A stretch of 64,000 bases of DNA from Arenimonas fontis (GTDB taxonomy: Bacteria > Pseudomonadota > Gammaproteobacteria > Xanthomonadales > Xanthomonadaceae). Below are positions 1 to 64,000 of this stretch, one piece after another. How positions within the stretch are numbered: position 1 is the stretch's first letter; the number at the start of each line of letters is the position of its first letter. The notes beneath the pieces are model-generated. The model was not told the DNA's origin. It saw only the letters and a program-made list of their open reading frames with translations, and ran no database searches. The stretch is from assembly GCF_008386465.1 (NCBI RefSeq), contig NZ_VUOD01000003.1, positions 1 through 64,000 on the forward strand, written 5' to 3'. The translations under genes were made by a program, and so were the position numbers.

Positions 1-152
1 GATCTGACCCTTTGATCTGACCCTTTGATCTGACCCTTTGATCTGACCCTTTGATCTGACCCTTTGATCTGACCCTTTGATCTGACCCTTTGATCTGACC
101 CTTTGATCTGACCCTTTGATCTGACCCCTGGGTCAGAACAAAGGGTCAGATC
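1..152. repeat. 13-bp tandem array ending in an inverted tip
   Basis: At least ten head-to-tail copies of GATCTGACCCTTT begin at the window edge, so the array may extend further left. It ends at 128-152 with the same motif inverted (GGGTCAGAACAAAGGGTCAGATC without the first G). The last two direct units and the inverted tip can fold into a near-perfect hairpin with arms of about 23 bp. Every unit carries GATC. The same family occurs at five other places in the window, including both flanks of a RAYT transposase gene. The array lies 11 bp beyond the stop codon of the chpC-like gene. Confidence 0.95.
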
Positions 153-163
153 AGACGGGGGGA

Positions 164-637
164 TCAGGCGGCCTGGGATTGGTCGAGCGCCTTCTGGATC
201 AGCAGCTCGACACTGAGCAGGTCGGGCACGATCGCCGGGTCGTCGTTGAGCATCACCCTGGCGTGCACGCCCAGCGGCAGCTCCTTGATGTCGTGTTGCG
301 CCACCAGGGCCGGAGCCGAGACCGTGACCAGGCGCGGGAAGCCCTGCGAGAGCACCGCGAAATAGGGCATTTTCGGATTGCCGCCCAATGCTTTCAGCAC
401 GGCGACCTTGGCGCCCATGTGGCCATCCTCGGCAACCCCGTCGGCCAGGCGTGCGAACGAGACCAGTGGCAGGCGCCAGCCGCGCCAGCGGACGCGGCCC
501 ATCAACCAATCGGGCGCGTCGGCCACCGGCTCGGGCTCGGAGAAGGTGATGACTTCGGCGACGCTGGCATTGGGCAGCAACAGGCGGCCGCCGGTGACCG
601 AGATCATGACGCCTCGGATGTCGCGCTGGGTGTTCAT
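164..637 (-). CDS. chpC: CheW-domain protein of the Pil-Chp system (ChpC-like)
   Basis: This 157-residue single CheW-fold protein is the last gene of the pilus chemosensory operon. CheW proteins bridge receptors to the CheA-type kinase. ChpC is the accessory CheW of Pseudomonas Pil-Chp and presumably couples further inputs to ChpA. The sequence has the CheW pattern of alternating strands, with WLMGRVRWRGWRLPLVSF in the middle and a repeat of the fold towards the end. The ATG at 637 is chosen because a GGAGG lies 10 nt upstream; an in-frame extension to 721 exists but runs back into chpB. The spacing of 25 bp after chpB supports one transcript. The family is clear; the name rests on operon position. 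Confidence 0.8.
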   Translation of the reverse strand: MNTQRDIRGVMISVTGGRLLLPNASVAEVITFSEPEPVADAPDWLMGRVRWRGWRLPLVSFARLADGVAEDGHMGAKVAVLKALGGNPKMPYFAVLSQGFPRLVTVSAPALVAQHDIKELPLGVHARVMLNDDPAIVPDLLSVELLIQKALDQSQAA

Positions 638-662
638 GCGTTTGCGTCCTCCAACGCCGGGC

Positions 663-2348
663 TCAGGCCCAGGCTTGCTTGATCCGCTCCGGCAACTCGG
701 CCGGGGCGGCGGCGACCGCACCTTCGGCGATCACCGCCTGGGCCGCCGCCGGGTCGAAACAGGTGCCCGGATCCTGCGCCCAGACCCGGGCGCCGGACTT
801 GCGCTTGGCCAGCACCGCCGGCACCAGGGCCGGATCGGCACCGCTCAGCACCACGATCCCGCTGTGCTCGGCCGGCAGCGCGGCAACCACCGCCGCCAGT
901 TCTCCGCCCTGGGTGAAACGGGCGCCGGATTCGTCGGCACGCAGCCCGACCCCCGGGGGAAGCACCGCCACCCGGCCCTGCAGGGCCAGCTTGCCCGCCT
1001 CGGCCAGATCCACGGGCCAGGCGCTGGCCTTGGAAAGCTGGCCGACCAGACGATCGTGCTTGCCGGTGTCCAGGTGCTGGTACAGCAGCACCGGCAGGGG
1101 CAGTTCGGCCGGGAGGCGGGAGAGCAGTTGCCGCACCGCGTCGGGGCCGCCCAGGCCGGCGATCACCAGCAGCACGCCTCGCGGCACGTCCTTGCTCCAG
1201 CTCGGAGCGGAGGATTCGCCTTCCAGCGGTACCAGGGACAGGTCTCCGAACAGGGATTTGCCGGTCGCGGCGGCGGGCGCGGCCGGCGATGACTCCGGCT
1301 CGGCGAGCGACAGGCCGACCGGGTCGGTGGGCGCGGCGACGCCGGCCGGGCCTTCCGGCGAGAGCCGGAGCGGGCCCTGACCGGGCGGCGCGAGATCGGG
1401 AGCCGGCCGGTCGAAGTCGGGCTCGGGCAGCGCCTGCCGCCCTTCCCCGGCGGCCTCGAAGGCTTCGAGCTGGGCCGCCAGCGCTGCCACATCCTCGTCC
1501 ACCAGGCTATCGCCGGCAGCGGCGTCGTCGCTGGCGAAACGGGAGAAATCGACCGGGCCTTCCGGAATCTCCAGGTCGGCGAGCAGCGGCTCGTCGCCGG
1601 CCGACGCAGGCTCGGGCTCCTCCGCCACGACCAGGCGCGCGCCTTCCTCCGGCAACGCAGACAGATCCATGTCGAGTTCGATCTCGCCGACATCTTCCGC
1701 GCCGGCCACTGCCTCGTCCGACGTGCCGAAATCGGCCTCGATGCGCCCCAAGGCCTGCTCCAGATCGCCCAGGTCGATGTCCAGGCCGGATTCGGGCTCT
1801 GCCGGGGCGGCAGTCGCAGCCGGCGCATCCGGCACCTCCGCCGCTGCCAGCGAAGGTTCGCTGGGCACCCACTCGGCCAACTCCGCCGATTCGGCCAGAT
1901 GGTCCTCGAAACGGGCGTCGGCCATTTCCTCGGCAGGACTGCGCGGCGCGCCCGGCTCGGGCGCCAGGTTGGCCTCGGGCACCGCATCGGCGCCGCCCGG
2001 CGGTGGCGGCAACACGTCGCCGCCGACCAGCTTGGCCGCCAGATGACGGGCCCAGCGCGCCAGGTCCCACCCGTCCAGCTGTCGAGTGACCTCGGCGTCG
2101 TCGTACATCACCTCGATGCCCGGTGTCGCCAACAGGGCGTCGAATCGCTCGAGTGCCTCCTCGACGGCCGGTTCCAGGCTGACCAGCACCACCGAGGGCC
2201 GACAGCCGGAGACGGTATCCGGATCGAGCTCGCCCGGATCGCCCTCGGCCACCAGTTCCGCGCCGAGGTCGGCCAAGGCCCGGCGCAACTGGTCGCGGGC
2301 ATCGCCCGGTCTGGCCAGCAGGGCGACGCGGACCGCCGGCTCAGCCAT
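663..2348 (-). CDS. chpB: CheB-like protein of the Pil-Chp system, probably catalytically dead (ChpB-like)
   Basis: A 561-residue protein whose ATG overlaps the chpA stop by 8 bp. Residues 1-110 resemble a receiver fold without the acidic phosphorylation pocket. A long acidic Pro/Ala/Glu linker follows (about 120-370). The last 180 residues match a CheB methylesterase fold (GVLLVIAGLGG, YQHLDTGKHDRL, VVLSGADPALV). CheB normally removes methyl groups from chemoreceptors using a Ser-His-Asp triad. The His of QH is present and an Asp is plausible, but the serine of the usual GASTGG is Gly here (AGLGG). It may therefore be a structural or regulatory pseudo-esterase. No CheR/PilK methyltransferase gene lies in the operon, which fits loss of methylation-based adaptation. 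Confidence 0.75.
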   Translation of the reverse strand: MAEPAVRVALLARPGDARDQLRRALADLGAELVAEGDPGELDPDTVSGCRPSVVLVSLEPAVEEALERFDALLATPGIEVMYDDAEVTRQLDGWDLARWARHLAAKLVGGDVLPPPPGGADAVPEANLAPEPGAPRSPAEEMADARFEDHLAESAELAEWVPSEPSLAAAEVPDAPAATAAPAEPESGLDIDLGDLEQALGRIEADFGTSDEAVAGAEDVGEIELDMDLSALPEEGARLVVAEEPEPASAGDEPLLADLEIPEGPVDFSRFASDDAAAGDSLVDEDVAALAAQLEAFEAAGEGRQALPEPDFDRPAPDLAPPGQGPLRLSPEGPAGVAAPTDPVGLSLAEPESSPAAPAAATGKSLFGDLSLVPLEGESSAPSWSKDVPRGVLLVIAGLGGPDAVRQLLSRLPAELPLPVLLYQHLDTGKHDRLVGQLSKASAWPVDLAEAGKLALQGRVAVLPPGVGLRADESGARFTQGGELAAVVAALPAEHSGIVVLSGADPALVPAVLAKRKSGARVWAQDPGTCFDPAAAQAVIAEGAVAAAPAELPERIKQAWA

Positions 2349-5300
2349 TGACCGGCTCCATGCCCAGCATCTCGAACACGTTCCGCATCAGTTCGACTTC
2401 CTGGTAGGGCTTGCCCAGGTAGCGGTTGACGCCGATGTCGAAGGCGCGCTGGCGGTGCTTCTCGCCGGTGCGCGAGGTGATCATGATGATCGGCACGTCC
2501 TTCAGGCGGGCATCCGAGCGCATGTTCTGGGCCAGCTCGTAGCCGTCCATGCGCGGCATCTCGATGTCCAGCAGCATCAGGTCCGGAATGCGCTCGGCCA
2601 TCTTCTCGATGGCATCCACGCCGTCCTTGGCGGTCATGACCTCGAAATTGTGGCGTTCGAGCACACGGCCGGTGACCTTGCGCATGGTGATCGAATCGTC
2701 CACCACCATCACCACCGGCACGCGCCGCGCCGCCGGCGCCGCGACCGGGGCGGCTTCGGCCTTCTCGCGCTCCAGGCTGGCCTGACGCCGCACCAGCGGC
2801 GCCACGTCCAGGATGACCACCACCCGGCCGTCGCCCATGATGGTGGCGCCGAAGATGCCCGGAATCGAGTTGACCTGCGGGCCGACCGGCTTGACGACGA
2901 TTTCCCGGCTGCCCAGCACCTGGTCCACGCAGATGGCGGCACGCAGGTCGCCGGAACGGGCCAGCAGCAGGGGCATCTGCAGGCTGTCCTGGGCCTTGGC
3001 CGGGGCATGGCCGATCAGCCGGCCCAGGTCGTGGATGGCATAGGACTCGCCGGCGTAGGTGAAGCTCGGGTTCTCGCCGGCCAGCTGCTTCTCCAGCTCG
3101 GCCCGGCCGATGCGGCCGACGCCCTGCACCGAGGCAATCGGCACCGCGAAGCTGGTGTCGCCGATCTTGACGAACACCGCCTGGGTCACCGCCAGGGTGA
3201 ACGGCAGGCGGATGGTGAAGACCGTACCCTTGCCGGCCTGCGACTCGATGCCGAGCGTACCGCCGAGCTGGCGGATCTCGGCGTAGACCACGTCCATGCC
3301 GACGCCGCGGCCGGCGAGCCGACTGACCGAGGCGGCAGTGGAGAAGCCGGACTCGAGGATGTAGCCGTACAGCGTCTGGTCGGTGACCTCGGCGCCGGCC
3401 TTGAGCAGGCCGCGCTCGATGGCCTTCCTGCGGATCGCCTCCTTGTCCAGGCCGCGGCCGTCATCGCTGATGCGCAACACCACTTCCGAACCTTCGCGCA
3501 GCACCTGGATCCGGACCGTGCCCTCCTCGGGCTTGCCGGCCTTGCGCCGCTCGGCCGGTGCCTCCAGTCCATGCGCGACCGCATTGCGCAGCATGTGCTC
3601 CAGCGGTGCGGTCATGCGATCCAGGACGTTGCGGTCCATTTCGCCGCTGGCGCCGTCCACCTTGAGGTTGACCTGCTTGCGGGTCTCGCTGCCGGCCTGG
3701 CGCAGCACGCGGCGCAGACGCGGCACCAGCGCGTCGAAGGGCACCATGCGCGTACGCATGAGGCCTTCCTGCAGGTCGGAGCTGACCCGCGACTGCTGCA
3801 GCAGCAGGGTTTCGTACTGGCGGACCAGGTCCTCGAGCGAGCCCTGCAGGCTGGCCAGGTCGGCCGCCGACTCGGCCAGCGAACGCGACAGCTGCTGCTG
3901 GGTGGTGAACCGGTCCAGCTCGAGCGGGTCGAACTCCTCGTTGCCCTGCTCGCCCTCGCGCTGGTAACGGGCGATGATCTGCGCCTCGGTCTCGATGTCG
4001 AGCTTGCGGACCTGCTCGCGCAGGCGGGTGGTCAGCTGGCCCAACTCGCCGAGGTTGCCGCGGAAGGCGCCGAGCTGCTGCTCGAGGCGGGCGCGGTAAA
4101 TGGCGACTTCGCCGGCGTAGTTGACCAGGCGGTCGAGCAGATCGGCACGGATGCGCACCTGCTCCTGCGGCGCGCGCACGCCGGCGCCCTCCTCTTCCTC
4201 GCCGAGGTCCTCGATCGGCGCCGAGAGCGGGGTCAGGCCGGTCGTCGAAGGCACCGGCCGGACCACCGGCGTCTCGACCGAGGGGGCCGCCGGCACCGGC
4301 CTGGGCTCGGCTGGCTTTTCCGCAGCCTTTGCCGGTCCGGTCGCAGGCGCCGGCACTGCCGGCTCGGGAATGGAGTCGAGCGGTTGCCCCTTGGCCAGTG
4401 CGTCTATCCGGGCGATCAGCCGCGCCGGCAGGCCGATGGCGCGACGCTGACCGACCCGAGTGACCATGCCATGCAGGCGATCGAAGGCGTGCTCGAGCAC
4501 GCTGACGCCGGTCGGGTCGAGCTGACGCCGGCCCTCGGCCACGGCCTCCAGCAACGACTCCATGGCGTGGCCCAGCTCGCCGACGGCAAAAATGCCGGCC
4601 ATGCGGGCACCGCCCTTGAGGGTATGCAGGTCACGCTGCAGGGCAACGATGCGCTCGAGATCAGCAGGGGCGTCACGCAGGCCCGCCAGCAGCCCGTCGG
4701 AGTGATCGAGCAGGTCCGCGGACTCTTCCAGGAAAATGTCCAGCAGATCCTCGTCGATGTCGGCGGTGTCCAGCGGCGCGTCCGGATCGGCAGGGTCCTG
4801 GGCATCGTCGGCCATGGCCGGCAGGGATTCCTCGAGCCCGAGGTCGGCCTCCTCGGCTTCGGCGGCGGCGGCTTCGGCGGCGGCGGCTTCGGCGGCGGCG
4901 GCTTCGGCGGCCGCGGCTTCGGCAGCCGCGGCTTCGGCGGCGGCAGCTTCGGCGGCGGCAGCTTCGGCGGCAGCGGCTTCGGCGGCAGCGGCAGCGGCAG
5001 CGGCTTCGGCGGCAGCGGCTTCGGCGGCAGCGGCTTCGGCGGCGGCGGCTTCGGCGGCCGCGGCTTTGGCAGCCGCGGCTTCGGCAGCGGCGGCTTCGGC
5101 GGCAGCGGCTTCGGCGGCAGCGGCTTCGGCGGCGGCAGCTTCGGCGGCGGCAGCTTCGGCGGCGGCAGCTTCGGCAGCGGCAGCTTCGGCAGCGGCAGCT
5201 TCGGCAGCGGCGGCTTCGGCGGCAGCGGCTTCGGCGGCAGCGGCTTCGGCGGCAGCGGCTTGCATGGCCGCCTCGGCAGCCGCCATCTCGTCCGCGGAAA

Positions 5301-8300
5301 CACCTGCTTCTTCGGTGCCAGAGAGCGAGAACGCCGGCTCTTCAGGCTCTTCCTGCAGGAACGCCTCGAGGGAAAGATGCTCGGGCTCGGGCTGGTCGGC
5401 CGGCATCTCGCCCGCAGCCTCCTTCTGCTCGCCGGGCCCGTCGCCGGACAAGTCCAGCATCGCCTCGTCGGGAAGCTCGCCGTCTGCCGGCGCGAACGAC
5501 GACGGCTCCTCCGCCGACGCGGCCGGAAGGTCCATGCCCGTGCCGGCGGAATCGTCCTCGAACACCGGCAGAGCCGACAGGTCGGGCGCCTCCAGGATGA
5601 CCGGCGTCGGCATCACCTCCGGTTCGGCGGGCTCTTCCGGCGCCACCGGCATCACCGGCGCCGTCGGCTCCGGCAGGCTGTCGCGAAGAGCCGCGATGCG
5701 CGCGGCCAGATCGGCGTAGCTGGCCAGGGGCGCCCGCTGCTCGAGGGCGGCAATGGCCTCGCGGATGGCGTCGGCCGCCTCGCGCACCACCGCCACACCC
5801 GCGTCCCCGGGTGGCCGGCGGGCAGCGAGTGAGCGCTTGATGAAGCCCTCGAGGGGCGCGGTCACCTCGCTGAGCACGGTCACCTCGGTCATGGCGAACG
5901 CGCCGTTCATGGTATGCACGGCGCGCAGCAAGGGGTCGGTGACCGGCTGCGGCTCGGGGATGCAACTCGCCAGCCAGGCATCCAGGGTTTCCAGATGGCC
6001 GGCGACTTCGGGCTTGAGAATCTCGAACAGGACCGGGTCTATGGCGAAGTCCACATCGCCCTCGGCCGGCTCGGCCACCGACGCCTCCGTCCGTGCCTCT
6101 GCCGGGGGTGCCGGCGCGGCATCCGCCGGCGCCGCCACCGGCTCGAGCGCCGCCGGCGACTCCACTTCGGTCTCGGCCCGGGACACCACAGGCACCGCCG
6201 CCCCGCTGGCGGCTACGGGCGGCTGATAATCCGCTTCCTCGCCGGCGGCGATGCGGTCGGCAACCGCCTCGATACCGGCCAGATCGGCGTACACGGTCTC
6301 GCCCTGAAGCGCGGCACGCAGCAGCGGCAGCGTGTTGAAGGCGTGCTCGATCAGGCCGACCACCGCCGGACTGGCCGGGCGGGTGCCGTCGAGCACCCGA
6401 TTGAGCATGTTCTCCACCTTCCAGCTGAACTCACCCAGGGTCTTGGCGCCCACCAGGCGCCCGCTGCCCTTGAGCGTGTGGAAAACCCGACGGATCGGCC
6501 GCAGGCGCTCGAGATCCTCTGGCCTGGTCCGCCACGCCGGCAGCAGCTGCTCGAGATTGCCGATCTCCTCCTGGAACTCCTCCAGGAAGACGTCGCGTAT
6601 CTCGTCGTCGATGTCGCTGCCGCCATCGAAACCCGGGATCGCCGGCAACCCCGGCACCGGAGCGGGCGCATCGGTGCCGGCGGAAGCGGAGACCACCTCG
6701 TCCACGGGCTGGGATCCGGCAGCGGCCGGTTCGGCCGGTTCGGCCACCTGCGGCCCGGCCTCGGGCAGCGCCTGCAGCACCTCGGCGTCCAGCGGGATGC
6801 CCAGGTCGGGCATGGCTTCCGCGGCCGGCGCCGGTTCGGGCGCCCTGGCATCCGCCTCGCCGGCTTCGGCGGGCGCCGGCTCGGCAGGGGCTGCAGGTGC
6901 GGGCACCGCCGCGGTCGCTGCGCCGGCGCTGGGAATCGCCGCCGCGGGGCTGGCCGGCAAGGCTTCCTCCGGCGGCAAGGGCCAGTAGCCCAAGGCCTCC
7001 AGGTTCTGCCGTGCGACCTCCAGGATCTGTTCCCGACGCGGCCGCCGGTCGCGCACCGCCTCCAGGAAATACTCCAGTCCGGCCAGGGCATCGGCCAGCC
7101 GGTCCATCTGCTGTCCATTGGGCACGCGGTGACGGCGCAGCAGTTCGTTTTCGGTGAACCGGCGCACCGCTGTCAGGTATTCGGGCGCCTCCTGCATTTC
7201 CAGGATGCGCAGGGCGCCGGCGACCTCCTCGAGCAGGCGCGGCACATCGTTGAGCTGGGCATGGTCCCAGTGCGTCTCGACGAATGCGACGAAACACTGA
7301 CGAGCCTGGGCGAAGTTGGCGATGGCCTCCTTCACCAGCACCTCCAGCACCTTGCGGGCCTCGCTGCCGGGAAGCATCGGCTCGGCGGCGGTCGTCGCCC
7401 CGGCCCCGGGCTCGGCCTCGGTCTCGGCTTCGCCCAGGCGGCTCACCTGGTCGTCCAGCGAGGCCTCGACGTAGAGCAGGGCGCCGGCGATGTCGAGCAG
7501 GCTGGCCTCGTCGGCCTGCTTCTGCCCGGAGACGATGGCGTGGATGGCGTTCCGCTGGTCCTGGACCACCCGGCGCGGCATGCCCAGGCCGAGCATGCCC
7601 AGGGTGTCGGCAACGCGGTCCAGGGCCTCGACCTGGTCGGACAGGCTGGCCGCCGCGGCCTCGGGCGTGCGCAGATGCAGGTCGAGCGCATCCTTGACCC
7701 GCAACAGGTCTTCCTTGATCGCGGCGGCGACCGTGGACAGCAGGGCGCGGTTGCGGCCGGTCAGGCTGCCGCGGGCGTGGGCCAGTTCCGACTCGCTGGG
7801 CAGGTAGTCACCCAGGCCGAAGACCGCCCGGATCTCGCCGATGCGGCCATGGTCGGTGGGCGCATGCGCCACGTAATAAAGCAGCTGCCGGGTCAGCTCC
7901 AGCGGCGGTTCGGAGCGGAAGGCGGCATCGCCGCCCTCGGCCAGGCGCTTGATCTCGCGCTCGACCTTGGCCAGGGCCTGCTTGAGCGGCTTGCCTGCCT
8001 CGAACGCGCCCTTGGCCAGGGCGTCGAGCGTGCCGGCCGCGACCCAGAACAGGCGGCGCGCGTGTTCGGCGCCGGTGATCGGCACCAGCTGCTCGCAGAC
8101 ATCGGTCAGGTCGCGGATGGTGTTGGCGCTGTTGTCGTCCTTCAGCCAGCGCAGCAACGCCGACTGGAAGAGGCCGCGCAGGGTCTCGGCGCGACGGCGC
8201 AACTGCTCCGGCGGCAAGGGCTCGGCGGGGCCGGCTGCCGAGGGTGGCAAGGGCCGGGACAGGTCCGGCGAGAACAGCACCGCCTCGGACAGCCCCTTCT

Positions 8301-8694
8301 CGCCGCGCACCTCCCGCAGTTCGTTGAGCAGCGGCAGCAGGACGATCGGAATGTCCCGATGGCCGCTCTGCAGGCGCTCCAGGTAGTCGGGCAACTGCAC
8401 GATGCCGCGCATGAGGGCCGCGTAGCCGGCCTCCCGATCAGCCACCTGGCCGTCCACCAGGGCCTTGGCCAGTTGCTCCATCTCCTCGGCCACCATCGCC
8501 GCGCCGTACAGCTCGACCATGCGCAGGGTGCCCTGCACCTGGTGCAGGAAGGTGGCGCAGGCCTTGAGCTGGCCGGGGTCCTCGCCCTCCTCGACGTAGG
8601 CCTCGAGGGCCTGCCGGGCCTGGCGGAGCGTCTCGTCCAGCTCCGGCTTGACCCAGGTGAGGGTGGTGAAATCGATGTCTTCGTTCAGCCTCAT
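2341..8694 (-). CDS. chpA: Hybrid chemotaxis histidine kinase of type IV pili (ChpA/PilL)
   Basis: A giant CheA-type kinase (2117 aa; the Pseudomonas ChpA is somewhat longer) that phosphorylates PilG to control pilus extension and retraction. Hpt-type modules are visible: HQVQG near residue 50, HTLKGSGRL near 739, a divergent HTMNGAF near 926 and HTLKGGARM near 1355, plus degenerate copies without a clear His. An (E/K)AAAA repeat of about 135 residues separates modules around 1145-1280. Dimerisation and HATPase segments follow (RNAVAHGLE, DDGRGLD, GRGVGMD; about 1700-1835), then a CheW domain (about 1840-1970) and a complete C-terminal receiver (VVDDS, LLDIEMPRMDG with Asp near 2040, YLGKPY). 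The gene sits between pilJ and chpB on one minus-strand transcript. The start is ATG at 8694. Confidence 0.95.
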   Translation of the reverse strand: MRLNEDIDFTTLTWVKPELDETLRQARQALEAYVEEGEDPGQLKACATFLHQVQGTLRMVELYGAAMVAEEMEQLAKALVDGQVADREAGYAALMRGIVQLPDYLERLQSGHRDIPIVLLPLLNELREVRGEKGLSEAVLFSPDLSRPLPPSAAGPAEPLPPEQLRRRAETLRGLFQSALLRWLKDDNSANTIRDLTDVCEQLVPITGAEHARRLFWVAAGTLDALAKGAFEAGKPLKQALAKVEREIKRLAEGGDAAFRSEPPLELTRQLLYYVAHAPTDHGRIGEIRAVFGLGDYLPSESELAHARGSLTGRNRALLSTVAAAIKEDLLRVKDALDLHLRTPEAAAASLSDQVEALDRVADTLGMLGLGMPRRVVQDQRNAIHAIVSGQKQADEASLLDIAGALLYVEASLDDQVSRLGEAETEAEPGAGATTAAEPMLPGSEARKVLEVLVKEAIANFAQARQCFVAFVETHWDHAQLNDVPRLLEEVAGALRILEMQEAPEYLTAVRRFTENELLRRHRVPNGQQMDRLADALAGLEYFLEAVRDRRPRREQILEVARQNLEALGYWPLPPEEALPASPAAAIPSAGAATAAVPAPAAPAEPAPAEAGEADARAPEPAPAAEAMPDLGIPLDAEVLQALPEAGPQVAEPAEPAAAGSQPVDEVVSASAGTDAPAPVPGLPAIPGFDGGSDIDDEIRDVFLEEFQEEIGNLEQLLPAWRTRPEDLERLRPIRRVFHTLKGSGRLVGAKTLGEFSWKVENMLNRVLDGTRPASPAVVGLIEHAFNTLPLLRAALQGETVYADLAGIEAVADRIAAGEEADYQPPVAASGAAVPVVSRAETEVESPAALEPVAAPADAAPAPPAEARTEASVAEPAEGDVDFAIDPVLFEILKPEVAGHLETLDAWLASCIPEPQPVTDPLLRAVHTMNGAFAMTEVTVLSEVTAPLEGFIKRSLAARRPPGDAGVAVVREAADAIREAIAALEQRAPLASYADLAARIAALRDSLPEPTAPVMPVAPEEPAEPEVMPTPVILEAPDLSALPVFEDDSAGTGMDLPAASAEEPSSFAPADGELPDEAMLDLSGDGPGEQKEAAGEMPADQPEPEHLSLEAFLQEEPEEPAFSLSGTEEAGVSADEMAAAEAAMQAAAAEAAAAEAAAAEAAAAEAAAAEAAAAEAAAAEAAAAEAAAAEAAAAEAAAAEAAAAEAAAAKAAAAEAAAAEAAAAEAAAAEAAAAAAAAEAAAAEAAAAEAAAAEAAAAEAAAAEAAAAEAAAAEAAAAEAEEADLGLEESLPAMADDAQDPADPDAPLDTADIDEDLLDIFLEESADLLDHSDGLLAGLRDAPADLERIVALQRDLHTLKGGARMAGIFAVGELGHAMESLLEAVAEGRRQLDPTGVSVLEHAFDRLHGMVTRVGQRRAIGLPARLIARIDALAKGQPLDSIPEPAVPAPATGPAKAAEKPAEPRPVPAAPSVETPVVRPVPSTTGLTPLSAPIEDLGEEEEGAGVRAPQEQVRIRADLLDRLVNYAGEVAIYRARLEQQLGAFRGNLGELGQLTTRLREQVRKLDIETEAQIIARYQREGEQGNEEFDPLELDRFTTQQQLSRSLAESAADLASLQGSLEDLVRQYETLLLQQSRVSSDLQEGLMRTRMVPFDALVPRLRRVLRQAGSETRKQVNLKVDGASGEMDRNVLDRMTAPLEHMLRNAVAHGLEAPAERRKAGKPEEGTVRIQVLREGSEVVLRISDDGRGLDKEAIRRKAIERGLLKAGAEVTDQTLYGYILESGFSTAASVSRLAGRGVGMDVVYAEIRQLGGTLGIESQAGKGTVFTIRLPFTLAVTQAVFVKIGDTSFAVPIASVQGVGRIGRAELEKQLAGENPSFTYAGESYAIHDLGRLIGHAPAKAQDSLQMPLLLARSGDLRAAICVDQVLGSREIVVKPVGPQVNSIPGIFGATIMGDGRVVVILDVAPLVRRQASLEREKAEAAPVAAPAARRVPVVMVVDDSITMRKVTGRVLERHNFEVMTAKDGVDAIEKMAERIPDLMLLDIEMPRMDGYELAQNMRSDARLKDVPIIMITSRTGEKHRQRAFDIGVNRYLGKPYQEVELMRNVFEMLGMEPVNG
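4856..5260 (-). repeat. 15-bp coding repeat giving an (E/K)AAAA helix in ChpA
   Basis: About 26 copies of a 15-bp unit rich in gcttcggcggcggcg (plus strand) encode Glu-Ala-Ala-Ala-Ala pentads inside chpA. One pentad has Lys instead of Glu, and one place has a run of eight Ala between Glu residues. Such sequence is expected to form a long rigid alpha helix separating the third and last Hpt modules. The near-identical units are open to slippage in multiples of 15 bp, which keeps the frame. On the plus strand it reads as a Gly/Phe-rich shadow frame that is not a gene. Confidence 0.9.
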
Positions 8695-8773
8695 GCCGAG
8701 GTCCCGTCAGGGCAGGTGCTCCGGGGGAAAGCCGCCTGCCGGATGTGTGCCAGGGGCGAACCGCAACCGGACA

Positions 8774-10819
8774 TCAGCCCGGCAGCTTGAAGTCCGCGAC
8801 CGAGCGGCGCAGGTCCGCCGCCAGCTGGGCCAGGTTTCCGATCGACTCGGCGGTCTGGTTGGCGCCCTGCGAGGTCTGCGTGGTGATCTCCTGAATCACG
8901 CTCATGGTGGCGGTGATGTTGGTCGCCGCGGTGGACTGCTGGCGCGCCGCCTGGGAGATGTTCTGGATGAGGTCGGCCAGGTCGTTGGACACCTTCTCGA
9001 TCTCGCCCAGGGCCAGGCCGGCATCCTCTGCCAGGCGGGCACCGGCCACCACCTCGGCGGTGGTCTGCTCCATCGAGCTGACCGCCTCGTTGGTGTCGGA
9101 CTGAATGGTCTGCACCAGCGCCTCGATTCGCTTGGTGGCGTTCGAGGCACGCTCCGCGAGTCGCTGCACTTCGTCCGCCACCACCGCGAAGCCGCGGCCC
9201 GCCTCGCCCGCCGATGCCGCCTGGATGGCGGCGTTCAGCGCCAGGATGTTCGTCTGTTCGGAAATGTCGTTGATCAGTTCCACGATCGAGCCGATTTCCT
9301 GCGAGCTTTCGCCAAGGCGCTTGATTCGCTTCGAGGTCTCCTGGATCTGGTCACGGATGTTGTCCATGCCCTGGATGGTCTGCCGCACCACCTCGGCGCC
9401 CTTGGCGGCGATCTGCACCGAGCGCTGGGCCACGTCGGCCGATTCGGCGGAGTTCTTCGAGACCTCGTCGATGGACGAGGCGATTTCGTTGATCTGGGCC
9501 GAGGCGCTGGTGATCTGCTGGGCCTGATGCTCGGCGGCCTCGGCCAGGTGCATGGCGGTGGCCTGCGTCTCCTGGGCCGATGCGGCCACCTGCACGGCGG
9601 TCTCGTTGATCGTGCCCACCAGTCGGCGCAGCTCGTCCACCGTGAAGTTGATCGAGTCTGCGATCGCACCGGTGATGTCCTCGGTCACCGTCGCCTTCAC
9701 CGTCAGGTCGCCTTCGGCCAGGGCGCCCATTTCGTCCAGCAGGCGCAGGATCGCCTCCTGGTTGCGCTGGTTGAGCTCCTGGGTGGTGGCCAGTCGCTTG
9801 CGCTGGTCGCGGAAGATGGTCACCAGCAGGAAGAACAGGCCGACGATGGCGCCGACGCCGCCACCGATGGCGAAGTAGTTGTTCGGAAACAGGCGCTGGT
9901 AGTTGATGGTGTCGAAGCTGGAGAACAGGGCCTGGGCGTTCTCGAGCAGGACGTTGGATTCCTCGGAGATCCGGTTGGCCGCCTCCTGCACCTCGGCGAG
10001 GTTGGCGGAGGCGCCAAGCACGATGTCCAGGTCGGCCTGGGCCTCGGCGTACAATTGCTCCACCGCCGCCAGCGCCTGCTGGCCGGCCTCGGTGGTGATG
10101 CGGTTCACGCCCAGTTCGGCGTTGCCCTCCTTGAAGCCCTGCAGCACCTGCGCGAACACGGTGGCGTCGCGGGCCAGCGCATCGGCCGCCGAAACGGTGT
10201 TCTGGCCGCCGGCGACGATTTCCGTGACGCGGCGGGACATGCGGTCGGCCAGCACGATCTGGCGGTTGGCGATCGAGATCTGCGAAGCCGGGGCATTGGC
10301 ATTGGACAGGGCGCGCACCACCTCGTCGAGCTGGAAGGACAGGCGCGGCACGCGGGCGGTGAACTGGGCCGCCGTGTCGGCCAGGTTCAGCACCTCTTCT
10401 TCCGAAGCGGTGATGCGCTCGGCGGCCTCGGCCATCGGGTTCCAGGTGTCGGTGACCTTCTCCAGGGCGCTGGCGACGCCGCGGGCGTTCGGGTCGCCCT
10501 CATAGCCGACCACGCCCTCGGTGGCGCTGCCGCTGCGCAACGCGTTGACGATGGCGTCTATGCGGGCCTTGGTGGCCTTGAACTCGGCGAAGGCATCGGC
10601 GTTGCCGTCCACCGCTTCCTGGGTGTACTTCGCCAGCTGCTGCGAGAGCACCTGCAGGTCCGCGGTCAGTCCTCGGGCGTTGTTCTCCTGGGCGTTCAGG
10701 TAGGCCGCGTAGATGAAGTTCGCGCCGAACAGGACCAGCGAGGCGATCAGCACGAACGCCCAGAATCGCAGGCCGAAGTTCGTGAGCTTGTCGGTGACGG
10801 AACGCGAATTGGTGCTCAT
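8774..10819 (-). CDS. pilJ: Type IV pilus methyl-accepting chemotaxis receptor PilJ
   Basis: The 681-residue receptor of the Pil-Chp system, which senses pilus or surface state and controls the ChpA kinase. Residues about 18-42 form the first membrane helix and about 318-342 the second ([20 protein letters not shown]). The periplasmic part between them holds two PilJ-type helical modules. A HAMP-like segment and a long coiled-coil signalling domain follow, with the conserved hairpin tip ([20 protein letters not shown], then [10 protein letters not shown]). It lies between pilI (65 bp upstream) and chpA (79 bp downstream). No methyltransferase gene is in the operon, so the methylation state of its helices may not be adjusted in the classical way. 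Confidence 0.95.
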
Positions 10820-10883
10820 GGCTTGACCTCGACCCCTGGTTTGAAGACTTGCAGTTGCAGGTTGTTCGTTATGGCGGCCACCG

Positions 10884-11444
10884 TCATGCGGTGGCCTGGC
10901 GGAATTCCGGGGTGCGCGTCAGCAACGACATGCTGAACACGCCCCAGGTGTGGTCGGCCTGGGCATAGGCCCGGTCGACGAAATGTCCATAGCGCCCCTC
11001 GCCCAGGCTTTCCGGGCGGTCGGCGCGGTGGGAATCGTTGAAGGTGCGCTGGCCGAACAGCTCGTCGATGGTGACCGCGACGTTGCCGCCCGACTGGCGC
11101 ACGACCAGCACGCGCTGGCCCTCGTGCACGACCGTGCGCTCGCCCTCGAGGAACTGCTTGAGGTCCACCACCGGCAGCAGGTTGCCGCGAACGTTGGCCA
11201 CGCCCAGCATCCAGGGCTGCGCGCCCGGCACCGGCGTCACCGGCGGCAGCGGCAGTATCTCCACCACCTCGTCGAAGGAGGCCACCAGCCGGCGCTGGCC
11301 CAGCCTGAAACCGACCCCGCGCCAGTGGCCGGGCGCCTCCACCATCTCCGGCCGGCCGGCCTCGTGCGCCAGAGACCGCTGCTCGTAATCGAGCAGAATC
11401 TCGAATGGACTGGCGCGCTTGGCGGTCTGCTGCGGCTTGGACAT
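10884..11444 (-). CDS. pilI: Pilus chemotaxis coupling protein PilI (CheW family)
   Basis: A 186-residue CheW-domain adaptor expected to link the receptor PilJ to the kinase ChpA. The hydrophobic CheW core is clear ([45 protein letters not shown]), and the C-terminal half carries the second barrel. The short N-terminal leader of about 40 residues is typical of PilI. It begins 8 bp after pilG and is followed by pilJ, the order found in other Xanthomonadales. No pilH-like second response regulator lies between pilG and pilI, unlike Pseudomonas. The start is ATG at 11444. Confidence 0.92.
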
Positions 11445-11452
11445 GGCGTGGT

Positions 11453-11842
11453 TCAGGCCCCCGGCACGTACTTGCGGATGGCCGAGAGCAGCTCATCGCG
11501 GGTGAAGGGCTTGGTCAGGTACTGCTCGGAGCCGACGATGCGGCCGCGCGCCTTGTCGAACAAACCGTCCTTGGACGAGAGCATGATCACCGGCGTCTGC
11601 TTGAACATCTGGTTGTTCTTGATCAGCGCGCAGGTCTGATAGCCGTCCAGGCGCGGCATCATGATGTCCACGAAGACGATCTGGGGCTGGTGGTCGGCGA
11701 TCTTGGCGAGGGCCTCGAACCCGTCCGTGGCCGTCACGACATCGCAGCCCTCCTTCTTGAGGAGGGTCTCGGCGGTGCGGCGGATGGTCTTGGAATCGTC
11801 AATGACCATGACCCGCAAGCCGGCCAGTTGGTTCTCGTCCAT
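11453..11842 (-). CDS. pilG: Twitching motility response regulator PilG
   Basis: A 129-residue stand-alone receiver that takes phosphate from ChpA and promotes pilus extension. It closely resembles Pseudomonas PilG, with KVMVIDDSKTIRRTAE-type residues at the start (here RVMVIDDSKTIRRTAE), phospho-acceptor Asp in FVDIMMPRLDGYQT, the switch Ser in IMLSSKDGL and Lys in YLTKPF. The ATG at 11842 has GGGGA 7 nt upstream; a TTG six codons earlier is less likely. It is the first gene of the minus-strand operon and is divergent from gshB, an arrangement conserved with Pseudomonas. Confidence 0.95.
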   Translation of the reverse strand: MDENQLAGLRVMVIDDSKTIRRTAETLLKKEGCDVVTATDGFEALAKIADHQPQIVFVDIMMPRLDGYQTCALIKNNQMFKQTPVIMLSSKDGLFDKARGRIVGSEQYLTKPFTRDELLSAIRKYVPGA

Positions 11843-11908
11843 CGGTTTCCCCGTATCCAAGCGCTTTCCCTGCCCTCGCGGCGCCGTTCGGGCAGCCGCA
11901 ATGGCTAG

Positions 11909-11939
11909 CTTATATCCCAGCCGCGACCAATCGTGTCAA
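11909..11939 (-). promoter_or_regulatory. Putative sigma70-type promoter of the pilG operon
   Basis: On the minus strand a perfect TTGACA (11934-11939) is followed by TATAAG (11909-11914) after 19 bp, or by GATATA (11911-11916) after 17 bp. The first spacing is long and the second -10 is weak, so the exact pair is uncertain. It lies 67 bp before the pilG ATG and would drive the whole Pil-Chp operon. Confidence 0.5.
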
Positions 11940-12027
11940 GCAATTCCCGCGCCAGGCCCGGGCCGCGCGCGGCCGCCGGAACGCCCTGATAGTCTAGTCG
12001 CCCCCGGACATGGAGACGATGGCGGCG

Positions 12028-12990
12028 ATGGCACTCGACGTTGCCGTGGTGATGGACCCGATCGAGAAGATCAAGGTCGCCAAGGACACGAGCTTCGCCA
12101 TGATGCTCGAAGCCCAGCGGCGCGGCCATCGCCTGCATTACGTGCTGCCCGGCGGACTGTACCTGCAGGATGCCCGGCCGATGGCCCGGCTGGCCCCGGT
12201 CGAGGTGCGGGACCGCCATGAGGACTGGTTCACGCTGGGCCCGGCCCGGGACTTGCCCCTGGCCGCCCTGGATGTCGTGCTGATGCGCACCGATCCGCCG
12301 GTGGACGGCAACTACCTGCACGACACACATATATTGAGCATGGCCCGGGCCGAGGGCGTGCTGGTGGTGAACGACCCGCAGGGCCTGCGCGACCTGAACG
12401 AGAAGCTGGCCGCGCTGCTTTTCCCCCAGTGCTGCCCGCCGACGGTGGTCTCGCGCGATCCGGCCCGGTTGCGGGCCTTCGTCGCAGAACAAGGCGAGGC
12501 CGTGCTCAAGACCCTGGACGGCATGGGCGGGCGCTCGGTGTTCCGGGCCGCCCGCGGCGACCCGAACCTGAACGTGATCCTGGAAACCCTGACCGGGGGC
12601 GGCCGGCACCTGGCCCTGGCCCAGCGCTACCTGCCGGAGATCCGCGAGGGCGACAAGCGCATCCTGATGGTGGACGGCGAGCCGGTCCCCTATTGCCTGG
12701 CACGGGTGCCGCAGGGCGACGAGTTCCGCGGCAACCTGGCCGCCGGCGGCCGCGGCGAGGGCCGCCCCCTGAGCGACCGCGACCGCTGGATCGCCGCCCA
12801 GGTCGGCCCCGAGCTCAGGCGCCGGGGCATGCTGTTCGTGGGCCTGGACGTGATCGGCGACTGGCTGACGGAGGTGAACGTCACCAGCCCGACCTGCGTG
12901 CGCGAGCTGGACGCCCAGTTCGGCCTGAACATCGCCGGCCTGCTGTTCGAGGCCATCGAGGCCCGACGGGCCGGCGGGAGCGGAGCCTGA
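12028..12990 (+). CDS. gshB: Glutathione synthetase
   Basis: Joins gamma-glutamylcysteine and glycine to make glutathione, using ATP, in the cytosol. The protein (320 aa, the family norm) shows the GshB N-terminus VVMDPIEKIKVAKDTSFAMM, the substrate region VLMRTDPPVD, the ATP-grasp signature LKTLDGMGGRSVFR, and the metal/ATP site LTEVNVTSPTC. The start at 12028 is preferred: family members begin just before the MDPI motif, and GGAG lies 12 nt upstream. ATGs at 12010 and 12019 are alternatives. It is divergent from pilG and 4 bp before the TonB-family gene, as in Pseudomonas. Confidence 0.97.
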   Translation: MALDVAVVMDPIEKIKVAKDTSFAMMLEAQRRGHRLHYVLPGGLYLQDARPMARLAPVEVRDRHEDWFTLGPARDLPLAALDVVLMRTDPPVDGNYLHDTHILSMARAEGVLVVNDPQGLRDLNEKLAALLFPQCCPPTVVSRDPARLRAFVAEQGEAVLKTLDGMGGRSVFRAARGDPNLNVILETLTGGGRHLALAQRYLPEIREGDKRILMVDGEPVPYCLARVPQGDEFRGNLAAGGRGEGRPLSDRDRWIAAQVGPELRRRGMLFVGLDVIGDWLTEVNVTSPTCVRELDAQFGLNIAGLLFEAIEARRAGGSGA

Positions 12991-12994
12991 GCCC

Positions 12995-13861
12995 ATGGCC
13001 ACGCCGGCCCCGGTGATCGGCCCGGGCGAACGCCTGGGCGCCACCCTCACCCTGTCGGCGGCGCTGTTCGGGGTGCTGATCCTGGGCGTCGGCTTCGCCC
13101 GCGAGGCGGCAGCGCCCATCCTGCCCACCCTGGACGTGATCCTGACCGAGACCCGGAGCGAGAAGGCGCCCGACGACCCCGATTTCCTGGCCCAGGCCCG
13201 GAACCAGGGCGGCGGCGAGAGCGAATGGCCGGAGCGGCCACGCGAGGAACAGTTGGCCCCGGTCCCCAAGCCCGATGCCGGCCTGAGCCCGCACCCCATG
13301 GTCGCCCAGGCCCCGCCGCCCGAGCCGGTGCCGGTGCCGCGGCTGCTGTCCACCGTCGGCCCCAGTCCGCAGACCCTGGCCATGCCCGAAGACCAGCGCG
13401 AGACCGAGCCGCTGCCCTTGCCCTCAGGCCGCGAACTGGTGGAACAGAGCCTGGAGATGGCACGGCTGGCTGCGGAGATCGAACGTCGCCAGGCCCTGCT
13501 GGCCAAGCGGCCCCGGCGCAAGTTCGTTTCGGCCAGCACCCGCGAGTACGAGTACGCCGCCTACCTGCGCGCCTGGGTCGGCAGGGTCGAACGGGTGGGG
13601 AACCTGAACTATCCGGAAGAGGCACGTCGGCGCGCCCTGTCCGGCCGACTGGTGATGACCGTGGCGGTGCGCCGCGACGGCAGTGTCGAATCCATCCTGA
13701 TCAACCGCAGCTCCGGTCTCGGCGTGCTGGACCGGGCCGCCCAGGAGATCGTCCGCCTGGCCGAGCCTTTCCCACCGCTGCCGGAAACGGCCGAGAATGT
13801 GGACGTGCTGCACATCACCCGCACCTGGCAGTTCAGCAGCGGCAACGTCACCAGCGAATGA
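12995..13861 (+). CDS. TonB family energy transducer (TonB3-like)
   Basis: A 288-residue inner-membrane protein with one N-terminal membrane segment (about 17-35), a Pro/Glu-rich periplasmic spacer, a charged coiled segment near 145-170 and a C-terminal TonB domain (NLNYPEEARRRALSG, LVMTVAVRRDGSV, FPPLPE). TonB proteins pass proton-motive-force energy to outer-membrane receptors. The equivalent gene beside gshB and pilG in Pseudomonas (tonB3) is needed for normal twitching motility, so a pilus-related role is plausible by position. It starts 4 bp after gshB and is probably co-transcribed. Whether it also serves the TonB receptor at 39-41 kb cannot be told from sequence. ExbB/ExbD are not in the window. 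Confidence 0.85.
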   Translation: MATPAPVIGPGERLGATLTLSAALFGVLILGVGFAREAAAPILPTLDVILTETRSEKAPDDPDFLAQARNQGGGESEWPERPREEQLAPVPKPDAGLSPHPMVAQAPPPEPVPVPRLLSTVGPSPQTLAMPEDQRETEPLPLPSGRELVEQSLEMARLAAEIERRQALLAKRPRRKFVSASTREYEYAAYLRAWVGRVERVGNLNYPEEARRRALSGRLVMTVAVRRDGSVESILINRSSGLGVLDRAAQEIVRLAEPFPPLPETAENVDVLHITRTWQFSSGNVTSE

Positions 13862-13931
13862 GCGGGCGGGCCGGCGTGGCCGTCCCGGACGTCCAGGCCG
13901 AGGGCAGGACCGGCTCCGGACCCCGGCGGCT

Positions 13932-14885
13932 TCAGCCGCCCAGCAGCGCGTCCAGCACCGCCATCCGCACCGGCAGGCCGTTGGCCACCTGGCGCAGGAT
14001 CAGCGACTGCGGGCCGTCGGCCACCTCGCCGGCGATCTCGACGCCGCGGTTCATCGGCCCCGGATGCATCACCACCGCGTCCGGCCGGGCCCTGGCCAGC
14101 CGCTCCGGGCTGAGACCGTAGTCGCGGTAGTAGTCCTCGAGCGAGGGCACCAGGCCCTCCTCCATGCGCTCGCGCTGCAGCCGCAGCATCATGGCCACGT
14201 CCACGCCGGCCACGGCCTCGTCCAGGTCGTGGAAGACGCGGCAACCGCGCAACACCTCGGGACCGGGCAGCAGCGTGGCCGGACCGCAGACCCGGATCTC
14301 GCCGCAGCCCAGCGCCCGCAACGCATGCAGGTTCGAGCGGGCCACCCGCGAATGCCGGACATCGCCACAGATCAGCACCTTCAGGGCGGAGAAGTCGCGA
14401 CCCTTGGCCTGGCGCAGGCTCAGCATGTCCAGCAGGGCCTGGGTCGGGTGGGCGGCGCGGCCGTCGCCGGCATTGACAAGACGGGTGTCCGGCCGCACCC
14501 CGGCCGCCAGCTCGGCCACGGCGCCCTCGCTGGCGTGACGCACCACGAACAGGTCCACGCCCATGGCCTCGAGCGTCTTCACCGTGTCGAGGGCGCTCTC
14601 GCCCTTTTTCGTGGAGGAGGTGGCGAGGTCGAAGTTCAGCAGATCGGCACCGAGCCGGAGGGCGGCCAGGCTGAAGCTGGCCCGGGTCCGGGTGGAGGTT
14701 TCGAAGAACAGGGTGCAGACGGTCCGGCCGGCGTGCCGCCCGCGCAGTCCCGTACCGCCATGGGCGTACGGCAGCATGGCCTCGGCCCGGTCCAGCAGGT
14801 CCTCGATGACCGCGGCCGGCAGGCCGTCGAGGCTCAGCAGGTGGCGCAGGCGGCCGTCGGCATCGAACTGGAAGTCAGGGGCCAT
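13932..14885 (-). CDS. pyrB: Aspartate carbamoyltransferase catalytic chain
   Basis: Catalyses carbamoyl phosphate plus aspartate to carbamoyl aspartate, the committed step of pyrimidine synthesis. The carbamoyl-phosphate signature FFETSTRTRASFSLA is intact, followed by the 80s-loop STKKGES, the HPTQALLD motif and the HPGPMNRGVE aspartate-site loop. The length (317 aa) is that of a catalytic chain. The ATG at 14885 is chosen; a TTG at 14903 would add six residues. The gene overlaps the end of yqgF by 11 bp. No pyrI lies beside it, and a pyrC-like partner, found next to it in Pseudomonas, is absent here. Confidence 0.97.
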   Translation of the reverse strand: MAPDFQFDADGRLRHLLSLDGLPAAVIEDLLDRAEAMLPYAHGGTGLRGRHAGRTVCTLFFETSTRTRASFSLAALRLGADLLNFDLATSSTKKGESALDTVKTLEAMGVDLFVVRHASEGAVAELAAGVRPDTRLVNAGDGRAAHPTQALLDMLSLRQAKGRDFSALKVLICGDVRHSRVARSNLHALRALGCGEIRVCGPATLLPGPEVLRGCRVFHDLDEAVAGVDVAMMLRLQRERMEEGLVPSLEDYYRDYGLSPERLARARPDAVVMHPGPMNRGVEIAGEVADGPQSLILRQVANGLPVRMAVLDALLGG

Positions 14886-15345
14886 CGTCTGGGTCTTCGG
14901 CAAGGGAGTGTCGGGCTTGGGGTTCCCCCAGCCAGCGCTCGAGGATGATCACCGCGGCCAGGGCATCGAGTTTGTCCACATCGCGGCGGCGGCGGGCGCC
15001 GGCGGCCCGGCCGGCGGCGAAACGCCGGGCCGCCTCCACCGAACTGCGCCGTTCGTCCACCTGTTGCACCGGCAGGCCGTATCGGCGGGCCAGCTCGCGG
15101 GCGAAGCCGCGCGCGCGCTGGCGGGCCGGCTGATCGCCGCCGTCCAGGGTGACCGGGTCGCCGACCACCAGGGCATCCGGGCGCCACTCGCCCAGCCAGC
15201 GCTCCAGCCGCGGCCAGTCCGGGCCGGCTGCATACACGTCCAGCACACCCAGTTCCCGGGCGCTGCCGGAGACGGTATTGCCGACCGCCACGCCGATCCG
15301 GCGGGCACCGACGTCGAAACCGAGCACGGTGACGGGCGGGCTCAT
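14875..15345 (-). CDS. yqgF: Putative pre-16S rRNA nuclease / RuvX (YqgF family)
   Basis: A 156-residue RNase H-fold protein of the YqgF family, implicated in 16S rRNA 5' processing and related to Holliday junction resolvases. Visible motifs are the first catalytic strand LGFDVGARRIGVAVGN, the middle VVGDP strand, DERRSSVEA, and the C-terminal KLDALAAVIILERWL with the last acidic residue. The ATG overlaps the yqgE stop as ATGA, so translation is coupled. The following pyrB overlaps its end. The order yqgE-yqgF-pyrB is conserved in gammaproteobacteria. Confidence 0.95.
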   Translation of the reverse strand: MSPPVTVLGFDVGARRIGVAVGNTVSGSARELGVLDVYAAGPDWPRLERWLGEWRPDALVVGDPVTLDGGDQPARQRARGFARELARRYGLPVQQVDERRSSVEAARRFAAGRAAGARRRRDVDKLDALAAVIILERWLGEPQARHSLAEDPDDGP

Positions 15346-15905
15346 GCGTGGCCGGCGTAGTCGGCCATCCGTGCCATGTCCACCCCCACTGCCCGGGCCG
15401 CCGCCTGCCAGCGCTGTTCCAGCGGAGTCGCGAACAGCAGCGCGTGATCGGCGGGGACGGTCAGCCAGCTGTTCTGCGCCAGCTCCTGTTCCAGCTGGCC
15501 GGCCCCCCAGCCCGCATACCCCAGCGCGACCAGGGCACGGACCGGCCCTTGGCCGCGGACCATGGCCTCGAGGATGTCGCGCGAGGTGGTCACCGCCAGG
15601 CCATCGCCGAAACGCAGGGTCGAGGCCCAGGGGCGGGGGTCGTCATGCAGCACGAAACCGCGCTCTGGCTGCACGGGCCCGCCGGCCAGCACCGGCACCG
15701 CGGCCAGGGATTCGCCGGCCCCCTTGATGCCCAGCTGGTCCAGCAGCTCGCCCAGGCGAAAGTCGGCCGGCCGGTTGAGCACGATGCCCATCGCACCCTC
15801 CTGGTCGTGTTGGCAGAGCAGGGTCACCGTGCGCTCGAAATTCGGGTCGTCGAGCGCCGGCATGGCGACCAGCAGGGTATTGGCCAGGGAAACGCTTTCG
15901 GGCAT
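15342..15905 (-). CDS. yqgE: YqgE/AlgH family protein
   Basis: A 187-residue member of the UPF0301 (YqgE/AlgH) family, whose biochemical role is unsettled; AlgH was named as a regulator of alginate genes in Pseudomonas. The family landmarks are clear: LANTLLVAMPALDDPNFERT at the N-terminus, GAMGIVLNRP, GGPV, and GYAGWGAGQLEQEL near residue 120. The start at 15905 matches the family N-terminus. A TACAAT -10-like box lies only 6 nt upstream (15912-15917) with no ribosome binding site, so the mRNA may be leaderless. It heads the yqgE-yqgF-pyrB operon. Confidence 0.95.
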   Translation of the reverse strand: MPESVSLANTLLVAMPALDDPNFERTVTLLCQHDQEGAMGIVLNRPADFRLGELLDQLGIKGAGESLAAVPVLAGGPVQPERGFVLHDDPRPWASTLRFGDGLAVTTSRDILEAMVRGQGPVRALVALGYAGWGAGQLEQELAQNSWLTVPADHALLFATPLEQRWQAAARAVGVDMARMADYAGHA

Positions 15906-15937
15906 GGCGGGATTGTAGCGCCGGGACCGAAGCGGCG

Positions 15938-15970
15938 GAAAAAACGAAGGCGCGGGGCCTGCCCGCGCCT
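15938..15970 (-). terminator. Rho-independent terminator after pilU
   Basis: Reading the minus strand, AGGCGCGGG pairs with CCCGCGCCT (9-bp perfect stem, 5-nt loop) and is followed by TTCG and six T. It lies 23 bp beyond the pilU stop and upstream of the yqgE promoter region. This is the only classic hairpin-plus-U-tract terminator I see in the window. Confidence 0.85.
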
Positions 15971-15992
15971 CGCCCACATCCGTTCTGGGTCC

Positions 15993-17123
15993 TCACTTGA
16001 CTTCCGACAGCTCCACACCATCCAGGCCCTGGCTGAGGGTGCGGGCGTCGCCGCCCTGGGCCAGCTTGATCTTCAGGCGCACTTCGTTGGCCGAGTCGGC
16101 GAAACGCAAGGCGTCCTCGTAGCTGATCTCGCCAGCCTGGTACAGCTCGAACAGCGCCTGGTCGAAAGTCTTCATGCCCAGGTTCGTGGATTCCTTCATC
16201 ACGTCCTTGAGCTTGTGGATCTCGCCGTCGCGGATGTAGTCCTGCACCAGCGGCGTGCCAAGCAGGATTTCCATCGCCACCCGCCGGGCCTTGCCGTCCG
16301 GGGTCGGGATCAGCTGCTGCGCGACCACGCCCTTGAGGTTCATGGACAGGTCCATCAGCAACTGCGGACGACGATCTTCCGGGAAGAAGTTGATGATGCG
16401 GTCGAGCGCCTGGTTGGCGTTGTTGGCATGCAGGGTGCACAGCACCAGGTGGCCGGTTTCGGCGAAGGCGATGGCGTGGTCCATGCCCTCGCGGGTACGC
16501 ACCTCGCCGATCATGATCACGTCGGGCGCCTGGCGCAGGGTGTTCTTCAGCGCCGCCTCCCAGCTGTCGGTGTCGATGCCGACCTCGCGCTGGGTGATGA
16601 TGCAGCCCTCGTGCTTGTGCACGAATTCGATCGGGTCTTCGATGGTGATGATGTGGCCGGAGCTGTTCTGGTTGCGGTAGCCGATCATCGCCGCCAGCGA
16701 GGTGGATTTGCCGGTGCCGGTGGCGCCGACGAAGATGATGATGCCGCGCTTGGTCATCGCCAGGGTCTTGATGATCGGCGGCAGGTTCAGTTCTTCGACG
16801 GTCGGGATGCGGGTTTCGATACGGCGTAGCACCATGCCGACCTGGTTGCGCTGGTAGAAGCAGCTGACGCGGAAGCGGCCGACGCCGGACACGCCGATGG
16901 CGAAGTTGCACTCGTGGGTCTTCTCGAACTCTTCGCGTTGCGAGGGGTTCATCACGTTCAGCACGAGATCGCGCGACTGCTGTGGCGTCAGCGGGTTCTG
17001 GGTGATCGGCGTCAGCTTGCCGTTCACCTTCATCGAGGGCGGGACGCCAGCCGTGATGAACAGGTCCGACGCCTTCTTGTGCGCCATCAGCTTGAGGAAG
17101 GAGGTGAAGTCGATGCTGCTCAT
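15993..17123 (-). CDS. pilU: Pilus retraction ATPase PilU
   Basis: A 376-residue hexameric AAA+-like secretion ATPase that assists PilT in depolymerising type IV pili at the cytoplasmic base. It has Walker A GATGTGKST (near 135), the Asp box ITIEDPIEFVH, Walker B-region MIGEVRTREGMD and the His box TGHLVLCTLHANN. Where PilT has the AIRNLIRE motif, this protein reads PLVQDYIRD, the usual PilU variant. The C-terminal tail after residue 345 is longer than in PilT, also typical of PilU. It follows pilT by 80 bp and ends just before a strong terminator. Confidence 0.96.
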   Translation of the reverse strand: MSSIDFTSFLKLMAHKKASDLFITAGVPPSMKVNGKLTPITQNPLTPQQSRDLVLNVMNPSQREEFEKTHECNFAIGVSGVGRFRVSCFYQRNQVGMVLRRIETRIPTVEELNLPPIIKTLAMTKRGIIIFVGATGTGKSTSLAAMIGYRNQNSSGHIITIEDPIEFVHKHEGCIITQREVGIDTDSWEAALKNTLRQAPDVIMIGEVRTREGMDHAIAFAETGHLVLCTLHANNANQALDRIINFFPEDRRPQLLMDLSMNLKGVVAQQLIPTPDGKARRVAMEILLGTPLVQDYIRDGEIHKLKDVMKESTNLGMKTFDQALFELYQAGEISYEDALRFADSANEVRLKIKLAQGGDARTLSQGLDGVELSEVK

Positions 17124-17203
17124 GCTTGCTCCTGTACAGCGTCCGGCTGCCCGGCCGCATTGACCCGGTGGCGTCCTGCCAGCCCCCTACCGGCCTTGGC
17201 GCG

Positions 17204-18241
17204 TCACTCGAACAGTTTCTTTTCCTTCGCGTACTCGCGGGCCTGCATCTTGGTGACCAGGCCGCGCTTGACCAGATCCTGCAGGCACTGGTCGAGCGTC
17301 TGCATGCCGTGCGCCTGGCCGGTCTGGATGGCCGAGTACATCTGCGCGACCTTGTCCTCGCGGATCAGGTTACGGATGGCCGGCGTCGCCACCATGATCT
17401 CGTGCGCCGCGATACGGCCGCCGCCGACCTTCTTCAGCAGCGACTGGGAGATGACCGCACGCAGCGACTCCGACAGCATCGAGCGAACCATCGGCTTCTC
17501 GCCGGCCGGGAACACGTCGATGATGCGGTCGATGGTCTTGGCCGCCGAGGAGGTGTGCAGGGTGGCGAACACCAGGTGGCCGGTCTCGGCGGCGGTCAGG
17601 GCCAGGCGGATGGTTTCCAGGTCGCGCATCTCGCCGACCAGGATGTAGTCCGGGTCCTCACGCAGGGCCGAACGCAGCGCCTCGTTGAAGCCGTGGGTGT
17701 CGCGGTGCACCTCGCGCTGGTTGACCAGGCACTTCTGCGAGGTGTGCACGAATTCGATCGGATCCTCGACGGTGAGGATGTGGCCGAACTCGTTCTTGTT
17801 GATGTGGTCGATCATCGCCGCCAGCGTGGTCGACTTGCCCGAACCGGTCGGGCCGGTCACCAGGATCAGGCCCTGCGGCTGCTGGATCAGTTCGGCGAAG
17901 ACCTTGGGCGCGGCCAGCTCCTCCAGCGAGAGGATCTGGCTGGGAATGGTACGGAACACGGCGCCGGCGCCGCGGTTCTGGTTGAAGGCGTTGACGCGGA
18001 AGCGGGCCAGGCCGGGGATCTCGAAGGAGAAGTCGACCTCGAGGAATTCCTCGTAGTCGCGCCGCTGCTTGTCCGACATGATGTCGTAGACCAGCGCGTG
18101 CACCTGCTTGTGGTCCAGCGCCGGGATGTTGATGCGGCGGACGTCGCCGTCCACCCGGATCATCGGCGGCAGGCCGGCCGAGAGGTGCAGGTCGGAGGCC
18201 TTGTTCTTGACCGAGAAGGCCAACAGTTCGGCGATGTCCAT
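17204..18241 (-). CDS. pilT: Twitching motility retraction ATPase PilT
   Basis: The 345-residue motor that powers pilus retraction. It shows the N-terminal PAS-like part (KNKASDLHLSAGLPP), Walker A GPTGSGKST (near 130), Asp box LTVEDPIEF, Walker B region ILVGEMRDLET, His box TGHLVFATLHTSS, and the diagnostic PAIRNLIREDK motif near 290. The ATG at 18241 has AGGGGG 7 nt upstream and matches the family start; an in-frame extension to 18319 is rejected. It is divergent from yggS across 99 bp that contain a TATACT -10-like box (18307-18312, minus strand). It forms a two-gene unit with pilU. Confidence 0.97.
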   Translation of the reverse strand: MDIAELLAFSVKNKASDLHLSAGLPPMIRVDGDVRRINIPALDHKQVHALVYDIMSDKQRRDYEEFLEVDFSFEIPGLARFRVNAFNQNRGAGAVFRTIPSQILSLEELAAPKVFAELIQQPQGLILVTGPTGSGKSTTLAAMIDHINKNEFGHILTVEDPIEFVHTSQKCLVNQREVHRDTHGFNEALRSALREDPDYILVGEMRDLETIRLALTAAETGHLVFATLHTSSAAKTIDRIIDVFPAGEKPMVRSMLSESLRAVISQSLLKKVGGGRIAAHEIMVATPAIRNLIREDKVAQMYSAIQTGQAHGMQTLDQCLQDLVKRGLVTKMQAREYAKEKKLFE

Positions 18242-18340
18242 GCGATGTCCCCCTGGCGGTACTGCAACGTTGGATTGACGGATGGCCCTGCGCGCGTCCC
18301 CGGGGCAGTATAGCGCCATCCACGGAAGTCAGAACCCTCG

Positions 18341-19024
18341 ATGGAATCGCTGGCCCGGACCCTTAACGGCGTCTTGCAAAGCATTGAAAACGCGGCATTG
18401 CTGGCCGGCCGGCCAGGGGGCGTCCGGCTGCTGGCGGTGTCCAAGACCCGGCCGCCGGAGGCGGTGCGGGCCCTGGCCCGGGCCGGGCAGCGGGCCTTCG
18501 GCGAGAACTACGTCCAGGAGGGCCTGGCCAAGATCCGCGCCCTGGCCGACCTGGACCTGGAATGGCACCTCATCGGCCATCTGCAATCCAACAAGGCGGC
18601 GCTGGCCTCCCGACACTTCGACTGGGTGCAATCCGTGGACCGGCTCAAGCTGGTGGCGGCGCTGGATCGGGCCCGGCCACCGGAACGGCCGCCCCTGAAC
18701 GTGCTCATCCAGGTCAACGTGGAGGGCGAGGCCGGCAAGTCCGGCTGCCGTCCGGAAGACGTGCCGGCCCTGGCCGGGGCGGTGGCGGCCGCCGCGCGCC
18801 TGCGGCTGCGCGGCCTGATGGCCATCCCCGAGCCGCACCCGGACCCGGAGCGGCGCCGGGCCGCTTTCCGCGCGCTGCGCCGGCTGCAGGATTCCCTGGC
18901 CGCCCGCCATCCCGATGTGGACACGCTGTCCATGGGCATGAGCGACGATTACGCCCTGGCCATCGCCGAGGGCGCGACCCTGGTGCGGATCGGCACCGCC
19001 CTGTTCGGCCCGCGCGGCCGCTGA
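18341..19024 (+). CDS. yggS: YggS family pyridoxal-phosphate homeostasis protein
   Basis: A 227-residue PLP-binding single-domain barrel protein (YggS/PLPBP) that helps regulate free PLP and amino-acid pools. The PLP lysine is in LLAVSKTRP (near residue 34). Other family motifs follow: FGENYVQE, WHLIGHLQSNK, VNVEGEAGKSG, RGLMAIPEP and SMGMSDDYALAIAEG. It is divergent from pilT and 16 bp before proC, the pairing found in most bacteria. No enzyme activity is expected. Confidence 0.96.
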   Translation: MESLARTLNGVLQSIENAALLAGRPGGVRLLAVSKTRPPEAVRALARAGQRAFGENYVQEGLAKIRALADLDLEWHLIGHLQSNKAALASRHFDWVQSVDRLKLVAALDRARPPERPPLNVLIQVNVEGEAGKSGCRPEDVPALAGAVAAAARLRLRGLMAIPEPHPDPERRRAAFRALRRLQDSLAARHPDVDTLSMGMSDDYALAIAEGATLVRIGTALFGPRGR

Positions 19025-19040
19025 CCACGGAGACCCGGAC

Positions 19041-19859
19041 ATGGACAACGGATCGATCGCTTTCGTCGGCGGCGGCAACATGGCCCGCGCCCTGATCGGC
19101 GGACTGGTCGCGCGGGGGCGCGCCGGCGCTTCCATCCAGGTGGCCGAGCCCGTTCCCGCCCTGCGCGAGGCCCTCGCCGCCGACTTCGGCGTCGGGACCC
19201 ATGAAACCGCTTCCGAAGCCGCTGCCCTGGCCGGGACCTGGGTGCTGGCGGTCAAGCCGCAGGTGATGCGCGCGGTCTGCGAATCACTGGCGCCGCTGGC
19301 GCAGGCGCGCCGGCCGCTGGTGCTGTCCATCGCCGCCGGCATCACCAGCGGGCAGCTCGATCGCTGGCTGGGCGGCGATCAGGCGGTGGTGCGGGCCATG
19401 CCCAACACGCCGGCCCTGCTCGGTGCCGGCGCCACCGGCCTGTACGCAAACGGACGCGTGGACCATGCCGGCCGCGCGCTGGCCGAAGCCCTGATGCAAA
19501 GTTGCGGCCTGGTCTGCTGGATCCCCGAAGAAGCGCTGATGGACGCGGTCACGGCGGTGTCGGGCAGTGGGCCGGCCTATGTCTTCCTGCTGGCCGAGGC
19601 CATGCACGCAGCGGCGCAGGCCCAGGGGCTGGCGCCGGACACCGCGCGCCTGCTGGTGCTGCAGACCTTGCTGGGCGCAGCGCGGATGCTGTCGGAATCC
19701 GGCGAGGACGCTGCCACGCTGCGCAGGCGGGTGACCTCGCCCGGCGGTACCACCCAGGCGGCCGTCGAGACCTTCGAGGCCGGCGGCCTGCGCTCCCTGG
19801 TCGACGCCGCCGTCGCCGCCGCCGTCCGGCGCGGGCGCGAGCTCTCCGCCGACGGATGA
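19041..19859 (+). CDS. proC: Pyrroline-5-carboxylate reductase
   Basis: Catalyses the last step of proline synthesis, reducing pyrroline-5-carboxylate with NAD(P)H. The Rossmann start FVGGGNMARALIGGL, the VLAVKPQV strand, RAMPNTPALLGAG and the C-terminal signature SGSGPAYVFLLAEAMH to TSPGGTTQAAVETFE are all present, and the length (272 aa) is normal. It sits 16 bp after yggS. A yggT gene, often next in the order, is absent; the DUF4426 gene follows instead. Confidence 0.97.
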   Translation: MDNGSIAFVGGGNMARALIGGLVARGRAGASIQVAEPVPALREALAADFGVGTHETASEAAALAGTWVLAVKPQVMRAVCESLAPLAQARRPLVLSIAAGITSGQLDRWLGGDQAVVRAMPNTPALLGAGATGLYANGRVDHAGRALAEALMQSCGLVCWIPEEALMDAVTAVSGSGPAYVFLLAEAMHAAAQAQGLAPDTARLLVLQTLLGAARMLSESGEDAATLRRRVTSPGGTTQAAVETFEAGGLRSLVDAAVAAAVRRGRELSADG

Positions 19860-19914
19860 CATGGGCGCGGCGCGGCGCGATGATGGCGTCCCGAACCAGA
19901 GAGGAGTCCCGGCC

Positions 19915-20355
19915 ATGCGTCGTTCGCCCTTCTCCCTGTTGACCGGCCTGCTGCTGGCCCTGGGCCTGGCGCCTGCCGTGGCCCAGAACCTGGTGCAGTC
20001 CGGCGAAATCACCCTGCACTACAACGCCGTACCCAGCACCAGCCTGACACCCGACGTGGCGCGCCGGTACGGCATCACCCGTTCGGCCAATCGCATCCTG
20101 GTGAACATTGCCCTTCGTCAGGGCGTGCCGGGCGCCGACCTGGCCGTGCCGGCGCAGGTCACCGTCGCCGCCACCAATCTCAACGGCCAGCGCATGGACC
20201 TGCGTGTGCGCGAGGTGCGCGAGGGCGAGGCGATCTACTACCTGGCCGAGGCCCGCGTGGTCGGCCGCGACACCCTGAGGTTCGAAGTGGTGGCGAGGCC
20301 GGAAGGCGGCGAACCGATCCGGGTGGAGTTCCGCCAGGACTTCTTCCCCGAGTGA
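19915..20355 (+). CDS. DUF4426 domain-containing secreted protein
   Basis: A 146-residue protein with an N-terminal signal peptide (MRRSPFSLLTGLLLALG, cleavage probably after AVA) and a DUF4426 body of about 120 residues, so it is probably periplasmic. The function of the family is unknown. A homologue lies near proC/yggS/metXW in Pseudomonas, which supports the assignment. The start at 19915 has GAGGAG 8 nt upstream; a longer frame from 19861 would lose the signal peptide. It follows proC by 55 bp and precedes a convergent btuF-like gene by 82 bp. Confidence 0.85.
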   Translation: MRRSPFSLLTGLLLALGLAPAVAQNLVQSGEITLHYNAVPSTSLTPDVARRYGITRSANRILVNIALRQGVPGADLAVPAQVTVAATNLNGQRMDLRVREVREGEAIYYLAEARVVGRDTLRFEVVARPEGGEPIRVEFRQDFFPE

Positions 20356-20437
20356 ATCCGGAAACCGCCGGACGGCCCGAGGTCCAGCTCGGCGCCGGCA
20401 GGCCCGGGCCGCGCCGGCGGCGGGCACTTGGCGGGAT

Positions 20438-21247
20438 TCATTGGCGCATGCCGGCGCCGCGGGCCCACTCCCGGATGCGGGCGGCAAGCTCGCGAACCCC
20501 GTCGGTGAGCGCGGCGGGGCCGGGCTGCAGGATGAGGGACGACTTGATCTCGTACAGATGGCCGGTGCGCACGGCCGGCACCGCCTCCCAGCCGGGACGG
20601 GCGGCCACCCGGTCGGGCCGGAACTTCTTGCCGCACCACGAGCCGAACACGATCTCCGGCGCCCGGGCGATGATCGGGTCGTCGTCGGCCAGTATCCGGT
20701 CTTTCGCCAGCGGCTCGGCGGCAAGCTCCGGAAATATGTCGTCGCCGCCGGCGACGCGCACCAGCTCGGCCACCCAGCGGATGCCGCTGATGCGCGGCTC
20801 GTCCCATTCCTCGAAGTAAACGCGCGGGCGACGCGGCAGGGTTGCCGCCCGCGCGGCGATGTCCTCGAGGCCGCGCTCGAGCTCGCCCGCCCAGGCCGCG
20901 GCTCGCGCACCGGCTCCGACCAGCGCGCCGAGCCGGCGAATGTAGTCGAGGATGCCGGCGACGCTGCGGTGGTTGCTGATCCAGACCTCGACGCCACGCC
21001 GGACCAGCTCGGCGGCAATGTCGGCCTGGATGTCGGAGAAGCCGACCACGAAGTCGGGCCGCAGCGCGAGGATGCGCTCGATCTTCGCCGAGGTGAAGGC
21101 ACTGACCTTGGGCTTTTCCCGGCGTGCCTGTGCCGGCCGCACCGTGAACCCGCTGATGCCGACGATGCGCTCCTGTTCGCCCAGGGCGTACAGGACTTCG
21201 GTCGGCTCCTCGGTCAGGCAGACGATGCGGCGCGGGCCGGTGCTCAC
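20438..21247 (-). CDS. BtuF-like cobalamin-binding / helical-backbone ligand-binding protein
   Basis: A 269-residue protein of the TroA/BtuF helical-backbone fold ([71 protein letters not shown]-like segment near the end). BtuF proteins bind vitamin B12 or metal chelates for ABC uptake. This one has no obvious signal peptide, and no permease or ATPase gene lies beside it, so its transport role is uncertain. It starts at GTG 21247, giving a 4-bp GTGA overlap with the pdxH stop. Together they form a two-gene cofactor-related unit. Confidence 0.75.
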
Positions 21248-21837
21248 GGGTACAGCATCCGTTTGGCCCACCGGCCTTCCCGGCGGGCGTATACCTGCCT
21301 TTCGTGCAGGCGGAAGGGCGCGCCGTACCAGAACTCGATCATCTCCGGCACCACCCGGAAACCGGACCAGTGCGGCGGCCGCGGCACCTCGCCGCCGGCG
21401 AACTCGCGCTCGTAGTCGGCGTAGCGGGCCTCGAAAGTGGCGCGCGAGTCCAGCGGCTGCGACTGCAACGAGGCCCAGGCGCCGAGCTGGCTCTCGCGCG
21501 GGCGGGTGGCGAAGTAGGCGTCGGCCTCGGCGGCCGTGACCGGCTCGACCGTACCCTCGATGCGGACCTGCACCTGCTGCCGCACTTGCTTCCACAGGAA
21601 CAGCAGGGCCGCCTGCGGATTGGCGGCCAGCTGCCGCCCCTTGCGGCTGTCGAAGTTGGTGTAGAAGACGAAGCCGCGCTCGTCCCAGGCCTTCAGCAGC
21701 ACCGCCCGTGCCGAGGGGCGACCCTTGCCGTCGGCGGTCGCCAGGACCATGGCGGTGGGTTCAGGCTCGGCCGAGGCTCTGGCCTCTTCCAGCAAGCCGC
21801 CGAACGTGTTCAAGGCTTCCCGGTACAACGCATCCAT
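21244..21837 (-). CDS. pdxH: Pyridoxamine 5'-phosphate oxidase
   Basis: Oxidises pyridoxine or pyridoxamine 5'-phosphate to pyridoxal phosphate using FMN. It has family-typical motifs: [43 protein letters not shown]-like [29 protein letters not shown] and the C-terminal [12 protein letters not shown]-like [13 protein letters not shown]. The length is 198 aa. The start at 21837 has AAGGA upstream; the reading frame is open further upstream but without family similarity. It is translationally coupled to the BtuF-like gene and divergent from the kinase gene. Confidence 0.96.
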
Positions 21838-21876
21838 GGCTACTCGTCCTTGGGGAATGCCGCTATTGTCGCGCCG

Positions 21877-22689
21877 ATGACGCCCTCCCCGCATCCTTCC
21901 GTCGGTCACCGCCCGGAGTTCGTGGCCGAACGCCTGGACGAGGCCCTGGCACTGTCCGGGCCGGTACCGGTCTACGGGCTGACCGGCCTGCAGGGCACCG
22001 GCAAGTCCACGCTGGCCGCCGACATGGTCCGGACCGGGCGGGCGCGCGGCCTGAACGTGGTGGCGCTGTCGGTGGACGATTTCTACCTGGGCCGGCGGGA
22101 ACGCCTGGCCCTGGGCCGCTGCGTGCATCCCCTGCTGGCCACCCGGGGGCCGCCGGGCAGCCACGACCTGGACCTGGCCTGCGAGGTGCTGGACGGCCTG
22201 CGCGCCGGCGCCCGTGTGCGCTTGCCACGCTTCGACAAGATCGCCGACCGCCGGCTGCCGCCCTCACGCTGGCCATTGTCGCCACCGTCGCCAGCGCTGG
22301 TGGTGTTCGAGGGCTGGTTCCACAAGGTGCCGCCCGAGGACGATGCCGCGCTCGCCGAGCCGCTGAACGCGCTGGAGCGCCTGGAGGACCCGGACGGCAG
22401 CTGGCGCCGCTACTGCAACGATGCCCTCGGCAGGTACGCAAGGCTGTGGGCCAGGCTGGACTGGCTGACCTGGCTGCGCGGCCCCGGCTTCGAGGTGGTG
22501 CCGCGCTGGCGCTGGCAGCAGGAACGGACCCTGCAGGCCGCCCATCCCGGCCGCCGTGCCATGACCCGGCCCGAGGTCGAACGCTTCGTGCTGTTCTTCG
22601 AGCGGGTCAGCCGGCAGGCCATGCGCACGCTGCCGGCCCTGGCCGACCGGACCATCGCGCTGGACGCCGAGCGCCGGCCGCTCAGCTGA
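21877..22689 (+). CDS. Glycerate kinase-like P-loop kinase (YggC/GLYK family)
   Basis: A 270-residue kinase with P-loop [14 protein letters not shown] and the family sequence [16 protein letters not shown] followed by [18 protein letters not shown]. These match the D-glycerate 3-kinase / PRK-uridine-kinase-like group. Further motifs are [11 protein letters not shown] and FEGWFHKV. Substrate identity is not fixed by sequence alone. A TATTGT box lies 7 nt before the ATG with no ribosome binding site, suggesting a leaderless mRNA. Its stop overlaps the convergent dodecin gene by 8 bp. Confidence 0.82.
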
Positions 22690-22894
22690 CGACGAAGCTC
22701 ACCCGCATGTTGACCCGCCATTCGGCGATCGAGCCGTCGTCGTCGGTGACGATCTTGATCTCGTTCACCCAGGCGCCCTTGATGCCCTTGACGGTCTTGG
22801 CGACCTTCTTCAATCCGGACTGCGCGGCATCTTCGATGCTCTTCTTCGAGGACGCCGACACTTCGATCACCTTGGTGACGGTGGAGTTGGCCAT
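22682..22894 (-). CDS. Dodecin family flavin-binding protein
   Basis: A 70-residue protein matching dodecins, small cytosolic proteins that assemble as dodecamers and store flavin. The pattern TKVIEVSASSKKSIEDAAQSG, then the paired strands AWVNEIKIV and [12 protein letters not shown], covers the whole fold, including the Trp used to stack flavin. The start at 22894 has GGAG and GGGAC upstream. A TATAGT box (plus strand ACTATA at 22936-22941) gives a conventional leader of about 35 nt. It overlaps the kinase gene tail to tail. Confidence 0.92.
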   Translation of the reverse strand: MANSTVTKVIEVSASSKKSIEDAAQSGLKKVAKTVKGIKGAWVNEIKIVTDDDGSIAEWRVNMRVSFVVS

Positions 22895-22984
22895 GTCCCT
22901 GCTCCGGTGACGCCGCCGGACAGCGGCCCGCAGCACTATACGCCGGGCAGCGGGCGCCGGCGGGCCGGTGCTAGCATCGCCGTC

Positions 22985-23524
22985 ATGAATCCCGCCCCCA
23001 ATCTCGTCCTGGTCGGCCCCATGGGCGCCGGCAAGACCTCGGTCGGCAAGCGCCTGGCCGAACGCCTGGGCCTGCGGTTCGTGGACTGCGACCAGCGCCT
23101 GGAGCAGCTCACCGGCGCGGCGGTGCCGGTGATCTTCGATTGCGAGGGCGAAGCCGGCTTCCGCCGGCGCGAAAGCGCGCTGATCGCCGAACTGATGCGC
23201 GAGCGCGGCTTGCTGGTCGCCACCGGCGGCGGTGCCGTGCTGGCGGCGGAGAACCGTGCCCTGCTGAGCGCCCGCGGTTTCGTCGTGCATCTGGCGACCG
23301 GCGTGGACCAGCAGCTCGAGCGCCTGGCCCGGGATCGGCAGCGACCGTTGCTGAACGCACCCGACCGGCGCGCCCGTCTCCAGGCCCTGGCAGCGCAGCG
23401 CGACCCGCTCTATGCCGAGGTCGCCGACCTGGTCTTCGCCTCCGACGGCTTGGCGGTGGCCGCCGCCGCCGACCGGCTCGCGACCCTGCTGGCCCGGCAC
23501 TGGCAACGCGGGGAGGCGGCGTGA
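22985..23524 (+). CDS. aroK: Shikimate kinase
   Basis: Phosphorylates shikimate in the aromatic amino-acid pathway. It is 179 aa with Walker [13 protein letters not shown], the shikimate-binding [10 protein letters not shown] and FRRRES, and the ATGGGAVL glycine-rich strand. The lid Arg is in RQRPLL. The start at 22985 matches the family N-terminus. A TAGCAT box ends 7 nt upstream, consistent with a leaderless transcript. It is coupled to aroB by a GTGA overlap, the usual aroKB operon. Confidence 0.97.
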
Positions 23525-24600
23525 CGCCGGCACGCAGGGTCCATGTCGCCCTGGGCGAACGCGGTTACGACATCCTTATCGGCCGCGGCCTGCTCGACGA
23601 CGCCGAAGGTCTGTGCGCGCTCGTGCCCGGCCGGCACGTGCTCGTGCTCAGCGACGAAAACGTCGCCCCGCACTACCTGTTGAAGCTGGAGGCGGCGCTG
23701 GCCGGCAAGGCCCTGCGCGCCTGCGTGCTGCCCGCCGGCGAGCGGGAAAAGAACCTGGGCCGCTTTGCGGAGCTGATGTCCGCGCTGGCCAGCCTGGGCG
23801 CCAGCCGCGATGCAACGGTGATCGCGCTGGGCGGAGGCGTGGTCGGCGACCTGGCCGGGTTCGCGGCAGCCTGCTGGATGCGCGGCGTGCGCTTCGTGCA
23901 ATTGCCCACCACCCTGCTGGCCATGGTGGACAGCGCGGTCGGCGGCAAGACCGCGGTGGACCTGCCCGAGGGCAAGAACCTGGTCGGCGCCTTCCACCAG
24001 CCGGCGGCGGTGCTGGCCGATCTGGCCACGCTGGACACGCTGCCCCCGCGCCAGCTGCGTGCCGGCCTGGCCGAGGTGGTGAAGTACGGAGCGATCGCCG
24101 ATGCCGGTTTCTTCGCCTGGCTGGAGACGCAGGCGCCGGCACTGCTGGCCCGCGAACCTGCGGCGCTGGCCGAAGCGGTGGCACGCAGTTGCGGGCACAA
24201 GGCAGGCATCGTCGCCCGCGACGAGACCGAGCAGGGCGAGCGGATGCTGCTCAACTTCGGCCACACCTTCGGGCACGCGATCGAAACCGCCCAGGCTTAC
24301 GGTGGACTGTTGCACGGGGAGGCAGTGGCGGTCGGGATGGTGCTGGCGGCGAGGCTGTCCACGCGCCTGGGCCTGGCGCCCGGGGCCGATGCCACGCGGC
24401 TGCAGGCGCTGCTGTCGTCCTTCGGCTTGCCGGTTGCCGTGCCCGCCGGTCTCTTGCCGGAGACGCTGCTCTCGCACATGCGGCTGGACAAGAAGGCGAT
24501 CTCCGGGCGGCTGCGGCTGGTGCTCTGGCGTGGCGTCGGCCGTGCCGAAGTCTTCGCCGACGTGGCCCCTGACGCTGTGCTTGCGGTCCTCGTTTCCTGA
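23521..24600 (+). CDS. aroB: 3-dehydroquinate synthase
   Basis: Converts DAHP to 3-dehydroquinate, using NAD and a metal, in the shikimate pathway. It is 359 aa with the NAD-binding [16 protein letters not shown], the active-site stretch [18 protein letters not shown], the zinc ligands in GLAEVVKYG and [11 protein letters not shown], and [10 protein letters not shown]. It starts at GTG 23521 overlapping the aroK stop. The 162 bp after it contain an imperfect GCTGCTCGC/GCGCAGCAG hairpin just past the stop and a TAGAAT box for the next gene. Confidence 0.97.
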
Positions 24601-24762
24601 GCGCTGCTCGCGGTTGCGCAGCAGACGCGCCCCGGCGGCCCCAGCGACGGCCGGTGCGCCGCCGGGCCAACCCGCCGCCAGGAGCCCCACCCGAGGCCCG
24701 GCACTCCACCTCCCCAAGAATCCGCCCGTCGCGCCCAGCCCGCGTTGTAGAATGCGGGGCTC

Positions 24763-25017
24763 ATGCGCCTGTTCCTGCAGCAGAAGCCCCAGGGCACCGA
24801 AGCCCCCCGCTACGTCCAGCTGATCCTGCAGCAGGATCTGCTCGGCGGCTGGACCCTGCTGCGTGAAAGCGGCCAACTGGGCGGCAAGGCGCAACTGCGC
24901 CGCGAGCAGTACCTGGAACGCGCCGCCGCCCTGGCCGCCTTCGAAAAGGCCCGCGACGTGCAGCTGCGTCGCGGCTACCAGGTGATGTTCGCCCAGGGCG
25001 CCGACGCGCCCCGCTGA
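24763..25017 (+). CDS. Small stand-alone WGR-domain protein
   Basis: An 84-residue protein consisting only of a WGR-like domain, with [38 protein letters not shown] as its core in two adjacent parts (the Trp-x-x-x-Arg and the following acidic helix). WGR domains are otherwise found in PARPs and DNA-repair proteins and bind nucleic acid or phosphate ends; the role of solo copies is unknown. The gene lies 13 bp upstream of hemE and is probably co-transcribed. TAGAAT (24748-24753) ends 9 nt before the ATG without a ribosome binding site. Confidence 0.7.
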
Positions 25018-25030
25018 CCCGAGGACGACC

Positions 25031-26098
25031 GTGGACCTTCGCAACGACCGCTTCCTGCGCGCCCTGCGCCGCCAGCCCGTGGACCGCAGCCCGGTGTGGC
25101 TGATGCGCCAGGCCGGCCGCTACCTGCCCGAGTACCGGGAGACACGCCGCCGGGCCGGCAGCTTCCTGGCCATGGCCAAGAATCCGGAGCTGGCCTGCGA
25201 GGTCACGCTGCAGCCGTTGCGCCGCTTCGAGCTGGACGCGGCCATCCTGTTTTCCGACATCCTGACCGTGCCCGACGCCATGGGCCTGGGCCTGTACTTC
25301 GTCGAGGGCGAAGGCCCGAAGTTCGAGCGACCGGTGCGCAGCGAGGCCGATATCGCCCGGCTGGCCGTACCGGACATGCAGGAGAAGCTCGGCTACGTCA
25401 CCGACGCGGTGCGCCTGATCCGTCGCGAGCTGGACGGCGCCGTGCCGCTGATCGGTTTCTCGGGCAGCCCCTGGACCCTGGCCTGCTACATGGTCGAGGG
25501 CGGCGGCAGCGACAACCACGGCCGGGTCAAGGCCCTGGCCCTGGAAAACCCGAAAGCCATGCACCGATTGCTGGCCGTGGTCACCGACGCGGTGATCGCC
25601 TACCTGGACGCGCAGCGCCGGGCCGGTGCCCAGGCCCTGCAGGTGTTCGACACCTGGGGCGGCGTGCTGGCGCCGCACCTGTACCGCGAGTTCTCCCTGC
25701 CCTACCTCACGCGGATCGCCGCCGAACTGCCGCGCGGCGACGGGGCGCAGGCCGCGCCGCTGATCCTGTTCGGCAAGGGCAACGCGCCTTATCTCGAGGC
25801 CCTGGCCGGCAGCGGCGCCGAGGCGATCGGCATGGACTGGACGGTGTCGCTGGGCGAGGCCCGGCGCCGCACCGGCGGCAAGGTCGCACTGCAGGGCAAC
25901 CTCGACCCGGCCACGCTGTACGCCTCACCGGAGGCGATCCGCGCCGAGGTCGTCCGCGCCCTGGACGACTACGCCGCCGCCAATGGCGGCTCGCGCGACG
26001 GCCACGTCTTCAACCTCGGGCACGGCATGAGCCCGGACATGGACCCCGATCGCGTCCGCATTCTCGTCGACACCGTGCACGCGCACTCCGCGCGCTGA
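25031..26098 (+). CDS. hemE: Uroporphyrinogen decarboxylase
   Basis: Removes four carboxyl groups from uroporphyrinogen III to give coproporphyrinogen III in haem synthesis. The 355-aa protein carries the first signature [16 protein letters not shown], the second signature [17 protein letters not shown], the catalytic Asp in [12 protein letters not shown], and [13 protein letters not shown] near the C-terminus. It starts at GTG 25031. It lies behind the WGR gene and is convergent with the hybrid kinase gene. Confidence 0.98.
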
Positions 26099-26159
26099 AA
26101 CGCGGGCGGAACGGAGGACACGGAGGAGGAATTGCCGACGCGGAGTCACCCCGCGTTTC
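26097..26159. repeat. 10-bp inverted repeat between hemE and the hybrid kinase gene
   Basis: GAAACGCGGG (26097-26106) and CCCGCGTTTC (26150-26159) are perfect inverted copies 43 bp apart. They straddle the convergent gene ends, and the right arm lies inside the last codons of the kinase gene. There is no U-tract, so a role in stopping both transcripts is only a guess. Confidence 0.45.
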
Positions 26160-29100
26160 CCGTGCCGTCGCTGCCGCGGGCCCAGCGGCGGACGGCGTCG
26201 CGAAGATCGTCGCCGGTGACGGGCTTGCGCAGGAAACCGGCCATGCCGGCGTCGCCGGCGGCCTGCCCGGCCTCGGTTCGGGCGGTCAGCGCCACCCGCG
26301 GGGTGTCGTCGCCACGCGCGCGCAGCAGCCGCGACAGCGCCAGGCCGTCCATGCCGGGCAGGTCCAGGTCCAGCAGCACCAGACTGAAGCCGCCGCCTTC
26401 CAGCTCGGCCAGTGCCGCCAGGCCGTGCGGTACATGGATGACCTCATGGCCGGCCGTGCGCAGCAGCTCGCAGACCACTGTCGCCACCACCTCGTCATCC
26501 TCCACCAGCAGCACCCGGCGGGCCGTGCCGGGCGACTCCGGTCCCTGCGCCTGGGCCGGCGCCTCGGCCTCGGGCAGGGGCAGCAGCACCTCGAAGCAGG
26601 CCCCATGGCCGGGCTCGCTGTAGACCAGGATGCGCCCGCCCATGGCGATCGCCAGCTCCTGGCTGATCGCCAGGCCCAGGCCGCTGCCGCCCGAGGGTGC
26701 CCGGGAACCGCCACCCTGCTCGAAACGGCGGAACAGCCTCGCCCGTTGTGCCGGCGCCAGGCCAGGGCCTGTGTCGCGCATCTCGGCGCGCAGGCCGCCG
26801 CCGGGCGCGGCCGACAGCTGCAGGCTCACGCCGCCGTGGTCGCAGAACTTCACCGCGTTGTGCCCCAGGTTCAGCAGGATCTGCCGGACCCGCATGGCGT
26901 CGCCCAGCCACCAGACCGGCGTGCCGGCCGGCACCTGCAGGCGGAAGGCGAGCCCCTTGGCCCGCGCCAGCGGCGCCAGCAGGCCGGCAACGTCCTCGGC
27001 CAGCGCATGCAGGTCGAACGGCGCCCGCTCGAGACTCAAGCGGCCGGCCTCGATACGGGCCAGGTCCAGCGAGTCGTTCACCAGGCGCAGCAGGTGCCTT
27101 CCGGCGGCCTGCAGGGCTTCCAGCCGCTCACGCTGGCGGGGGCTCAGGGGCTCGGCCTGCAACAGTTCGGCCATGCCCAGGACGCCGGTCAGCGGCGTGC
27201 GGATCTCGTGCCCGAGCATGGCCAGGAAACGGCTCTTGGCTTCGGAATGGCGCTCGGCTTCCCGCCGGCGCCGGTGCGCGGCGCGCCAGATCTCGCGCCG
27301 GCGTTGACGGCGGCGCCACACCGAGCCGCCGAACCCAAGCAGGCCGACGCCGCCCAGCACCGCCAGCACCAGCGCTTCCCGACTGTGCCACCAGGCCGGC
27401 TCCACCAGCACGGTCACCGTCGGTCCGTCCCGCCACCTCGTCGAGCCGGCCGGGGCGGCGGCGGATGTCAGCCGGTAGCGCCCCGGCGGCAGCGGCGGAA
27501 ACACCCGCTCGCCCTGCGGGCCCAGCAGCACCGGCCCGGCATCCAGCCCCTCCAGTTGCACCCGGTAACGATGTCCGGACGGGTCGCCGTAGGAAAGGCG
27601 ATGCAGGCGCAGACCCAGCAGCGTGTCCTCCGGTCCCAGCGACAGCAGGCCAAGACCGGCCGGCGTGGAGACCAGGCGCTCGCCGTGACGGTAGGAAAGC
27701 TCCAGGCGCAGCGGCGCCGGAACCCGCGGCGCCGAAGCCAGTCGTCGCGGCGAAATCAGCACCAGGCCCTCGGCGCCGGGCAGGACGGCCAGTCCGGCAC
27801 CGTGGAGCCAGCGCGGGGCGAGCGGATGCAGGGGCATCGGCAGGCCGTCGGCGGCGGCCAGTGGCCGGAGATCGCCGGCGTCGTCGGCGGGGAACCACAG
27901 GCCACGCATGCCGGTCAGCCAGGGCCTGCCCTGTTCGTCCAGGGCCAGGCCGGCCCGCCCGAGATCCGGCATGTCCGGCCCGGCCGGCAAGGGGCGCCAG
28001 GGTGCCAGGCCGTCCCCTGTCCAGCCCGCCTGCCACAGGCGGGCGCCGTCGAACGCCAGCAGGCGGTCCGGGCCGGCGGCCAAGGCCAGCGCTTCCGGCC
28101 CGGCGTCGCCGGGCACGCGCCGCCACCGGCCCGCATCGGCCCGCCAGCGCCACAGGGCTGCGTCCGTCAGTGCCCAGGGCTGGCCGTCCGGGCCGGCGAA
28201 CAGTCGCTCCACCGGCATTGGCGGGGACAAGGGACTGGGGCCGGCATCGGTATCGGCATGCAGCCGCCAGACCCGGCCGTCGGCCGCGAGCAGCCAGATC
28301 GCCTCGGCTCCGGGCAGGATCGTGGTCGAGTCCGGCACCTTCCAGGCACGGGCCGGGCCCGTCGCCGGCACATGCCACAGGCGGTTTCCTCGCAGCAGCC
28401 ACGGCCGCCCCTCGGCGTCGGCCTCCAGCAGGCGGATCGGCTCGCCGGTCCGCTCCGGAGGCAGGGCTTGCCTTTGCCAGTGCGCCCGGCCTGCGCCCAG
28501 GCGCAAGTGCCACAGGCATGGACCGGCCGCGACCCAAAGCGCATCCGCCGATGCCGTCGCCACGCCCGTCGGCCTGGCATCGCAAGCCTCCGCCGCGGGC
28601 AGGGGCAGGCCACCGACGCCGCGCCAGGCCGGGGGCAGCCGGAACGCGCCATGATCGGCACTGCCGATCCAGACACCGCCCTCGCCATCCAGGGCCAGGG
28701 CGGTGACGGCCCCCGACAACTGCGGATGCGCCGACCAGTCGCGCCAATCGGCACCGGGGTCCCGTCCGCGCAGCCCGCCTGGCCCGCCGATCCACAGCGC
28801 TCCGAGCAGGTCGCGAACCCGCGGCTGGGCGCGCGGGCCGCGGGGTTCCGCCTGCCCCGACGCGGCCGGCGTGAACCGGCGCCGGTCCGCAGACAGCCAG
28901 CCCGGCCCGGCGTCGTCGAACTCGAGCCACAGCCGGCCATCCGCCTCCAGGCGCATCGCCCGCAGCTCGTTGCCGGGAAGGGCGTCACGGCCCCGCCGCC
29001 ACATCTGCAGGCGGGTACCGTCGTGCCGCGCCAGCCCGTCGTCGGTGGCGACCCACATGTAAGCCTCGTGGTCGCGCAGGATCGCCCTTACCCGGTTCGA

Positions 29101-29223
29101 GGGCAGGCCCTGGCCGGTACCGATTTCCTGCAGGCGCGGCCACGCCGACGCCGGCATCGCCTGTGCCGACGCCGACAGCAGCCACAGGCCCAGGATCGCG
29201 CCGGCCAGCGCGGGAACGCCCAT
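26146..29223 (-). CDS. Propeller-sensor hybrid histidine kinase/response regulator
   Basis: A 1025-residue hybrid sensor. An N-terminal signal sequence is followed by two-component-regulator propeller repeats (GQGLPSNRVRAI, MWVATDDGLARHDG, GVWIGSADHGAF and others to about 530) and a Y_Y_Y-like beta sandwich (about 540-605), all periplasmic. A membrane helix lies at about 613-635. The cytoplasmic part has HisKA with LGHEIRTPLTG (His near 671), HATPase motifs (NLGHNAVKFC, RDTGPGLA, GSGLGLAIS) and a C-terminal receiver (VEDDE, Asp near 952 in LDLDLPGMDG, Lys in FLRKPV). No output DNA-binding domain follows, so phosphate is probably passed to a separate Hpt or regulator. The ligand is unknown. 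The start is ATG at 29223. Confidence 0.92.
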   Translation of the reverse strand: MGVPALAGAILGLWLLSASAQAMPASAWPRLQEIGTGQGLPSNRVRAILRDHEAYMWVATDDGLARHDGTRLQMWRRGRDALPGNELRAMRLEADGRLWLEFDDAGPGWLSADRRRFTPAASGQAEPRGPRAQPRVRDLLGALWIGGPGGLRGRDPGADWRDWSAHPQLSGAVTALALDGEGGVWIGSADHGAFRLPPAWRGVGGLPLPAAEACDARPTGVATASADALWVAAGPCLWHLRLGAGRAHWQRQALPPERTGEPIRLLEADAEGRPWLLRGNRLWHVPATGPARAWKVPDSTTILPGAEAIWLLAADGRVWRLHADTDAGPSPLSPPMPVERLFAGPDGQPWALTDAALWRWRADAGRWRRVPGDAGPEALALAAGPDRLLAFDGARLWQAGWTGDGLAPWRPLPAGPDMPDLGRAGLALDEQGRPWLTGMRGLWFPADDAGDLRPLAAADGLPMPLHPLAPRWLHGAGLAVLPGAEGLVLISPRRLASAPRVPAPLRLELSYRHGERLVSTPAGLGLLSLGPEDTLLGLRLHRLSYGDPSGHRYRVQLEGLDAGPVLLGPQGERVFPPLPPGRYRLTSAAAPAGSTRWRDGPTVTVLVEPAWWHSREALVLAVLGGVGLLGFGGSVWRRRQRRREIWRAAHRRRREAERHSEAKSRFLAMLGHEIRTPLTGVLGMAELLQAEPLSPRQRERLEALQAAGRHLLRLVNDSLDLARIEAGRLSLERAPFDLHALAEDVAGLLAPLARAKGLAFRLQVPAGTPVWWLGDAMRVRQILLNLGHNAVKFCDHGGVSLQLSAAPGGGLRAEMRDTGPGLAPAQRARLFRRFEQGGGSRAPSGGSGLGLAISQELAIAMGGRILVYSEPGHGACFEVLLPLPEAEAPAQAQGPESPGTARRVLLVEDDEVVATVVCELLRTAGHEVIHVPHGLAALAELEGGGFSLVLLDLDLPGMDGLALSRLLRARGDDTPRVALTARTEAGQAAGDAGMAGFLRKPVTGDDLRDAVRRWARGSDGTGNAG

Positions 29224-29287
29224 GTATCCTCTCCTCGACAGCGGCCTAGACTAGCCGCCGGGCCCCGCGGCGACAGTAGGAATTCCG

Positions 29288-30007
29288 ATGACGCATACGC
29301 GCCTCCATGCCAGCCTGGCGCTGGCCGCCTGCCTGGCGACCGGACCTGTCGCGGCCGGCGAAACCGAGACCTTCGCCCTGGACCCCGTGCATACCCGGGT
29401 GCTGTTCCGGGTGGATCATGCCGGTTTCTCCCGCGCGCTCGGCACCTTCTCCGGCGCGACCGGCGAACTGGCCTTCGACCCGGACGACTGGCGAGGCGCC
29501 CGACTGGAGGTCGAGTTGCCGCTGGCAAGCCTGGACCTGGGCGATGCCGACTGGAACCGGCGCGTGCTCGGCCGCGGCTTCCTCGACGCCGGCCGGCATC
29601 CGGTGGCGCGCTTTCGCTCGACCCGCGTCGAGCCGACCGGCCCGGACGGCGCCCTCGTGCACGGCGAACTCGAATTGCGCGGGCAACGCCGGCCGATGGT
29701 GCTGGACGTTCGGCTCAACGCCCTGGAAAGGCACCCGATCACCTTCCGCCGCACCGCCGGTTTTTCCGCCAGCGCCCGCCTGGATCGCCGGGACTTCGGC
29801 ATGGTGTCCTGGCCGAACGTGGTCGGACACGAGGTCGAACTCTGGATAGAGGCCGAAGCGATCCGCGCGCGCGGGACCGGCGAACCGGCCGGGCCCGGGC
29901 CGGCCCGGCCGGCCGGTGCCGGCCCCGGCGCGGACGCCGGGATGCCCGACCATCCCGACACCGACACCGACACGGAGCCCGGCGATGCCGATCAGAAACC
30001 TTCCTGA
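29288..30007 (+). CDS. YceI family periplasmic protein with a long acidic tail
   Basis: A 239-residue secreted lipocalin-like protein. YceI proteins bind polyisoprenoids or similar lipids in the periplasm. A signal peptide (about 1-22) precedes the domain start FALDPVHTRVLFRVDHAGFSRALGTF, the strand ARLEVELPLASLDLGD, FLDAGRHPVARFRST and the C-terminal WPNVVGHEVEL. The last 40 residues form a Gly/Pro/Asp-rich tail ending in [10 protein letters not shown], which is unusual. It arises partly because the frame runs into the overlapping cytochrome gene. It heads a three-gene operon with cytochrome b561 and a second YceI-like gene. Confidence 0.9.
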   Translation: MTHTRLHASLALAACLATGPVAAGETETFALDPVHTRVLFRVDHAGFSRALGTFSGATGELAFDPDDWRGARLEVELPLASLDLGDADWNRRVLGRGFLDAGRHPVARFRSTRVEPTGPDGALVHGELELRGQRRPMVLDVRLNALERHPITFRRTAGFSASARLDRRDFGMVSWPNVVGHEVELWIEAEAIRARGTGEPAGPGPARPAGAGPGADAGMPDHPDTDTDTEPGDADQKPS

Positions 30008-30563
30008 GCGCTGGGGCGGCCCCAGCATCGTCCTGCACTGGCTGAGCCTGATCCTGGTGCTGGCTCTGGCGATCATCGGCCTGCTGATGTCCGAGCTGCC
30101 CAACTCCGCCTTCAAGGTGCAGGTGTACGCCCTGCACAAGAGCCTGGGCCTGAGCGTACTCGGGCTGACCGCCGTCCGCCTGCTGTGGCGCCTGGCCGCC
30201 GGATCGCCCGGGCCGGTGCCGGGCACCCCGCGTTGGATGCACGCCGCGGCCCAGGCCACGCATGGCGCGCTCTACGCGCTGCTCCTGCTGATGCCGCTGA
30301 GCGGCTGGCTGTACAACTCCGCCTCAGGCTTCCCGCTGAAGTTTTTCGGCTGGTTCGACGTCCCGGCCCTCAGCGGCCGCGACCCGCAGCTCAAGGCCTT
30401 CGCGCATGAGGCGCACGAATGGCTGTTCATCGCCCTGGCGGTGCTGGTCACCGTACATGCGGCTGCCGCCCTGTACCACCATTACCGGCGCCGAGACGCC
30501 ACCCTGGCGCGCATGCTGCCGCTGGCGAAGCCGCCGGCGGAAGGCGACGGCGGGAGGAACTGA
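29985..30563 (+). CDS. Cytochrome b561-type membrane protein
   Basis: A 192-residue four-helix membrane haem protein. Membrane segments are at about 14-35, 50-70, 88-108 and 145-168, and each carries or borders a candidate haem-ligand His ([45 protein letters not shown]). Such proteins pass electrons across the inner membrane, often to or from quinones. The ATG at 29985 has CGGAG upstream and overlaps the YceI gene by 23 bp. YceI and cytochrome b561 genes are commonly adjacent, which suggests a shared lipid or quinone-related job, unproven here. Confidence 0.9.
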
Positions 30564-30565
30564 GC

Positions 30566-31132
30566 ATGCGCCTGCCCGCGAGCCTGGTCCGGTCCGGACT
30601 CCTTGCGCTCTGCCTGGCGCCGGGCCCGGCGCCGGCGGCCGATTACGTCGCCACCGGCGACGCCCGCCTGGACTTCTCCTCGAGCTACGAAGGCGAGGCC
30701 TTCGAGGGCCGTTTCCGCCGGTTCGAGGCCCGTATCGCCTTCGACCCGGATGCGCCGCAGTCCTGCCGCTTCGAGGTGCGGATCGCCCTGGCCAGCGCCG
30801 ACACCGGCCTGCCCGAGCGCGACGACATGCTGATGGAGCGAGAGTTCTTCGACGTGGGCAGGCAGCCGATGGCGTACTACCGGGCCGACCGCTGCCGGGC
30901 CCTGCCCGATGGCGGCTTCGTCGCCGAGGGCCGCCTGGGCCTGCGCGGCGTCGAGCGGCCCGTGCCGCTGTGCTTCCGCTGGATTCCGGGGGAGTCGCCC
31001 GTGCTCGAGGGCGAAGCCGGGGTGGACCGCCTGGCCTTCGGCGTCGGCACCGGCGACTGGGCCGATACCGACCTGATCCCGGCCGAAGTCGCCATCCGCA
31101 CCCGCGTTCCGCTGCGCCGCGCCGGGGACTGA
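30566..31132 (+). CDS. Second YceI-like periplasmic protein
   Basis: A 188-residue secreted protein with a signal peptide (about 1-24) and a divergent YceI fold: [52 protein letters not shown] and the C-terminal [13 protein letters not shown]. It starts 2 bp after the cytochrome stop with GGAGGAAC as ribosome binding site. It differs markedly from the YceI at 29288, so this is an old pair of paralogues rather than a recent duplication. Both flank the cytochrome and may handle different lipids or quinones. Confidence 0.85.
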
Positions 31133-31202
31133 CCGGAGCGCCGCGCTTCGGCGGCGGCGATCGCCGGTGGCCCGCCGACGGCCGCCGCCGGGCGGCCGCG
31201 AT

Positions 31203-32585
<1,383 letters not shown>

Positions 32586-32678
32586 GCTGCGGCTTCCATG
32601 CGGATCGCCGCTATTCTATGCCCGCCGGCCGCGTCCGGCCGGTCCGCCGGCATGGCGTCCGTTCACGTTTCCGAAACC

Positions 32679-32903
32679 ATGCGCCTGACCCTGATCCAGC
32701 GCGACGATTGCCAGCTCTGCGACCGGGCCTGGGAAGTGCTGGCCGCCGCCGGCGTGCCCGACTTCGATCCGCTCTGGATAGACGGCGACCTCGGCCTGCA
32801 AGCCCGTTACGGCAGCCGCATTCCGGTCCTGCGCCGCGAGGACACCGGCGCCGAGCTCGACTGGCCTTTCGACCCCGCCGCCGTGCGCGCCTTCCTGTCC
32901 TGA
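32679..32903 (+). CDS. Glutaredoxin-like (DUF836) protein
   Basis: A 74-residue thioredoxin-fold mini-protein with the redox motif CQLC (residues 10-13) and the cis-Pro site RIPVLR. This matches the short glutaredoxin-like family found in many gammaproteobacteria, and a thiol-disulphide role is likely. The start at 32679 gives the family length; an ATG at 32652 would add nine residues. No clear ribosome binding site is seen for either. It is divergent from sdaA, whose product contains a cysteine-ligated Fe-S cluster, but any functional link is a guess. Confidence 0.75.
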   Translation: MRLTLIQRDDCQLCDRAWEVLAAAGVPDFDPLWIDGDLGLQARYGSRIPVLRREDTGAELDWPFDPAAVRAFLS

Positions 32904-33026
32904 TCCACATCCTCTCCATCCGCGGCGAGCGACCGCACCGATGCTGCAGCGCGGAAGCAGCCTGCGTCACGGAATCGCACACGAAAGCTTGCGATGCCCG
33001 GAAACCGGGCGTAATAGTCGGGGCGA

Positions 33027-36000
33027 ATGCCGACGGAGCCCGATGTGGCCGCCCTGCGCACCGTCCTGACATCCGTGCTGACGCTGGCGCTGCTGGCCGC
33101 CGCCGGCCCCGCCCCCGCGCTGGATCCGGACAAGGCCTTCCATCACTACGTCCGCAACCGCTGGAGCATCGAGGAGGGCCTGCCGCAGATCAGCGCCCTG
33201 ACCATCGCCCAGGACCGGCTGGGTTATCTCTGGGTCGGCACCCAGGCCGGGCTGGCTCGTTTCGACGGCGTCCGCTTCCTCACCTACAACCCGGAAAACA
33301 CGCCCGGCCTGGCCGGCATCTGGATCCATGCGCTGCATGTGGACGCGGACAACCGCGTCTGGATCGCCACCTATCGCGGCCTGAGCGTGTACGAGGACGG
33401 CCGTTTCGAAACGGTCGCCGTCGAAGGGCGGGACGGTACGCCCATGGACACCCGCGCCCTGGCCGTGCTGGCGGACGGCCGCCTGGCGGTGGCCGGCCAG
33501 GAAGGCGTCTACGTCGTGGAGGGCGATGCCGGCAAGCGTCGCCTGCGCCTGCTGCATCCCCTGCCGCGCCCGGCCTACAGCCTGCTGCAGCGCGGCGACG
33601 GCCTGTGGGTGGGCAGTCTGGGACAGGCCTACCGCATCGAGGGGCAGTGGGTCGGCGTGCTGCCGCTGCCCGAGAACGCCGGCGACGCGGTGGTGACGCA
33701 ACTGGCGGAGGCGCAGGGAAGGGTGTGGGCGGGCACCAGCGCCGGCCTGTTCCATCGCGAGGGCAATGCCTGGAAGCGGCATGAAAGCGGTGAACCGCTG
33801 GCACGGGCGCCGATCGAAGACATCTTCGAGGACGGCGACGGCAATCTGTGGGTCGCCATGACCAGCGGTCTGGCCCGGCTGCAGGCCGGTCGCCTGCGCG
33901 AGCTGGTGGGCGACCAGGATCCGGCTGCCTCGGCGGTCCGGGCCATCTTCGAGGACCGCGAGGGCAATCTCTGGCTGGGCGGCCAGTGGGAGGGCATCAC
34001 CCGCCTCTGGAACGGCTGGACCCGCCGCTACAGCACCCGCGACGGCCTGCAGCACCCGATGCTCTGGTCGGTGGCGCGCGGCCCGGACGGCAGGCTCTGG
34101 GTCGGCACCAACGATGGCCTGGCCGTGATGGAGGGCGGGCGTTTCCGCGAGGTGGTCGCCGGCGAGGACCTGCCCCACCCGAATGCCTACACGCTGCTGA
34201 TCGAGGACGAGGTGGTGTGGATCGGCACCCGCCGCGGCGCCGTCCGCCTGCGCGGCGATCGTCTGGAACGTACGCCGGAGCTGGCGCCGCTGGGCGGCCT
34301 GCAGGTCAACGGCATCGTCCGTGACCGGCTCAACCGTCTGTGGTTCATGACCTCCGGCGGGCTGTTCCAGTGGTCGGCGGACGGCATGCGGCACTACGAC
34401 TCCCGCCACGGCCTGCGCTCGCCGTTCGTCCGCCTGATGCACGAGACCCGTTCCGGTCGCCTGCTGCTGGGAACCCAGACCGGCCTGTACGAAATGAATG
34501 AAGGGCAACTGCTGCCGCTGGGCGAAGACAAGGGCCTGCAAGCCAACCTCGACATCACCGCCATCCACGAACTGCCGGATGGGCGTCTCGTGGTCGGCAC
34601 GCTGTCCGAGGAGCTCTACCTGTTCGACGGCGCACGCTGGCACCGGTTCGGCAAGGACAGCGGCCTGCCGGTGAACTCGCCCTTTTTCATCAGTCACTCG
34701 CCGGACGGCTGGCTGTGGGTGGCCGGCATCCGCGGCATCTATCGGGTACCGCTCGACGACCTGACGGACATGGCGGCTGGGCGGCGCGAGCAGGTCCGCG
34801 GGCAGATGCTGCTCAACGAACGGGGCGACCGCCGCGGCGGCCAACAGGGCTTCTGCTGCAACGGCGCCGGCAATGCCAAGGGCCTGCACCTGGGCGACGA
34901 GCTGTGGCTGCCCACACGCGACGGCCTCGTGGCCATGAGCACCCGCGACATCCACACCAACGCGGTGCCGCCGCGCACCGTCGTCGAGCGGGTGCGGGTG
35001 GGCGATCGCTGGCGCCTGGCCGACCCGCGCGAGGACTGGCAACTGCCGCTGGGCCAGCGCGACCTGGCCTTCGAGTTCACCGTGCTCAGCCTGCAGGAGC
35101 CGCGCAGTGTCGAAATGCGCTACCGGCTGGTCGGCTACGACGAGGACTGGCGCGAGCTGGAGGATCCGACCCGGCGCCAGGCCGGCTACACCAACCTGCC
35201 GCCGGGCGCCTACGTGTTCGAAGTGATCGGCGCCAACAATGCCGGCGTCTGGGCCGATTCGCCGGCCCAGATCGGCTTCGTCATACCGCCGTACTTCCAC
35301 GAGACCGGCCTGTTCCGGCTGCTGCTGGCCGCCTTGCTGGCCAGCCTGGTCTATGCCGGTTACCGGCGCCAGCGCGAAGCCCTGGAAAAGCTGGTGCGGC
35401 AACGTACCGACGCGCTGCAGGCCGCCAACCTGCGCCTGGAGGAAGCCAGCCAGACCGACCCGCTCACCGGCCTGCGCAATCGCCGCTACCTGACCAACCA
35501 GATTCCCGCCGACATCGCCTTCTACGAACGCGAGGTGCTGCGGCGCGAGCCCGACGAGGTGATGTTGTTCGCGCTGGTGGACATCGACCATTTCAAGGCC
35601 GTCAACGACACGCATGGCCACCATGCCGGCGACCGGGTGCTGCAGCAGTTCGCCCAGGTGCTGTCCAGTCTGGTGCGCAGCGGCGACTACATCGCCCGCT
35701 GGGGAGGCGAGGAGTTCCTGGTGGTCTTCCGGCCCATGCCCGGCCGGCATCTGCCGGTCCTGGGCGAGCGGATCCGGACCGCCATCGCCAACCACCGCTT
35801 CGAGATCGGCCTGCCCGAACCGTTGCGCTTGACCTGCTCGATCGGCCTGGTCGAGTGCCCGCTGTTCCGGGAAAGCCGTGGCAGCCTGGGCTGGGAGCAG
35901 ATGGTGGAGCTGGCCGACCGGGCGCTGTACTACGTCAAGACCCACGGCCGCAACGGCTGGGCGGCGTACCGGCCGCTGCCGGGCAGCAGTCCGGAAGTGC

Positions 36001-36098
36001 TGATGCAGGCCCTGCGCGGCGACCATGAACGCCTGCTGGAATCGGGACGGATGCGGCTGCTGAGCTCCGGCGCCCCGGGCGAGCGGGCAGAGGCCTAG
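33027..36098 (+). CDS. Propeller-sensor diguanylate cyclase
   Basis: A 1023-residue membrane diguanylate cyclase making cyclic di-GMP. A signal sequence is followed by propeller repeats (IEEGLPQISALTIAQD, LWVGTQAGLARFDG, DGNLWVAMTSGLARL, EGNLWLGGQWEG and more to about 650) and a Y_Y_Y-like domain (about 660-755) in the periplasm. One membrane helix lies near 765-785, followed by a short coiled coil and a GGDEF domain. The active site is GGEEF (near 893), with the inhibitory RxxD site (RSGD) five residues upstream, so product inhibition is expected. The sensor layout matches the hybrid kinase at 26146-29223. The 123 bp before it hold a GCCCGG-AAA-CCGGGC hairpin (32996-33010) and a TAATAG box 9 nt before the ATG. 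Confidence 0.93.
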   Translation: MPTEPDVAALRTVLTSVLTLALLAAAGPAPALDPDKAFHHYVRNRWSIEEGLPQISALTIAQDRLGYLWVGTQAGLARFDGVRFLTYNPENTPGLAGIWIHALHVDADNRVWIATYRGLSVYEDGRFETVAVEGRDGTPMDTRALAVLADGRLAVAGQEGVYVVEGDAGKRRLRLLHPLPRPAYSLLQRGDGLWVGSLGQAYRIEGQWVGVLPLPENAGDAVVTQLAEAQGRVWAGTSAGLFHREGNAWKRHESGEPLARAPIEDIFEDGDGNLWVAMTSGLARLQAGRLRELVGDQDPAASAVRAIFEDREGNLWLGGQWEGITRLWNGWTRRYSTRDGLQHPMLWSVARGPDGRLWVGTNDGLAVMEGGRFREVVAGEDLPHPNAYTLLIEDEVVWIGTRRGAVRLRGDRLERTPELAPLGGLQVNGIVRDRLNRLWFMTSGGLFQWSADGMRHYDSRHGLRSPFVRLMHETRSGRLLLGTQTGLYEMNEGQLLPLGEDKGLQANLDITAIHELPDGRLVVGTLSEELYLFDGARWHRFGKDSGLPVNSPFFISHSPDGWLWVAGIRGIYRVPLDDLTDMAAGRREQVRGQMLLNERGDRRGGQQGFCCNGAGNAKGLHLGDELWLPTRDGLVAMSTRDIHTNAVPPRTVVERVRVGDRWRLADPREDWQLPLGQRDLAFEFTVLSLQEPRSVEMRYRLVGYDEDWRELEDPTRRQAGYTNLPPGAYVFEVIGANNAGVWADSPAQIGFVIPPYFHETGLFRLLLAALLASLVYAGYRRQREALEKLVRQRTDALQAANLRLEEASQTDPLTGLRNRRYLTNQIPADIAFYEREVLRREPDEVMLFALVDIDHFKAVNDTHGHHAGDRVLQQFAQVLSSLVRSGDYIARWGGEEFLVVFRPMPGRHLPVLGERIRTAIANHRFEIGLPEPLRLTCSIGLVECPLFRESRGSLGWEQMVELADRALYYVKTHGRNGWAAYRPLPGSSPEVLMQALRGDHERLLESGRMRLLSSGAPGERAEA

Positions 36099-36120
36099 GC
36101 GGTCGGTGACCGGCGCGCCT

Positions 36121-38340
36121 ATGCTTCCCCTCATGCGCGACCGGGCCCGACCGATCTGGACGTCCGTCCTGCTGCTGGCGCTGTACATCGCGGCCGGCGG
36201 CTATTCCACCCAGATGATGGGCGGGCCGGGCGAGGTGGTGCTGTTCTGGCCTGCGGCGGGCATCGGCCTGGCGGCGGTGGTCCGGTACGGACTGCGCTGG
36301 GCGCCGCTGGTGCCGCTGGGCGTGCTGGGCGTGCACCTGCTGTTCGACCCGGTGCCGATGCTGTTCCTGGCCTACTCGATGGCGGCGAACCTGCTGGGCG
36401 TGCTGGCCGGGGCGGCCTTGATCCTGCGAGGCCCCGCCCCGGAACCGATGAGCGTGCGTTTCGGCCTGCGCGGCGTGGCCGGCGGCGGGGTGATGTCGGC
36501 GGTCAGCGCCCTGGTCGGCACCACCGGCATGGTGCATGCCGGCATGCTGCCGCCCGGCGACTGGCCCTGGGCCGCGGGCCGCTGGCTGCTGGCCGACCTG
36601 CTGGGGGTGACCAGCATCGCCCCGGCCGTGCTGCTGGCCAGCCTGCCGGCCTCACGCCGCGGCCGCCTGCCGTCCGGCGACTACGCCCCGGAGGGCGAGC
36701 GCCTGGCCTGGAATGTCGCCCTGGCCGCCAGTTTCCTGCTGATGGGCTGGGGCGCCAGCCTCGGCGGCTACTACGCCCTCGGCCTGGTGGCGCTGCCCCT
36801 GGCGGTGCTGGTCTGGAGCGCGATCCGGTTCACGCCGCTGCACACGGCCATGGGCATCGCCGTGACCATGTTGCTGGTCTCGGCGGTGGCCGGCTTCGGC
36901 CTGGCCGGCTTTCCGCCGCCACAGGCGCCGGTGGACGGGCTGAACCTGCTCGGCTTCCTGATCGTGGTGTCGGTGCTGCCGATGACGCTCTCGGTGGCCA
37001 TGTACCAGCAACGCAGCGCCAGTCATCGCCTGCAGCAGCGCGCCGACACCGATGCCTTGACCGGGCTGGCCAGCCGCGACGCCTTCGAACGGCGGGTGAA
37101 GGCGGCCCTGGCGGACGTGTCGGCGCCGCCGATGGCCCTGGCCTACCTGGACCTGGACCACCTCAAGCTGATCAACGACACCGCCAGCCATGCCGCCGGT
37201 GACGAACTGATCAGGGGCGTGGCCGGCCTGCTGGAGGCCCACCGCCACCCCGACGACCTGCTGGCCCGCACCGGCGGCGACGAGTTCGCGCTGCTGCTGC
37301 GCAACTGCGCGCCGATGGTCGCCGAAGACCGCGTGCGGGTATTGCTGCGGGCCATCGAGGGTTACCGGCAGGGCTGGGGTCGGCAAATGCTGGCCACCAC
37401 CGCCAGCGCCGGCGTGGTTGCCTTCCTGCCCGGCCAGGCCGAGTACGCGCAATTGCTCTCCCAGGCCGACGCCGCCTGTTTCACCGCCAAGGAGCAGGGC
37501 GGCAACCGGGTTTGCATGGCGCGCCCGGATGCCGGCGACCTGCTCGACCGCACCGCCGCCATGCGCTGGGTGGTGCGGCTGCGCGAGTCGCTGGAGCACA
37601 AGGCGCTGGCCTTGCATTGCCAGAGCATCGTGCCGCTGCAGCCCGGTCTCGAGAGCGGTCGCCACTTCGAGGTGCTGCTGCGCATCCGCGACCCGCACAG
37701 CGGCGAGGAACTGATGCCGGGCCGCTTCATGCCGGCCGCCGAACGCTTCCACCTGGGCACGCGCATCGACCGCGAAGTGCTGGCCATGACCCTGGACTGG
37801 CTGGACGCCCACCCCGGCCAGGCGGAATCCGTTTCGACCTGCTGCATCAACCTGTCCGGTGACGCGCTGGCCGACGAGGGTTTCCTGGCCTTCGTCGCCG
37901 AACGGCTGCGGCGCAGCCGCTTCCCGGGCGGAAAGCTGTGCTTCGAGGTCACCGAAACCAGCGCGGTGCGCGACCTCGCCCGGGCGCAACGTTTCATCGG
38001 CCAACTGCGCTCGCTCGGCTGCCGCTTCGCGCTGGACGACTTCGGCGCCGGCTTCTGCTCGTTCAATTACCTGCGCTCGCTGGACGTGGACTACTTCAAG
38101 ATAGACGGCAGCTTCGTCCGCGACATGGACAGCTCGCCCATGGCCGAGGCGGTGGTGCGCTCGATCAACGAGATCGCCCACGTACTGGACAAGCGCAGCA
38201 TCGCCGAGCACACCGAAAGCGAGCGCCAGCGCCGCGCCCTGGCCGCGATGGGCGTGGACTACGCCCAGGGACATGCCCTGGACCGGCCGGCGCCGATCGC
38301 CGACTACTTCGCCCGGCCCTTTCCGGAGCCGGCGCGGTGA
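36121..38340 (+). CDS. Membrane GGDEF-EAL protein with MASE1-like sensor
   Basis: A 739-residue cyclic-di-GMP enzyme. Residues 1-300 contain about eight membrane helices resembling a MASE1 sensor. A GGDEF domain follows, with intact TGGDEFAL (near 385) but no RxxD site at the usual place. In the EAL domain the signature reads EVL (near 516). Downstream residues expected for a phosphodiesterase are present: INLSGD, FEVTET, LDDFGAGF, YFKIDGSF, AEHTES and AQGHALDRP. Both activities are therefore possible. The start is uncertain: ATG 36121 is given, with GTG 36106 and ATG 36133 as alternatives. It follows the propeller cyclase by 22 bp and overlaps the M23 gene by GTGA, suggesting one operon. Confidence 0.9.
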   Translation: MLPLMRDRARPIWTSVLLLALYIAAGGYSTQMMGGPGEVVLFWPAAGIGLAAVVRYGLRWAPLVPLGVLGVHLLFDPVPMLFLAYSMAANLLGVLAGAALILRGPAPEPMSVRFGLRGVAGGGVMSAVSALVGTTGMVHAGMLPPGDWPWAAGRWLLADLLGVTSIAPAVLLASLPASRRGRLPSGDYAPEGERLAWNVALAASFLLMGWGASLGGYYALGLVALPLAVLVWSAIRFTPLHTAMGIAVTMLLVSAVAGFGLAGFPPPQAPVDGLNLLGFLIVVSVLPMTLSVAMYQQRSASHRLQQRADTDALTGLASRDAFERRVKAALADVSAPPMALAYLDLDHLKLINDTASHAAGDELIRGVAGLLEAHRHPDDLLARTGGDEFALLLRNCAPMVAEDRVRVLLRAIEGYRQGWGRQMLATTASAGVVAFLPGQAEYAQLLSQADAACFTAKEQGGNRVCMARPDAGDLLDRTAAMRWVVRLRESLEHKALALHCQSIVPLQPGLESGRHFEVLLRIRDPHSGEELMPGRFMPAAERFHLGTRIDREVLAMTLDWLDAHPGQAESVSTCCINLSGDALADEGFLAFVAERLRRSRFPGGKLCFEVTETSAVRDLARAQRFIGQLRSLGCRFALDDFGAGFCSFNYLRSLDVDYFKIDGSFVRDMDSSPMAEAVVRSINEIAHVLDKRSIAEHTESERQRRALAAMGVDYAQGHALDRPAPIADYFARPFPEPAR

Positions 38341-39122
38341 AGCCGCTGCTGCCGCTGCTGGCGCTGCTGGCGGCGACCGCGTCGGCGCCGTCGTGCGCGG
38401 CCGACTGGGCCCGGCTGGAGCTGAGCAGGCAGGGCAGCCAGTGGCAGGTGCTCGTCCGCAACCTGGCGGCGGGACCGGTGGAAGTGCAGGTGCAGGCCGA
38501 TGGCCTGGAGGACCTGGCGGCCGACCCGCCCTTGCCGCAGCGACGGGTACTGGCGGCCGGCACCGGCGAGGTCCTGACCATCCTGGTGGCGACCGGCCCG
38601 GCGCCGCGGCACCGGCTGCGCTTGCTGGCCGTGCCCGGGCCGCCGCACGCGCAGGCCCGCGACGTCGTCTACTCGCTGCCGGTGGAAGAGTCCGCCTTCC
38701 GCCTGGGCCAGGGTTTCCACGGCGGTTTCAGCCACGATGATCCGGCCAACCGCTACGCCGTGGACCTGGAAGTGGCCGAAGGCACCGCCGTGCTGGCGGC
38801 GCGCGGCGGCGTGGTGATGGAGGCCGTCGGCGGCTTTCGCGAAGGCGGCGCGGACCCGGGCCTGGCCGACCGCGCCAATCTGGTACGGGTGCTGCACGAG
38901 GACGGCTCCATGGCGCTTTACGCGCATCTGCGCGAAGGCGGCGTCGCGGTCCGGCCCGGCCAGCAGGTGCACCTGGGTCAGGTGCTCGGCTACACCGGCA
39001 ACACCGGCTTCTCCAGCGGCCCGCACCTGCACTTCGCGGTGCAGGTGAACACGGGCATGCGCCTGGAGTCCGTCCCCTTCCGGATGATCGGGCCGGACGG
39101 CCTGCTGCCGCTGGGCCGCTAG
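38337..39122 (+). CDS. M23 family (LytM-type) peptidase
   Basis: A 261-residue secreted protein with a signal peptide, a beta-rich N-terminal half and a LytM-type endopeptidase domain from about 130. M23 enzymes cut peptidoglycan cross-links with zinc. HLHFAV supplies the second motif, and GTAVLAARGGVV and GYTGNTGFSSGPHLHF are typical. In the first motif the expected H-x3-D reads RYAVD; the metal His may instead be the one in FSHDD nine residues earlier. Activity is likely but not certain. GTG 38337 overlaps the GGDEF-EAL stop, so translation is coupled. It ends 2 bp before the convergent TonB receptor gene. Confidence 0.85.
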   Translation: MKPLLPLLALLAATASAPSCAADWARLELSRQGSQWQVLVRNLAAGPVEVQVQADGLEDLAADPPLPQRRVLAAGTGEVLTILVATGPAPRHRLRLLAVPGPPHAQARDVVYSLPVEESAFRLGQGFHGGFSHDDPANRYAVDLEVAEGTAVLAARGGVVMEAVGGFREGGADPGLADRANLVRVLHEDGSMALYAHLREGGVAVRPGQQVHLGQVLGYTGNTGFSSGPHLHFAVQVNTGMRLESVPFRMIGPDGLLPLGR

Positions 39123-39124
39123 CC

Positions 39125-41449
39125 TCAGAAGGCGTAACGCAGGATCAGCTGGTAGACCGGGCCGGCCGATTCGGTTTCCAGTTCGTACTCGTCGTAGTCG
39201 CGCGCCAGCTGGTCGGCGGCATTGTCGAACTTGTGGAAAACCTCGTCCTTGCTGGCGTCCAGGAGATTGGAACCGGTCAGGCGCATGGACAGGCGCTCGC
39301 CGAAGCGCTTCTCGACGAAGACCTCGAGGTCGGCGCCGTAACGGGTGCTCACCTCCTCGGTCAGGATCCGGAACTGCGCCTCGCCCTGCTTGCGGTAGCT
39401 GGCGCCGAAGGAAACGCCGGCTCCGGGCAGGTCCTGGATGAAGCCGACGTTGTAGACGTAACGCGGCTGGTTGTTGAAGCGGCGCTTTCCGAATTCGTCC
39501 TCGGTCTCGCTGTCCATCCAGCTGTAGTTGAGGAAGACGCCGGTGTCGGGCAGGTTCAAGGCGGTCAGCGGCGCGGACAGGTCCAGCTCGACGCCCCAGA
39601 CCTTGCCGCCACCAGTGTTCATGACCGTGTAGACGAAGCTGTCGGGATCGAACACCGGATAACCAGGGTCGCCCTCGACCGCCCCCGGGTTCTCGTCGAG
39701 GAACTCCTCCAGTTCGTCGGCATAGTCGTCCAGGGCGGTAGCGCTGGCTTCGCCGGTGTTCACCAGTTCGATCAGGTCATCCACCTTGCGGTAGAACAGG
39801 TTGACGCCGACCACGCCGCGCCGGCCGAGCCGGCGCTCGAAACCGAGGTCCAAGCCCCAGGCCGTTTCCGGGTCGAGAGCCGGATTGCCACGGAAGTCGT
39901 TGTCCTCGTACTCCTCCTCCAGGGTCAACGGCAGCACCTGGTCGAAACCCGGCCGGCGCACGCTGCGGCCCAGGGAAAGGTTGATGCGATCGTCCTCGCT
40001 CAGGTTCCAGCGCAGGCTGGCGGAAGGCAGCAAGGTACCGTAGTCGTTGCCGGCCGCCTCGCCGTCCGCCCGGACATCCACCTCGGTGCGCTCGTAGCGC
40101 AGGCCGGCCTGCCATTCCAGGGTTTGGCCGGCACCGGTGAACATCAGATAGGGGTCGAGCCGCCGCTCGTCTATGCGGCTGCTGCGCAAATCGAAGTCCT
40201 GGTAGGGCGGCAGCGGTTCGCCCTCGACGTCGGTGTCCACCTCGCTGACGGCCAGATCGGTGTCGCGGCGCTTGTCCATGAGGTCCAGGCCGAACTCCAT
40301 GTCGGCGCCGCCGATATCGCGCGCGTGCGCCAGCTTCAGGCTAAGCTCGGTGTCGTCCACGTCGGTCAGCGTACGCACGCCTTCGAACTCGTCGAAGCTG
40401 GGCGGGGTGTCGTCATCGTCGTAGCCGACTTCTTCCTCGGTGTCGAAGATCTCGTCCCGGAAGGTGGCATAGCCCAGTTCGACCTCGCTGCGGCCACCAG
40501 CCATGTCCCACCGGTAGCCCATTGCCAGGGACAGGTTGCGCTGGTCAATGTCCACCACCTGGTCGTTCACCGACAGCAGGTTGTCGCGACTTGCCGAGGA
40601 AGGGTCGTTGTACTCGATCGAGTTCTCGGTCTGGGTGCGGTCGGTGAGGACGTAAAGCCCTTCGAGGCGAAGCCGGCCGTTGCCGATGTCGCGATTCCAG
40701 GAAAGGTTGGCGGAGTAATCGGTGCCGTCGCGAACGTCGGTCTGGTCTTCCCGGTCGGTGAAATCGCCGTCCGGGCTTTCGAAGCGGGTGCTGAATTTGG
40801 CCTTGGGGTTGTAGCGCCCCTGCACGTTGACGCCGCCCAGCAGCCGGCCGCCGGCGAATTCGCCCGAGGCGACCGCGCCGTAAGTCGGCTTCAGCTCGCC
40901 GTCGTCGAAACGCAAGGCGCCGGCGCGGACGTAGGCGCCGTCGAACTCGTAGGAGTCGCGCAGGATGATGTTGAGGGCGCCGGCGATGGCGTCGCCGGAG
41001 CGGTTGGCGGACGGCGCCCGGACGATCTCGATGCGCTCGACCAGCTCGGCCGGAATGCGGTCCACGAAGAAGCTGCGGTCCACGCCTGCGCCGGGTACCT
41101 TGCGGCCGTTGATCAGCACCTGGGTGTAGGCCGGCGCCAGGCCGCGCAGCTGGGCGCCGTCGTACTCCAGCACGTCGGAGACGAAGGCCACCGAGGGCAC
41201 CCGCTTGAGCATGTCGCCCACGGTCAGGGGCTCGAAACGCTGGAAATACTCCAGGTCGTAGCTCAGGGTCGGCACGATGTCCTCGGCCCGGTCGCGGTAG
41301 CTGATCTCGCCCTGGACGACGATCACGTCCAGCTCGCGGGCGCTGTCCGGCGACGCCGGTGCCGCCAGTTGCTGCGCCAGTGCCGGCGCGATCGTCAGTG
41401 GCGCGGCCAGCGCCTGGGCCAGGGCAAGCGCGAGTGCATGCTTCTTCAT
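39125..41449 (-). CDS. TonB-dependent outer membrane receptor, probably for phytate or other phosphate-rich ligand
   Basis: A 774-residue receptor: signal peptide (about 1-25), a TonB-box-like ELDVIVVQGE (about 39-48), plug domain (LTVGDMLKRVPSVAFVSDV, GLAPAYTQVLINGR, IEIVRAPSANRSGDAIAGALNIIL) and a 22-strand-type barrel ending in the terminal Phe of LILRYAF. Several outer loops are strongly acidic (YDDDDTPPSFDEFEG, LEEEYEDNDFRG). The start at 41449 matches the signal peptide. It is divergent from a phytase-like lipoprotein gene, and the two share opposed Pho boxes. Beta-propeller phytases next to TonB receptors are a known arrangement. The substrate is inferred from context, not from the receptor itself. 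Confidence 0.88.
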   Translation of the reverse strand: MKKHALALALAQALAAPLTIAPALAQQLAAPASPDSARELDVIVVQGEISYRDRAEDIVPTLSYDLEYFQRFEPLTVGDMLKRVPSVAFVSDVLEYDGAQLRGLAPAYTQVLINGRKVPGAGVDRSFFVDRIPAELVERIEIVRAPSANRSGDAIAGALNIILRDSYEFDGAYVRAGALRFDDGELKPTYGAVASGEFAGGRLLGGVNVQGRYNPKAKFSTRFESPDGDFTDREDQTDVRDGTDYSANLSWNRDIGNGRLRLEGLYVLTDRTQTENSIEYNDPSSASRDNLLSVNDQVVDIDQRNLSLAMGYRWDMAGGRSEVELGYATFRDEIFDTEEEVGYDDDDTPPSFDEFEGVRTLTDVDDTELSLKLAHARDIGGADMEFGLDLMDKRRDTDLAVSEVDTDVEGEPLPPYQDFDLRSSRIDERRLDPYLMFTGAGQTLEWQAGLRYERTEVDVRADGEAAGNDYGTLLPSASLRWNLSEDDRINLSLGRSVRRPGFDQVLPLTLEEEYEDNDFRGNPALDPETAWGLDLGFERRLGRRGVVGVNLFYRKVDDLIELVNTGEASATALDDYADELEEFLDENPGAVEGDPGYPVFDPDSFVYTVMNTGGGKVWGVELDLSAPLTALNLPDTGVFLNYSWMDSETEDEFGKRRFNNQPRYVYNVGFIQDLPGAGVSFGASYRKQGEAQFRILTEEVSTRYGADLEVFVEKRFGERLSMRLTGSNLLDASKDEVFHKFDNAADQLARDYDEYELETESAGPVYQLILRYAF

Positions 41450-41478
41450 CGTGGCGTTCCAGTGGAATGAGCCCCGGT

Positions 41479-41512
41479 GTTGTATGGCCGCGCCATGTCC
41501 GGAAGGTGACAG
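41479..41512 (-). promoter_or_regulatory. Putative Pho box and -10 for the TonB receptor gene
   Basis: On the minus strand CTGTCAC (41506-41512) is followed 11 bp later by CGGACAT (41495-41501), a half-matching second PhoB repeat. A -10-like TACAAC (41479-41484) lies exactly 10 bp further on. The first heptamer is a perfect match to the PhoB half-site and the second is weak. The geometry is the same as in the box for the divergent gene. Confidence 0.6.
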
Positions 41513-41517
41513 CGGCG

Positions 41518-41551
41518 CTGTCATTTCCCTGTCGCCTGGCGCGGCTACAAG
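41518..41551 (+). promoter_or_regulatory. Putative Pho box and -10 for the phytase-like gene
   Basis: CTGTCAT (41518-41524) and CTGTCGC (41529-41535) are direct repeats 11 bp apart, 13 of 14 positions matching the PhoB consensus CTGTCAT-N4-CTGTCAC. A -10-like TACAAG (41546-41551) begins 10 bp after the box, the usual layout when PhoB replaces the -35 element. The leader to the GTG start is about 35-40 nt and has AGGAG. Confidence 0.75.
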
Positions 41552-41594
41552 GCTCGTTTCCGCCACGTTTCGCCACCGTTGCAAGGAGCCGCAC

Positions 41595-42752
41595 GTGCAC
41601 ACGCGACCGCTTTCCGCCGCCCTCGTCCTGTTGCTGGCCGCCTGCTCGGCGGCGCCGGAACCGGAGCCGACACCGCCGCCCGCGCCGGCCGCCGCCCAGC
41701 GGGAGCCCGACGAGCTGGCCGAAACCGATCCGCTGCTGAGCGAAGCCGGTCTTGCCCACGCGACCATTGCCGAAGCCTTCGTCAGTGCCGCCACGCCCGA
41801 GGACAACGTGGATTCGCCGGCGGCCTGGCGCGGCCCCGACGGCCGGACCTGGGTGATCGCCACCGCCAAGGAAGGCAAAGCCGGACTGATCGTCTACGAC
41901 GGCGACAGCGGCGAGCGCCTGCGCGGTGTCGGCGGCACGGGCGATGGCGAGGGCGAGTTCCTGCGTCCGAACGGCATCGCCGTGGCCGGCGATCGCCTGC
42001 TGGTGGTCGAGCGCGACAATCGGCGCGTGCAGGTCCTGGCCCTGCCCGGTTTCGAAACCCTGGCGAGCTTCGGCCGCGACCAGCTGCGCCGGCCCTACGG
42101 TGTCTGGGTCCGGGCGCCGGGTGCGGACACGCTCGACGTGCTGGTCACCGACGCCTACATGGCCGGCGAAGACGAACACGGCGATGAGATCGTGCCGCCG
42201 CTGGCCGAACTGGACCGGCGCGTGCAGCGCTACCGTGTCCGTTTCGGCGACGGCGGCGCGACGGTCGAACACCTGGGCCACTTCGGCGCCGTCTCGGCCG
42301 CCGACGCCATCCGCATTCCGGAATCGCTGTGGGGCGACGAGGTCCACGACCGGCTGCTGATCGCCGAAGAGGACATCCGGGTCGGCACGGCTCTGCGCGA
42401 GTACACGCTGGACGGCCAATCGCGCGGCCGCACGCACGGCCTCGGCCTGTTCAGGGCCCAGGCCGAGGGCATCGCGCTCTGGGCCTGTCCCGACGGCAGC
42501 GGTTACTGGCTGGCCACCGACCAGTTCAAGGACCGCAGCCTGTTCCATGTCTTCGACCGGCGCAGCCTGGAACACCTGGGCGCCTTCGCCGGCGAAACCA
42601 CCGCCAACACCGACGGCGTCTGGCTGCACCAGGCCGGCACCGGCCGCTTTCCCAAGGGCGTGTTCTACGCGGTGCACGACGACATGGCCCTGGCCGCCTT
42701 CGACTGGCGCGACATCGCTGCCGCCCTGGGTCTGCGCGAGGACTGCGGGTGA
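41595..42752 (+). CDS. Phytase-like (beta-propeller) lipoprotein
   Basis: A 385-residue lipoprotein of the 3-phytase (beta-propeller phytase) family, which releases phosphate from phytate. The lipobox is LLAACSAA. After a Pro/Glu-rich linker the propeller blades show DSPAAWRGPDGRTWVIATAK, LIVYDGDSGE, RPNGIAV, LVVERDNRRVQV, LLIAEEDIRVGTALREY, GIALWACPDGSGYWLATDQ, FHVFDRRSLEHLGAF and TDGVWLHQ. These are the family's calcium and phosphate-binding strands. GTG 41595 has AGGAG just upstream. It is divergent from a TonB receptor and preceded by a Pho box. It abuts the convergent hom gene with no gap. Confidence 0.87.
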   Translation: MHTRPLSAALVLLLAACSAAPEPEPTPPPAPAAAQREPDELAETDPLLSEAGLAHATIAEAFVSAATPEDNVDSPAAWRGPDGRTWVIATAKEGKAGLIVYDGDSGERLRGVGGTGDGEGEFLRPNGIAVAGDRLLVVERDNRRVQVLALPGFETLASFGRDQLRRPYGVWVRAPGADTLDVLVTDAYMAGEDEHGDEIVPPLAELDRRVQRYRVRFGDGGATVEHLGHFGAVSAADAIRIPESLWGDEVHDRLLIAEEDIRVGTALREYTLDGQSRGRTHGLGLFRAQAEGIALWACPDGSGYWLATDQFKDRSLFHVFDRRSLEHLGAFAGETTANTDGVWLHQAGTGRFPKGVFYAVHDDMALAAFDWRDIAAALGLREDCG

Positions 42753-43658
42753 TCAGCGCAGACAACGCAGCAGGTCGTCCAGCAGGGCGGCGGCGGTGAC
42801 ACCGGCGCCGGCGCCCGGACCCTGGATCTGCAAGGGCCGCTCGCGATAGCGGCAGCTCCAGATCGCCACCCGGTTGTCGTTGCCGCGGCCCAGGGCCAGG
42901 GCGTCGTCGGCCGCCAGCGCCTCCAGGCCGGCCCGGGCGCCGCGCTCGTCCAGCCGCGCCACGTAGCGCAACACCCTGCCGGCGCAGCGGGCCAGGATCA
43001 GCAGCTTGCGCCGCACGTCCTCGCCGGTCAGGTCCACACGCGGATCGGGCTCGGCATATCCGCGCGCCACCGCCTCGCGCACTCGCGCCGAGAAGGCATC
43101 GCGGCCATCGTAGCCGTCCAGCAACCAGGCCAGGGTGCCCGAGAGCACGCCGGCGATGCCGGCGATGCGGTCGCCGCCGGCGCGCAGTTCGCGCAGGCAA
43201 CGCAGCAGCGGCAGGCCGGCGCCGACCGTGGCGGCGTCGCCATAGAAGCCGCCGGCGGCGACGCGTTGCTGGATCTCCCGGGCCCGGGCCAGCGGTCCGC
43301 CCAAGGCCAGCTTGTTGGCGCTGACCACGGCCAGGCCCTGGCGCAGCCAGCGCGGGTGCCAGGCAGCGAGATCCTCGCTGGCGGTGGCGTCCACGACGAT
43401 GTCGCCCGGCGCCGGCGCGAACGGCAGCCAGCCGCTGCCATCGTGCGGTTCGCCCTGCTGCAGGCGCGCCAGCGCCTCGGCCGGGGCGATGCCGTCCGGG
43501 CTGCCGACGCGGCGGCGCGAGTTGGCCAGCCAGCACAGGCGCAACCGCGGCTCGTCCAGGCCGGCCAGCCGCTCGAGCAGGGCCCGGCCGACGGTGCCGG
43601 CGCCGAACAGGGCGATGCGCCGGGGCGGACCGGGTCGGATCTTCGGCAGCGCGCTCAT
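42753..43658 (-). CDS. hom: Homoserine dehydrogenase (short, no ACT domain)
   Basis: Reduces aspartate semialdehyde to homoserine, the precursor of methionine and threonine. It is 301 aa, much shorter than ThrA-type enzymes, with no aspartokinase part and no regulatory ACT domain. It has the Rossmann motif RIALFGAGTVGRALLERL, VVSANKLAL, GAGLPLLRCLREL with GVLSGTLAWLL, and the catalytic region PDPRVDLTGEDVRRKLLILAR. Its ATG overlaps the metB stop (ATGA). As third gene of metX-metB-hom it would fall under the SAM riboswitch, tying homoserine supply to methionine need. Confidence 0.93.
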   Translation of the reverse strand: MSALPKIRPGPPRRIALFGAGTVGRALLERLAGLDEPRLRLCWLANSRRRVGSPDGIAPAEALARLQQGEPHDGSGWLPFAPAPGDIVVDATASEDLAAWHPRWLRQGLAVVSANKLALGGPLARAREIQQRVAAGGFYGDAATVGAGLPLLRCLRELRAGGDRIAGIAGVLSGTLAWLLDGYDGRDAFSARVREAVARGYAEPDPRVDLTGEDVRRKLLILARCAGRVLRYVARLDERGARAGLEALAADDALALGRGNDNRVAIWSCRYRERPLQIQGPGAGAGVTAAALLDDLLRCLR

Positions 43659-44836
43659 GCCGGCACCGCCGGGGTCGCCTGCACGGCGCGCTCGAGGGCG
43701 GCCGACAGATCCGCCTCGAGGTCTTCCAGCGCCTCGATGCCCACCGACAGGCGCAACAGCCCGTCGCCGATGCCGGCCAGGCGGCGGGCTTGGGCCGACA
43801 TCGCCGCGTGGGTCATGCTGGCCGGATGCGCCACCAGGCTTTCCACACCGCCCAGGGACTCGGCCAGGGTGAAGTGGCGCAGGCCGCTCACGAACGCCCG
43901 TACCGCCGCCACGCCGCCCTGCAGTTCGAACGACACCATGGCCCCGAAACCGCGCTGCTGCCGGGCCGCCAGCGCATGGCCGGGATGCGTGGCCAGGCCC
44001 GGGTAATGCACGGCCGCCACCGCCGGGTGCCCGACCAGGCGCTCGGCCAGGGCGGCGGCGTTCTCCTGGTGCACACGCAGGCGCGCGTCCAGGGTGCGCA
44101 GGCCGCGCAGGGTGAGGAAGCTGTCGAAAGGCGCCCCGGTCAGGCCAAGGGCGTTGGCCCACCAGGCCAACTCGTCCGCCAGCACCGCGTCGCGGGCTAG
44201 CAGCGCGCCGCCGACCACATCGCTGTGGCCGTTGATGTACTTGGTGGTGGAGTGCAGCACCAGGTCGGCACCGAACGACAAGGGCCGCTGCAGCGCCGGC
44301 GAGAGAAAGGTGTTGTCCACCAGCACGAGGGCGCCGCGGGCATGCGCCGCCTGCACGATGCCGGCGATGTCGGCGATGCGCAGCAGCGGGTTGGACGGGG
44401 TTTCCACCCACACCAGGCGCGCCGGCCGCGACAGCGCCGCCGCCAGCGATTCCGGCCGGCCCAGGTCGGCCAGCTCCAGGTCGAAGCGGCCCTTGCGCGC
44501 CAGCGCGTCGAACAGGCGCCAGCTGCCGCCGTAGGCATCGTGATTGGCCACCAGGCGCTCGCCCGGCCGCAGCAAGGCCTCCAGCGCCAGGCTCACCGCC
44601 GCCATGCCGCTGGCGGTGACCACTCCGCCGGCGGCGCCCTCCAGTTCGGCCAGGGCGGCGGCGAGCAGGTCGCGGGTAGGGTTGCCGCTGCGGCTGTAGT
44701 CGTAGCGCCGTTTGCCCTCGAGGCCGGCGAAGCTGAAGGTGCTGGACAGCACCAGCGGCGGCGTCACCGCGCCGAAGGCGCTGTCGCAATCGATGCCGGC
44801 GCGCACGGCGACAGTGGCGGGACCGGGACGGCTCAT
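43655..44836 (-). CDS. metB: Cystathionine gamma-synthase / O-succinylhomoserine (thiol)-lyase
   Basis: A 393-residue PLP enzyme of the Cys/Met metabolism family that joins acylated homoserine to cysteine (or sulphide). The motifs are RYDYSRSGNPTRDLL, ASGMAAVSLALEALL, the Tyr-containing DAYGGSWRLF, VETPSNPLLRIADI, and the PLP lysine in LHSTTKYINGHSDVVGG. Choice between MetB and MetZ cannot be settled by eye. It overlaps metX (ATGA) upstream and hom downstream, so all three are translationally coupled. Confidence 0.93.
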   Translation of the reverse strand: MSRPGPATVAVRAGIDCDSAFGAVTPPLVLSSTFSFAGLEGKRRYDYSRSGNPTRDLLAAALAELEGAAGGVVTASGMAAVSLALEALLRPGERLVANHDAYGGSWRLFDALARKGRFDLELADLGRPESLAAALSRPARLVWVETPSNPLLRIADIAGIVQAAHARGALVLVDNTFLSPALQRPLSFGADLVLHSTTKYINGHSDVVGGALLARDAVLADELAWWANALGLTGAPFDSFLTLRGLRTLDARLRVHQENAAALAERLVGHPAVAAVHYPGLATHPGHALAARQQRGFGAMVSFELQGGVAAVRAFVSGLRHFTLAESLGGVESLVAHPASMTHAAMSAQARRLAGIGDGLLRLSVGIEALEDLEADLSAALERAVQATPAVPA

Positions 44837-45852
44837 GCCTTCGCCTCCCCCGACAGCGCCCGCGCCAGCACGGCGGAGATGGCGGCGTCCTCCTTCAGGA
44901 AGGCATCGTGACCGTATCGCGAGCGCAGCACCTGCAGCCTGGCCGGTCCTGGCAGGGCCTCCACCAGCGCCTGCAGGTCGGACAGCGGTACCAGCCGGTC
45001 CTGCTGAACTCCGACCACGGTCACCGGCACCCGTACCTCGCGCGGATCCACCCGATGCAGGTCGATGGATTCGGACAGACGCAGGAAGGCGGTGCTGGGG
45101 AACCTGGCGGCGTAGGCGTCGCCGCGGGCCTGCAGGTAGGCCTCCGCGGCGACCCGCGCCCGGCCCTCGCGAATCACCGGCGGCCGGTCGAAACGCTCGG
45201 CGAACTCCTCGGGCGTGCGGTACGCCAGCATCGCCAGCTGTCGCGCCAGCGACAAGGCCTGGCCGGCGGCGGCCTGGTCGCGGCCCAGGGCCAGCACCCG
45301 CCGCTGCAGTGCCCGCCAGGCGCTGGCATACGGGTGCGGCCGGTGCGCGCCGCTGATCGCCACCAGCTCGCCCAGGCGCGGACCGTGGCGGGCGGCGAAC
45401 TGCAGGCCGACCATGGCGCCGTAGGAAGCGCCGATGAAGGCGCGGATGCGTGGCGCAGCCAGCGCGTCCAGGGCAGCCGCGACGGCGTCGGCCTGGTCGG
45501 CGCTGTCGAGCGGCACGTCGAGCGCGCCGTCGGCGCCCAGCCAGTCCAGGCTCAGCACCCGCCAGCGCAGCGTGTCCACCGCCTTGCCGGGCCCGACCTG
45601 GGCCTGCCACCAGCCCGGAGACGGATCGCCGGCATGCGCGGCCAGGTGCCGGCCGGCGGAGATGCCGCCGGCCACCACCAGCCAGGGCGCGCCGGGCCGA
45701 CCCAGGCATTGGCCGCGCAGCACCACCTGGCGCGGACCGGCGTGGCGCAGCGGCAGGCGCAGGGCCAGGCTGAAACGCCGCGACGGGACGTCGCCGGAAG
45801 CGGGAACGGGGGGCTCGGCCGGTTCGGCCGAGGGATGCAGGCTCAGACTCAT
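44833..45852 (-). CDS. metX: Homoserine O-acyltransferase (MetX family, probably succinyl)
   Basis: A 339-residue alpha/beta-hydrolase that acylates homoserine, the first committed step to methionine. It shows GGISAGRH, the nucleophile in FIGASYGAMVGLQFA, Asp in VVGVQQDRLVPL and His in SRYGHDAFLKE. In Xanthomonadales this MetX subgroup uses succinyl-CoA; by sequence here that is an inference. ATG 45852 has AGGAG 7 nt upstream. That ribosome binding site can be hidden by pairing in the leader (see the riboswitch entry). It is the first gene of metX-metB-hom. Confidence 0.93.
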   Translation of the reverse strand: MSLSLHPSAEPAEPPVPASGDVPSRRFSLALRLPLRHAGPRQVVLRGQCLGRPGAPWLVVAGGISAGRHLAAHAGDPSPGWWQAQVGPGKAVDTLRWRVLSLDWLGADGALDVPLDSADQADAVAAALDALAAPRIRAFIGASYGAMVGLQFAARHGPRLGELVAISGAHRPHPYASAWRALQRRVLALGRDQAAAGQALSLARQLAMLAYRTPEEFAERFDRPPVIREGRARVAAEAYLQARGDAYAARFPSTAFLRLSESIDLHRVDPREVRVPVTVVGVQQDRLVPLSDLQALVEALPGPARLQVLRSRYGHDAFLKEDAAISAVLARALSGEAKA

Positions 45853-45859
45853 CGCAGGG

Positions 45860-45939
45860 CTCCTCGTGGTCGGCAGGGGCCCCAACGAGGTTCCGCGGCG
45901 AAAGCCGTGTCGCGCGTCCCGACCGCCGGCGGGAACCTC
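45860..45939 (-). promoter_or_regulatory. Expression platform of the metX SAM riboswitch (Shine-Dalgarno sequester)
   Basis: Two mutually exclusive helices are visible on the minus strand. GAGGTTCC (45932-45939) can pair with GGAACCTC (45887-45894). Alternatively CCTCGT (45885-45890), which overlaps the latter, can pair with ACGAGG (45862-45867), covering the AGGAG ribosome binding site at 45860-45864. No U-tract follows, so control is probably translational. Which helix forms with ligand bound is inferred, not shown. Confidence 0.65.
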
Positions 45940-45943
45940 ACGA

Positions 45944-46056
45944 CCCATCTTCCGGTAGCCCGAAGGCCGCCGCAGGAATTGGCACCTTCAGGGGGCTTGC
46001 GCCCGCCTGGGTTGCCCCGGCGTCATCGGGCCCATCCCTCAGCCGGTCTCGATGGG
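45944..46056 (-). promoter_or_regulatory. SAM-I (S-box) riboswitch aptamer of the metX operon
   Basis: The minus-strand leader contains the S-box core in order: closing stem CCCATC (46051-46056) pairing with GATGGG (45944-45949), GAGGGATGGGCCCGATGACGCC, then GGGCAACC, then GGTGCCAATTCC, and GGAAGATGGG closing the helix. These are the conserved joining regions of the SAM-I class. It lies 91 nt upstream of the metX ATG, on the same strand. Binding of S-adenosylmethionine should lower expression of metX-metB-hom. Confidence 0.92.
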
Positions 46057-46185
46057 ATTGCGGAGCGGACTTTGCCGGGCACCTGCGGTGCCTGTCAATC
46101 CTTTCATGCGAATGAAGCGATGGATACGTCGCCGCATGGAGGCGGGCTGGCGATGCGGGCGCGTGGCTGCGCATACTCCGGCGCC

Positions 46186-47292
46186 ATGAATCCGATCATC
46201 CGACTCTCCGCTCTCACCCTGTCCCTGGGTCTCGGCCTGGGCCTGGCCGCTTGCGGCAGCCTCCGGGACCCTTCCTCCAAGCCCCTGCCCAAGGTCTTCG
46301 GTGCCACTGCGGTGGCGGTACCCGAGGGCTTCGTCACCGCGCCCCGGCCCGGCGACGAAATCGATTCGGTGGCGCTCTGGCGCCGGCCCGACGGCGGCAG
46401 CTGGGTGATCGCCACCGCCAAGAAAAGCCATACCCTGGTGGTCTACGACGGTGACGACGGCTCGCTGGTGAAGGTGGTGGGACGACGCGGCCGCGGCGTC
46501 GGCGAATACGAGCGACCCAACGGCATCGCCGTGCACGACGATCTGGTGTTCGTGGTCGAGCGCGACAACCACCGGGTGCAGGTGCAGCGCCTGCCGGACT
46601 TCGCGCCGGTGGCGATCATCGGCCGGGAGCAGCTGCGCAGTCCCTACGGCCTCTGGCTCAACCCGCTGCCGGACGGCCGGCTGGAAATGCTGGTGACCGA
46701 CAGCTTCATGGCCGACTACCGCACCGAAACCCTGCCGCCCCTGCACGAGCTGGACCAACGGGTGAAGCGCTACCAGCTGGATCCGCGCGCCGACGGGCTG
46801 GCGCCGGAATACCTGGGCCATTTCGGCGATACCACCGAGGCCGGCGCGCTGCGCATGGTCGAATCCATCGCCGGCGATCCGCTGCACGACCGGCTGCTGA
46901 TCGCCGAGGAAGACCTGCGCGTGGGCACCACCCTGCGGGTGTACGACCTGGCCGGCCGCTACAGCGGCCGCGACATCCCGTCCGAGCGCTTCACCGCCCA
47001 GGCCGAGGGCGTGGCGCTGTGGGCCTGCCCGGACGGCCGCGGTTATTGGATCGCCACCGACCAGAATTCCGATCTCACCGTCTTCCACGTGTTCGACCGG
47101 CGCGAGCTGGGCTACCTGGGCAGCTTCACCGGCCGGGACGTGGCCATGACCGACGGCATCTGGCTGCACCAGGCCGGAACCCGCGCCTTCCCGGACGGCG
47201 TGCTGTACGCCGCCCACAACGACGAGGGCGTGGCTGCCTTCGACTGGCGCGAAATCGCCCGGGCACTCGACCTGTCGCCGCGCTGCCGCTGA
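46186..47292 (+). CDS. Second phytase-like (beta-propeller) lipoprotein
   Basis: A 368-residue lipoprotein closely related to the product at 41595-42752: lipobox GLAACGSL, then DSVALWRRPDGGSWVIATAK, LVVYDGDDGS, RPNGIAVHDD, VVERDNHRVQVQ, LLIAEEDLRVGTTLRVY, VALWACPDGRGYWIATDQ and TDGIWLHQAG. It would release phosphate from phytate or a similar ester at the cell surface. The start at 46186 is 8 nt after CATACT, without a ribosome binding site. No Pho box is apparent, so it may be regulated differently from its paralogue. The TGA stop is the first TGA of the downstream repeat array. Confidence 0.87.
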   Translation: MNPIIRLSALTLSLGLGLGLAACGSLRDPSSKPLPKVFGATAVAVPEGFVTAPRPGDEIDSVALWRRPDGGSWVIATAKKSHTLVVYDGDDGSLVKVVGRRGRGVGEYERPNGIAVHDDLVFVVERDNHRVQVQRLPDFAPVAIIGREQLRSPYGLWLNPLPDGRLEMLVTDSFMADYRTETLPPLHELDQRVKRYQLDPRADGLAPEYLGHFGDTTEAGALRMVESIAGDPLHDRLLIAEEDLRVGTTLRVYDLAGRYSGRDIPSERFTAQAEGVALWACPDGRGYWIATDQNSDLTVFHVFDRRELGYLGSFTGRDVAMTDGIWLHQAGTRAFPDGVLYAAHNDEGVAAFDWREIARALDLSPRCR

Positions 47293-47353
47293 TCTGACCC
47301 TTTGATCTGACCCTTTGATCTGACCCTTTGATCTGACCCCTTGATCTGACCCC
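47291..47353 (+). repeat. Left repeat array of the RAYT unit (five 13-bp copies)
   Basis: Copies begin at 47291, 47304, 47317, 47330 and 47343; the fourth has CTT and the last CC in place of the TTT spacer. After it comes CCAAGGGGG rather than the inverted tip seen in solo arrays. Confidence 0.95.
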
Positions 47354-47449
47354 AAGGGGGAAAGGCTGACCTTGGCGTCAGGTTGATGACGATCGCCGGA
47401 AATCAGTTCGGTCCGGACACTGGCCCGGACCGGAACCGGAGATCCGCCA

Positions 47450-48112
47450 ATGGCCAGGCCCACCAGGTTCACGCTGCCCGGGTTGCCACATCACATCGTC
47501 CAGCGCGCCCATCGCCGCGAGCCCTGCTTCTTCGAGGACGCCGACCGCGAGTGCTACCTCTGCCTGCTGCGCGAGCATGCGGAAAAGCAGGATTGCCAGA
47601 TCCACGCCTACGTGCTGATGACCAACCATGTCCACCTGCTGGTCACACCACGGCAGGAAGGCGGGGTGGGCAAGATGATGCAGGGCATTGGCCGTACTTT
47701 CGTCCGCAAGATCAATGCGCGCCTGGAGCGGAACGGCACCCTGTGGGAGGGGCGATACCGGGCCTGCATCGTCGGGGACGAGCGCTACCTGCTGGCCTGC
47801 TACCGCTACATCGAGCTCAATCCCGTGCGGGCCGGCATGGTGCAAGCGCCTGGCCAGTACCGGTGGTCGAGCTATCGCGGCAATGCCCTGGGGCAGCCGG
47901 ACCCCCTTCTGAGCCCGCATGCCGCCTTCCTCGCCCTGGGCACGGAGGCGATGGCCCGACGGAAGGCCTACCAAGCCCTGGTTCGGGAACAGATTCCGCA
48001 CCAGCACCTGGAGCGCATCCGCCGCCACATCCGTACCCAGAGGCCGCTGGATCATGGCGGGCGAAGCGACCCTGCGGCTCCGGACCCGCAGGGCTCGCGG
48101 CCACGGGGCTGA
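47450..48112 (+). CDS. REP-associated tyrosine transposase (RAYT, Y1/IS200-like)
   Basis: A 220-residue single-strand DNA transposase of the Y1 HUH superfamily. It begins [17 protein letters not shown], typical of RAYTs. It has the metal-binding HUH pair in TNHVHLLV (His 60 and 62), the [22 protein letters not shown] segment (split here across residues 84-104), and the probable nucleophile Tyr in [14 protein letters not shown] (near 120). The C-terminal part is intact, ending in a short basic/Pro-rich tail. RAYTs act on short palindromic repeats elsewhere in their genome. The flanking GATCTGACCC arrays are the likely substrate. ATG 47450 lacks a clear ribosome binding site. Confidence 0.92.
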
Positions 48113-48182
48113 ATCGCGCCGGCTTGAGCCGGGCCAGCCGGTTGGTGGGGCGTGTGTGGCACTCAGCGGTGCCGGCGGTGGC

Positions 48183-48219
48183 GGGGTCAGAACAAAGGGT
48201 CAGAACAAAGGGTCAGATC
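48183..48219 (-). repeat. Right inverted end of the RAYT unit
   Basis: Three motif copies in the opposite orientation to the left array, spaced 13 bp: GGGTCAGAAC, AAAGGGTCAGAAC, AAAGGGTCAGATC. Its reverse complement is the same sequence as the solo repeat at 58615-58651 apart from the first base. Confidence 0.95.
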
Positions 48220-48264
48220 GGGGGTGGGCGCCGGTTTTCGCCAGCGGGGGTAGAGTCTTCGCCC

Positions 48265-49041
48265 ATGGGCCGACATCCGCAGGCGGTACGCATCGATGCC
48301 GCCGGACCATCGCCGGCGGGCGAGCCCCGCCCGCTCCGCCGCCGCCGATGGCTGCGGCGGCTGCTGATGCTGCCGGTCTGGTTCGTGCTGCTGACGCTGC
48401 TGCAGGTATTGCCGTTGCGCTGGATCGACCCGCCCACCAGCGCTTTCATGTTGGCGCGCCAGCTCGAGGGCATCGGCGACGAGGGTTTCCGGCTGCGCCA
48501 GCAGTGGCGCGACTGGGAGGAGATTTCGCCGCAGTTGCCCATTGCCCTGGTGGCGGCCGAGGACCAGAAGTTTCCGGAGCATCGCGGCTTCGACCTCGAG
48601 GCCATAGATCGCGCCCTCGAGCACAACGCCCGCGGCGGCCGCCTGCGTGGCGGCAGCACCATCAGCCAGCAGGTGGCCAAGAACCTGTACCTGTGGAAGG
48701 GCGGCGGCTATTTCCGCAAGGCGCTGGAGGCCTGGTACACGCTGCTGATCGAGCTGACCTGGCCGAAGCGGCGCATTCTGGAGGTGTACGCCAACATCGC
48801 CGAATTCGGCGACGGCATCTACGGCGCCGAGGCCGCGGCCCAGGCCTTCTTCGGCAAGCCGGCCCGTGCGCTTACCGCTGCCGAGAGCGCCCGGCTGGCG
48901 GCGGTGCTGCCCAATCCACGCCGTTACGACGCCGCCCGCCCCGGGCCCTATGTGCAGCGGCGGGCGCGCTGGATCCAAGCCCAGGTTCGGCAGTTGGGCG
49001 GCCCGGCCTACCTGGAGGGCGAATCGTCGGCAGGCGGCTGA
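48265..49041 (+). CDS. mtgA: Monofunctional peptidoglycan transglycosylase
   Basis: A 258-residue GT51 enzyme that polymerises glycan strands from lipid II at the inner membrane. A basic N-terminal leader precedes one membrane helix (about 34-52). Catalytic motifs are [16 protein letters not shown] (first Glu), [44 protein letters not shown] (second Glu), and [14 protein letters not shown]-like [15 protein letters not shown]. There is no transpeptidase domain. TAGAGT ends 8 nt before the ATG with no ribosome binding site. The gene follows the RAYT unit directly, so its promoter must lie in the 45 bp after the right inverted end. Confidence 0.95.
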
Positions 49042-49103
49042 GGTGGACGGCGGTTCGGCAAGGCGACGGGCGTCAGCCGGATCGCCCGGTTAGACTTCGC
49101 GCC

Positions 49104-50066
49104 ATGCCGCGTACCGAATTACTGACCGTCGTCATCGCCGCCCACAACGAGGAGGCGGCGCTTCCCCTGTTGCATCCGCGCCTGATGAAGGTGCTCGATG
49201 GCCTGGACCTGGAGGCGAGCGTCCTCTATGTGGACGACGGCAGCCGCGACGGCACCTGGGAACTGCTTCGTTCCTTCGCCGACGCCGACCCGCGGGTCGG
49301 CGTGCTCCGGCTGGCGCGCAATTTCGGCAAGGAGGCGGCCCTGACCGCCGGGCTCGACCAGGTGGACGCCGATGCCGCCGTCGTGCTCGATGCCGACGGC
49401 CAGGATCCGCCGGAGCTGATCCCGGAACTGGTGGCGCGCTGGCGCGAGGGCTGGGAGGTGGTGTACGGAACCCGGATGAGTCGGGACGGCGAGAGTTGGC
49501 TCAAGCGGTTCACCGCGGCGGCGTTCTACCGGGTGATGGACCGCCTGTCGGATACCGCGGTGCCGCGCGATACCGGCGATTTTCGCCTGATGTCGCGACC
49601 GGTGCTCGAGGCGCTGCGGCAGCTGCGCGAGCGGCAGCGGTTCATGAAAGGCCTGTTCGCCTGGGTCGGTTTCCGCCAGCTGGCGTTTCCATACGCGCGC
49701 GAGCCGCGCCTGGCGGGCGGCAGCAAGTTCAACTACTGGCGGCTGTGGAATCTGGCCCTGGAGGGAATCACCAGTTTCTCCACCGTGCCGCTGCGCCTGG
49801 CCACCTACGTGGGCGTGCTGACGGCGCTGCTGGCCTTCGTGTGGGGGCTGTGGATCGTGGTCCGCACGCTTGCCTGGGGCGATCCGGTGCAGGGCTGGCC
49901 GACCATGATGACGGTGATCCTGTTCCTGGGCGGCCTGCAGCTGGTGGCGCTGGGCATCATCGGCGAATATCTGGGGCGGCTGTATCTGGAGGCCAAGCAG
50001 CGCCCGCTCTACCTGGTGGCGGAAATGCGGCTGCCGGCGCAGGCCAACCCCCTTCCCCACGTCTGA
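49104..50066 (+). CDS. Polyprenyl-phosphate glycosyltransferase (GT2, GtrB/ArnC-like)
   Basis: A 320-residue family-2 glycosyltransferase that attaches a sugar to undecaprenyl phosphate on the inner membrane. The GT-A domain shows VVIAAHNEEAALPLLHPRL, YVDDGSRDGTWELL, RNFGKEAALTAGLD, VVLDADGQDPPELIP and the DTGDFRLMSRPV loop. Two C-terminal membrane helices follow (about 228-252 and 264-288). Donor sugar is unknown. TAGACT ends 7 nt before the ATG with no ribosome binding site. The gene lies after mtgA and before a CBS protein, with no other envelope glycosyltransferases nearby. Confidence 0.9.
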   Translation: MPRTELLTVVIAAHNEEAALPLLHPRLMKVLDGLDLEASVLYVDDGSRDGTWELLRSFADADPRVGVLRLARNFGKEAALTAGLDQVDADAAVVLDADGQDPPELIPELVARWREGWEVVYGTRMSRDGESWLKRFTAAAFYRVMDRLSDTAVPRDTGDFRLMSRPVLEALRQLRERQRFMKGLFAWVGFRQLAFPYAREPRLAGGSKFNYWRLWNLALEGITSFSTVPLRLATYVGVLTALLAFVWGLWIVVRTLAWGDPVQGWPTMMTVILFLGGLQLVALGIIGEYLGRLYLEAKQRPLYLVAEMRLPAQANPLPHV

Positions 50067-50142
50067 AGCCCGGGGCCTGGCGACAGGTGCAGGCGTCGCC
50101 GGTCGGGTCTATGATCGGCGCAGGTTCGGCGGAGGGCAGGAC

Positions 50143-50571
50143 ATGCGCAACGTGAACCAGATACTCCAGGCCAAGGGTGGGCGGCTGGTGACCGTACCGC
50201 AGGAAGCGCCGGTGCTGGAGGTGATCCGGCTGATGGCCGAGAACCACATCGGCAGCGTGCTGGTGATGCAGGGCGAAGAACTGGTGGGCATCGCCACCGA
50301 GCGCGACTACGCCCGCAAGGTGATCCTGCAGGGCCGTTCATCGGCGGACACGCCGGTGGCGCAGATCATGACCCGCCAAGTGGTGACCGTATCGCCCACC
50401 GACACAGCGCAGACCTGCATGGAGCTGATGACCAACCGGCGTATCCGGCATCTGCCGGTGGTGGAGAACGGCCGGGTGCTGGGCATCGTCTCCATCGGCG
50501 ATCTGGTCAAGGCGGTCATCGAGGACCAGCAGGAAGAAATCGCCCAGCTGCAGCAGTACATCACCAGCTGA
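50143..50571 (+). CDS. CBS-domain pair protein
   Basis: A 142-residue protein made almost only of two CBS motifs (VTVPQEAPVLEVIRLMAENHIGSVLV and VTVSPTDTAQTCMELMTNRRIRHLPVVE, each given here in shortened form: VPQEAPVLEVIRLM and VSPTDTAQTCMELM). Such Bateman modules bind adenine nucleotides; solo versions are common and poorly characterised. A conventional leader is seen: TATGAT near 50110 and GGAGGGCAGGAC before the ATG. A 13-bp repeat array starts 14 bp after its stop. Confidence 0.9.
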   Translation: MRNVNQILQAKGGRLVTVPQEAPVLEVIRLMAENHIGSVLVMQGEELVGIATERDYARKVILQGRSSADTPVAQIMTRQVVTVSPTDTAQTCMELMTNRRIRHLPVVENGRVLGIVSIGDLVKAVIEDQQEEIAQLQQYITS

Positions 50572-50585
50572 GCGCCGCCTGAGCT

Positions 50586-50711
50586 GATCTGACCCTTTGA
50601 TCTGACCCTTTGATCTGACCCTTTGATCTGACCCTTTGATCTGACCCTTTGATCTGACCCTTTGATCTGACCCTTTGATCTGACCCCAGGGTCGCAACAA
50701 AGGGTCAGATC
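50586..50711 (+). repeat. 13-bp tandem array with inverted tip (downstream of prfC)
   Basis: Eight GATCTGACCC copies at 13-bp spacing begin at 50586. The last is followed by CAGGGTCGCAACAAAGGGTCAGATC, the inverted tip, ending at 50711. The tip supplies the prfC stop codon (minus strand TGA at 50705-50707). The final 36 bases match those of the array at 52380-52492. Confidence 0.95.
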
Positions 50712-52312
50712 AAGGGGCCGAGGGATTGGGCGTGTTCGCGGGTGGCGGCGAACTCGAGGTCCGGCCAGCGCTCCATGGTCAGCTGCAGGTTCACCCGGGT
50801 CGGCGCCAGGTACACCAGCTGGCCGGCGGCGTCCAGGGCAAGGTTCGTGGCATTCTTTTCACGGAATTCCTCCAGCTTCTTCGGCGTGCCGCCTTTTACC
50901 CAGCGTGCCGTCGCCACCTGCACCGGCTCGAAGCTGGCGTCCACCCCGTACTCGTCCTTGAGCCGGTAGGCCACCACGTCGAACTGCAGCATGCCGACCG
51001 CGCCCAGGACCAGGTCGTTGCTCATCAGTGGCCGGAAGAACTGGGTCGCGCCTTCCTCGGAAAGCTGCGCCAGGCCCTTCTGCAGCTGCTTGAGCTTGAG
51101 CGGGTCGCGCAGCCGGGCGCGCCGGAACAGTTCGGGGGCGAAGTTCGGGATGCCGGTGAAGAACAGCGGTTCGCCGGCGCTGAAGGTATCGCCGATGGAA
51201 ATCGTGCCGTGGTTGTGCAGGCCGATCACGTCGCCCGGCCAGGCCGCCTCGGCGATCTCGCGGTCGGAGGCCATGAAGGTGAGCGCGTTGGCCAGCTTCA
51301 CCTCCTTGCCGGTGCGCACATGCAAGGCCTTCATGCCGCTTTCGTAGCGGCCCGAGCAGATCCGCAGGAAGGCCACCCGGTCACGATGCTGCGGGTCCAT
51401 GTTGGCCTGGATCTTGAACACGAACCCCGAGAAGTTTTCCTCTTCCGGCATGACCTCGCGGGTGGTGGTGGCACGCGGGCGTGGCGCCGGTGCGTGTTCG
51501 ACGAAGAAGTCCAGCAGCGGCTGTACGCCGAAGTTGTTGACAGCCGAACCGAAGAAGACAGGCGTTTGCCTGCCGGCCAGGTAGGCGGCCTTGTCGAAGG
51601 GATGCGAGGCGCCTTGCACCAGCTCCAGCTCGTCGCGCAGGTCCGCCAGCATCTGCGCGCCGATGCGCTTCTCCAGCTCCGGGTCGTCCAGCGAGGCGAA
51701 GATGGTGCTGTCCTGACGGGTGAAATTGCGCCCGCTTTCGTATAGGTGCACTTCGCCGCTGAGTAGATGCACCACGCCCTTGAGTCGCTGGCCCATGCCG
51801 ATCGGCCAGGTCACCGGCGCGCACTGGATGCCGAGCACGCGCTCGATCTCGTCCAGCAGCTCGATCGGCTCCTTGCCTTCGCGGTCGAGCTTGTTGATGA
51901 AGGTCATGATGGGGGTGTCGCGCATGCGGCAGACCTCCATCAGCTTGATGGTGCGCTCCTCGACGCCCTTGGCGACGTCGATCACCATCAGCGCGCTGTC
52001 CACGGCGGTGAGCACGCGGTAGGTGTCCTCGCCGAAGTCGGCGTGGCCCGGCGTGTCCAGCAGATTGACGATGCGGCCCTCATAGGGGAACTGCATCACC
52101 GAGGAAGTGACCGAGATGCCGCGCTCCTTCTCCAGCGCCATCCAGTCCGAGGTGGCGTGCCGCGCCGCCTTGCGGCCTTTGACCGAGCCGGCCATCTGGA
52201 TGGCGCCGCCGAACAGCAGCAGCTTCTCGGTCAGGGTGGTCTTGCCGGCGTCGGGATGCGAGATGATCGCGAAGGTGCGCCGGCGATGGGTTTCGCGCAG
52301 GTGCTCGGACAT
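50705..52312 (-). CDS. prfC: Peptide chain release factor 3
   Basis: A 535-residue translational GTPase that recycles RF1/RF2 from ribosomes. GTPase motifs are [14 protein letters not shown] (G1), TSSVMQF (G2), [11 protein letters not shown] (G3) and INKLDREG (G4), followed by the RF3-specific region to about 530. The protein ends in SLGPLI, and its TGA comes from the repeat tip at 50702-50711, so the original C-terminus may have been replaced by a few residues. It is flanked on both sides by like-oriented 13-bp arrays. The promoter side array (52380-52492) lies about 70 bp upstream of the ATG. Confidence 0.97.
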
Positions 52313-52379
52313 GGGTGGGCCGCGGTCGGGCCGCGACGGTTGCGAGAAGGGGCGCGGATTATACGTCCCCTCGACCCCT

Positions 52380-52492
52380 GTTCTGACCCTTTGATCTGAC
52401 CCTTTGATCTGACCCTTTGATCTGACCCTTTGATCTGACCCTTTGATCTGACCCTTTGATCTGACCCCAGGGTCGCAACAAAGGGTCAGATC
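52380..52492 (+). repeat. 13-bp tandem array with inverted tip between prfC and hslO
   Basis: Seven copies begin at 52380; the first is GTTCTGACCC and the rest GATCTGACCC. They end in the same CAGGGTCGCAACAAAGGGTCAGATC tip as the array at 50586-50711. It occupies most of the intergenic space between the divergent prfC and hslO genes, so both promoters must lie at its edges. Confidence 0.95.
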
Positions 52493-52524
52493 AGAAATCT
52501 GGGCCCGGCGGCTAGAATCACCGC

Positions 52525-53427
52525 ATGGAAATGTCCCTCGAGAACGATTGCCTGACCCGCTTCCTCTTGGAGCGCTCCGGCGTGCGCGGCGTGCTGGTTC
52601 ACCTGGACGCCACCTGGCGGGAGATCGCCGGCCGCGCGCCCTATCCGCCGCCGGTGGCGGCCCGCCTGGGCGAAACCTGCGCGGCCACCGCCCTGTTCAC
52701 CGGCCACGCCAAGGTGGACGGGCGCCTGAGCGTGCAGATGCGCGGCACCGGCTGCCTGCGCACCCTGTTCGCCGAGTGCACCGCCGCCGGCACCCTGCGC
52801 GGCATCGCCCGGCACGCCGAGCCCGTGCCCGACCACCTGGGCCCGCGCGACTTCGGCGAGGGTTCGGTATTGGCCATCACCATCGAATCCACCCCGCCCG
52901 GCGCCCGTGAAACGACCCGCTACCAGGGGCTGGTGGGCCTGGACGCCGACACCCTGGCCGGGGCCTTCGAGGGCTACTTCCAGCAGTCCGAACAGCTGCC
53001 GACCCGGGTCCTGCTGGCCGGCCTGGGCCCGCGCGCAGCCGGCCTGATGCTGCAACTGCTGCCGGCCGACGCCGGCCGGGCCGGCGATGCCGACGGCTGG
53101 ACGCGCTGCAGCGCCCTGTTCGACACCCTGGGGCCGGCCGAGCTGGCGGCACTGCCGGTGCGCGAGCTGCTCTGGCGCCTGTTCCACGAAGAGGGGGTGC
53201 GGGTGCTGGATCAGCGGCCCTTGCGATTCGCCTGCTCCTGCTCGCGCGAGCGGGTGGCCGAGATGCTCCGCAGCCTGGGCCGGGACGAGGCCGAACAGGC
53301 GCTGCAGGACGGCCAGGTGGATGTGCACTGCGAGTTCTGCGGCCAGGCCTACCACTTCGACGCCGCGCAGATCGGGGCCCTGTTCAGCCAGGCCCCCACC
53401 GCGCCGGGCCCAACCGCCTTGCAATGA
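52525..53427 (+). CDS. hslO: Redox-regulated holdase chaperone Hsp33
   Basis: A 300-residue cytosolic chaperone switched on by oxidation of a C-terminal zinc site. The core domain is complete, and the zinc ligands are in ACSCSRERV and [10 protein letters not shown] (CxC and CxxC). TAGAAT ends 6 nt before the ATG, with no ribosome binding site, suggesting a leaderless mRNA. The promoter lies immediately after the inverted tip of the repeat array, so any insertion there would have been close to this promoter. A hexanucleotide-rich tract follows the gene. Confidence 0.97.
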
Positions 53428-53439
53428 TGCCGGGTCGAA

Positions 53440-53600
53440 CTCCCGCCCCCGATCCCGACCCCGATCCCGACTCCGACCCCGATCTCGACCCTGATCCCGG
53501 CCCCGCCCCGGCCCCGCCCCGGCCCCGACCCCGGCCCCGACCCCGGCCCCGACCCCGGCCCCGATCCCGGCCCCAATCCCGCCCCCGGAACCCGGTCCTA
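53440..53600. repeat. Hexanucleotide-rich CCCCGA/CCCCGG tract
   Basis: About 160 bp of imperfect 6-bp repeats (CCCCGA, TCCCGA, CCCCGG variants) just after hslO. It is open in several frames (Asp-Pro/Arg-Pro repeats on plus, Gly/Arg on minus) purely because of its composition. The strand bias is strong: the plus strand is nearly G-poor C-rich. Confidence 0.9.
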
Positions 53601-53661
53601 CCGCCGCCCGGAGGCCGCTCCGCTTCCCCTGACCCTGCTTCCGCAAGCAGTTAATTTCTTG

Positions 53662-53725
53662 TAAAATCGCGGCTGCCTGACCCCCCGCGGGAACTTCCCG
53701 CGCAGGCCAGGCTCCAACCGGAGCC
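53662..53725 (+). promoter_or_regulatory. Promoter-like AT patch and two strong hairpins in the leader of the 53743 gene
   Basis: An AT-rich patch with TAAAAT (53662-53667) is followed by a compound hairpin: GCCTG/CAGGC outside (53675-53679, 53703-53707) and CGCGGGAA-C-TTCCCGCG inside (53686-53702). A second hairpin GGCTCC-AACC-GGAGCC (53710-53725) follows. AGGA then precedes the ATG at 53743. The rest of 53601-53742 holds nothing else I can recognise. Confidence 0.55.
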
Positions 53726-53742
53726 CTCCACAGGAACGCCCG

Positions 53743-54738
53743 ATGAACCCCCTGCTTCGCGCCATCGCCGCTACTCTGCTCGCCCTCGCGGCGGCGGCAG
53801 CCGCGGCGCAGACGCCGCCGCCGCTGGTGGTGCCCGAGCAGGCATCCGACGATCCGTTTTCCGCCGCCCTGCCCCTGGTCAACCAGGACAACGGCCGCGT
53901 GGAAGCTTTCCTGCTGCTGGACGAGGCCCGCCCCACGCCGGCCACCGGCGGCCTGCAGCGCCTGTTGGGCCGCGACCGCAGCCCCAGCTTCGGCGCCGGT
54001 CTGGCCATTCCCCTGGACAACGGCCGCCGCGCCAGTGCCAGCCTGAGCCTGGAAACCAACCCCACCCTGGGCCTGCTGTGCGAATCCAGCGCCCTGGCCC
54101 GCCGGGTCGGCAACCTGGCCCGGCACTGCCTGGCCAGCACGCTCAGCCCCGGCCAGAACCTCGTCCTGCCCACGCCGCAGCCGCAGCAGCCCGGCCTGCG
54201 TGCCGAGGCTCGCCTGGACGGCCAGCGCGGCTCCCTGATCGCCAGCCTGGGCCTGCGCCAGCTCGATCTGGACGGGCCGCTGATGCTGCCCGGCACCCTC
54301 ACCGGCGAAGCGCCGCTCAACCTCTCGCTGCTGCCCGCCGGCGCCCAGTTCGAGCAACAGGACATCGGCCTGGAAGGCCAACTGCATTTCGGCGATTCGG
54401 TCTGGGTGAGCATCGGCGGCACCCTCGCCCGCGCCCGCATCGTGCCGGCCGCGGCCCTGCCCGGTGGCCTGGTACCGCAGTGGGATACCGGCACCCTCAC
54501 GCTCGGCGGCGGCGTCGGCAACTTCGGCGGCGAGATCGTCGGCCGCGTGGTCGAGGTGCCCGGCATGGACGGCCACTACCGCAACCTCGGCCTGGGCCTG
54601 ACCTGGCGCGCGCCCTGGAAGGCCCGCCTGAGCGTCGGCGCCGAAAACCTCTACTCCAGCGGCAACAACCCCTTCGTCAGCGACGAAGACGAGGACACCA
54701 GCCGGGTGCCCTACATCCGCTACGAGCAGGATCTCTGA
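53743..54738 (+). CDS. Unrecognised secreted protein, probably an outer-membrane beta barrel
   Basis: A 331-residue protein with an Ala-rich signal peptide (cleavage near AAAQ, about residue 22). The mature part is rich in alternating hydrophobic strands and turns (FGAGLAIPLDNGRRASASLSLE, SLGLRQLDLDG, VWVSIGGTLARARI, NLGLGLTWRAPWKARLSVGAENLY, abbreviated), consistent with a small barrel. The C-terminus is YIRYEQDL, ending in Leu rather than the usual Phe/Trp. It has two Cys about 20 residues apart (LLCESS, ARHCLA). I do not recognise the family. It has a structured leader and lies tail to tail with the dehydrogenase gene, 42 bp away. Confidence 0.7.
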   Translation: MNPLLRAIAATLLALAAAAAAAQTPPPLVVPEQASDDPFSAALPLVNQDNGRVEAFLLLDEARPTPATGGLQRLLGRDRSPSFGAGLAIPLDNGRRASASLSLETNPTLGLLCESSALARRVGNLARHCLASTLSPGQNLVLPTPQPQQPGLRAEARLDGQRGSLIASLGLRQLDLDGPLMLPGTLTGEAPLNLSLLPAGAQFEQQDIGLEGQLHFGDSVWVSIGGTLARARIVPAAALPGGLVPQWDTGTLTLGGGVGNFGGEIVGRVVEVPGMDGHYRNLGLGLTWRAPWKARLSVGAENLYSSGNNPFVSDEDEDTSRVPYIRYEQDL

Positions 54739-54780
54739 GGCCAGACGCCCCGAACGGGGACAGAACAGCTTCAAGAATCA

Positions 54781-56058
54781 TCAAAGGCGCTCGTCCGCCA
54801 CGCCCTCCGGCAGGACGTGCTTGATGTCGTAGAACACGGCTTCGCGCCTGGCCAGCGCACGCAGCGCCGCCGCGTCCAGTTCGCGGAAACACGAATGCGC
54901 CACCGCCAGCACCACCGCGTCGTAGGCACCCTCATCCGGCCGCTCCACCAACCGGAGTCCCAGCTCCGCCTCCGCCTCGGCCGCATCGGCCCAAGGGTCG
55001 TGGACATCCACCTTCGCGTTCGCCGCCTCCAACTCGCGCACCAGGTCGACGACCCGCGTATTGCGCAGGTCCGGACAGTCCTCCTTGAAGGTCAGTCCCA
55101 GCACCAGCACGCGCGAGTCCACCACGTTGATCCGCTTGCGCGCCATCAGGGCCATCACCCGGTGCGCCACGTAGATGCCCATTCGGCTGTTGATGCGGCG
55201 CGCGGCCAACATCAACTCGGGGTGATAGCCAAGCACGCTGGCCTTGTGGGTCAGGTAGTAGGGATCCACGCCGATGCAATGGCCACCGACCAGCCCGGGC
55301 CGGAACGGCAGAAAATTCCATTTCGAGCCCGCCGCCGCCAGCACGTCGCGAGTGTCCACGCCCATCTTGTTGAAGATCATCGCCAGCTCGTTGACCAGGG
55401 CGATGTTGACGTCGCGCTGGGTGTTCTCGATGACCTTCGCGGCTTCCGCCACCTTGATCGAGGGCGCGGGGTGGGTGCCGGCCCGGATGATGCGCCGGTA
55501 CAAGGCGTCCACGAATGCGGCTGTTTCCGGATTGGACCCCGAAGTCACCTTCACGATGTTTTCGAGCGTGTGCTCCCGATCCCCGGGGTTGATCCGCTCC
55601 GGGCTGTAGCCGCAGTGAAAATCGCTGTTGTAACGGAGGCCGGAGGCTTGCTCCAGCACCGGCACGCAGACTTCTTCGGTGGTGCCGGGATAGACCGTGG
55701 ATTCGTAGATCACGACATCGCCGCGCTTGAGGGCACGCCCTACCGTCTCGCTGGCGGCGCGGAGGGGGCCCAGGTTCGGTTGATTCGCCTCGTCCACCGG
55801 CGTAGGCACAGTGATGATGAAGACGTCGCAGGCGGCCAGGTCGGCAGGATCGCCGCTCAGCCTGAGCCGGCAGGCGGCGGCGAACCGGTCGGCGTCGGCT
55901 TCCCCGGTGTCGTCGCGACCGGCGCGAAGGGATTCCAGCCGTCGCGCATCGATGTCGAAACCCAGGGTGTCGTGCTCGCGACCGAATGCCAAAGCCAGCG
56001 GCAAGCCGACATATCCCAGGCCGATGATGGCGATCCGCGCGTCCTCGGGCTTGCGCAT
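54781..56058 (-). CDS. UDP-N-acetyl-hexosamine dehydrogenase (TviB/WbpA family)
   Basis: A 425-residue NAD-dependent nucleotide-sugar dehydrogenase that oxidises C6 of a UDP-HexNAc to the uronic acid for surface polysaccharide. It has the Rossmann start IAIIGLGYVGLPLALAFG, TVPTPVDEANQPN, YESTVYPGTTEEVC, GYSPERINPGD, the catalytic Cys in LVGGHCIGVDPYYLTHKA and LGLTFKEDCPDLRNTR. The ERINPGD and PYYLTHKA stretches fit the Vi-antigen TviB type better than UDP-glucose dehydrogenase. ATG 56058 has GGAGGACGA upstream. It starts 11 bp after manC, probably one operon. Confidence 0.92.
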   Translation of the reverse strand: MRKPEDARIAIIGLGYVGLPLALAFGREHDTLGFDIDARRLESLRAGRDDTGEADADRFAAACRLRLSGDPADLAACDVFIITVPTPVDEANQPNLGPLRAASETVGRALKRGDVVIYESTVYPGTTEEVCVPVLEQASGLRYNSDFHCGYSPERINPGDREHTLENIVKVTSGSNPETAAFVDALYRRIIRAGTHPAPSIKVAEAAKVIENTQRDVNIALVNELAMIFNKMGVDTRDVLAAAGSKWNFLPFRPGLVGGHCIGVDPYYLTHKASVLGYHPELMLAARRINSRMGIYVAHRVMALMARKRINVVDSRVLVLGLTFKEDCPDLRNTRVVDLVRELEAANAKVDVHDPWADAAEAEAELGLRLVERPDEGAYDAVVLAVAHSCFRELDAAALRALARREAVFYDIKHVLPEGVADERL

Positions 56059-56069
56059 TCGTCCTCCGC

Positions 56070-57476
56070 TCACCGCCCGTACACGTCCTCGAACCGGACG
56101 ATGTCGTCCTCGCCCAGGTAGCTGCCCGACTGCACCTCGATCAGCTCCAGCGGCACCTTGCCCGGGTTCTCCAGCCGGTGCTTGCTGCCCAGGGGGATGT
56201 AGGTGCTCTGGTTCTCGCTGAGCATGAATACCTTGTCGTCGCAGGTGACCCGGGCGGTGCCGCTGACCACGATCCAGTGTTCGGCGCGGTGGTGATGCAT
56301 CTGCAGGCTGAGCGCCGCGCCCGGCTTCACCACGATGCGCTTGACCTGGAAGCGCTCGCCGCTGTCCACGCTGTCGTAGCTGCCCCAGGGCCGGTAGACC
56401 TTGCGGTGGATGCCGGCCTGCGGCCGGCCCTCGGCCTTGAGCCGGGCGACGATGTCCTTGACCTCCTGCACGCGTTCGCGCCGGGCCACCAGCACGGCGT
56501 CGTCGGTGTCCACCACGATCACGTCCTCCAGCCCGAGCATGGCCACCAGCCGGCGGCCGCCCCAGGCCAGGGTGTTGCGGCAGCCCATGGCCACCACGTC
56601 GCCGTGGTGGGCGTTGCCCTCGCCGTCCTGGTCGGCGATCGCCCACAGCGCCGACCAGGAGCCGACGTCGCTCCAGCCCACGTCCATCGGCAGCACGGCG
56701 GCGCGGTCGGTCTTCTCCATCACCGCGTAATCGATCGAGTTGGCCGGGCAGGCGACGAAGGGCTCGCGTGCCAGGCGCAGGAAATCGGCGTCGCGGCGGG
56801 CACCTTCGAAGGCCGCCTGCACCGCGCTCAGCATCTCCGGCGCATGCCGGCCCAGCTCGTCCAGGTAGACCGAGGCACGGAACAGGAACATCCCCGCGTT
56901 CCAGTAGTAGCCGCCGGCGGCCAGGTAGGCGCGGGCGGTGTCCAGGTCGGGTTTCTCGACGAAGCGGTCCACCGGCCGCACGCCTTCGCCCTGGCCGGCC
57001 TGGATGTAGCCGTAGCCGGTTTCCGGGCCGGTGGGCACGATGCCGAAGGTGACCAGGCGGCCCGCGGCCGCGGCCGGCAGGGCGGCCTGCACCGCGGCGC
57101 GGAAACCGGCGGCGTCGGCGATCACGTGGTCCGAGGGCAGCACCAGCAGCAGCGGATCCCCGCCTCCGGCCCGCGCCTGCAGGGCGGCGGCGGCGATGGC
57201 CGGGGCGGTGTTGCGACCGACCGGCTCCAGCAGCAGGGCCGAGGGCGTCACGCCAACCTGGCGCAACTGTTCGGCCACCATGAAACGATGCTCCTCGTTG
57301 GCGACCACGATCGGCGCGCTCAGGCCAGGCAGCCCCTCCAGGCGCTGCCAGGTGGCCTGCAGCAGGCTGCGTTCGCCTACCAGGGGCTGGAACTGCTTGG
57401 GATGGGTCTCGCGCGACAGCGGCCAGAGCCGCGTGCCCGAGCCTCCGGAAAGTATGACGGGGGTAAGGGTGTCCAT
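56070..57476 (-). CDS. manC: Mannose-1-phosphate guanylyltransferase / mannose-6-phosphate isomerase
   Basis: A 468-residue bifunctional enzyme supplying GDP-mannose. The pyrophosphorylase part starts VILSGGSGTRLWPLSRE and has FVEKPDLDTARAYL, and DYAVMEKT. The C-terminal cupin isomerase part has KVYRPWGSYDSV, FQVKRIVVKPG, MHHHRAEHWIVVSGTA, QSTYIPLGSKHRLENPG and ends VRFEDVYGR. The start at 57476 is supported by the family N-terminus. TAGAAT (57484-57489, minus) ends 7 nt before it, so the mRNA is probably leaderless. With the dehydrogenase it forms a polysaccharide-precursor operon, though no export genes are in the window. Confidence 0.96.
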   Translation of the reverse strand: MDTLTPVILSGGSGTRLWPLSRETHPKQFQPLVGERSLLQATWQRLEGLPGLSAPIVVANEEHRFMVAEQLRQVGVTPSALLLEPVGRNTAPAIAAAALQARAGGGDPLLLVLPSDHVIADAAGFRAAVQAALPAAAAGRLVTFGIVPTGPETGYGYIQAGQGEGVRPVDRFVEKPDLDTARAYLAAGGYYWNAGMFLFRASVYLDELGRHAPEMLSAVQAAFEGARRDADFLRLAREPFVACPANSIDYAVMEKTDRAAVLPMDVGWSDVGSWSALWAIADQDGEGNAHHGDVVAMGCRNTLAWGGRRLVAMLGLEDVIVVDTDDAVLVARRERVQEVKDIVARLKAEGRPQAGIHRKVYRPWGSYDSVDSGERFQVKRIVVKPGAALSLQMHHHRAEHWIVVSGTARVTCDDKVFMLSENQSTYIPLGSKHRLENPGKVPLELIEVQSGSYLGEDDIVRFEDVYGR

Positions 57477-57511
57477 GGCCGGCATTCTAGCCATTGCGCC
57501 TTGCCCTGCCC

Positions 57512-57531
57512 TCTCCCCCGCGCGGGGGAGA
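57512..57531. repeat. 20-bp perfect palindrome between manC and amgK
   Basis: TCTCCCCCGC-GCGGGGGAGA is a perfect inverted repeat with no loop, in the 146-bp divergent region upstream of both manC and amgK. It resembles common GC-rich REP-like palindromes. It is the only copy I noticed in the window. The rest of 57532-57610 shows no other clear element. Confidence 0.7.
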
Positions 57532-57622
57532 ACCGGCGGCGCGCGGGCAGCGTCCGGGCGATACCCCTGCCCCTCCGCGCGCGGGTGGGTTCAAGGGAGG
57601 GCAAGCCGGGCATACTTGCGCG

Positions 57623-58614
57623 ATGAACCTCCCCACCCGCGAAACCCTGCGCCTGGCCTGGGTCAGGGAAAAACTGCAGGACCCCGAGGCAGCCCTGGAG
57701 CGGGCCTCTTCCGATGCCAGCTTCCGCAGCTACTGGCGCGCCCGCAGCGGCGGCCGCAGCTGGGTGCTGATGGACGCGCCACCGGACCGCGAGGACATCC
57801 GGCCCTGGCTGGACATCGCCGACCGCCTGATCCGGGCCGGCCTGCACGCCCCGGACATCCAGGCCGCCGACGCCGAGCGCGGCTTCGTGCTGATGGAGGA
57901 CCTCGGCGATCGCGTCCTGCTGCAGGAGCTCAGACAGACCACGGTGGACCGCCTGTACGGCCAGGCGATGGACGCGCTGCTGCGCATGCAGCTGCGCGCC
58001 GACGCCGACGGCCTGCCCGACTACGACGAAGCGCGCCTGGTGGCCGAGATGGAACTCATGCCGGAATGGCTGCTCGGGCGCCATCTCGGCTTCACGCCCG
58101 AATGCGGGCAGTGGGACGTGATCGAATCGGCCTTCCGCGCCCTGGTGGAAAATACCCGGCGCCAACGGCAGGTGTTCGTGCACCGCGACTACCACTCGCG
58201 CAACCTGCTGGTGACCGAGGTGGACAGTCCCGGCATCGTCGATTTCCAGGACGCGGTACGCGGGCCGATCACCTACGACCTGGTCTCGCTGCTGCGCGAC
58301 TGCTACATCGTCTGGCCGGAAGACCGCGTGTACGGCTGGGCCGAGGACTACCGCCTGCGCCTGCAGGGGGCCGGCATCGCGGTGCCGGAGGCAGACGGCT
58401 TCCGGCGCGCCTTCGACCTGATGGGCCTGCAGCGGCACGTCAAGGTGCTGGGCATTTTCTGCCGGCTCTGGTACCGCGACGGCAAGGCCGGCTACCTGCA
58501 GGACCTGCCGCGGGTATGGAAGTACACCCGCGAGGTCGGCCTGCGCTATCCGGAAACCGAGGGCCTGGTGCGGCTGATCGAATCCGCCATCGGCGACCGC
58601 GACCTCAGCCTGCC

Positions 58615-58621
<7 letters not shown>
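57623..58621 (+). CDS. amgK: N-acetylmuramate/N-acetylglucosamine kinase
   Basis: A 332-residue aminoglycoside-phosphotransferase-fold kinase that phosphorylates the anomeric C1 of MurNAc (and GlcNAc) in peptidoglycan recycling. It has FRSYWRAR near the start, VLMEDLGDR, the catalytic loop VFVHRDYHSRNLLV and IVDFQDAVRGPITYDLVSLL. CATACT ends 6 nt before the ATG, with no ribosome binding site. The stop TGA and the final Ile codon come from a GATCTGACCC-type repeat (58615-58651). It is followed by murU, its pathway partner. Confidence 0.94.
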
Positions 58622-59383
<762 letters not shown>

Positions 59384-59402
59384 AGAGCGCACAATCGGCC
59401 GG

Positions 59403-60509
59403 ATGACCGCCGGTGCCAGAATCCCGACGACCCTGTGGCGCCTGCTCGAAGGCGCCGTGGCCGACTTGCCGCCGCACGAGCGGCGCGACCTCTATCGCCG
59501 ACAGATCCTGGCCCTGCACGGCCCCCTGTCGAACCTGCTGCTGGTGCTGGCCGTGGTGCAGTTCCTGCACGGCCTGATCTGGCTGCTGTGGGCCGACGAG
59601 GCCATGTACAGCGTGGCCTGGCGGCTGGCCGCCGGCCTCTTGCTGGTGGCGCTCGCGCTGCGGTTCCGGGCTCTGGAATCGGTGCGGCGCCGGCGCCAGG
59701 TCGGGCTGCTGTTCCTTGCCGTGGTGCTGGCCTGCCTGGTCACCCCGGGCAGCGGCTGGCAGCAGTTGCCGCTGGCCTACCTTGCCGGCGTGCTGCTGCT
59801 ACCCCTGGCCGGCCTGCCCCTGCTGGTGCGGCCGGGCGTGGCCTGGTCGGGGCTGGGCCTGTGCACCCTGGCCGTGGCCGCGATCCTGTGGCAGGTGCAG
59901 GCGACGCCCGGCGAGCGGCTGGCCTTCGCCTTCTATTTCGCCATGAGCGCCTGCGCCGGCCTGGTGCTGCGCCGGGCCCGGGCCAACCTGGCGGTGCGGC
60001 TGGACCGCGAGGTGGAATCGCTGTGGCAGCGCGCCACCCGCGACTTGCTGACCGGCCTGCTGAACCGGCACGGCTGGCTGGGCCTGGCCAATGCCAGCCT
60101 GTCGGACGCGGTGGCCGCCGGGCGCCAAGCGGCGGTGCTGTTCCTGGACGTGGATCACTTCAAGCGCACCAACGACACTCACGGCCACCTGGTGGGCGAC
60201 GAGTTGCTGCGCCGGCTGGGCCAGCTGGTGCAGTCGCGCCTGGGCCCGCGGGACCTGGCCGCTCGTCTGGGCGGCGAGGAATTCGCCTGCCTGCTGCCTG
60301 ACGGCGACCGCGCCCGCGCCGGCGCACTGGCGCAGCGGCTTGCCCGGGATTACAGGGAACTGGCCAGTGAATATGGCTCCACCCTGAGCATCGGCATCGC
60401 TCTGTACCAGCAGGGCGACCTGCTCAACGACCTGCTGGCCCGGGCCGACGCGGCGCTCTACCAGGCCAAGCGCGAGGGTCGCGACCGGGTGGTGTTCGCC
60501 GACGACTAA
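59403..60509 (+). CDS. Membrane diguanylate cyclase
   Basis: A 368-residue GGDEF protein making cyclic di-GMP. The N-terminal 180 residues hold about five or six membrane helices of no recognised sensor family. A short linker (VRLDREVESLWQRATRD) leads to the GGDEF domain, with LTGLLNRHGWL, FLDVDHFKRTNDTHGHLVGDELL and active site GGEEF (near 290). The RxxD inhibitory site is absent (GPRD at its place). CACAAT ends 7 nt before the ATG without a ribosome binding site. It ends in a 4-bp overlap with the convergent hda gene. Confidence 0.92.
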   Translation: MTAGARIPTTLWRLLEGAVADLPPHERRDLYRRQILALHGPLSNLLLVLAVVQFLHGLIWLLWADEAMYSVAWRLAAGLLLVALALRFRALESVRRRRQVGLLFLAVVLACLVTPGSGWQQLPLAYLAGVLLLPLAGLPLLVRPGVAWSGLGLCTLAVAAILWQVQATPGERLAFAFYFAMSACAGLVLRRARANLAVRLDREVESLWQRATRDLLTGLLNRHGWLGLANASLSDAVAAGRQAAVLFLDVDHFKRTNDTHGHLVGDELLRRLGQLVQSRLGPRDLAARLGGEEFACLLPDGDRARAGALAQRLARDYRELASEYGSTLSIGIALYQQGDLLNDLLARADAALYQAKREGRDRVVFADD

Positions 60510-61198
60510 CCGCCGCGCAGCTGCTCGCGCAGGAAGGGGATGGTGAGGCGGCGCTGGGCGGCCAGGCTGGCACGGTCGAGCCGGTCCAGCAGCGCCGTCA
60601 GGCTGGCCAGGTCGCGATCCACCCGGCGCAGCAGGTAGTCCAGGGCGGCTTCGTCCAGTTCCAGGCCGCGGCGGGCGGCGCGGGCGCGCAGCACGGCGCG
60701 CCGGCCGGCCTCGTCCAGCAGCGCGAGCGGCAGACGCGTGCACTGGCCCAGCCGGGTCGCCAGGTCCGGAAGGCCAAGGCCCAGGGCCGCCGGCGCCGAT
60801 CGCGCCGCGTAGAGGGCGATGCCACCGGCGGCGCGCAGGCGGTTGTGGAAATGGAACAGCGCCTCTTCGTCCTCACGCCGGCCGGCGACCGCCTCCAGGC
60901 CGTCCAGACAGGCCAGGGCCGCCGATTCCTGCCCTGCCAGGGCGCCGGCAAGCTGTCCGGCCATGGCCGGCAAGGGCAGGTACAGGGCCCGCCGGCCCGT
61001 GTGGGCGGCGTCCGCGCATGCCGCCAGCAGCAGATGGGTCTTGCCGGCGCCGGCCGGCCCCTGCAGGTACAGCCAGTCCGGCCGCTCCCCCCGCGCCGCC
61101 GCCTGCACGGCCGCCACCACCGCCGGCGCATCGTGGAAGGCGTCCAGGCGCTGGTCGGAAGCGGCGCGCAGGTCGAGCGGAAGCTGCGATCCGGTCAT
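60506..61198 (-). CDS. hda: DnaA regulatory inactivator Hda
   Basis: A 230-residue AAA+ DnaA-like protein that, with the sliding clamp, promotes ATP hydrolysis by DnaA to prevent over-initiation. The N-terminal QLPLDL is the clamp-binding motif. The P-loop is LQGPAGAGKTHLLLA, followed by the Walker B-like LACLDGLEAV and a sensor region ATRLGQCTRLPL. It lacks the DnaA DNA-binding domain, as expected. Its ATG overlaps the PerM-family gene by 4 bp. It is the last gene of the DUF2066-pgsA-perM-hda operon. Confidence 0.93.
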   Translation of the reverse strand: MTGSQLPLDLRAASDQRLDAFHDAPAVVAAVQAAARGERPDWLYLQGPAGAGKTHLLLAACADAAHTGRRALYLPLPAMAGQLAGALAGQESAALACLDGLEAVAGRREDEEALFHFHNRLRAAGGIALYAARSAPAALGLGLPDLATRLGQCTRLPLALLDEAGRRAVLRARAARRGLELDEAALDYLLRRVDRDLASLTALLDRLDRASLAAQRRLTIPFLREQLRGG

Positions 61199-62409
61199 TC
61201 GTGCCTGTCGGAACGGTCGGCCTCGCGGCCGGTCGCGGCATCTGCCCGGCCGTCATGGCCGGCAGCCATCGCCACCGGACCGGCGGCGGCCGCGCCCGCG
61301 GCTCCGCCGCCCGGCGAAGCGTCTTCCCCGGCGCCGTAAAGGCGGCTCTGCGTATAGCGCTGGTGGGCGTAGCGCAGCACCACCATCACCACCGCCGCCA
61401 CCGGCAGCGCCAGCAGCAGGCCGAGGAAGCCGAACAGCTGGCCACCGGCCATCAGGGCGAAGATCACCGCCACCGGGTGCATGCCGATCCGGTCGCCGAC
61501 CAGCCAGGGGGTCAGCACGAAACTCTCCAGTGTCTGGCCGACGCCGAACACCAGCAGCACCAGGGCCAGGTGCCACCAGTCCACGCCGAACTGCACCAGG
61601 CAGGCGACCAGGGCCGCGGCGATACCGACGGCGGCGCCGAGATAGGGCACGAAGCTGACCAGGCCGGCGACCAGGCCGATCAGGATGCCCAGGTCCAGGC
61701 CGACCAGCCACAGGCCGGTGCCGTAGATGATGCCCAGGGCGATCATCACGCTGAGCTGGCCGCGCAGGAAACCGCCCAGCACCGAATCCGACTCGGCCGC
61801 CAGCCGGCTGACCAGGGGCTCGACCGGCCTCGGCAGCAGTTCGCGCACGCGCTCGAGCATGCCGCGCCAGTCGCGCATGAAATAAAACGTCACCACCGGC
61901 ACCAGGGCCAGGTTCGCCACCCAGCCCAGGATCGCCAGGCCCGACTTGGACACGCCGCCGAACACCGTGGCGGCGATGCCGCCGGCTTCCTGCCAGTGCT
62001 GCTTGAGCAGGCCGATGACCTGGCTCGGATCCACATAGGGCGCCAGTTCGAGGTCCAGCTTCTGCTCGATCCACGGTACCGCGGTGCCGGTCAGCCAGGC
62101 GCCGAACCGCGGCAGCCATTCGATGAATTTGCTCACCTGGTTCTCGATCAGCGGGATCAGCAGCAGCACCGCCAGCACCAGCACCAGACTCATCAGGCTG
62201 AACACCAGGATGACCGCGGTGGTGCGGCTGCGGCCGCTGCGCTCGATGCGCGCCACCAGCGGGTCGCCCAGCCAGGCCAGCAGGGCCGACAGCACGAAGG
62301 GGGTGAGGATCGGCGCCAGCAGCCACAGCAATAGGCCGAGTCCGGCGGCCAGGGCCAGCCACTGCCAGCGGCGCCGGTCGCTGAAGGGATCCGGGACGGC
62401 GGTGTTCAT
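61195..62409 (-). CDS. AI-2E/PerM family membrane transporter
   Basis: A 404-residue inner-membrane protein with about eight helices (first at about 15-45, PILTPFVLSALLAWLGDPLV) and the family sequences ESDSVLGGFLRGQLSVM, LVSFVPYLGAAVG, TLESFVLTPWLVGDRIGMHPVAV and FGFLGLLLALPVAAV. Members of this family include Na+/H+ exchangers and the disputed AI-2 exporter TqsA, so the substrate is unknown. The last 45 residues are a Gly/Ala/Asp-rich cytoplasmic tail. It is coupled by 4-bp overlaps to the pgsA-like gene and hda. Confidence 0.9.
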   Translation of the reverse strand: MNTAVPDPFSDRRRWQWLALAAGLGLLLWLLAPILTPFVLSALLAWLGDPLVARIERSGRSRTTAVILVFSLMSLVLVLAVLLLIPLIENQVSKFIEWLPRFGAWLTGTAVPWIEQKLDLELAPYVDPSQVIGLLKQHWQEAGGIAATVFGGVSKSGLAILGWVANLALVPVVTFYFMRDWRGMLERVRELLPRPVEPLVSRLAAESDSVLGGFLRGQLSVMIALGIIYGTGLWLVGLDLGILIGLVAGLVSFVPYLGAAVGIAAALVACLVQFGVDWWHLALVLLVFGVGQTLESFVLTPWLVGDRIGMHPVAVIFALMAGGQLFGFLGLLLALPVAAVVMVVLRYAHQRYTQSRLYGAGEDASPGGGAAGAAAAGPVAMAAGHDGRADAATGREADRSDRHE

Positions 62410-62990
62410 GCGGCGGGTTTCCTCGAATGTCGCCAGGCCATCACACCATAGCGGATGACGTAGTCCAGGCCGCTGGCGAACGTCAGCATGGCCACCACCA
62501 GCACGGCCTGGCCGGCATACGGCGCCCAGGGCAACCAGCCGACCAGTCCCAACAGGCAAGCCAGCACCAGCAGCACCTGGGCGAAGGTGGTCAGCTTGCC
62601 CAGCCAGGTCGGACGGCCGTCGTAGGGCCCGGCCAGGCGCCACCAGGCGACGGCTCCGGCCACGATCACCAGGTCGCGCAGGGCCACCAGCAACAGCAAC
62701 CAGCCCGGCAGCGCCGCCACCAGCCACAGGCCCAGCATGGCTAGGCCCAGCATCAGCTTGTCGGCGATGGGGTCGAGCAGGCTGCCCAGCCGGCTGCCCC
62801 AGCCGAAGCGTTTGGCCAGCCAGCCGTCCAGCGCGTCGCTGAGGCCGGCCAGGGCCGCCACTGCCAGGGCCGCGCCCGCCCGCCCCGACACCAGCAGCCA
62901 GGGCAGCAGCGGCGCCAGCAGCAGACGCAGCCCGGTCAGCAGGTTGGGCAGGTGCCGCGCCTGGATGAGCCCGCGCCTGGGCCCGCTCAT
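62406..62990 (-). CDS. CDP-alcohol phosphatidyltransferase (PgsA-like)
   Basis: A 194-residue membrane enzyme of the CDP-alcohol phosphotransferase family. The catalytic signature is SDALDGWLAKRFG with GSLLDPIADK: D-x2-D-G-x2-A then G-x3-D-x3-D, with Lys where Arg is most common. About five or six helices are seen. PgsA makes phosphatidylglycerophosphate; cardiolipin or other products are possible for this paralogue group. The ATG overlaps the DUF2066 stop (ATGA) and its stop overlaps the transporter start. Confidence 0.88.
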   Translation of the reverse strand: MSGPRRGLIQARHLPNLLTGLRLLLAPLLPWLLVSGRAGAALAVAALAGLSDALDGWLAKRFGWGSRLGSLLDPIADKLMLGLAMLGLWLVAALPGWLLLLVALRDLVIVAGAVAWWRLAGPYDGRPTWLGKLTTFAQVLLVLACLLGLVGWLPWAPYAGQAVLVVAMLTFASGLDYVIRYGVMAWRHSRKPAA

Positions 62991-64000
62991 GGCTGCAGCA
63001 GGAAGCGCGGCACGTCCTCGCTGGCGAAAGGATCGGCGGCCAGCGTGCCGCCGGTGGCGACGAAGCGGCGGAAGGATTCCGCGCCGACCGCCAGGTCCAG
63101 GCGCAGGCGCAATGCCTCCGGCCGGGCTTCCAGCACCTCCAGGCCACGCACCACCGGCAGGGTCTGCAGGTAGCCCAGGGCCCGGCCCAGGTCGCCGCTG
63201 CCGCGCAGCCCGGCCAGCTCGATCTCCAGGCTCTCCGGCTCGCCGGTGTCCAGGGCGACCGCATCGCGGCGGGCGATGGCGTCGGCGGCGCCGTCGGCGC
63301 CCGAGGCAATGGCCAGCATGGCGCTGGCGTCGCTGAAGCTCCAGCGCGACAGCTCGCGTTCGCCGCCGGCCAGCAGCCAGTCGGCGGTCCAGCCGTTGCC
63401 GCCACGGTAGAGCCTGCCCAGCAGCAGGGTGCGGTTGCCGTAGCGCGCCGCCAGCGGTTGCAGGCGCTCGGCCGACAGCGACCAGACCGCGTCCACCGCC
63501 GCCAGCTCGACCGCACTGCCGGCCGGCAGGGCGAAACGAAGGCCGCGCTCCAGGCCGCGATTGGCCAGCGGCTTGACCACGTTGATCTGTTGCGCGCTCA
63601 CCAGGCGCGGCCCGCGGCCGTCGTCGATGGCCAGCCACAGCAAGGGCTGCGGCCGGTCGGGGCCCCAGTACGGCAGGCCGGCGCCGGCCAGCAGCGCCTC
63701 CACGCGGCCCGGGTCGAAGTCGAAACTCATCCTGGCGCGGTACACGGGGACGCCGCCGATCGCGGTATTGCCCTGCGAGTCGCTGCTCTCGGCCTCACCC
63801 GCACCGATCACGAAAGATTCCGCCTGGGCCAGGGCCCTGCGCACCACCGGATGGGCCGGCGCCTGCGGATCGCCGCTGAGCTTCACCACCACCTGGGCCA
63901 GGGCCCGGGCGGCCGCAGCGCGGCGCTCGCCGGCGCCCTGCGACAGCAGCTCGACCTCGCCACGGTACAGGGCCGGGTCGCGCACCTGGCCCAAGAGGCC
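62987..64000 (-). CDS. DUF2066 domain-containing protein, 5' end outside the window
   Basis: At least 335 residues of a DUF2066 protein are visible; its N-terminus, with the expected signal peptide, lies beyond 64000. Recognisable parts are the start of the domain (YRGEVELLSQGAGERRAAAARALAQVVVKLSGD in short pieces: VELLSQGAGE, AQVVVKLSGD), VYRARMSFDFDPGRVEALLAGAGLPYWG and PLLWLAIDDG. Function is unknown. The gene is commonly found upstream of pgsA-like and hda genes in related bacteria, and here it is translationally coupled to the pgsA-like gene. Confidence 0.85.
   Translation of the reverse strand, partial: GLLGQVRDPALYRGEVELLSQGAGERRAAAARALAQVVVKLSGDPQAPAHPVVRRALAQAESFVIGAGEAESSDSQGNTAIGGVPVYRARMSFDFDPGRVEALLAGAGLPYWGPDRPQPLLWLAIDDGRGPRLVSAQQINVVKPLANRGLERGLRFALPAGSAVELAAVDAVWSLSAERLQPLAARYGNRTLLLGRLYRGGNGWTADWLLAGGERELSRWSFSDASAMLAIASGADGAADAIARRDAVALDTGEPESLEIELAGLRGSGDLGRALGYLQTLPVVRGLEVLEARPEALRLRLDLAVGAESFRRFVATGGTLAADPFASEDVPRFLLQP

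Follow-up and report, generated by a model that had tools for sequence, protein, structure and literature searches.

Tandem arrays of a 13-bp unit are scattered through the genome of Arenimonas fontis, and two of them enclose its only RAYT gene. These arrays are probably terminal repeats of a RAYT family of the TIRYT type that have been amplified in tandem, with slippage-like growth acting locally on ends that the RAYT had dispersed. They are best read in this way because the motifs of the RAYT protein are those of TnpAREP subclass 2.1, because related RAYT loci have GGGTCAG ends and because solitary palindromes are found. They look like multiplied copies of the family's own end sequence, and as a minisatellite they would be an unusual variety of a short mobile repeat whose kind is already known. 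The amplified form is real, and among the genomes of the family that were searched it is seen in this species alone.

The stretch of DNA analysed (the window) comprises the first 64,000 nucleotides of contig NZ_VUOD01000003.1 (assembly GCF_008386465.1). It contains an intact RAYT gene at 47450-48112 on the + strand, which encodes a Y1/HUH transposase of 220 amino acids. To the left of the gene, at 47291-47353 (+), lie five GATCTGACCC units with a 13-bp period, starting at 47291, 47304, 47317, 47330 and 47343, the last two of which end in CCCC. The ORF upstream takes the end of its stop codon (47290-47292) from the first GA of this array. To the right, at 48183-48219 (-), are three inverted units whose cores begin at 48184, 48197 and 48210. 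A preliminary description of this layout had both the coordinates and the counts correct.

In general, most units of an array are GATCTGACCCTTT (137 copies counted); the run ends in CTGACCC, and some arrays continue with up to three inverted units. Elsewhere in the window, all on the + strand, there are solitary arrays of ten units followed by two inverted ones that form a hairpin (1-152, cut by the contig end), of eight units and two inverted ones (50586-50711) and of seven units and two inverted ones (52380-52492), the first inverted unit being degenerate in the latter two, as well as a short array of three units of AAT/GTT type, without an inverted arm, at 58615-58651. Allowing up to two mismatches, the window contains 34 matches to the unit, compared with a mean of 0.57 and a largest value of 3 in shuffled sequence. 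A CRISPR was ruled out, as the units have no spacers between them. The window also holds a 15-bp repeat, CGGCTTCGGCGGCGG, in about 27 copies at 4854-5261, which is perhaps a coding repeat, and a 12-bp repeat, CCCGACCCCGGC, in about 12 copies at 53442-53587, directly past the Hsp33 gene.

The RAYT protein scores 58.8 bits against the Pfam model PF01797 (Y1_Tnp) and 85.2 bits against the NCBIfam model REP_Tyr_transpos, passing its cut-off of 80. Its enzyme superfamily is shared with IS200/IS605, and such an insertion sequence was considered and rejected, given a score of 28.8 bits against transpos_IS200, below the cut-off of 55, and a single Y1_Tnp match, the RAYT itself, in the 2.63-Mb genome. 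The motifs NHVH, WE (within WEGRY) and YIELNP are found at residues 59, 99 and 120, and among 24 aligned RAYTs NHVH is present in 23, WEGR in 23 and YIELNP in 22. TIRYTs are described with a C-terminal extension resembling a helix-turn-helix; the protein of the window has a C-terminal tail, and no HTH model of Pfam matched it at E <= 0.1. A PHROGs search returned one weak transposase match, and no sequence relative with a solved structure was found at E <= 0.01.

In Table 1 of Quentin 2018, the combination NHVH / WE / YIELNP is listed for TnpAREP subclass 2.1, for which the REP column reads "no" (PMC6006769). This subclass corresponds to Bertels group 1 and probably to the TIRYTs of Di Nocera 2013, which are associated with GGGG[AT][CG]A[CG] inverted repeats (PMC6006769). 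The RAYT of the window carries the motifs of this subclass. The preliminary description had suggested a REPIN-like family; REPs and REPINs of the GTAG type are the wrong parent, since what TIRYTs are known to be associated with is terminal inverted repeats rather than GTAG REPs. The GATCTGACCCTTT unit and its complement lack GT[AG]G, and so contain neither the GTAG nor the GTGG tetranucleotide that stands at the foot of the hairpin in GTAG families.

Across the whole genome, which the preliminary description had proposed to search, there are 24 clusters with 193 exact cores, amounting to about 20 arrays, and one RAYT. The exact unit dimer occurs 131 times (98 + 33), with none for the reversed control, and loose triples also occur 131 times (37 + 94); the pieces of sequence examined cover all dimers and triples. 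The clusters were catalogued from these, and one isolated unit or pair outside the triples was seen, at C1:4258. Eight clusters lie at contig ends, and each is perfectly periodic over exactly 127 bp, which we infer to reflect an assembler k-mer limit of 127. The copy numbers given earlier for the arrays at 58615 (3), 52380 (7), 50586 (8) and position 1 (at least 10) are borne out. In the last case the units are indeed present, but the lower bound is a limit of the assembly, since eight contig ends stop after exactly 127 periodic bp. By their flanks, these eight clusters are four outer and four inner halves, and they probably make up four arrays, each with some 10 units or more; the total is then about 20 arrays, at about 19 sites. 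The unit has a resemblance to the 13-mer of oriC, which was set aside, the arrays being present at about 20 sites.

Comparison with one genome per species across the family upholds the link between the arrays and the RAYT, as the RAYTs of this subgroup in most relatives have the core of the arrays at their ends. Of 28 RAYT loci in relatives, 20 are flanked by GGGTCAG to the left and CTGACCC to the right and a further 6 by one of the two, such that the core is terminal on at least one side in 26 of 28; the loci with neither are L039 and L049. Solitary palindromes of the form GGGGTCAG-N10..40-CTGACCCC are present in 51 of 198 family genomes, including that of A. fontis (which has 2), with a maximum of 63 per genome, while the reversed control gave 1 each in 6 genomes. 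They are commoner in genomes with a close RAYT match at E <= 1e-40 (32/62 versus 19/136; Fisher p 6e-8, a test that ignores shared ancestry). Of the 21 genomes with at least three palindromes, 6 have no RAYT match as close as E <= 1e-40, and in three of the 6 there is none at E <= 1e-10 either. Genomes G098, G163 and G179 hold 21-28 GGGGTCAG palindromes each without a close RAYT match; a reading offered for these is that the transposase may have been lost or has diverged.

The exact dimer array, in contrast to the palindromes, is absent from the 197 other family genomes, eight congeners included. A RAYT match at E <= 1e-10 is found in 90 of the 198 genomes, that of A. fontis among them, and the 197 without arrays thus divide into 89 with and 108 without a RAYT. 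The preliminary description would have been refuted by arrays equally common in related genomes that have no RAYT of this subgroup, and the search of the family did not refute it in this way. In G582 (the MAG of L154), however, arrays with the same core and inverted arms are present and a RAYT at E <= 1e-6 was not found.

The structure of the arrays bears signs of both dispersal and local growth. The three solitary window arrays that were folded each have at their end a strong hairpin, of -19.5 to -24.0 kcal/mol (z -6.9, -6.4 and -8.8; none of 200 shuffles as good), whereas the RAYT flanks, folded alone, are weak, at -2.0 kcal/mol (z -5.5) and -0.9 kcal/mol (z -1.6). This corrects the earlier statement that the arrays stand in place of classic REP palindromes: the strong hairpins at solitary arrays mean that palindromes are not absent from the family. 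A hairpin with the core in its loop at every end was dropped as a general rule, the difference from re-paired flanks being marginal (mean stem 3.14 versus 2.87; 22 of 500 re-pairings as high). A degenerate inner arm, CAGGGTCGCAACAAAGGGTCA, is common to the loci at 50586, 52380 and C27:248657, and the sharing of this derived arm by three loci indicates that copies were dispersed.

Where an array mixes units of the GTT and GAT types, each type is grouped in contiguous blocks, an order with a joint chance probability of 1.6e-5 in a post hoc test of seven hand-entered arrays against random order. Arms can also differ in their units: in L300, a solitary GGGTCAG element at 1342-1590 in G426, a genome of another gammaproteobacterial family, five 28-bp units in one arm stand against five exact 18-bp units (plus a degenerate one) in the other. 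Taken together, the blocks and the arms with different units favour local duplication, by slippage or unequal exchange. Growth by slippage or by repeated end transfer had been proposed from the outset; the signs of local growth agree with this, but the two models are not separated, as slippage and RAYT action leave similar patterns, and the blocks and independent arms favour a slippage-like process.

End transfer would mean that the RAYT itself builds the arrays, cutting at each core and rejoining the end to a neighbouring core, with one unit added per event, so that the enzyme rather than slippage would determine array length. This appears unlikely, even though reiterated ends with unrelated units recur beside RAYTs, a recurrence that speaks equally for amplified terminal repeats. 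Tandem exact 11-mers are found within 300 bp of the gene at 8 of 29 RAYT loci, the window included (7 of 28 in relatives), compared with 2, 3 and 1 of 29 at control distances of 400, 800 and 1100 bp; the 29 gene bodies contain none. Among the eight loci with reiteration, five have just two copies, L039 and L050 have three and the window has five, while the controls never have more than two. At L039 (genome G166; 1351-1430 and 2183-2290) the RAYT ends are of another core, GGTGACAGGTAC, reiterated three times on the left and four on the right with a 29-bp period, and at L113 successive copies of the end are cut at different inner lengths. In G426, a RAYT (Y1_Tnp, 44.5 bits) at L292, 663-1610, lies between two GGGGTCAG units and five inverted ones of 22 bp. 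At L185 (1892-3466), on the contig of an Acidobacteria MAG, a Y1_Tnp gene has three 13-bp GGGTCAGACTCCG units just upstream and seven inverted units farther downstream, at the contig end. Here a 3-keto-disaccharide hydrolase gene stands between the RAYT and the right array, which weakens the case that the whole layout of the window is repeated at L185; L177 and L190, from the same MAG, also hold the GGGTCAGACTCCG unit.

Set against serial end transfer are the contiguous GTT/GAT blocks, which look like the product of slippage or unequal exchange, the arrays of G582 and the variation in period, with values of 13, 18, 19, 20, 22, 28 and 29 bp. This variation led us to reject a fixed 13-bp mechanism, and 13 bp does not stand as a general feature, as had been suggested, since the reiterated units of relatives range from 13 to 29 bp. 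A self-complementary arm, GATC or CCGG, was considered as a candidate cause of the 13-bp period and is not claimed here. A scan of genome contigs found at least 108 stretches, with a RAYT match in 2 of the 108 listed (L185 and L205); the scan was limited to a 13-bp period and hence provides no argument for a fixed 13-bp mechanism. The listed stretches were not accepted as one kind, as most look by eye like unrelated repeats. In a class-level search, loose GGGTCAGA triples were found in 6 of 369 genomes, that of A. fontis included, with 0 for the reversed control, and in one of the six, G265, the match has the look of a repeat within coding sequence. In viral contigs, GGGTCAGA at a 13-bp period was not found. 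A broader proposal, that RAYTs of the TIRYT branch are minisatellite builders, which would add units one by one through repeated cutting and joining at GGGTCAG-type cores, independently in several lineages, with the variable-number arrays driving local inversions, is similarly doubtful.

That the RAYT gene happened to land in an ordinary minisatellite with which it has no connection is improbable. The arrangement at the gene itself might suggest this: the RAYT is bounded by CTGACCCC and GGGGTCAG as an inverted pair, with CTGACCC on the left and GGGTCAG on the right, the reverse of the order seen in relatives and in G426, and only 2 of the 24 clusters flank the RAYT. Because of this opposite order, the arrays need not be the RAYT's own transposon ends. 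A degenerate end of canonical appearance, GGCGTCAGGTTGATG, lies at 47374-47388, between the left array and the gene; a clear right-hand partner for it was not seen at this RAYT. A chance insertion is nevertheless hard to reconcile with the identity of array core and terminal core in all but two of the relatives' loci, with the inverted inner arm shared by several arrays, which slippage alone does not produce, and with the recurrence in G426 of a RAYT between inverted arrays.

In the surroundings of prfC, the arrays may have had consequences for gene order. The array at 50586-50711 lies between the convergent CBS-domain and prfC genes, the stop codon of prfC being formed by a TCA inside an inverted unit, and that at 52380-52492 lies between the start of prfC and Hsp33. 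The genus is represented by 27 genomes, of which 22, that of A. fontis among them, gave a prfC locus, and no array was seen beside the gene in the available parts of 21 congener loci, some of which are incomplete. Other elements occur there: a GGGTCAG palindrome upstream of prfC at L128, a very short one upstream at L130 and, downstream at L134, a solitary palindrome resembling the ends of the RAYT (L043) of the same genome. In 9 of the 21 loci, prfC is preceded by an SMP30-like gene (Pfam: phytase/NHL) in the same direction, and in 9 of 21 it is convergent with the CBS gene; four loci have both arrangements, with GT beyond CBS. In the window, the SMP30-like gene is followed by the RAYT between its arrays, then by mtgA, GT and CBS, all reading forward, an array, prfC in the opposite direction, a further array and Hsp33, again forward. 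This order fits an inversion of the stretch from prfC to GT and mtgA (47291-52492) relative to the congeners. Arrays lie at both breakpoints of the putative inversion (47291-48219 and 52380-52492), with a third inside it (50586-50711), and we infer that the arrays may have caused it.

The arrays might also be kept for a host role at gene ends, as sources of stop codons, as hairpins at the 3' ends of mRNAs or as iterons that bind protein. In 11 of 24 clusters the array does run over the stop predicted (by crude GC3-based gene calls) for an adjacent ORF, and three solitary arrays fold strongly, but such a role is very improbable given the absence of arrays from eight congeners (dimer search) and from the available prfC sites of 21, and given that REPs supplying stop codons are already known from GTAG families (PMC3733652).

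Among known systems, the TIRYTs and TIRtrons are closest, sharing the Y1 transposase motifs and a TIR motif, GGGGWSAS, that fits GGGGTCAG (PMC3733652, PMC6006769). For some species, Di Nocera 2013 describes repeated TIR families, moderately abundant, with many members in dimers or clusters (PMC3733652); the genome of A. fontis likewise has its 24 clusters. The available text of these two papers leaves open how the repeats spread (PMC6006769, PMC3733652). In A. fontis, unlike these, the ends are long arrays of 13-bp units at about 20 sites, in opposite order at the gene. GTAG REPs and REPINs are likewise short palindromes, putatively mobilized by RAYTs, which in Pseudomonas form ordered tandem clusters, also beside RAYTs (Bertels and Rainey 2011, PMC3116915), and the solitary arrays resemble them as dispersed, imperfect palindromes able to form hairpins. 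The repeated unit of those clusters is a whole REP or REPIN with its flanks, spaced at 184 bp for one kind (PMC3116915), whereas in the window it is half an element, 13 bp long and without GTAG. BrickBuilt of Porphyromonas gingivalis, a MITE built on a 23-nt minisatellite, is similarly a dispersed intergenic element of one genus with direct tandem repeats and inverted-repeat ends (PMC4596501). Its IS5-type ends are, however, distinct from the repeat (PMC4596501), whereas in the window the repeat is the end itself and the enzyme is a Y1 RAYT. Among titles and the beginnings of abstracts in the open-licence literature, no paper was found describing an end core amplified into dispersed arrays around one RAYT.

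If the arrays are amplified terminal repeats, the single RAYT would cut the core on single-stranded DNA, now or in the recent past, and would spread short elements in trans, in the manner of REPINs or MITEs. Replication slippage or unequal recombination, perhaps with help from hairpins or from RAYT nicks, would then lengthen or shorten, locally, any site that holds two or more units. As inverted units are shared between sites, the arrays may in addition act as points of recombination, for example at the breakpoints of the inversion proposed for the window.

The end core of subclass 2.1 has now been seen in two forms: 51 of the 198 genomes searched have it in solitary palindromes, and one has it in amplified arrays. 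For A. fontis, the arrays explain eight broken contig ends in the assembly and suggest how a local inversion could have come about. They also give a natural readout in their length, their unit blocks and the asymmetry of their arms, which may be compared between strains and with strains lacking the RAYT.
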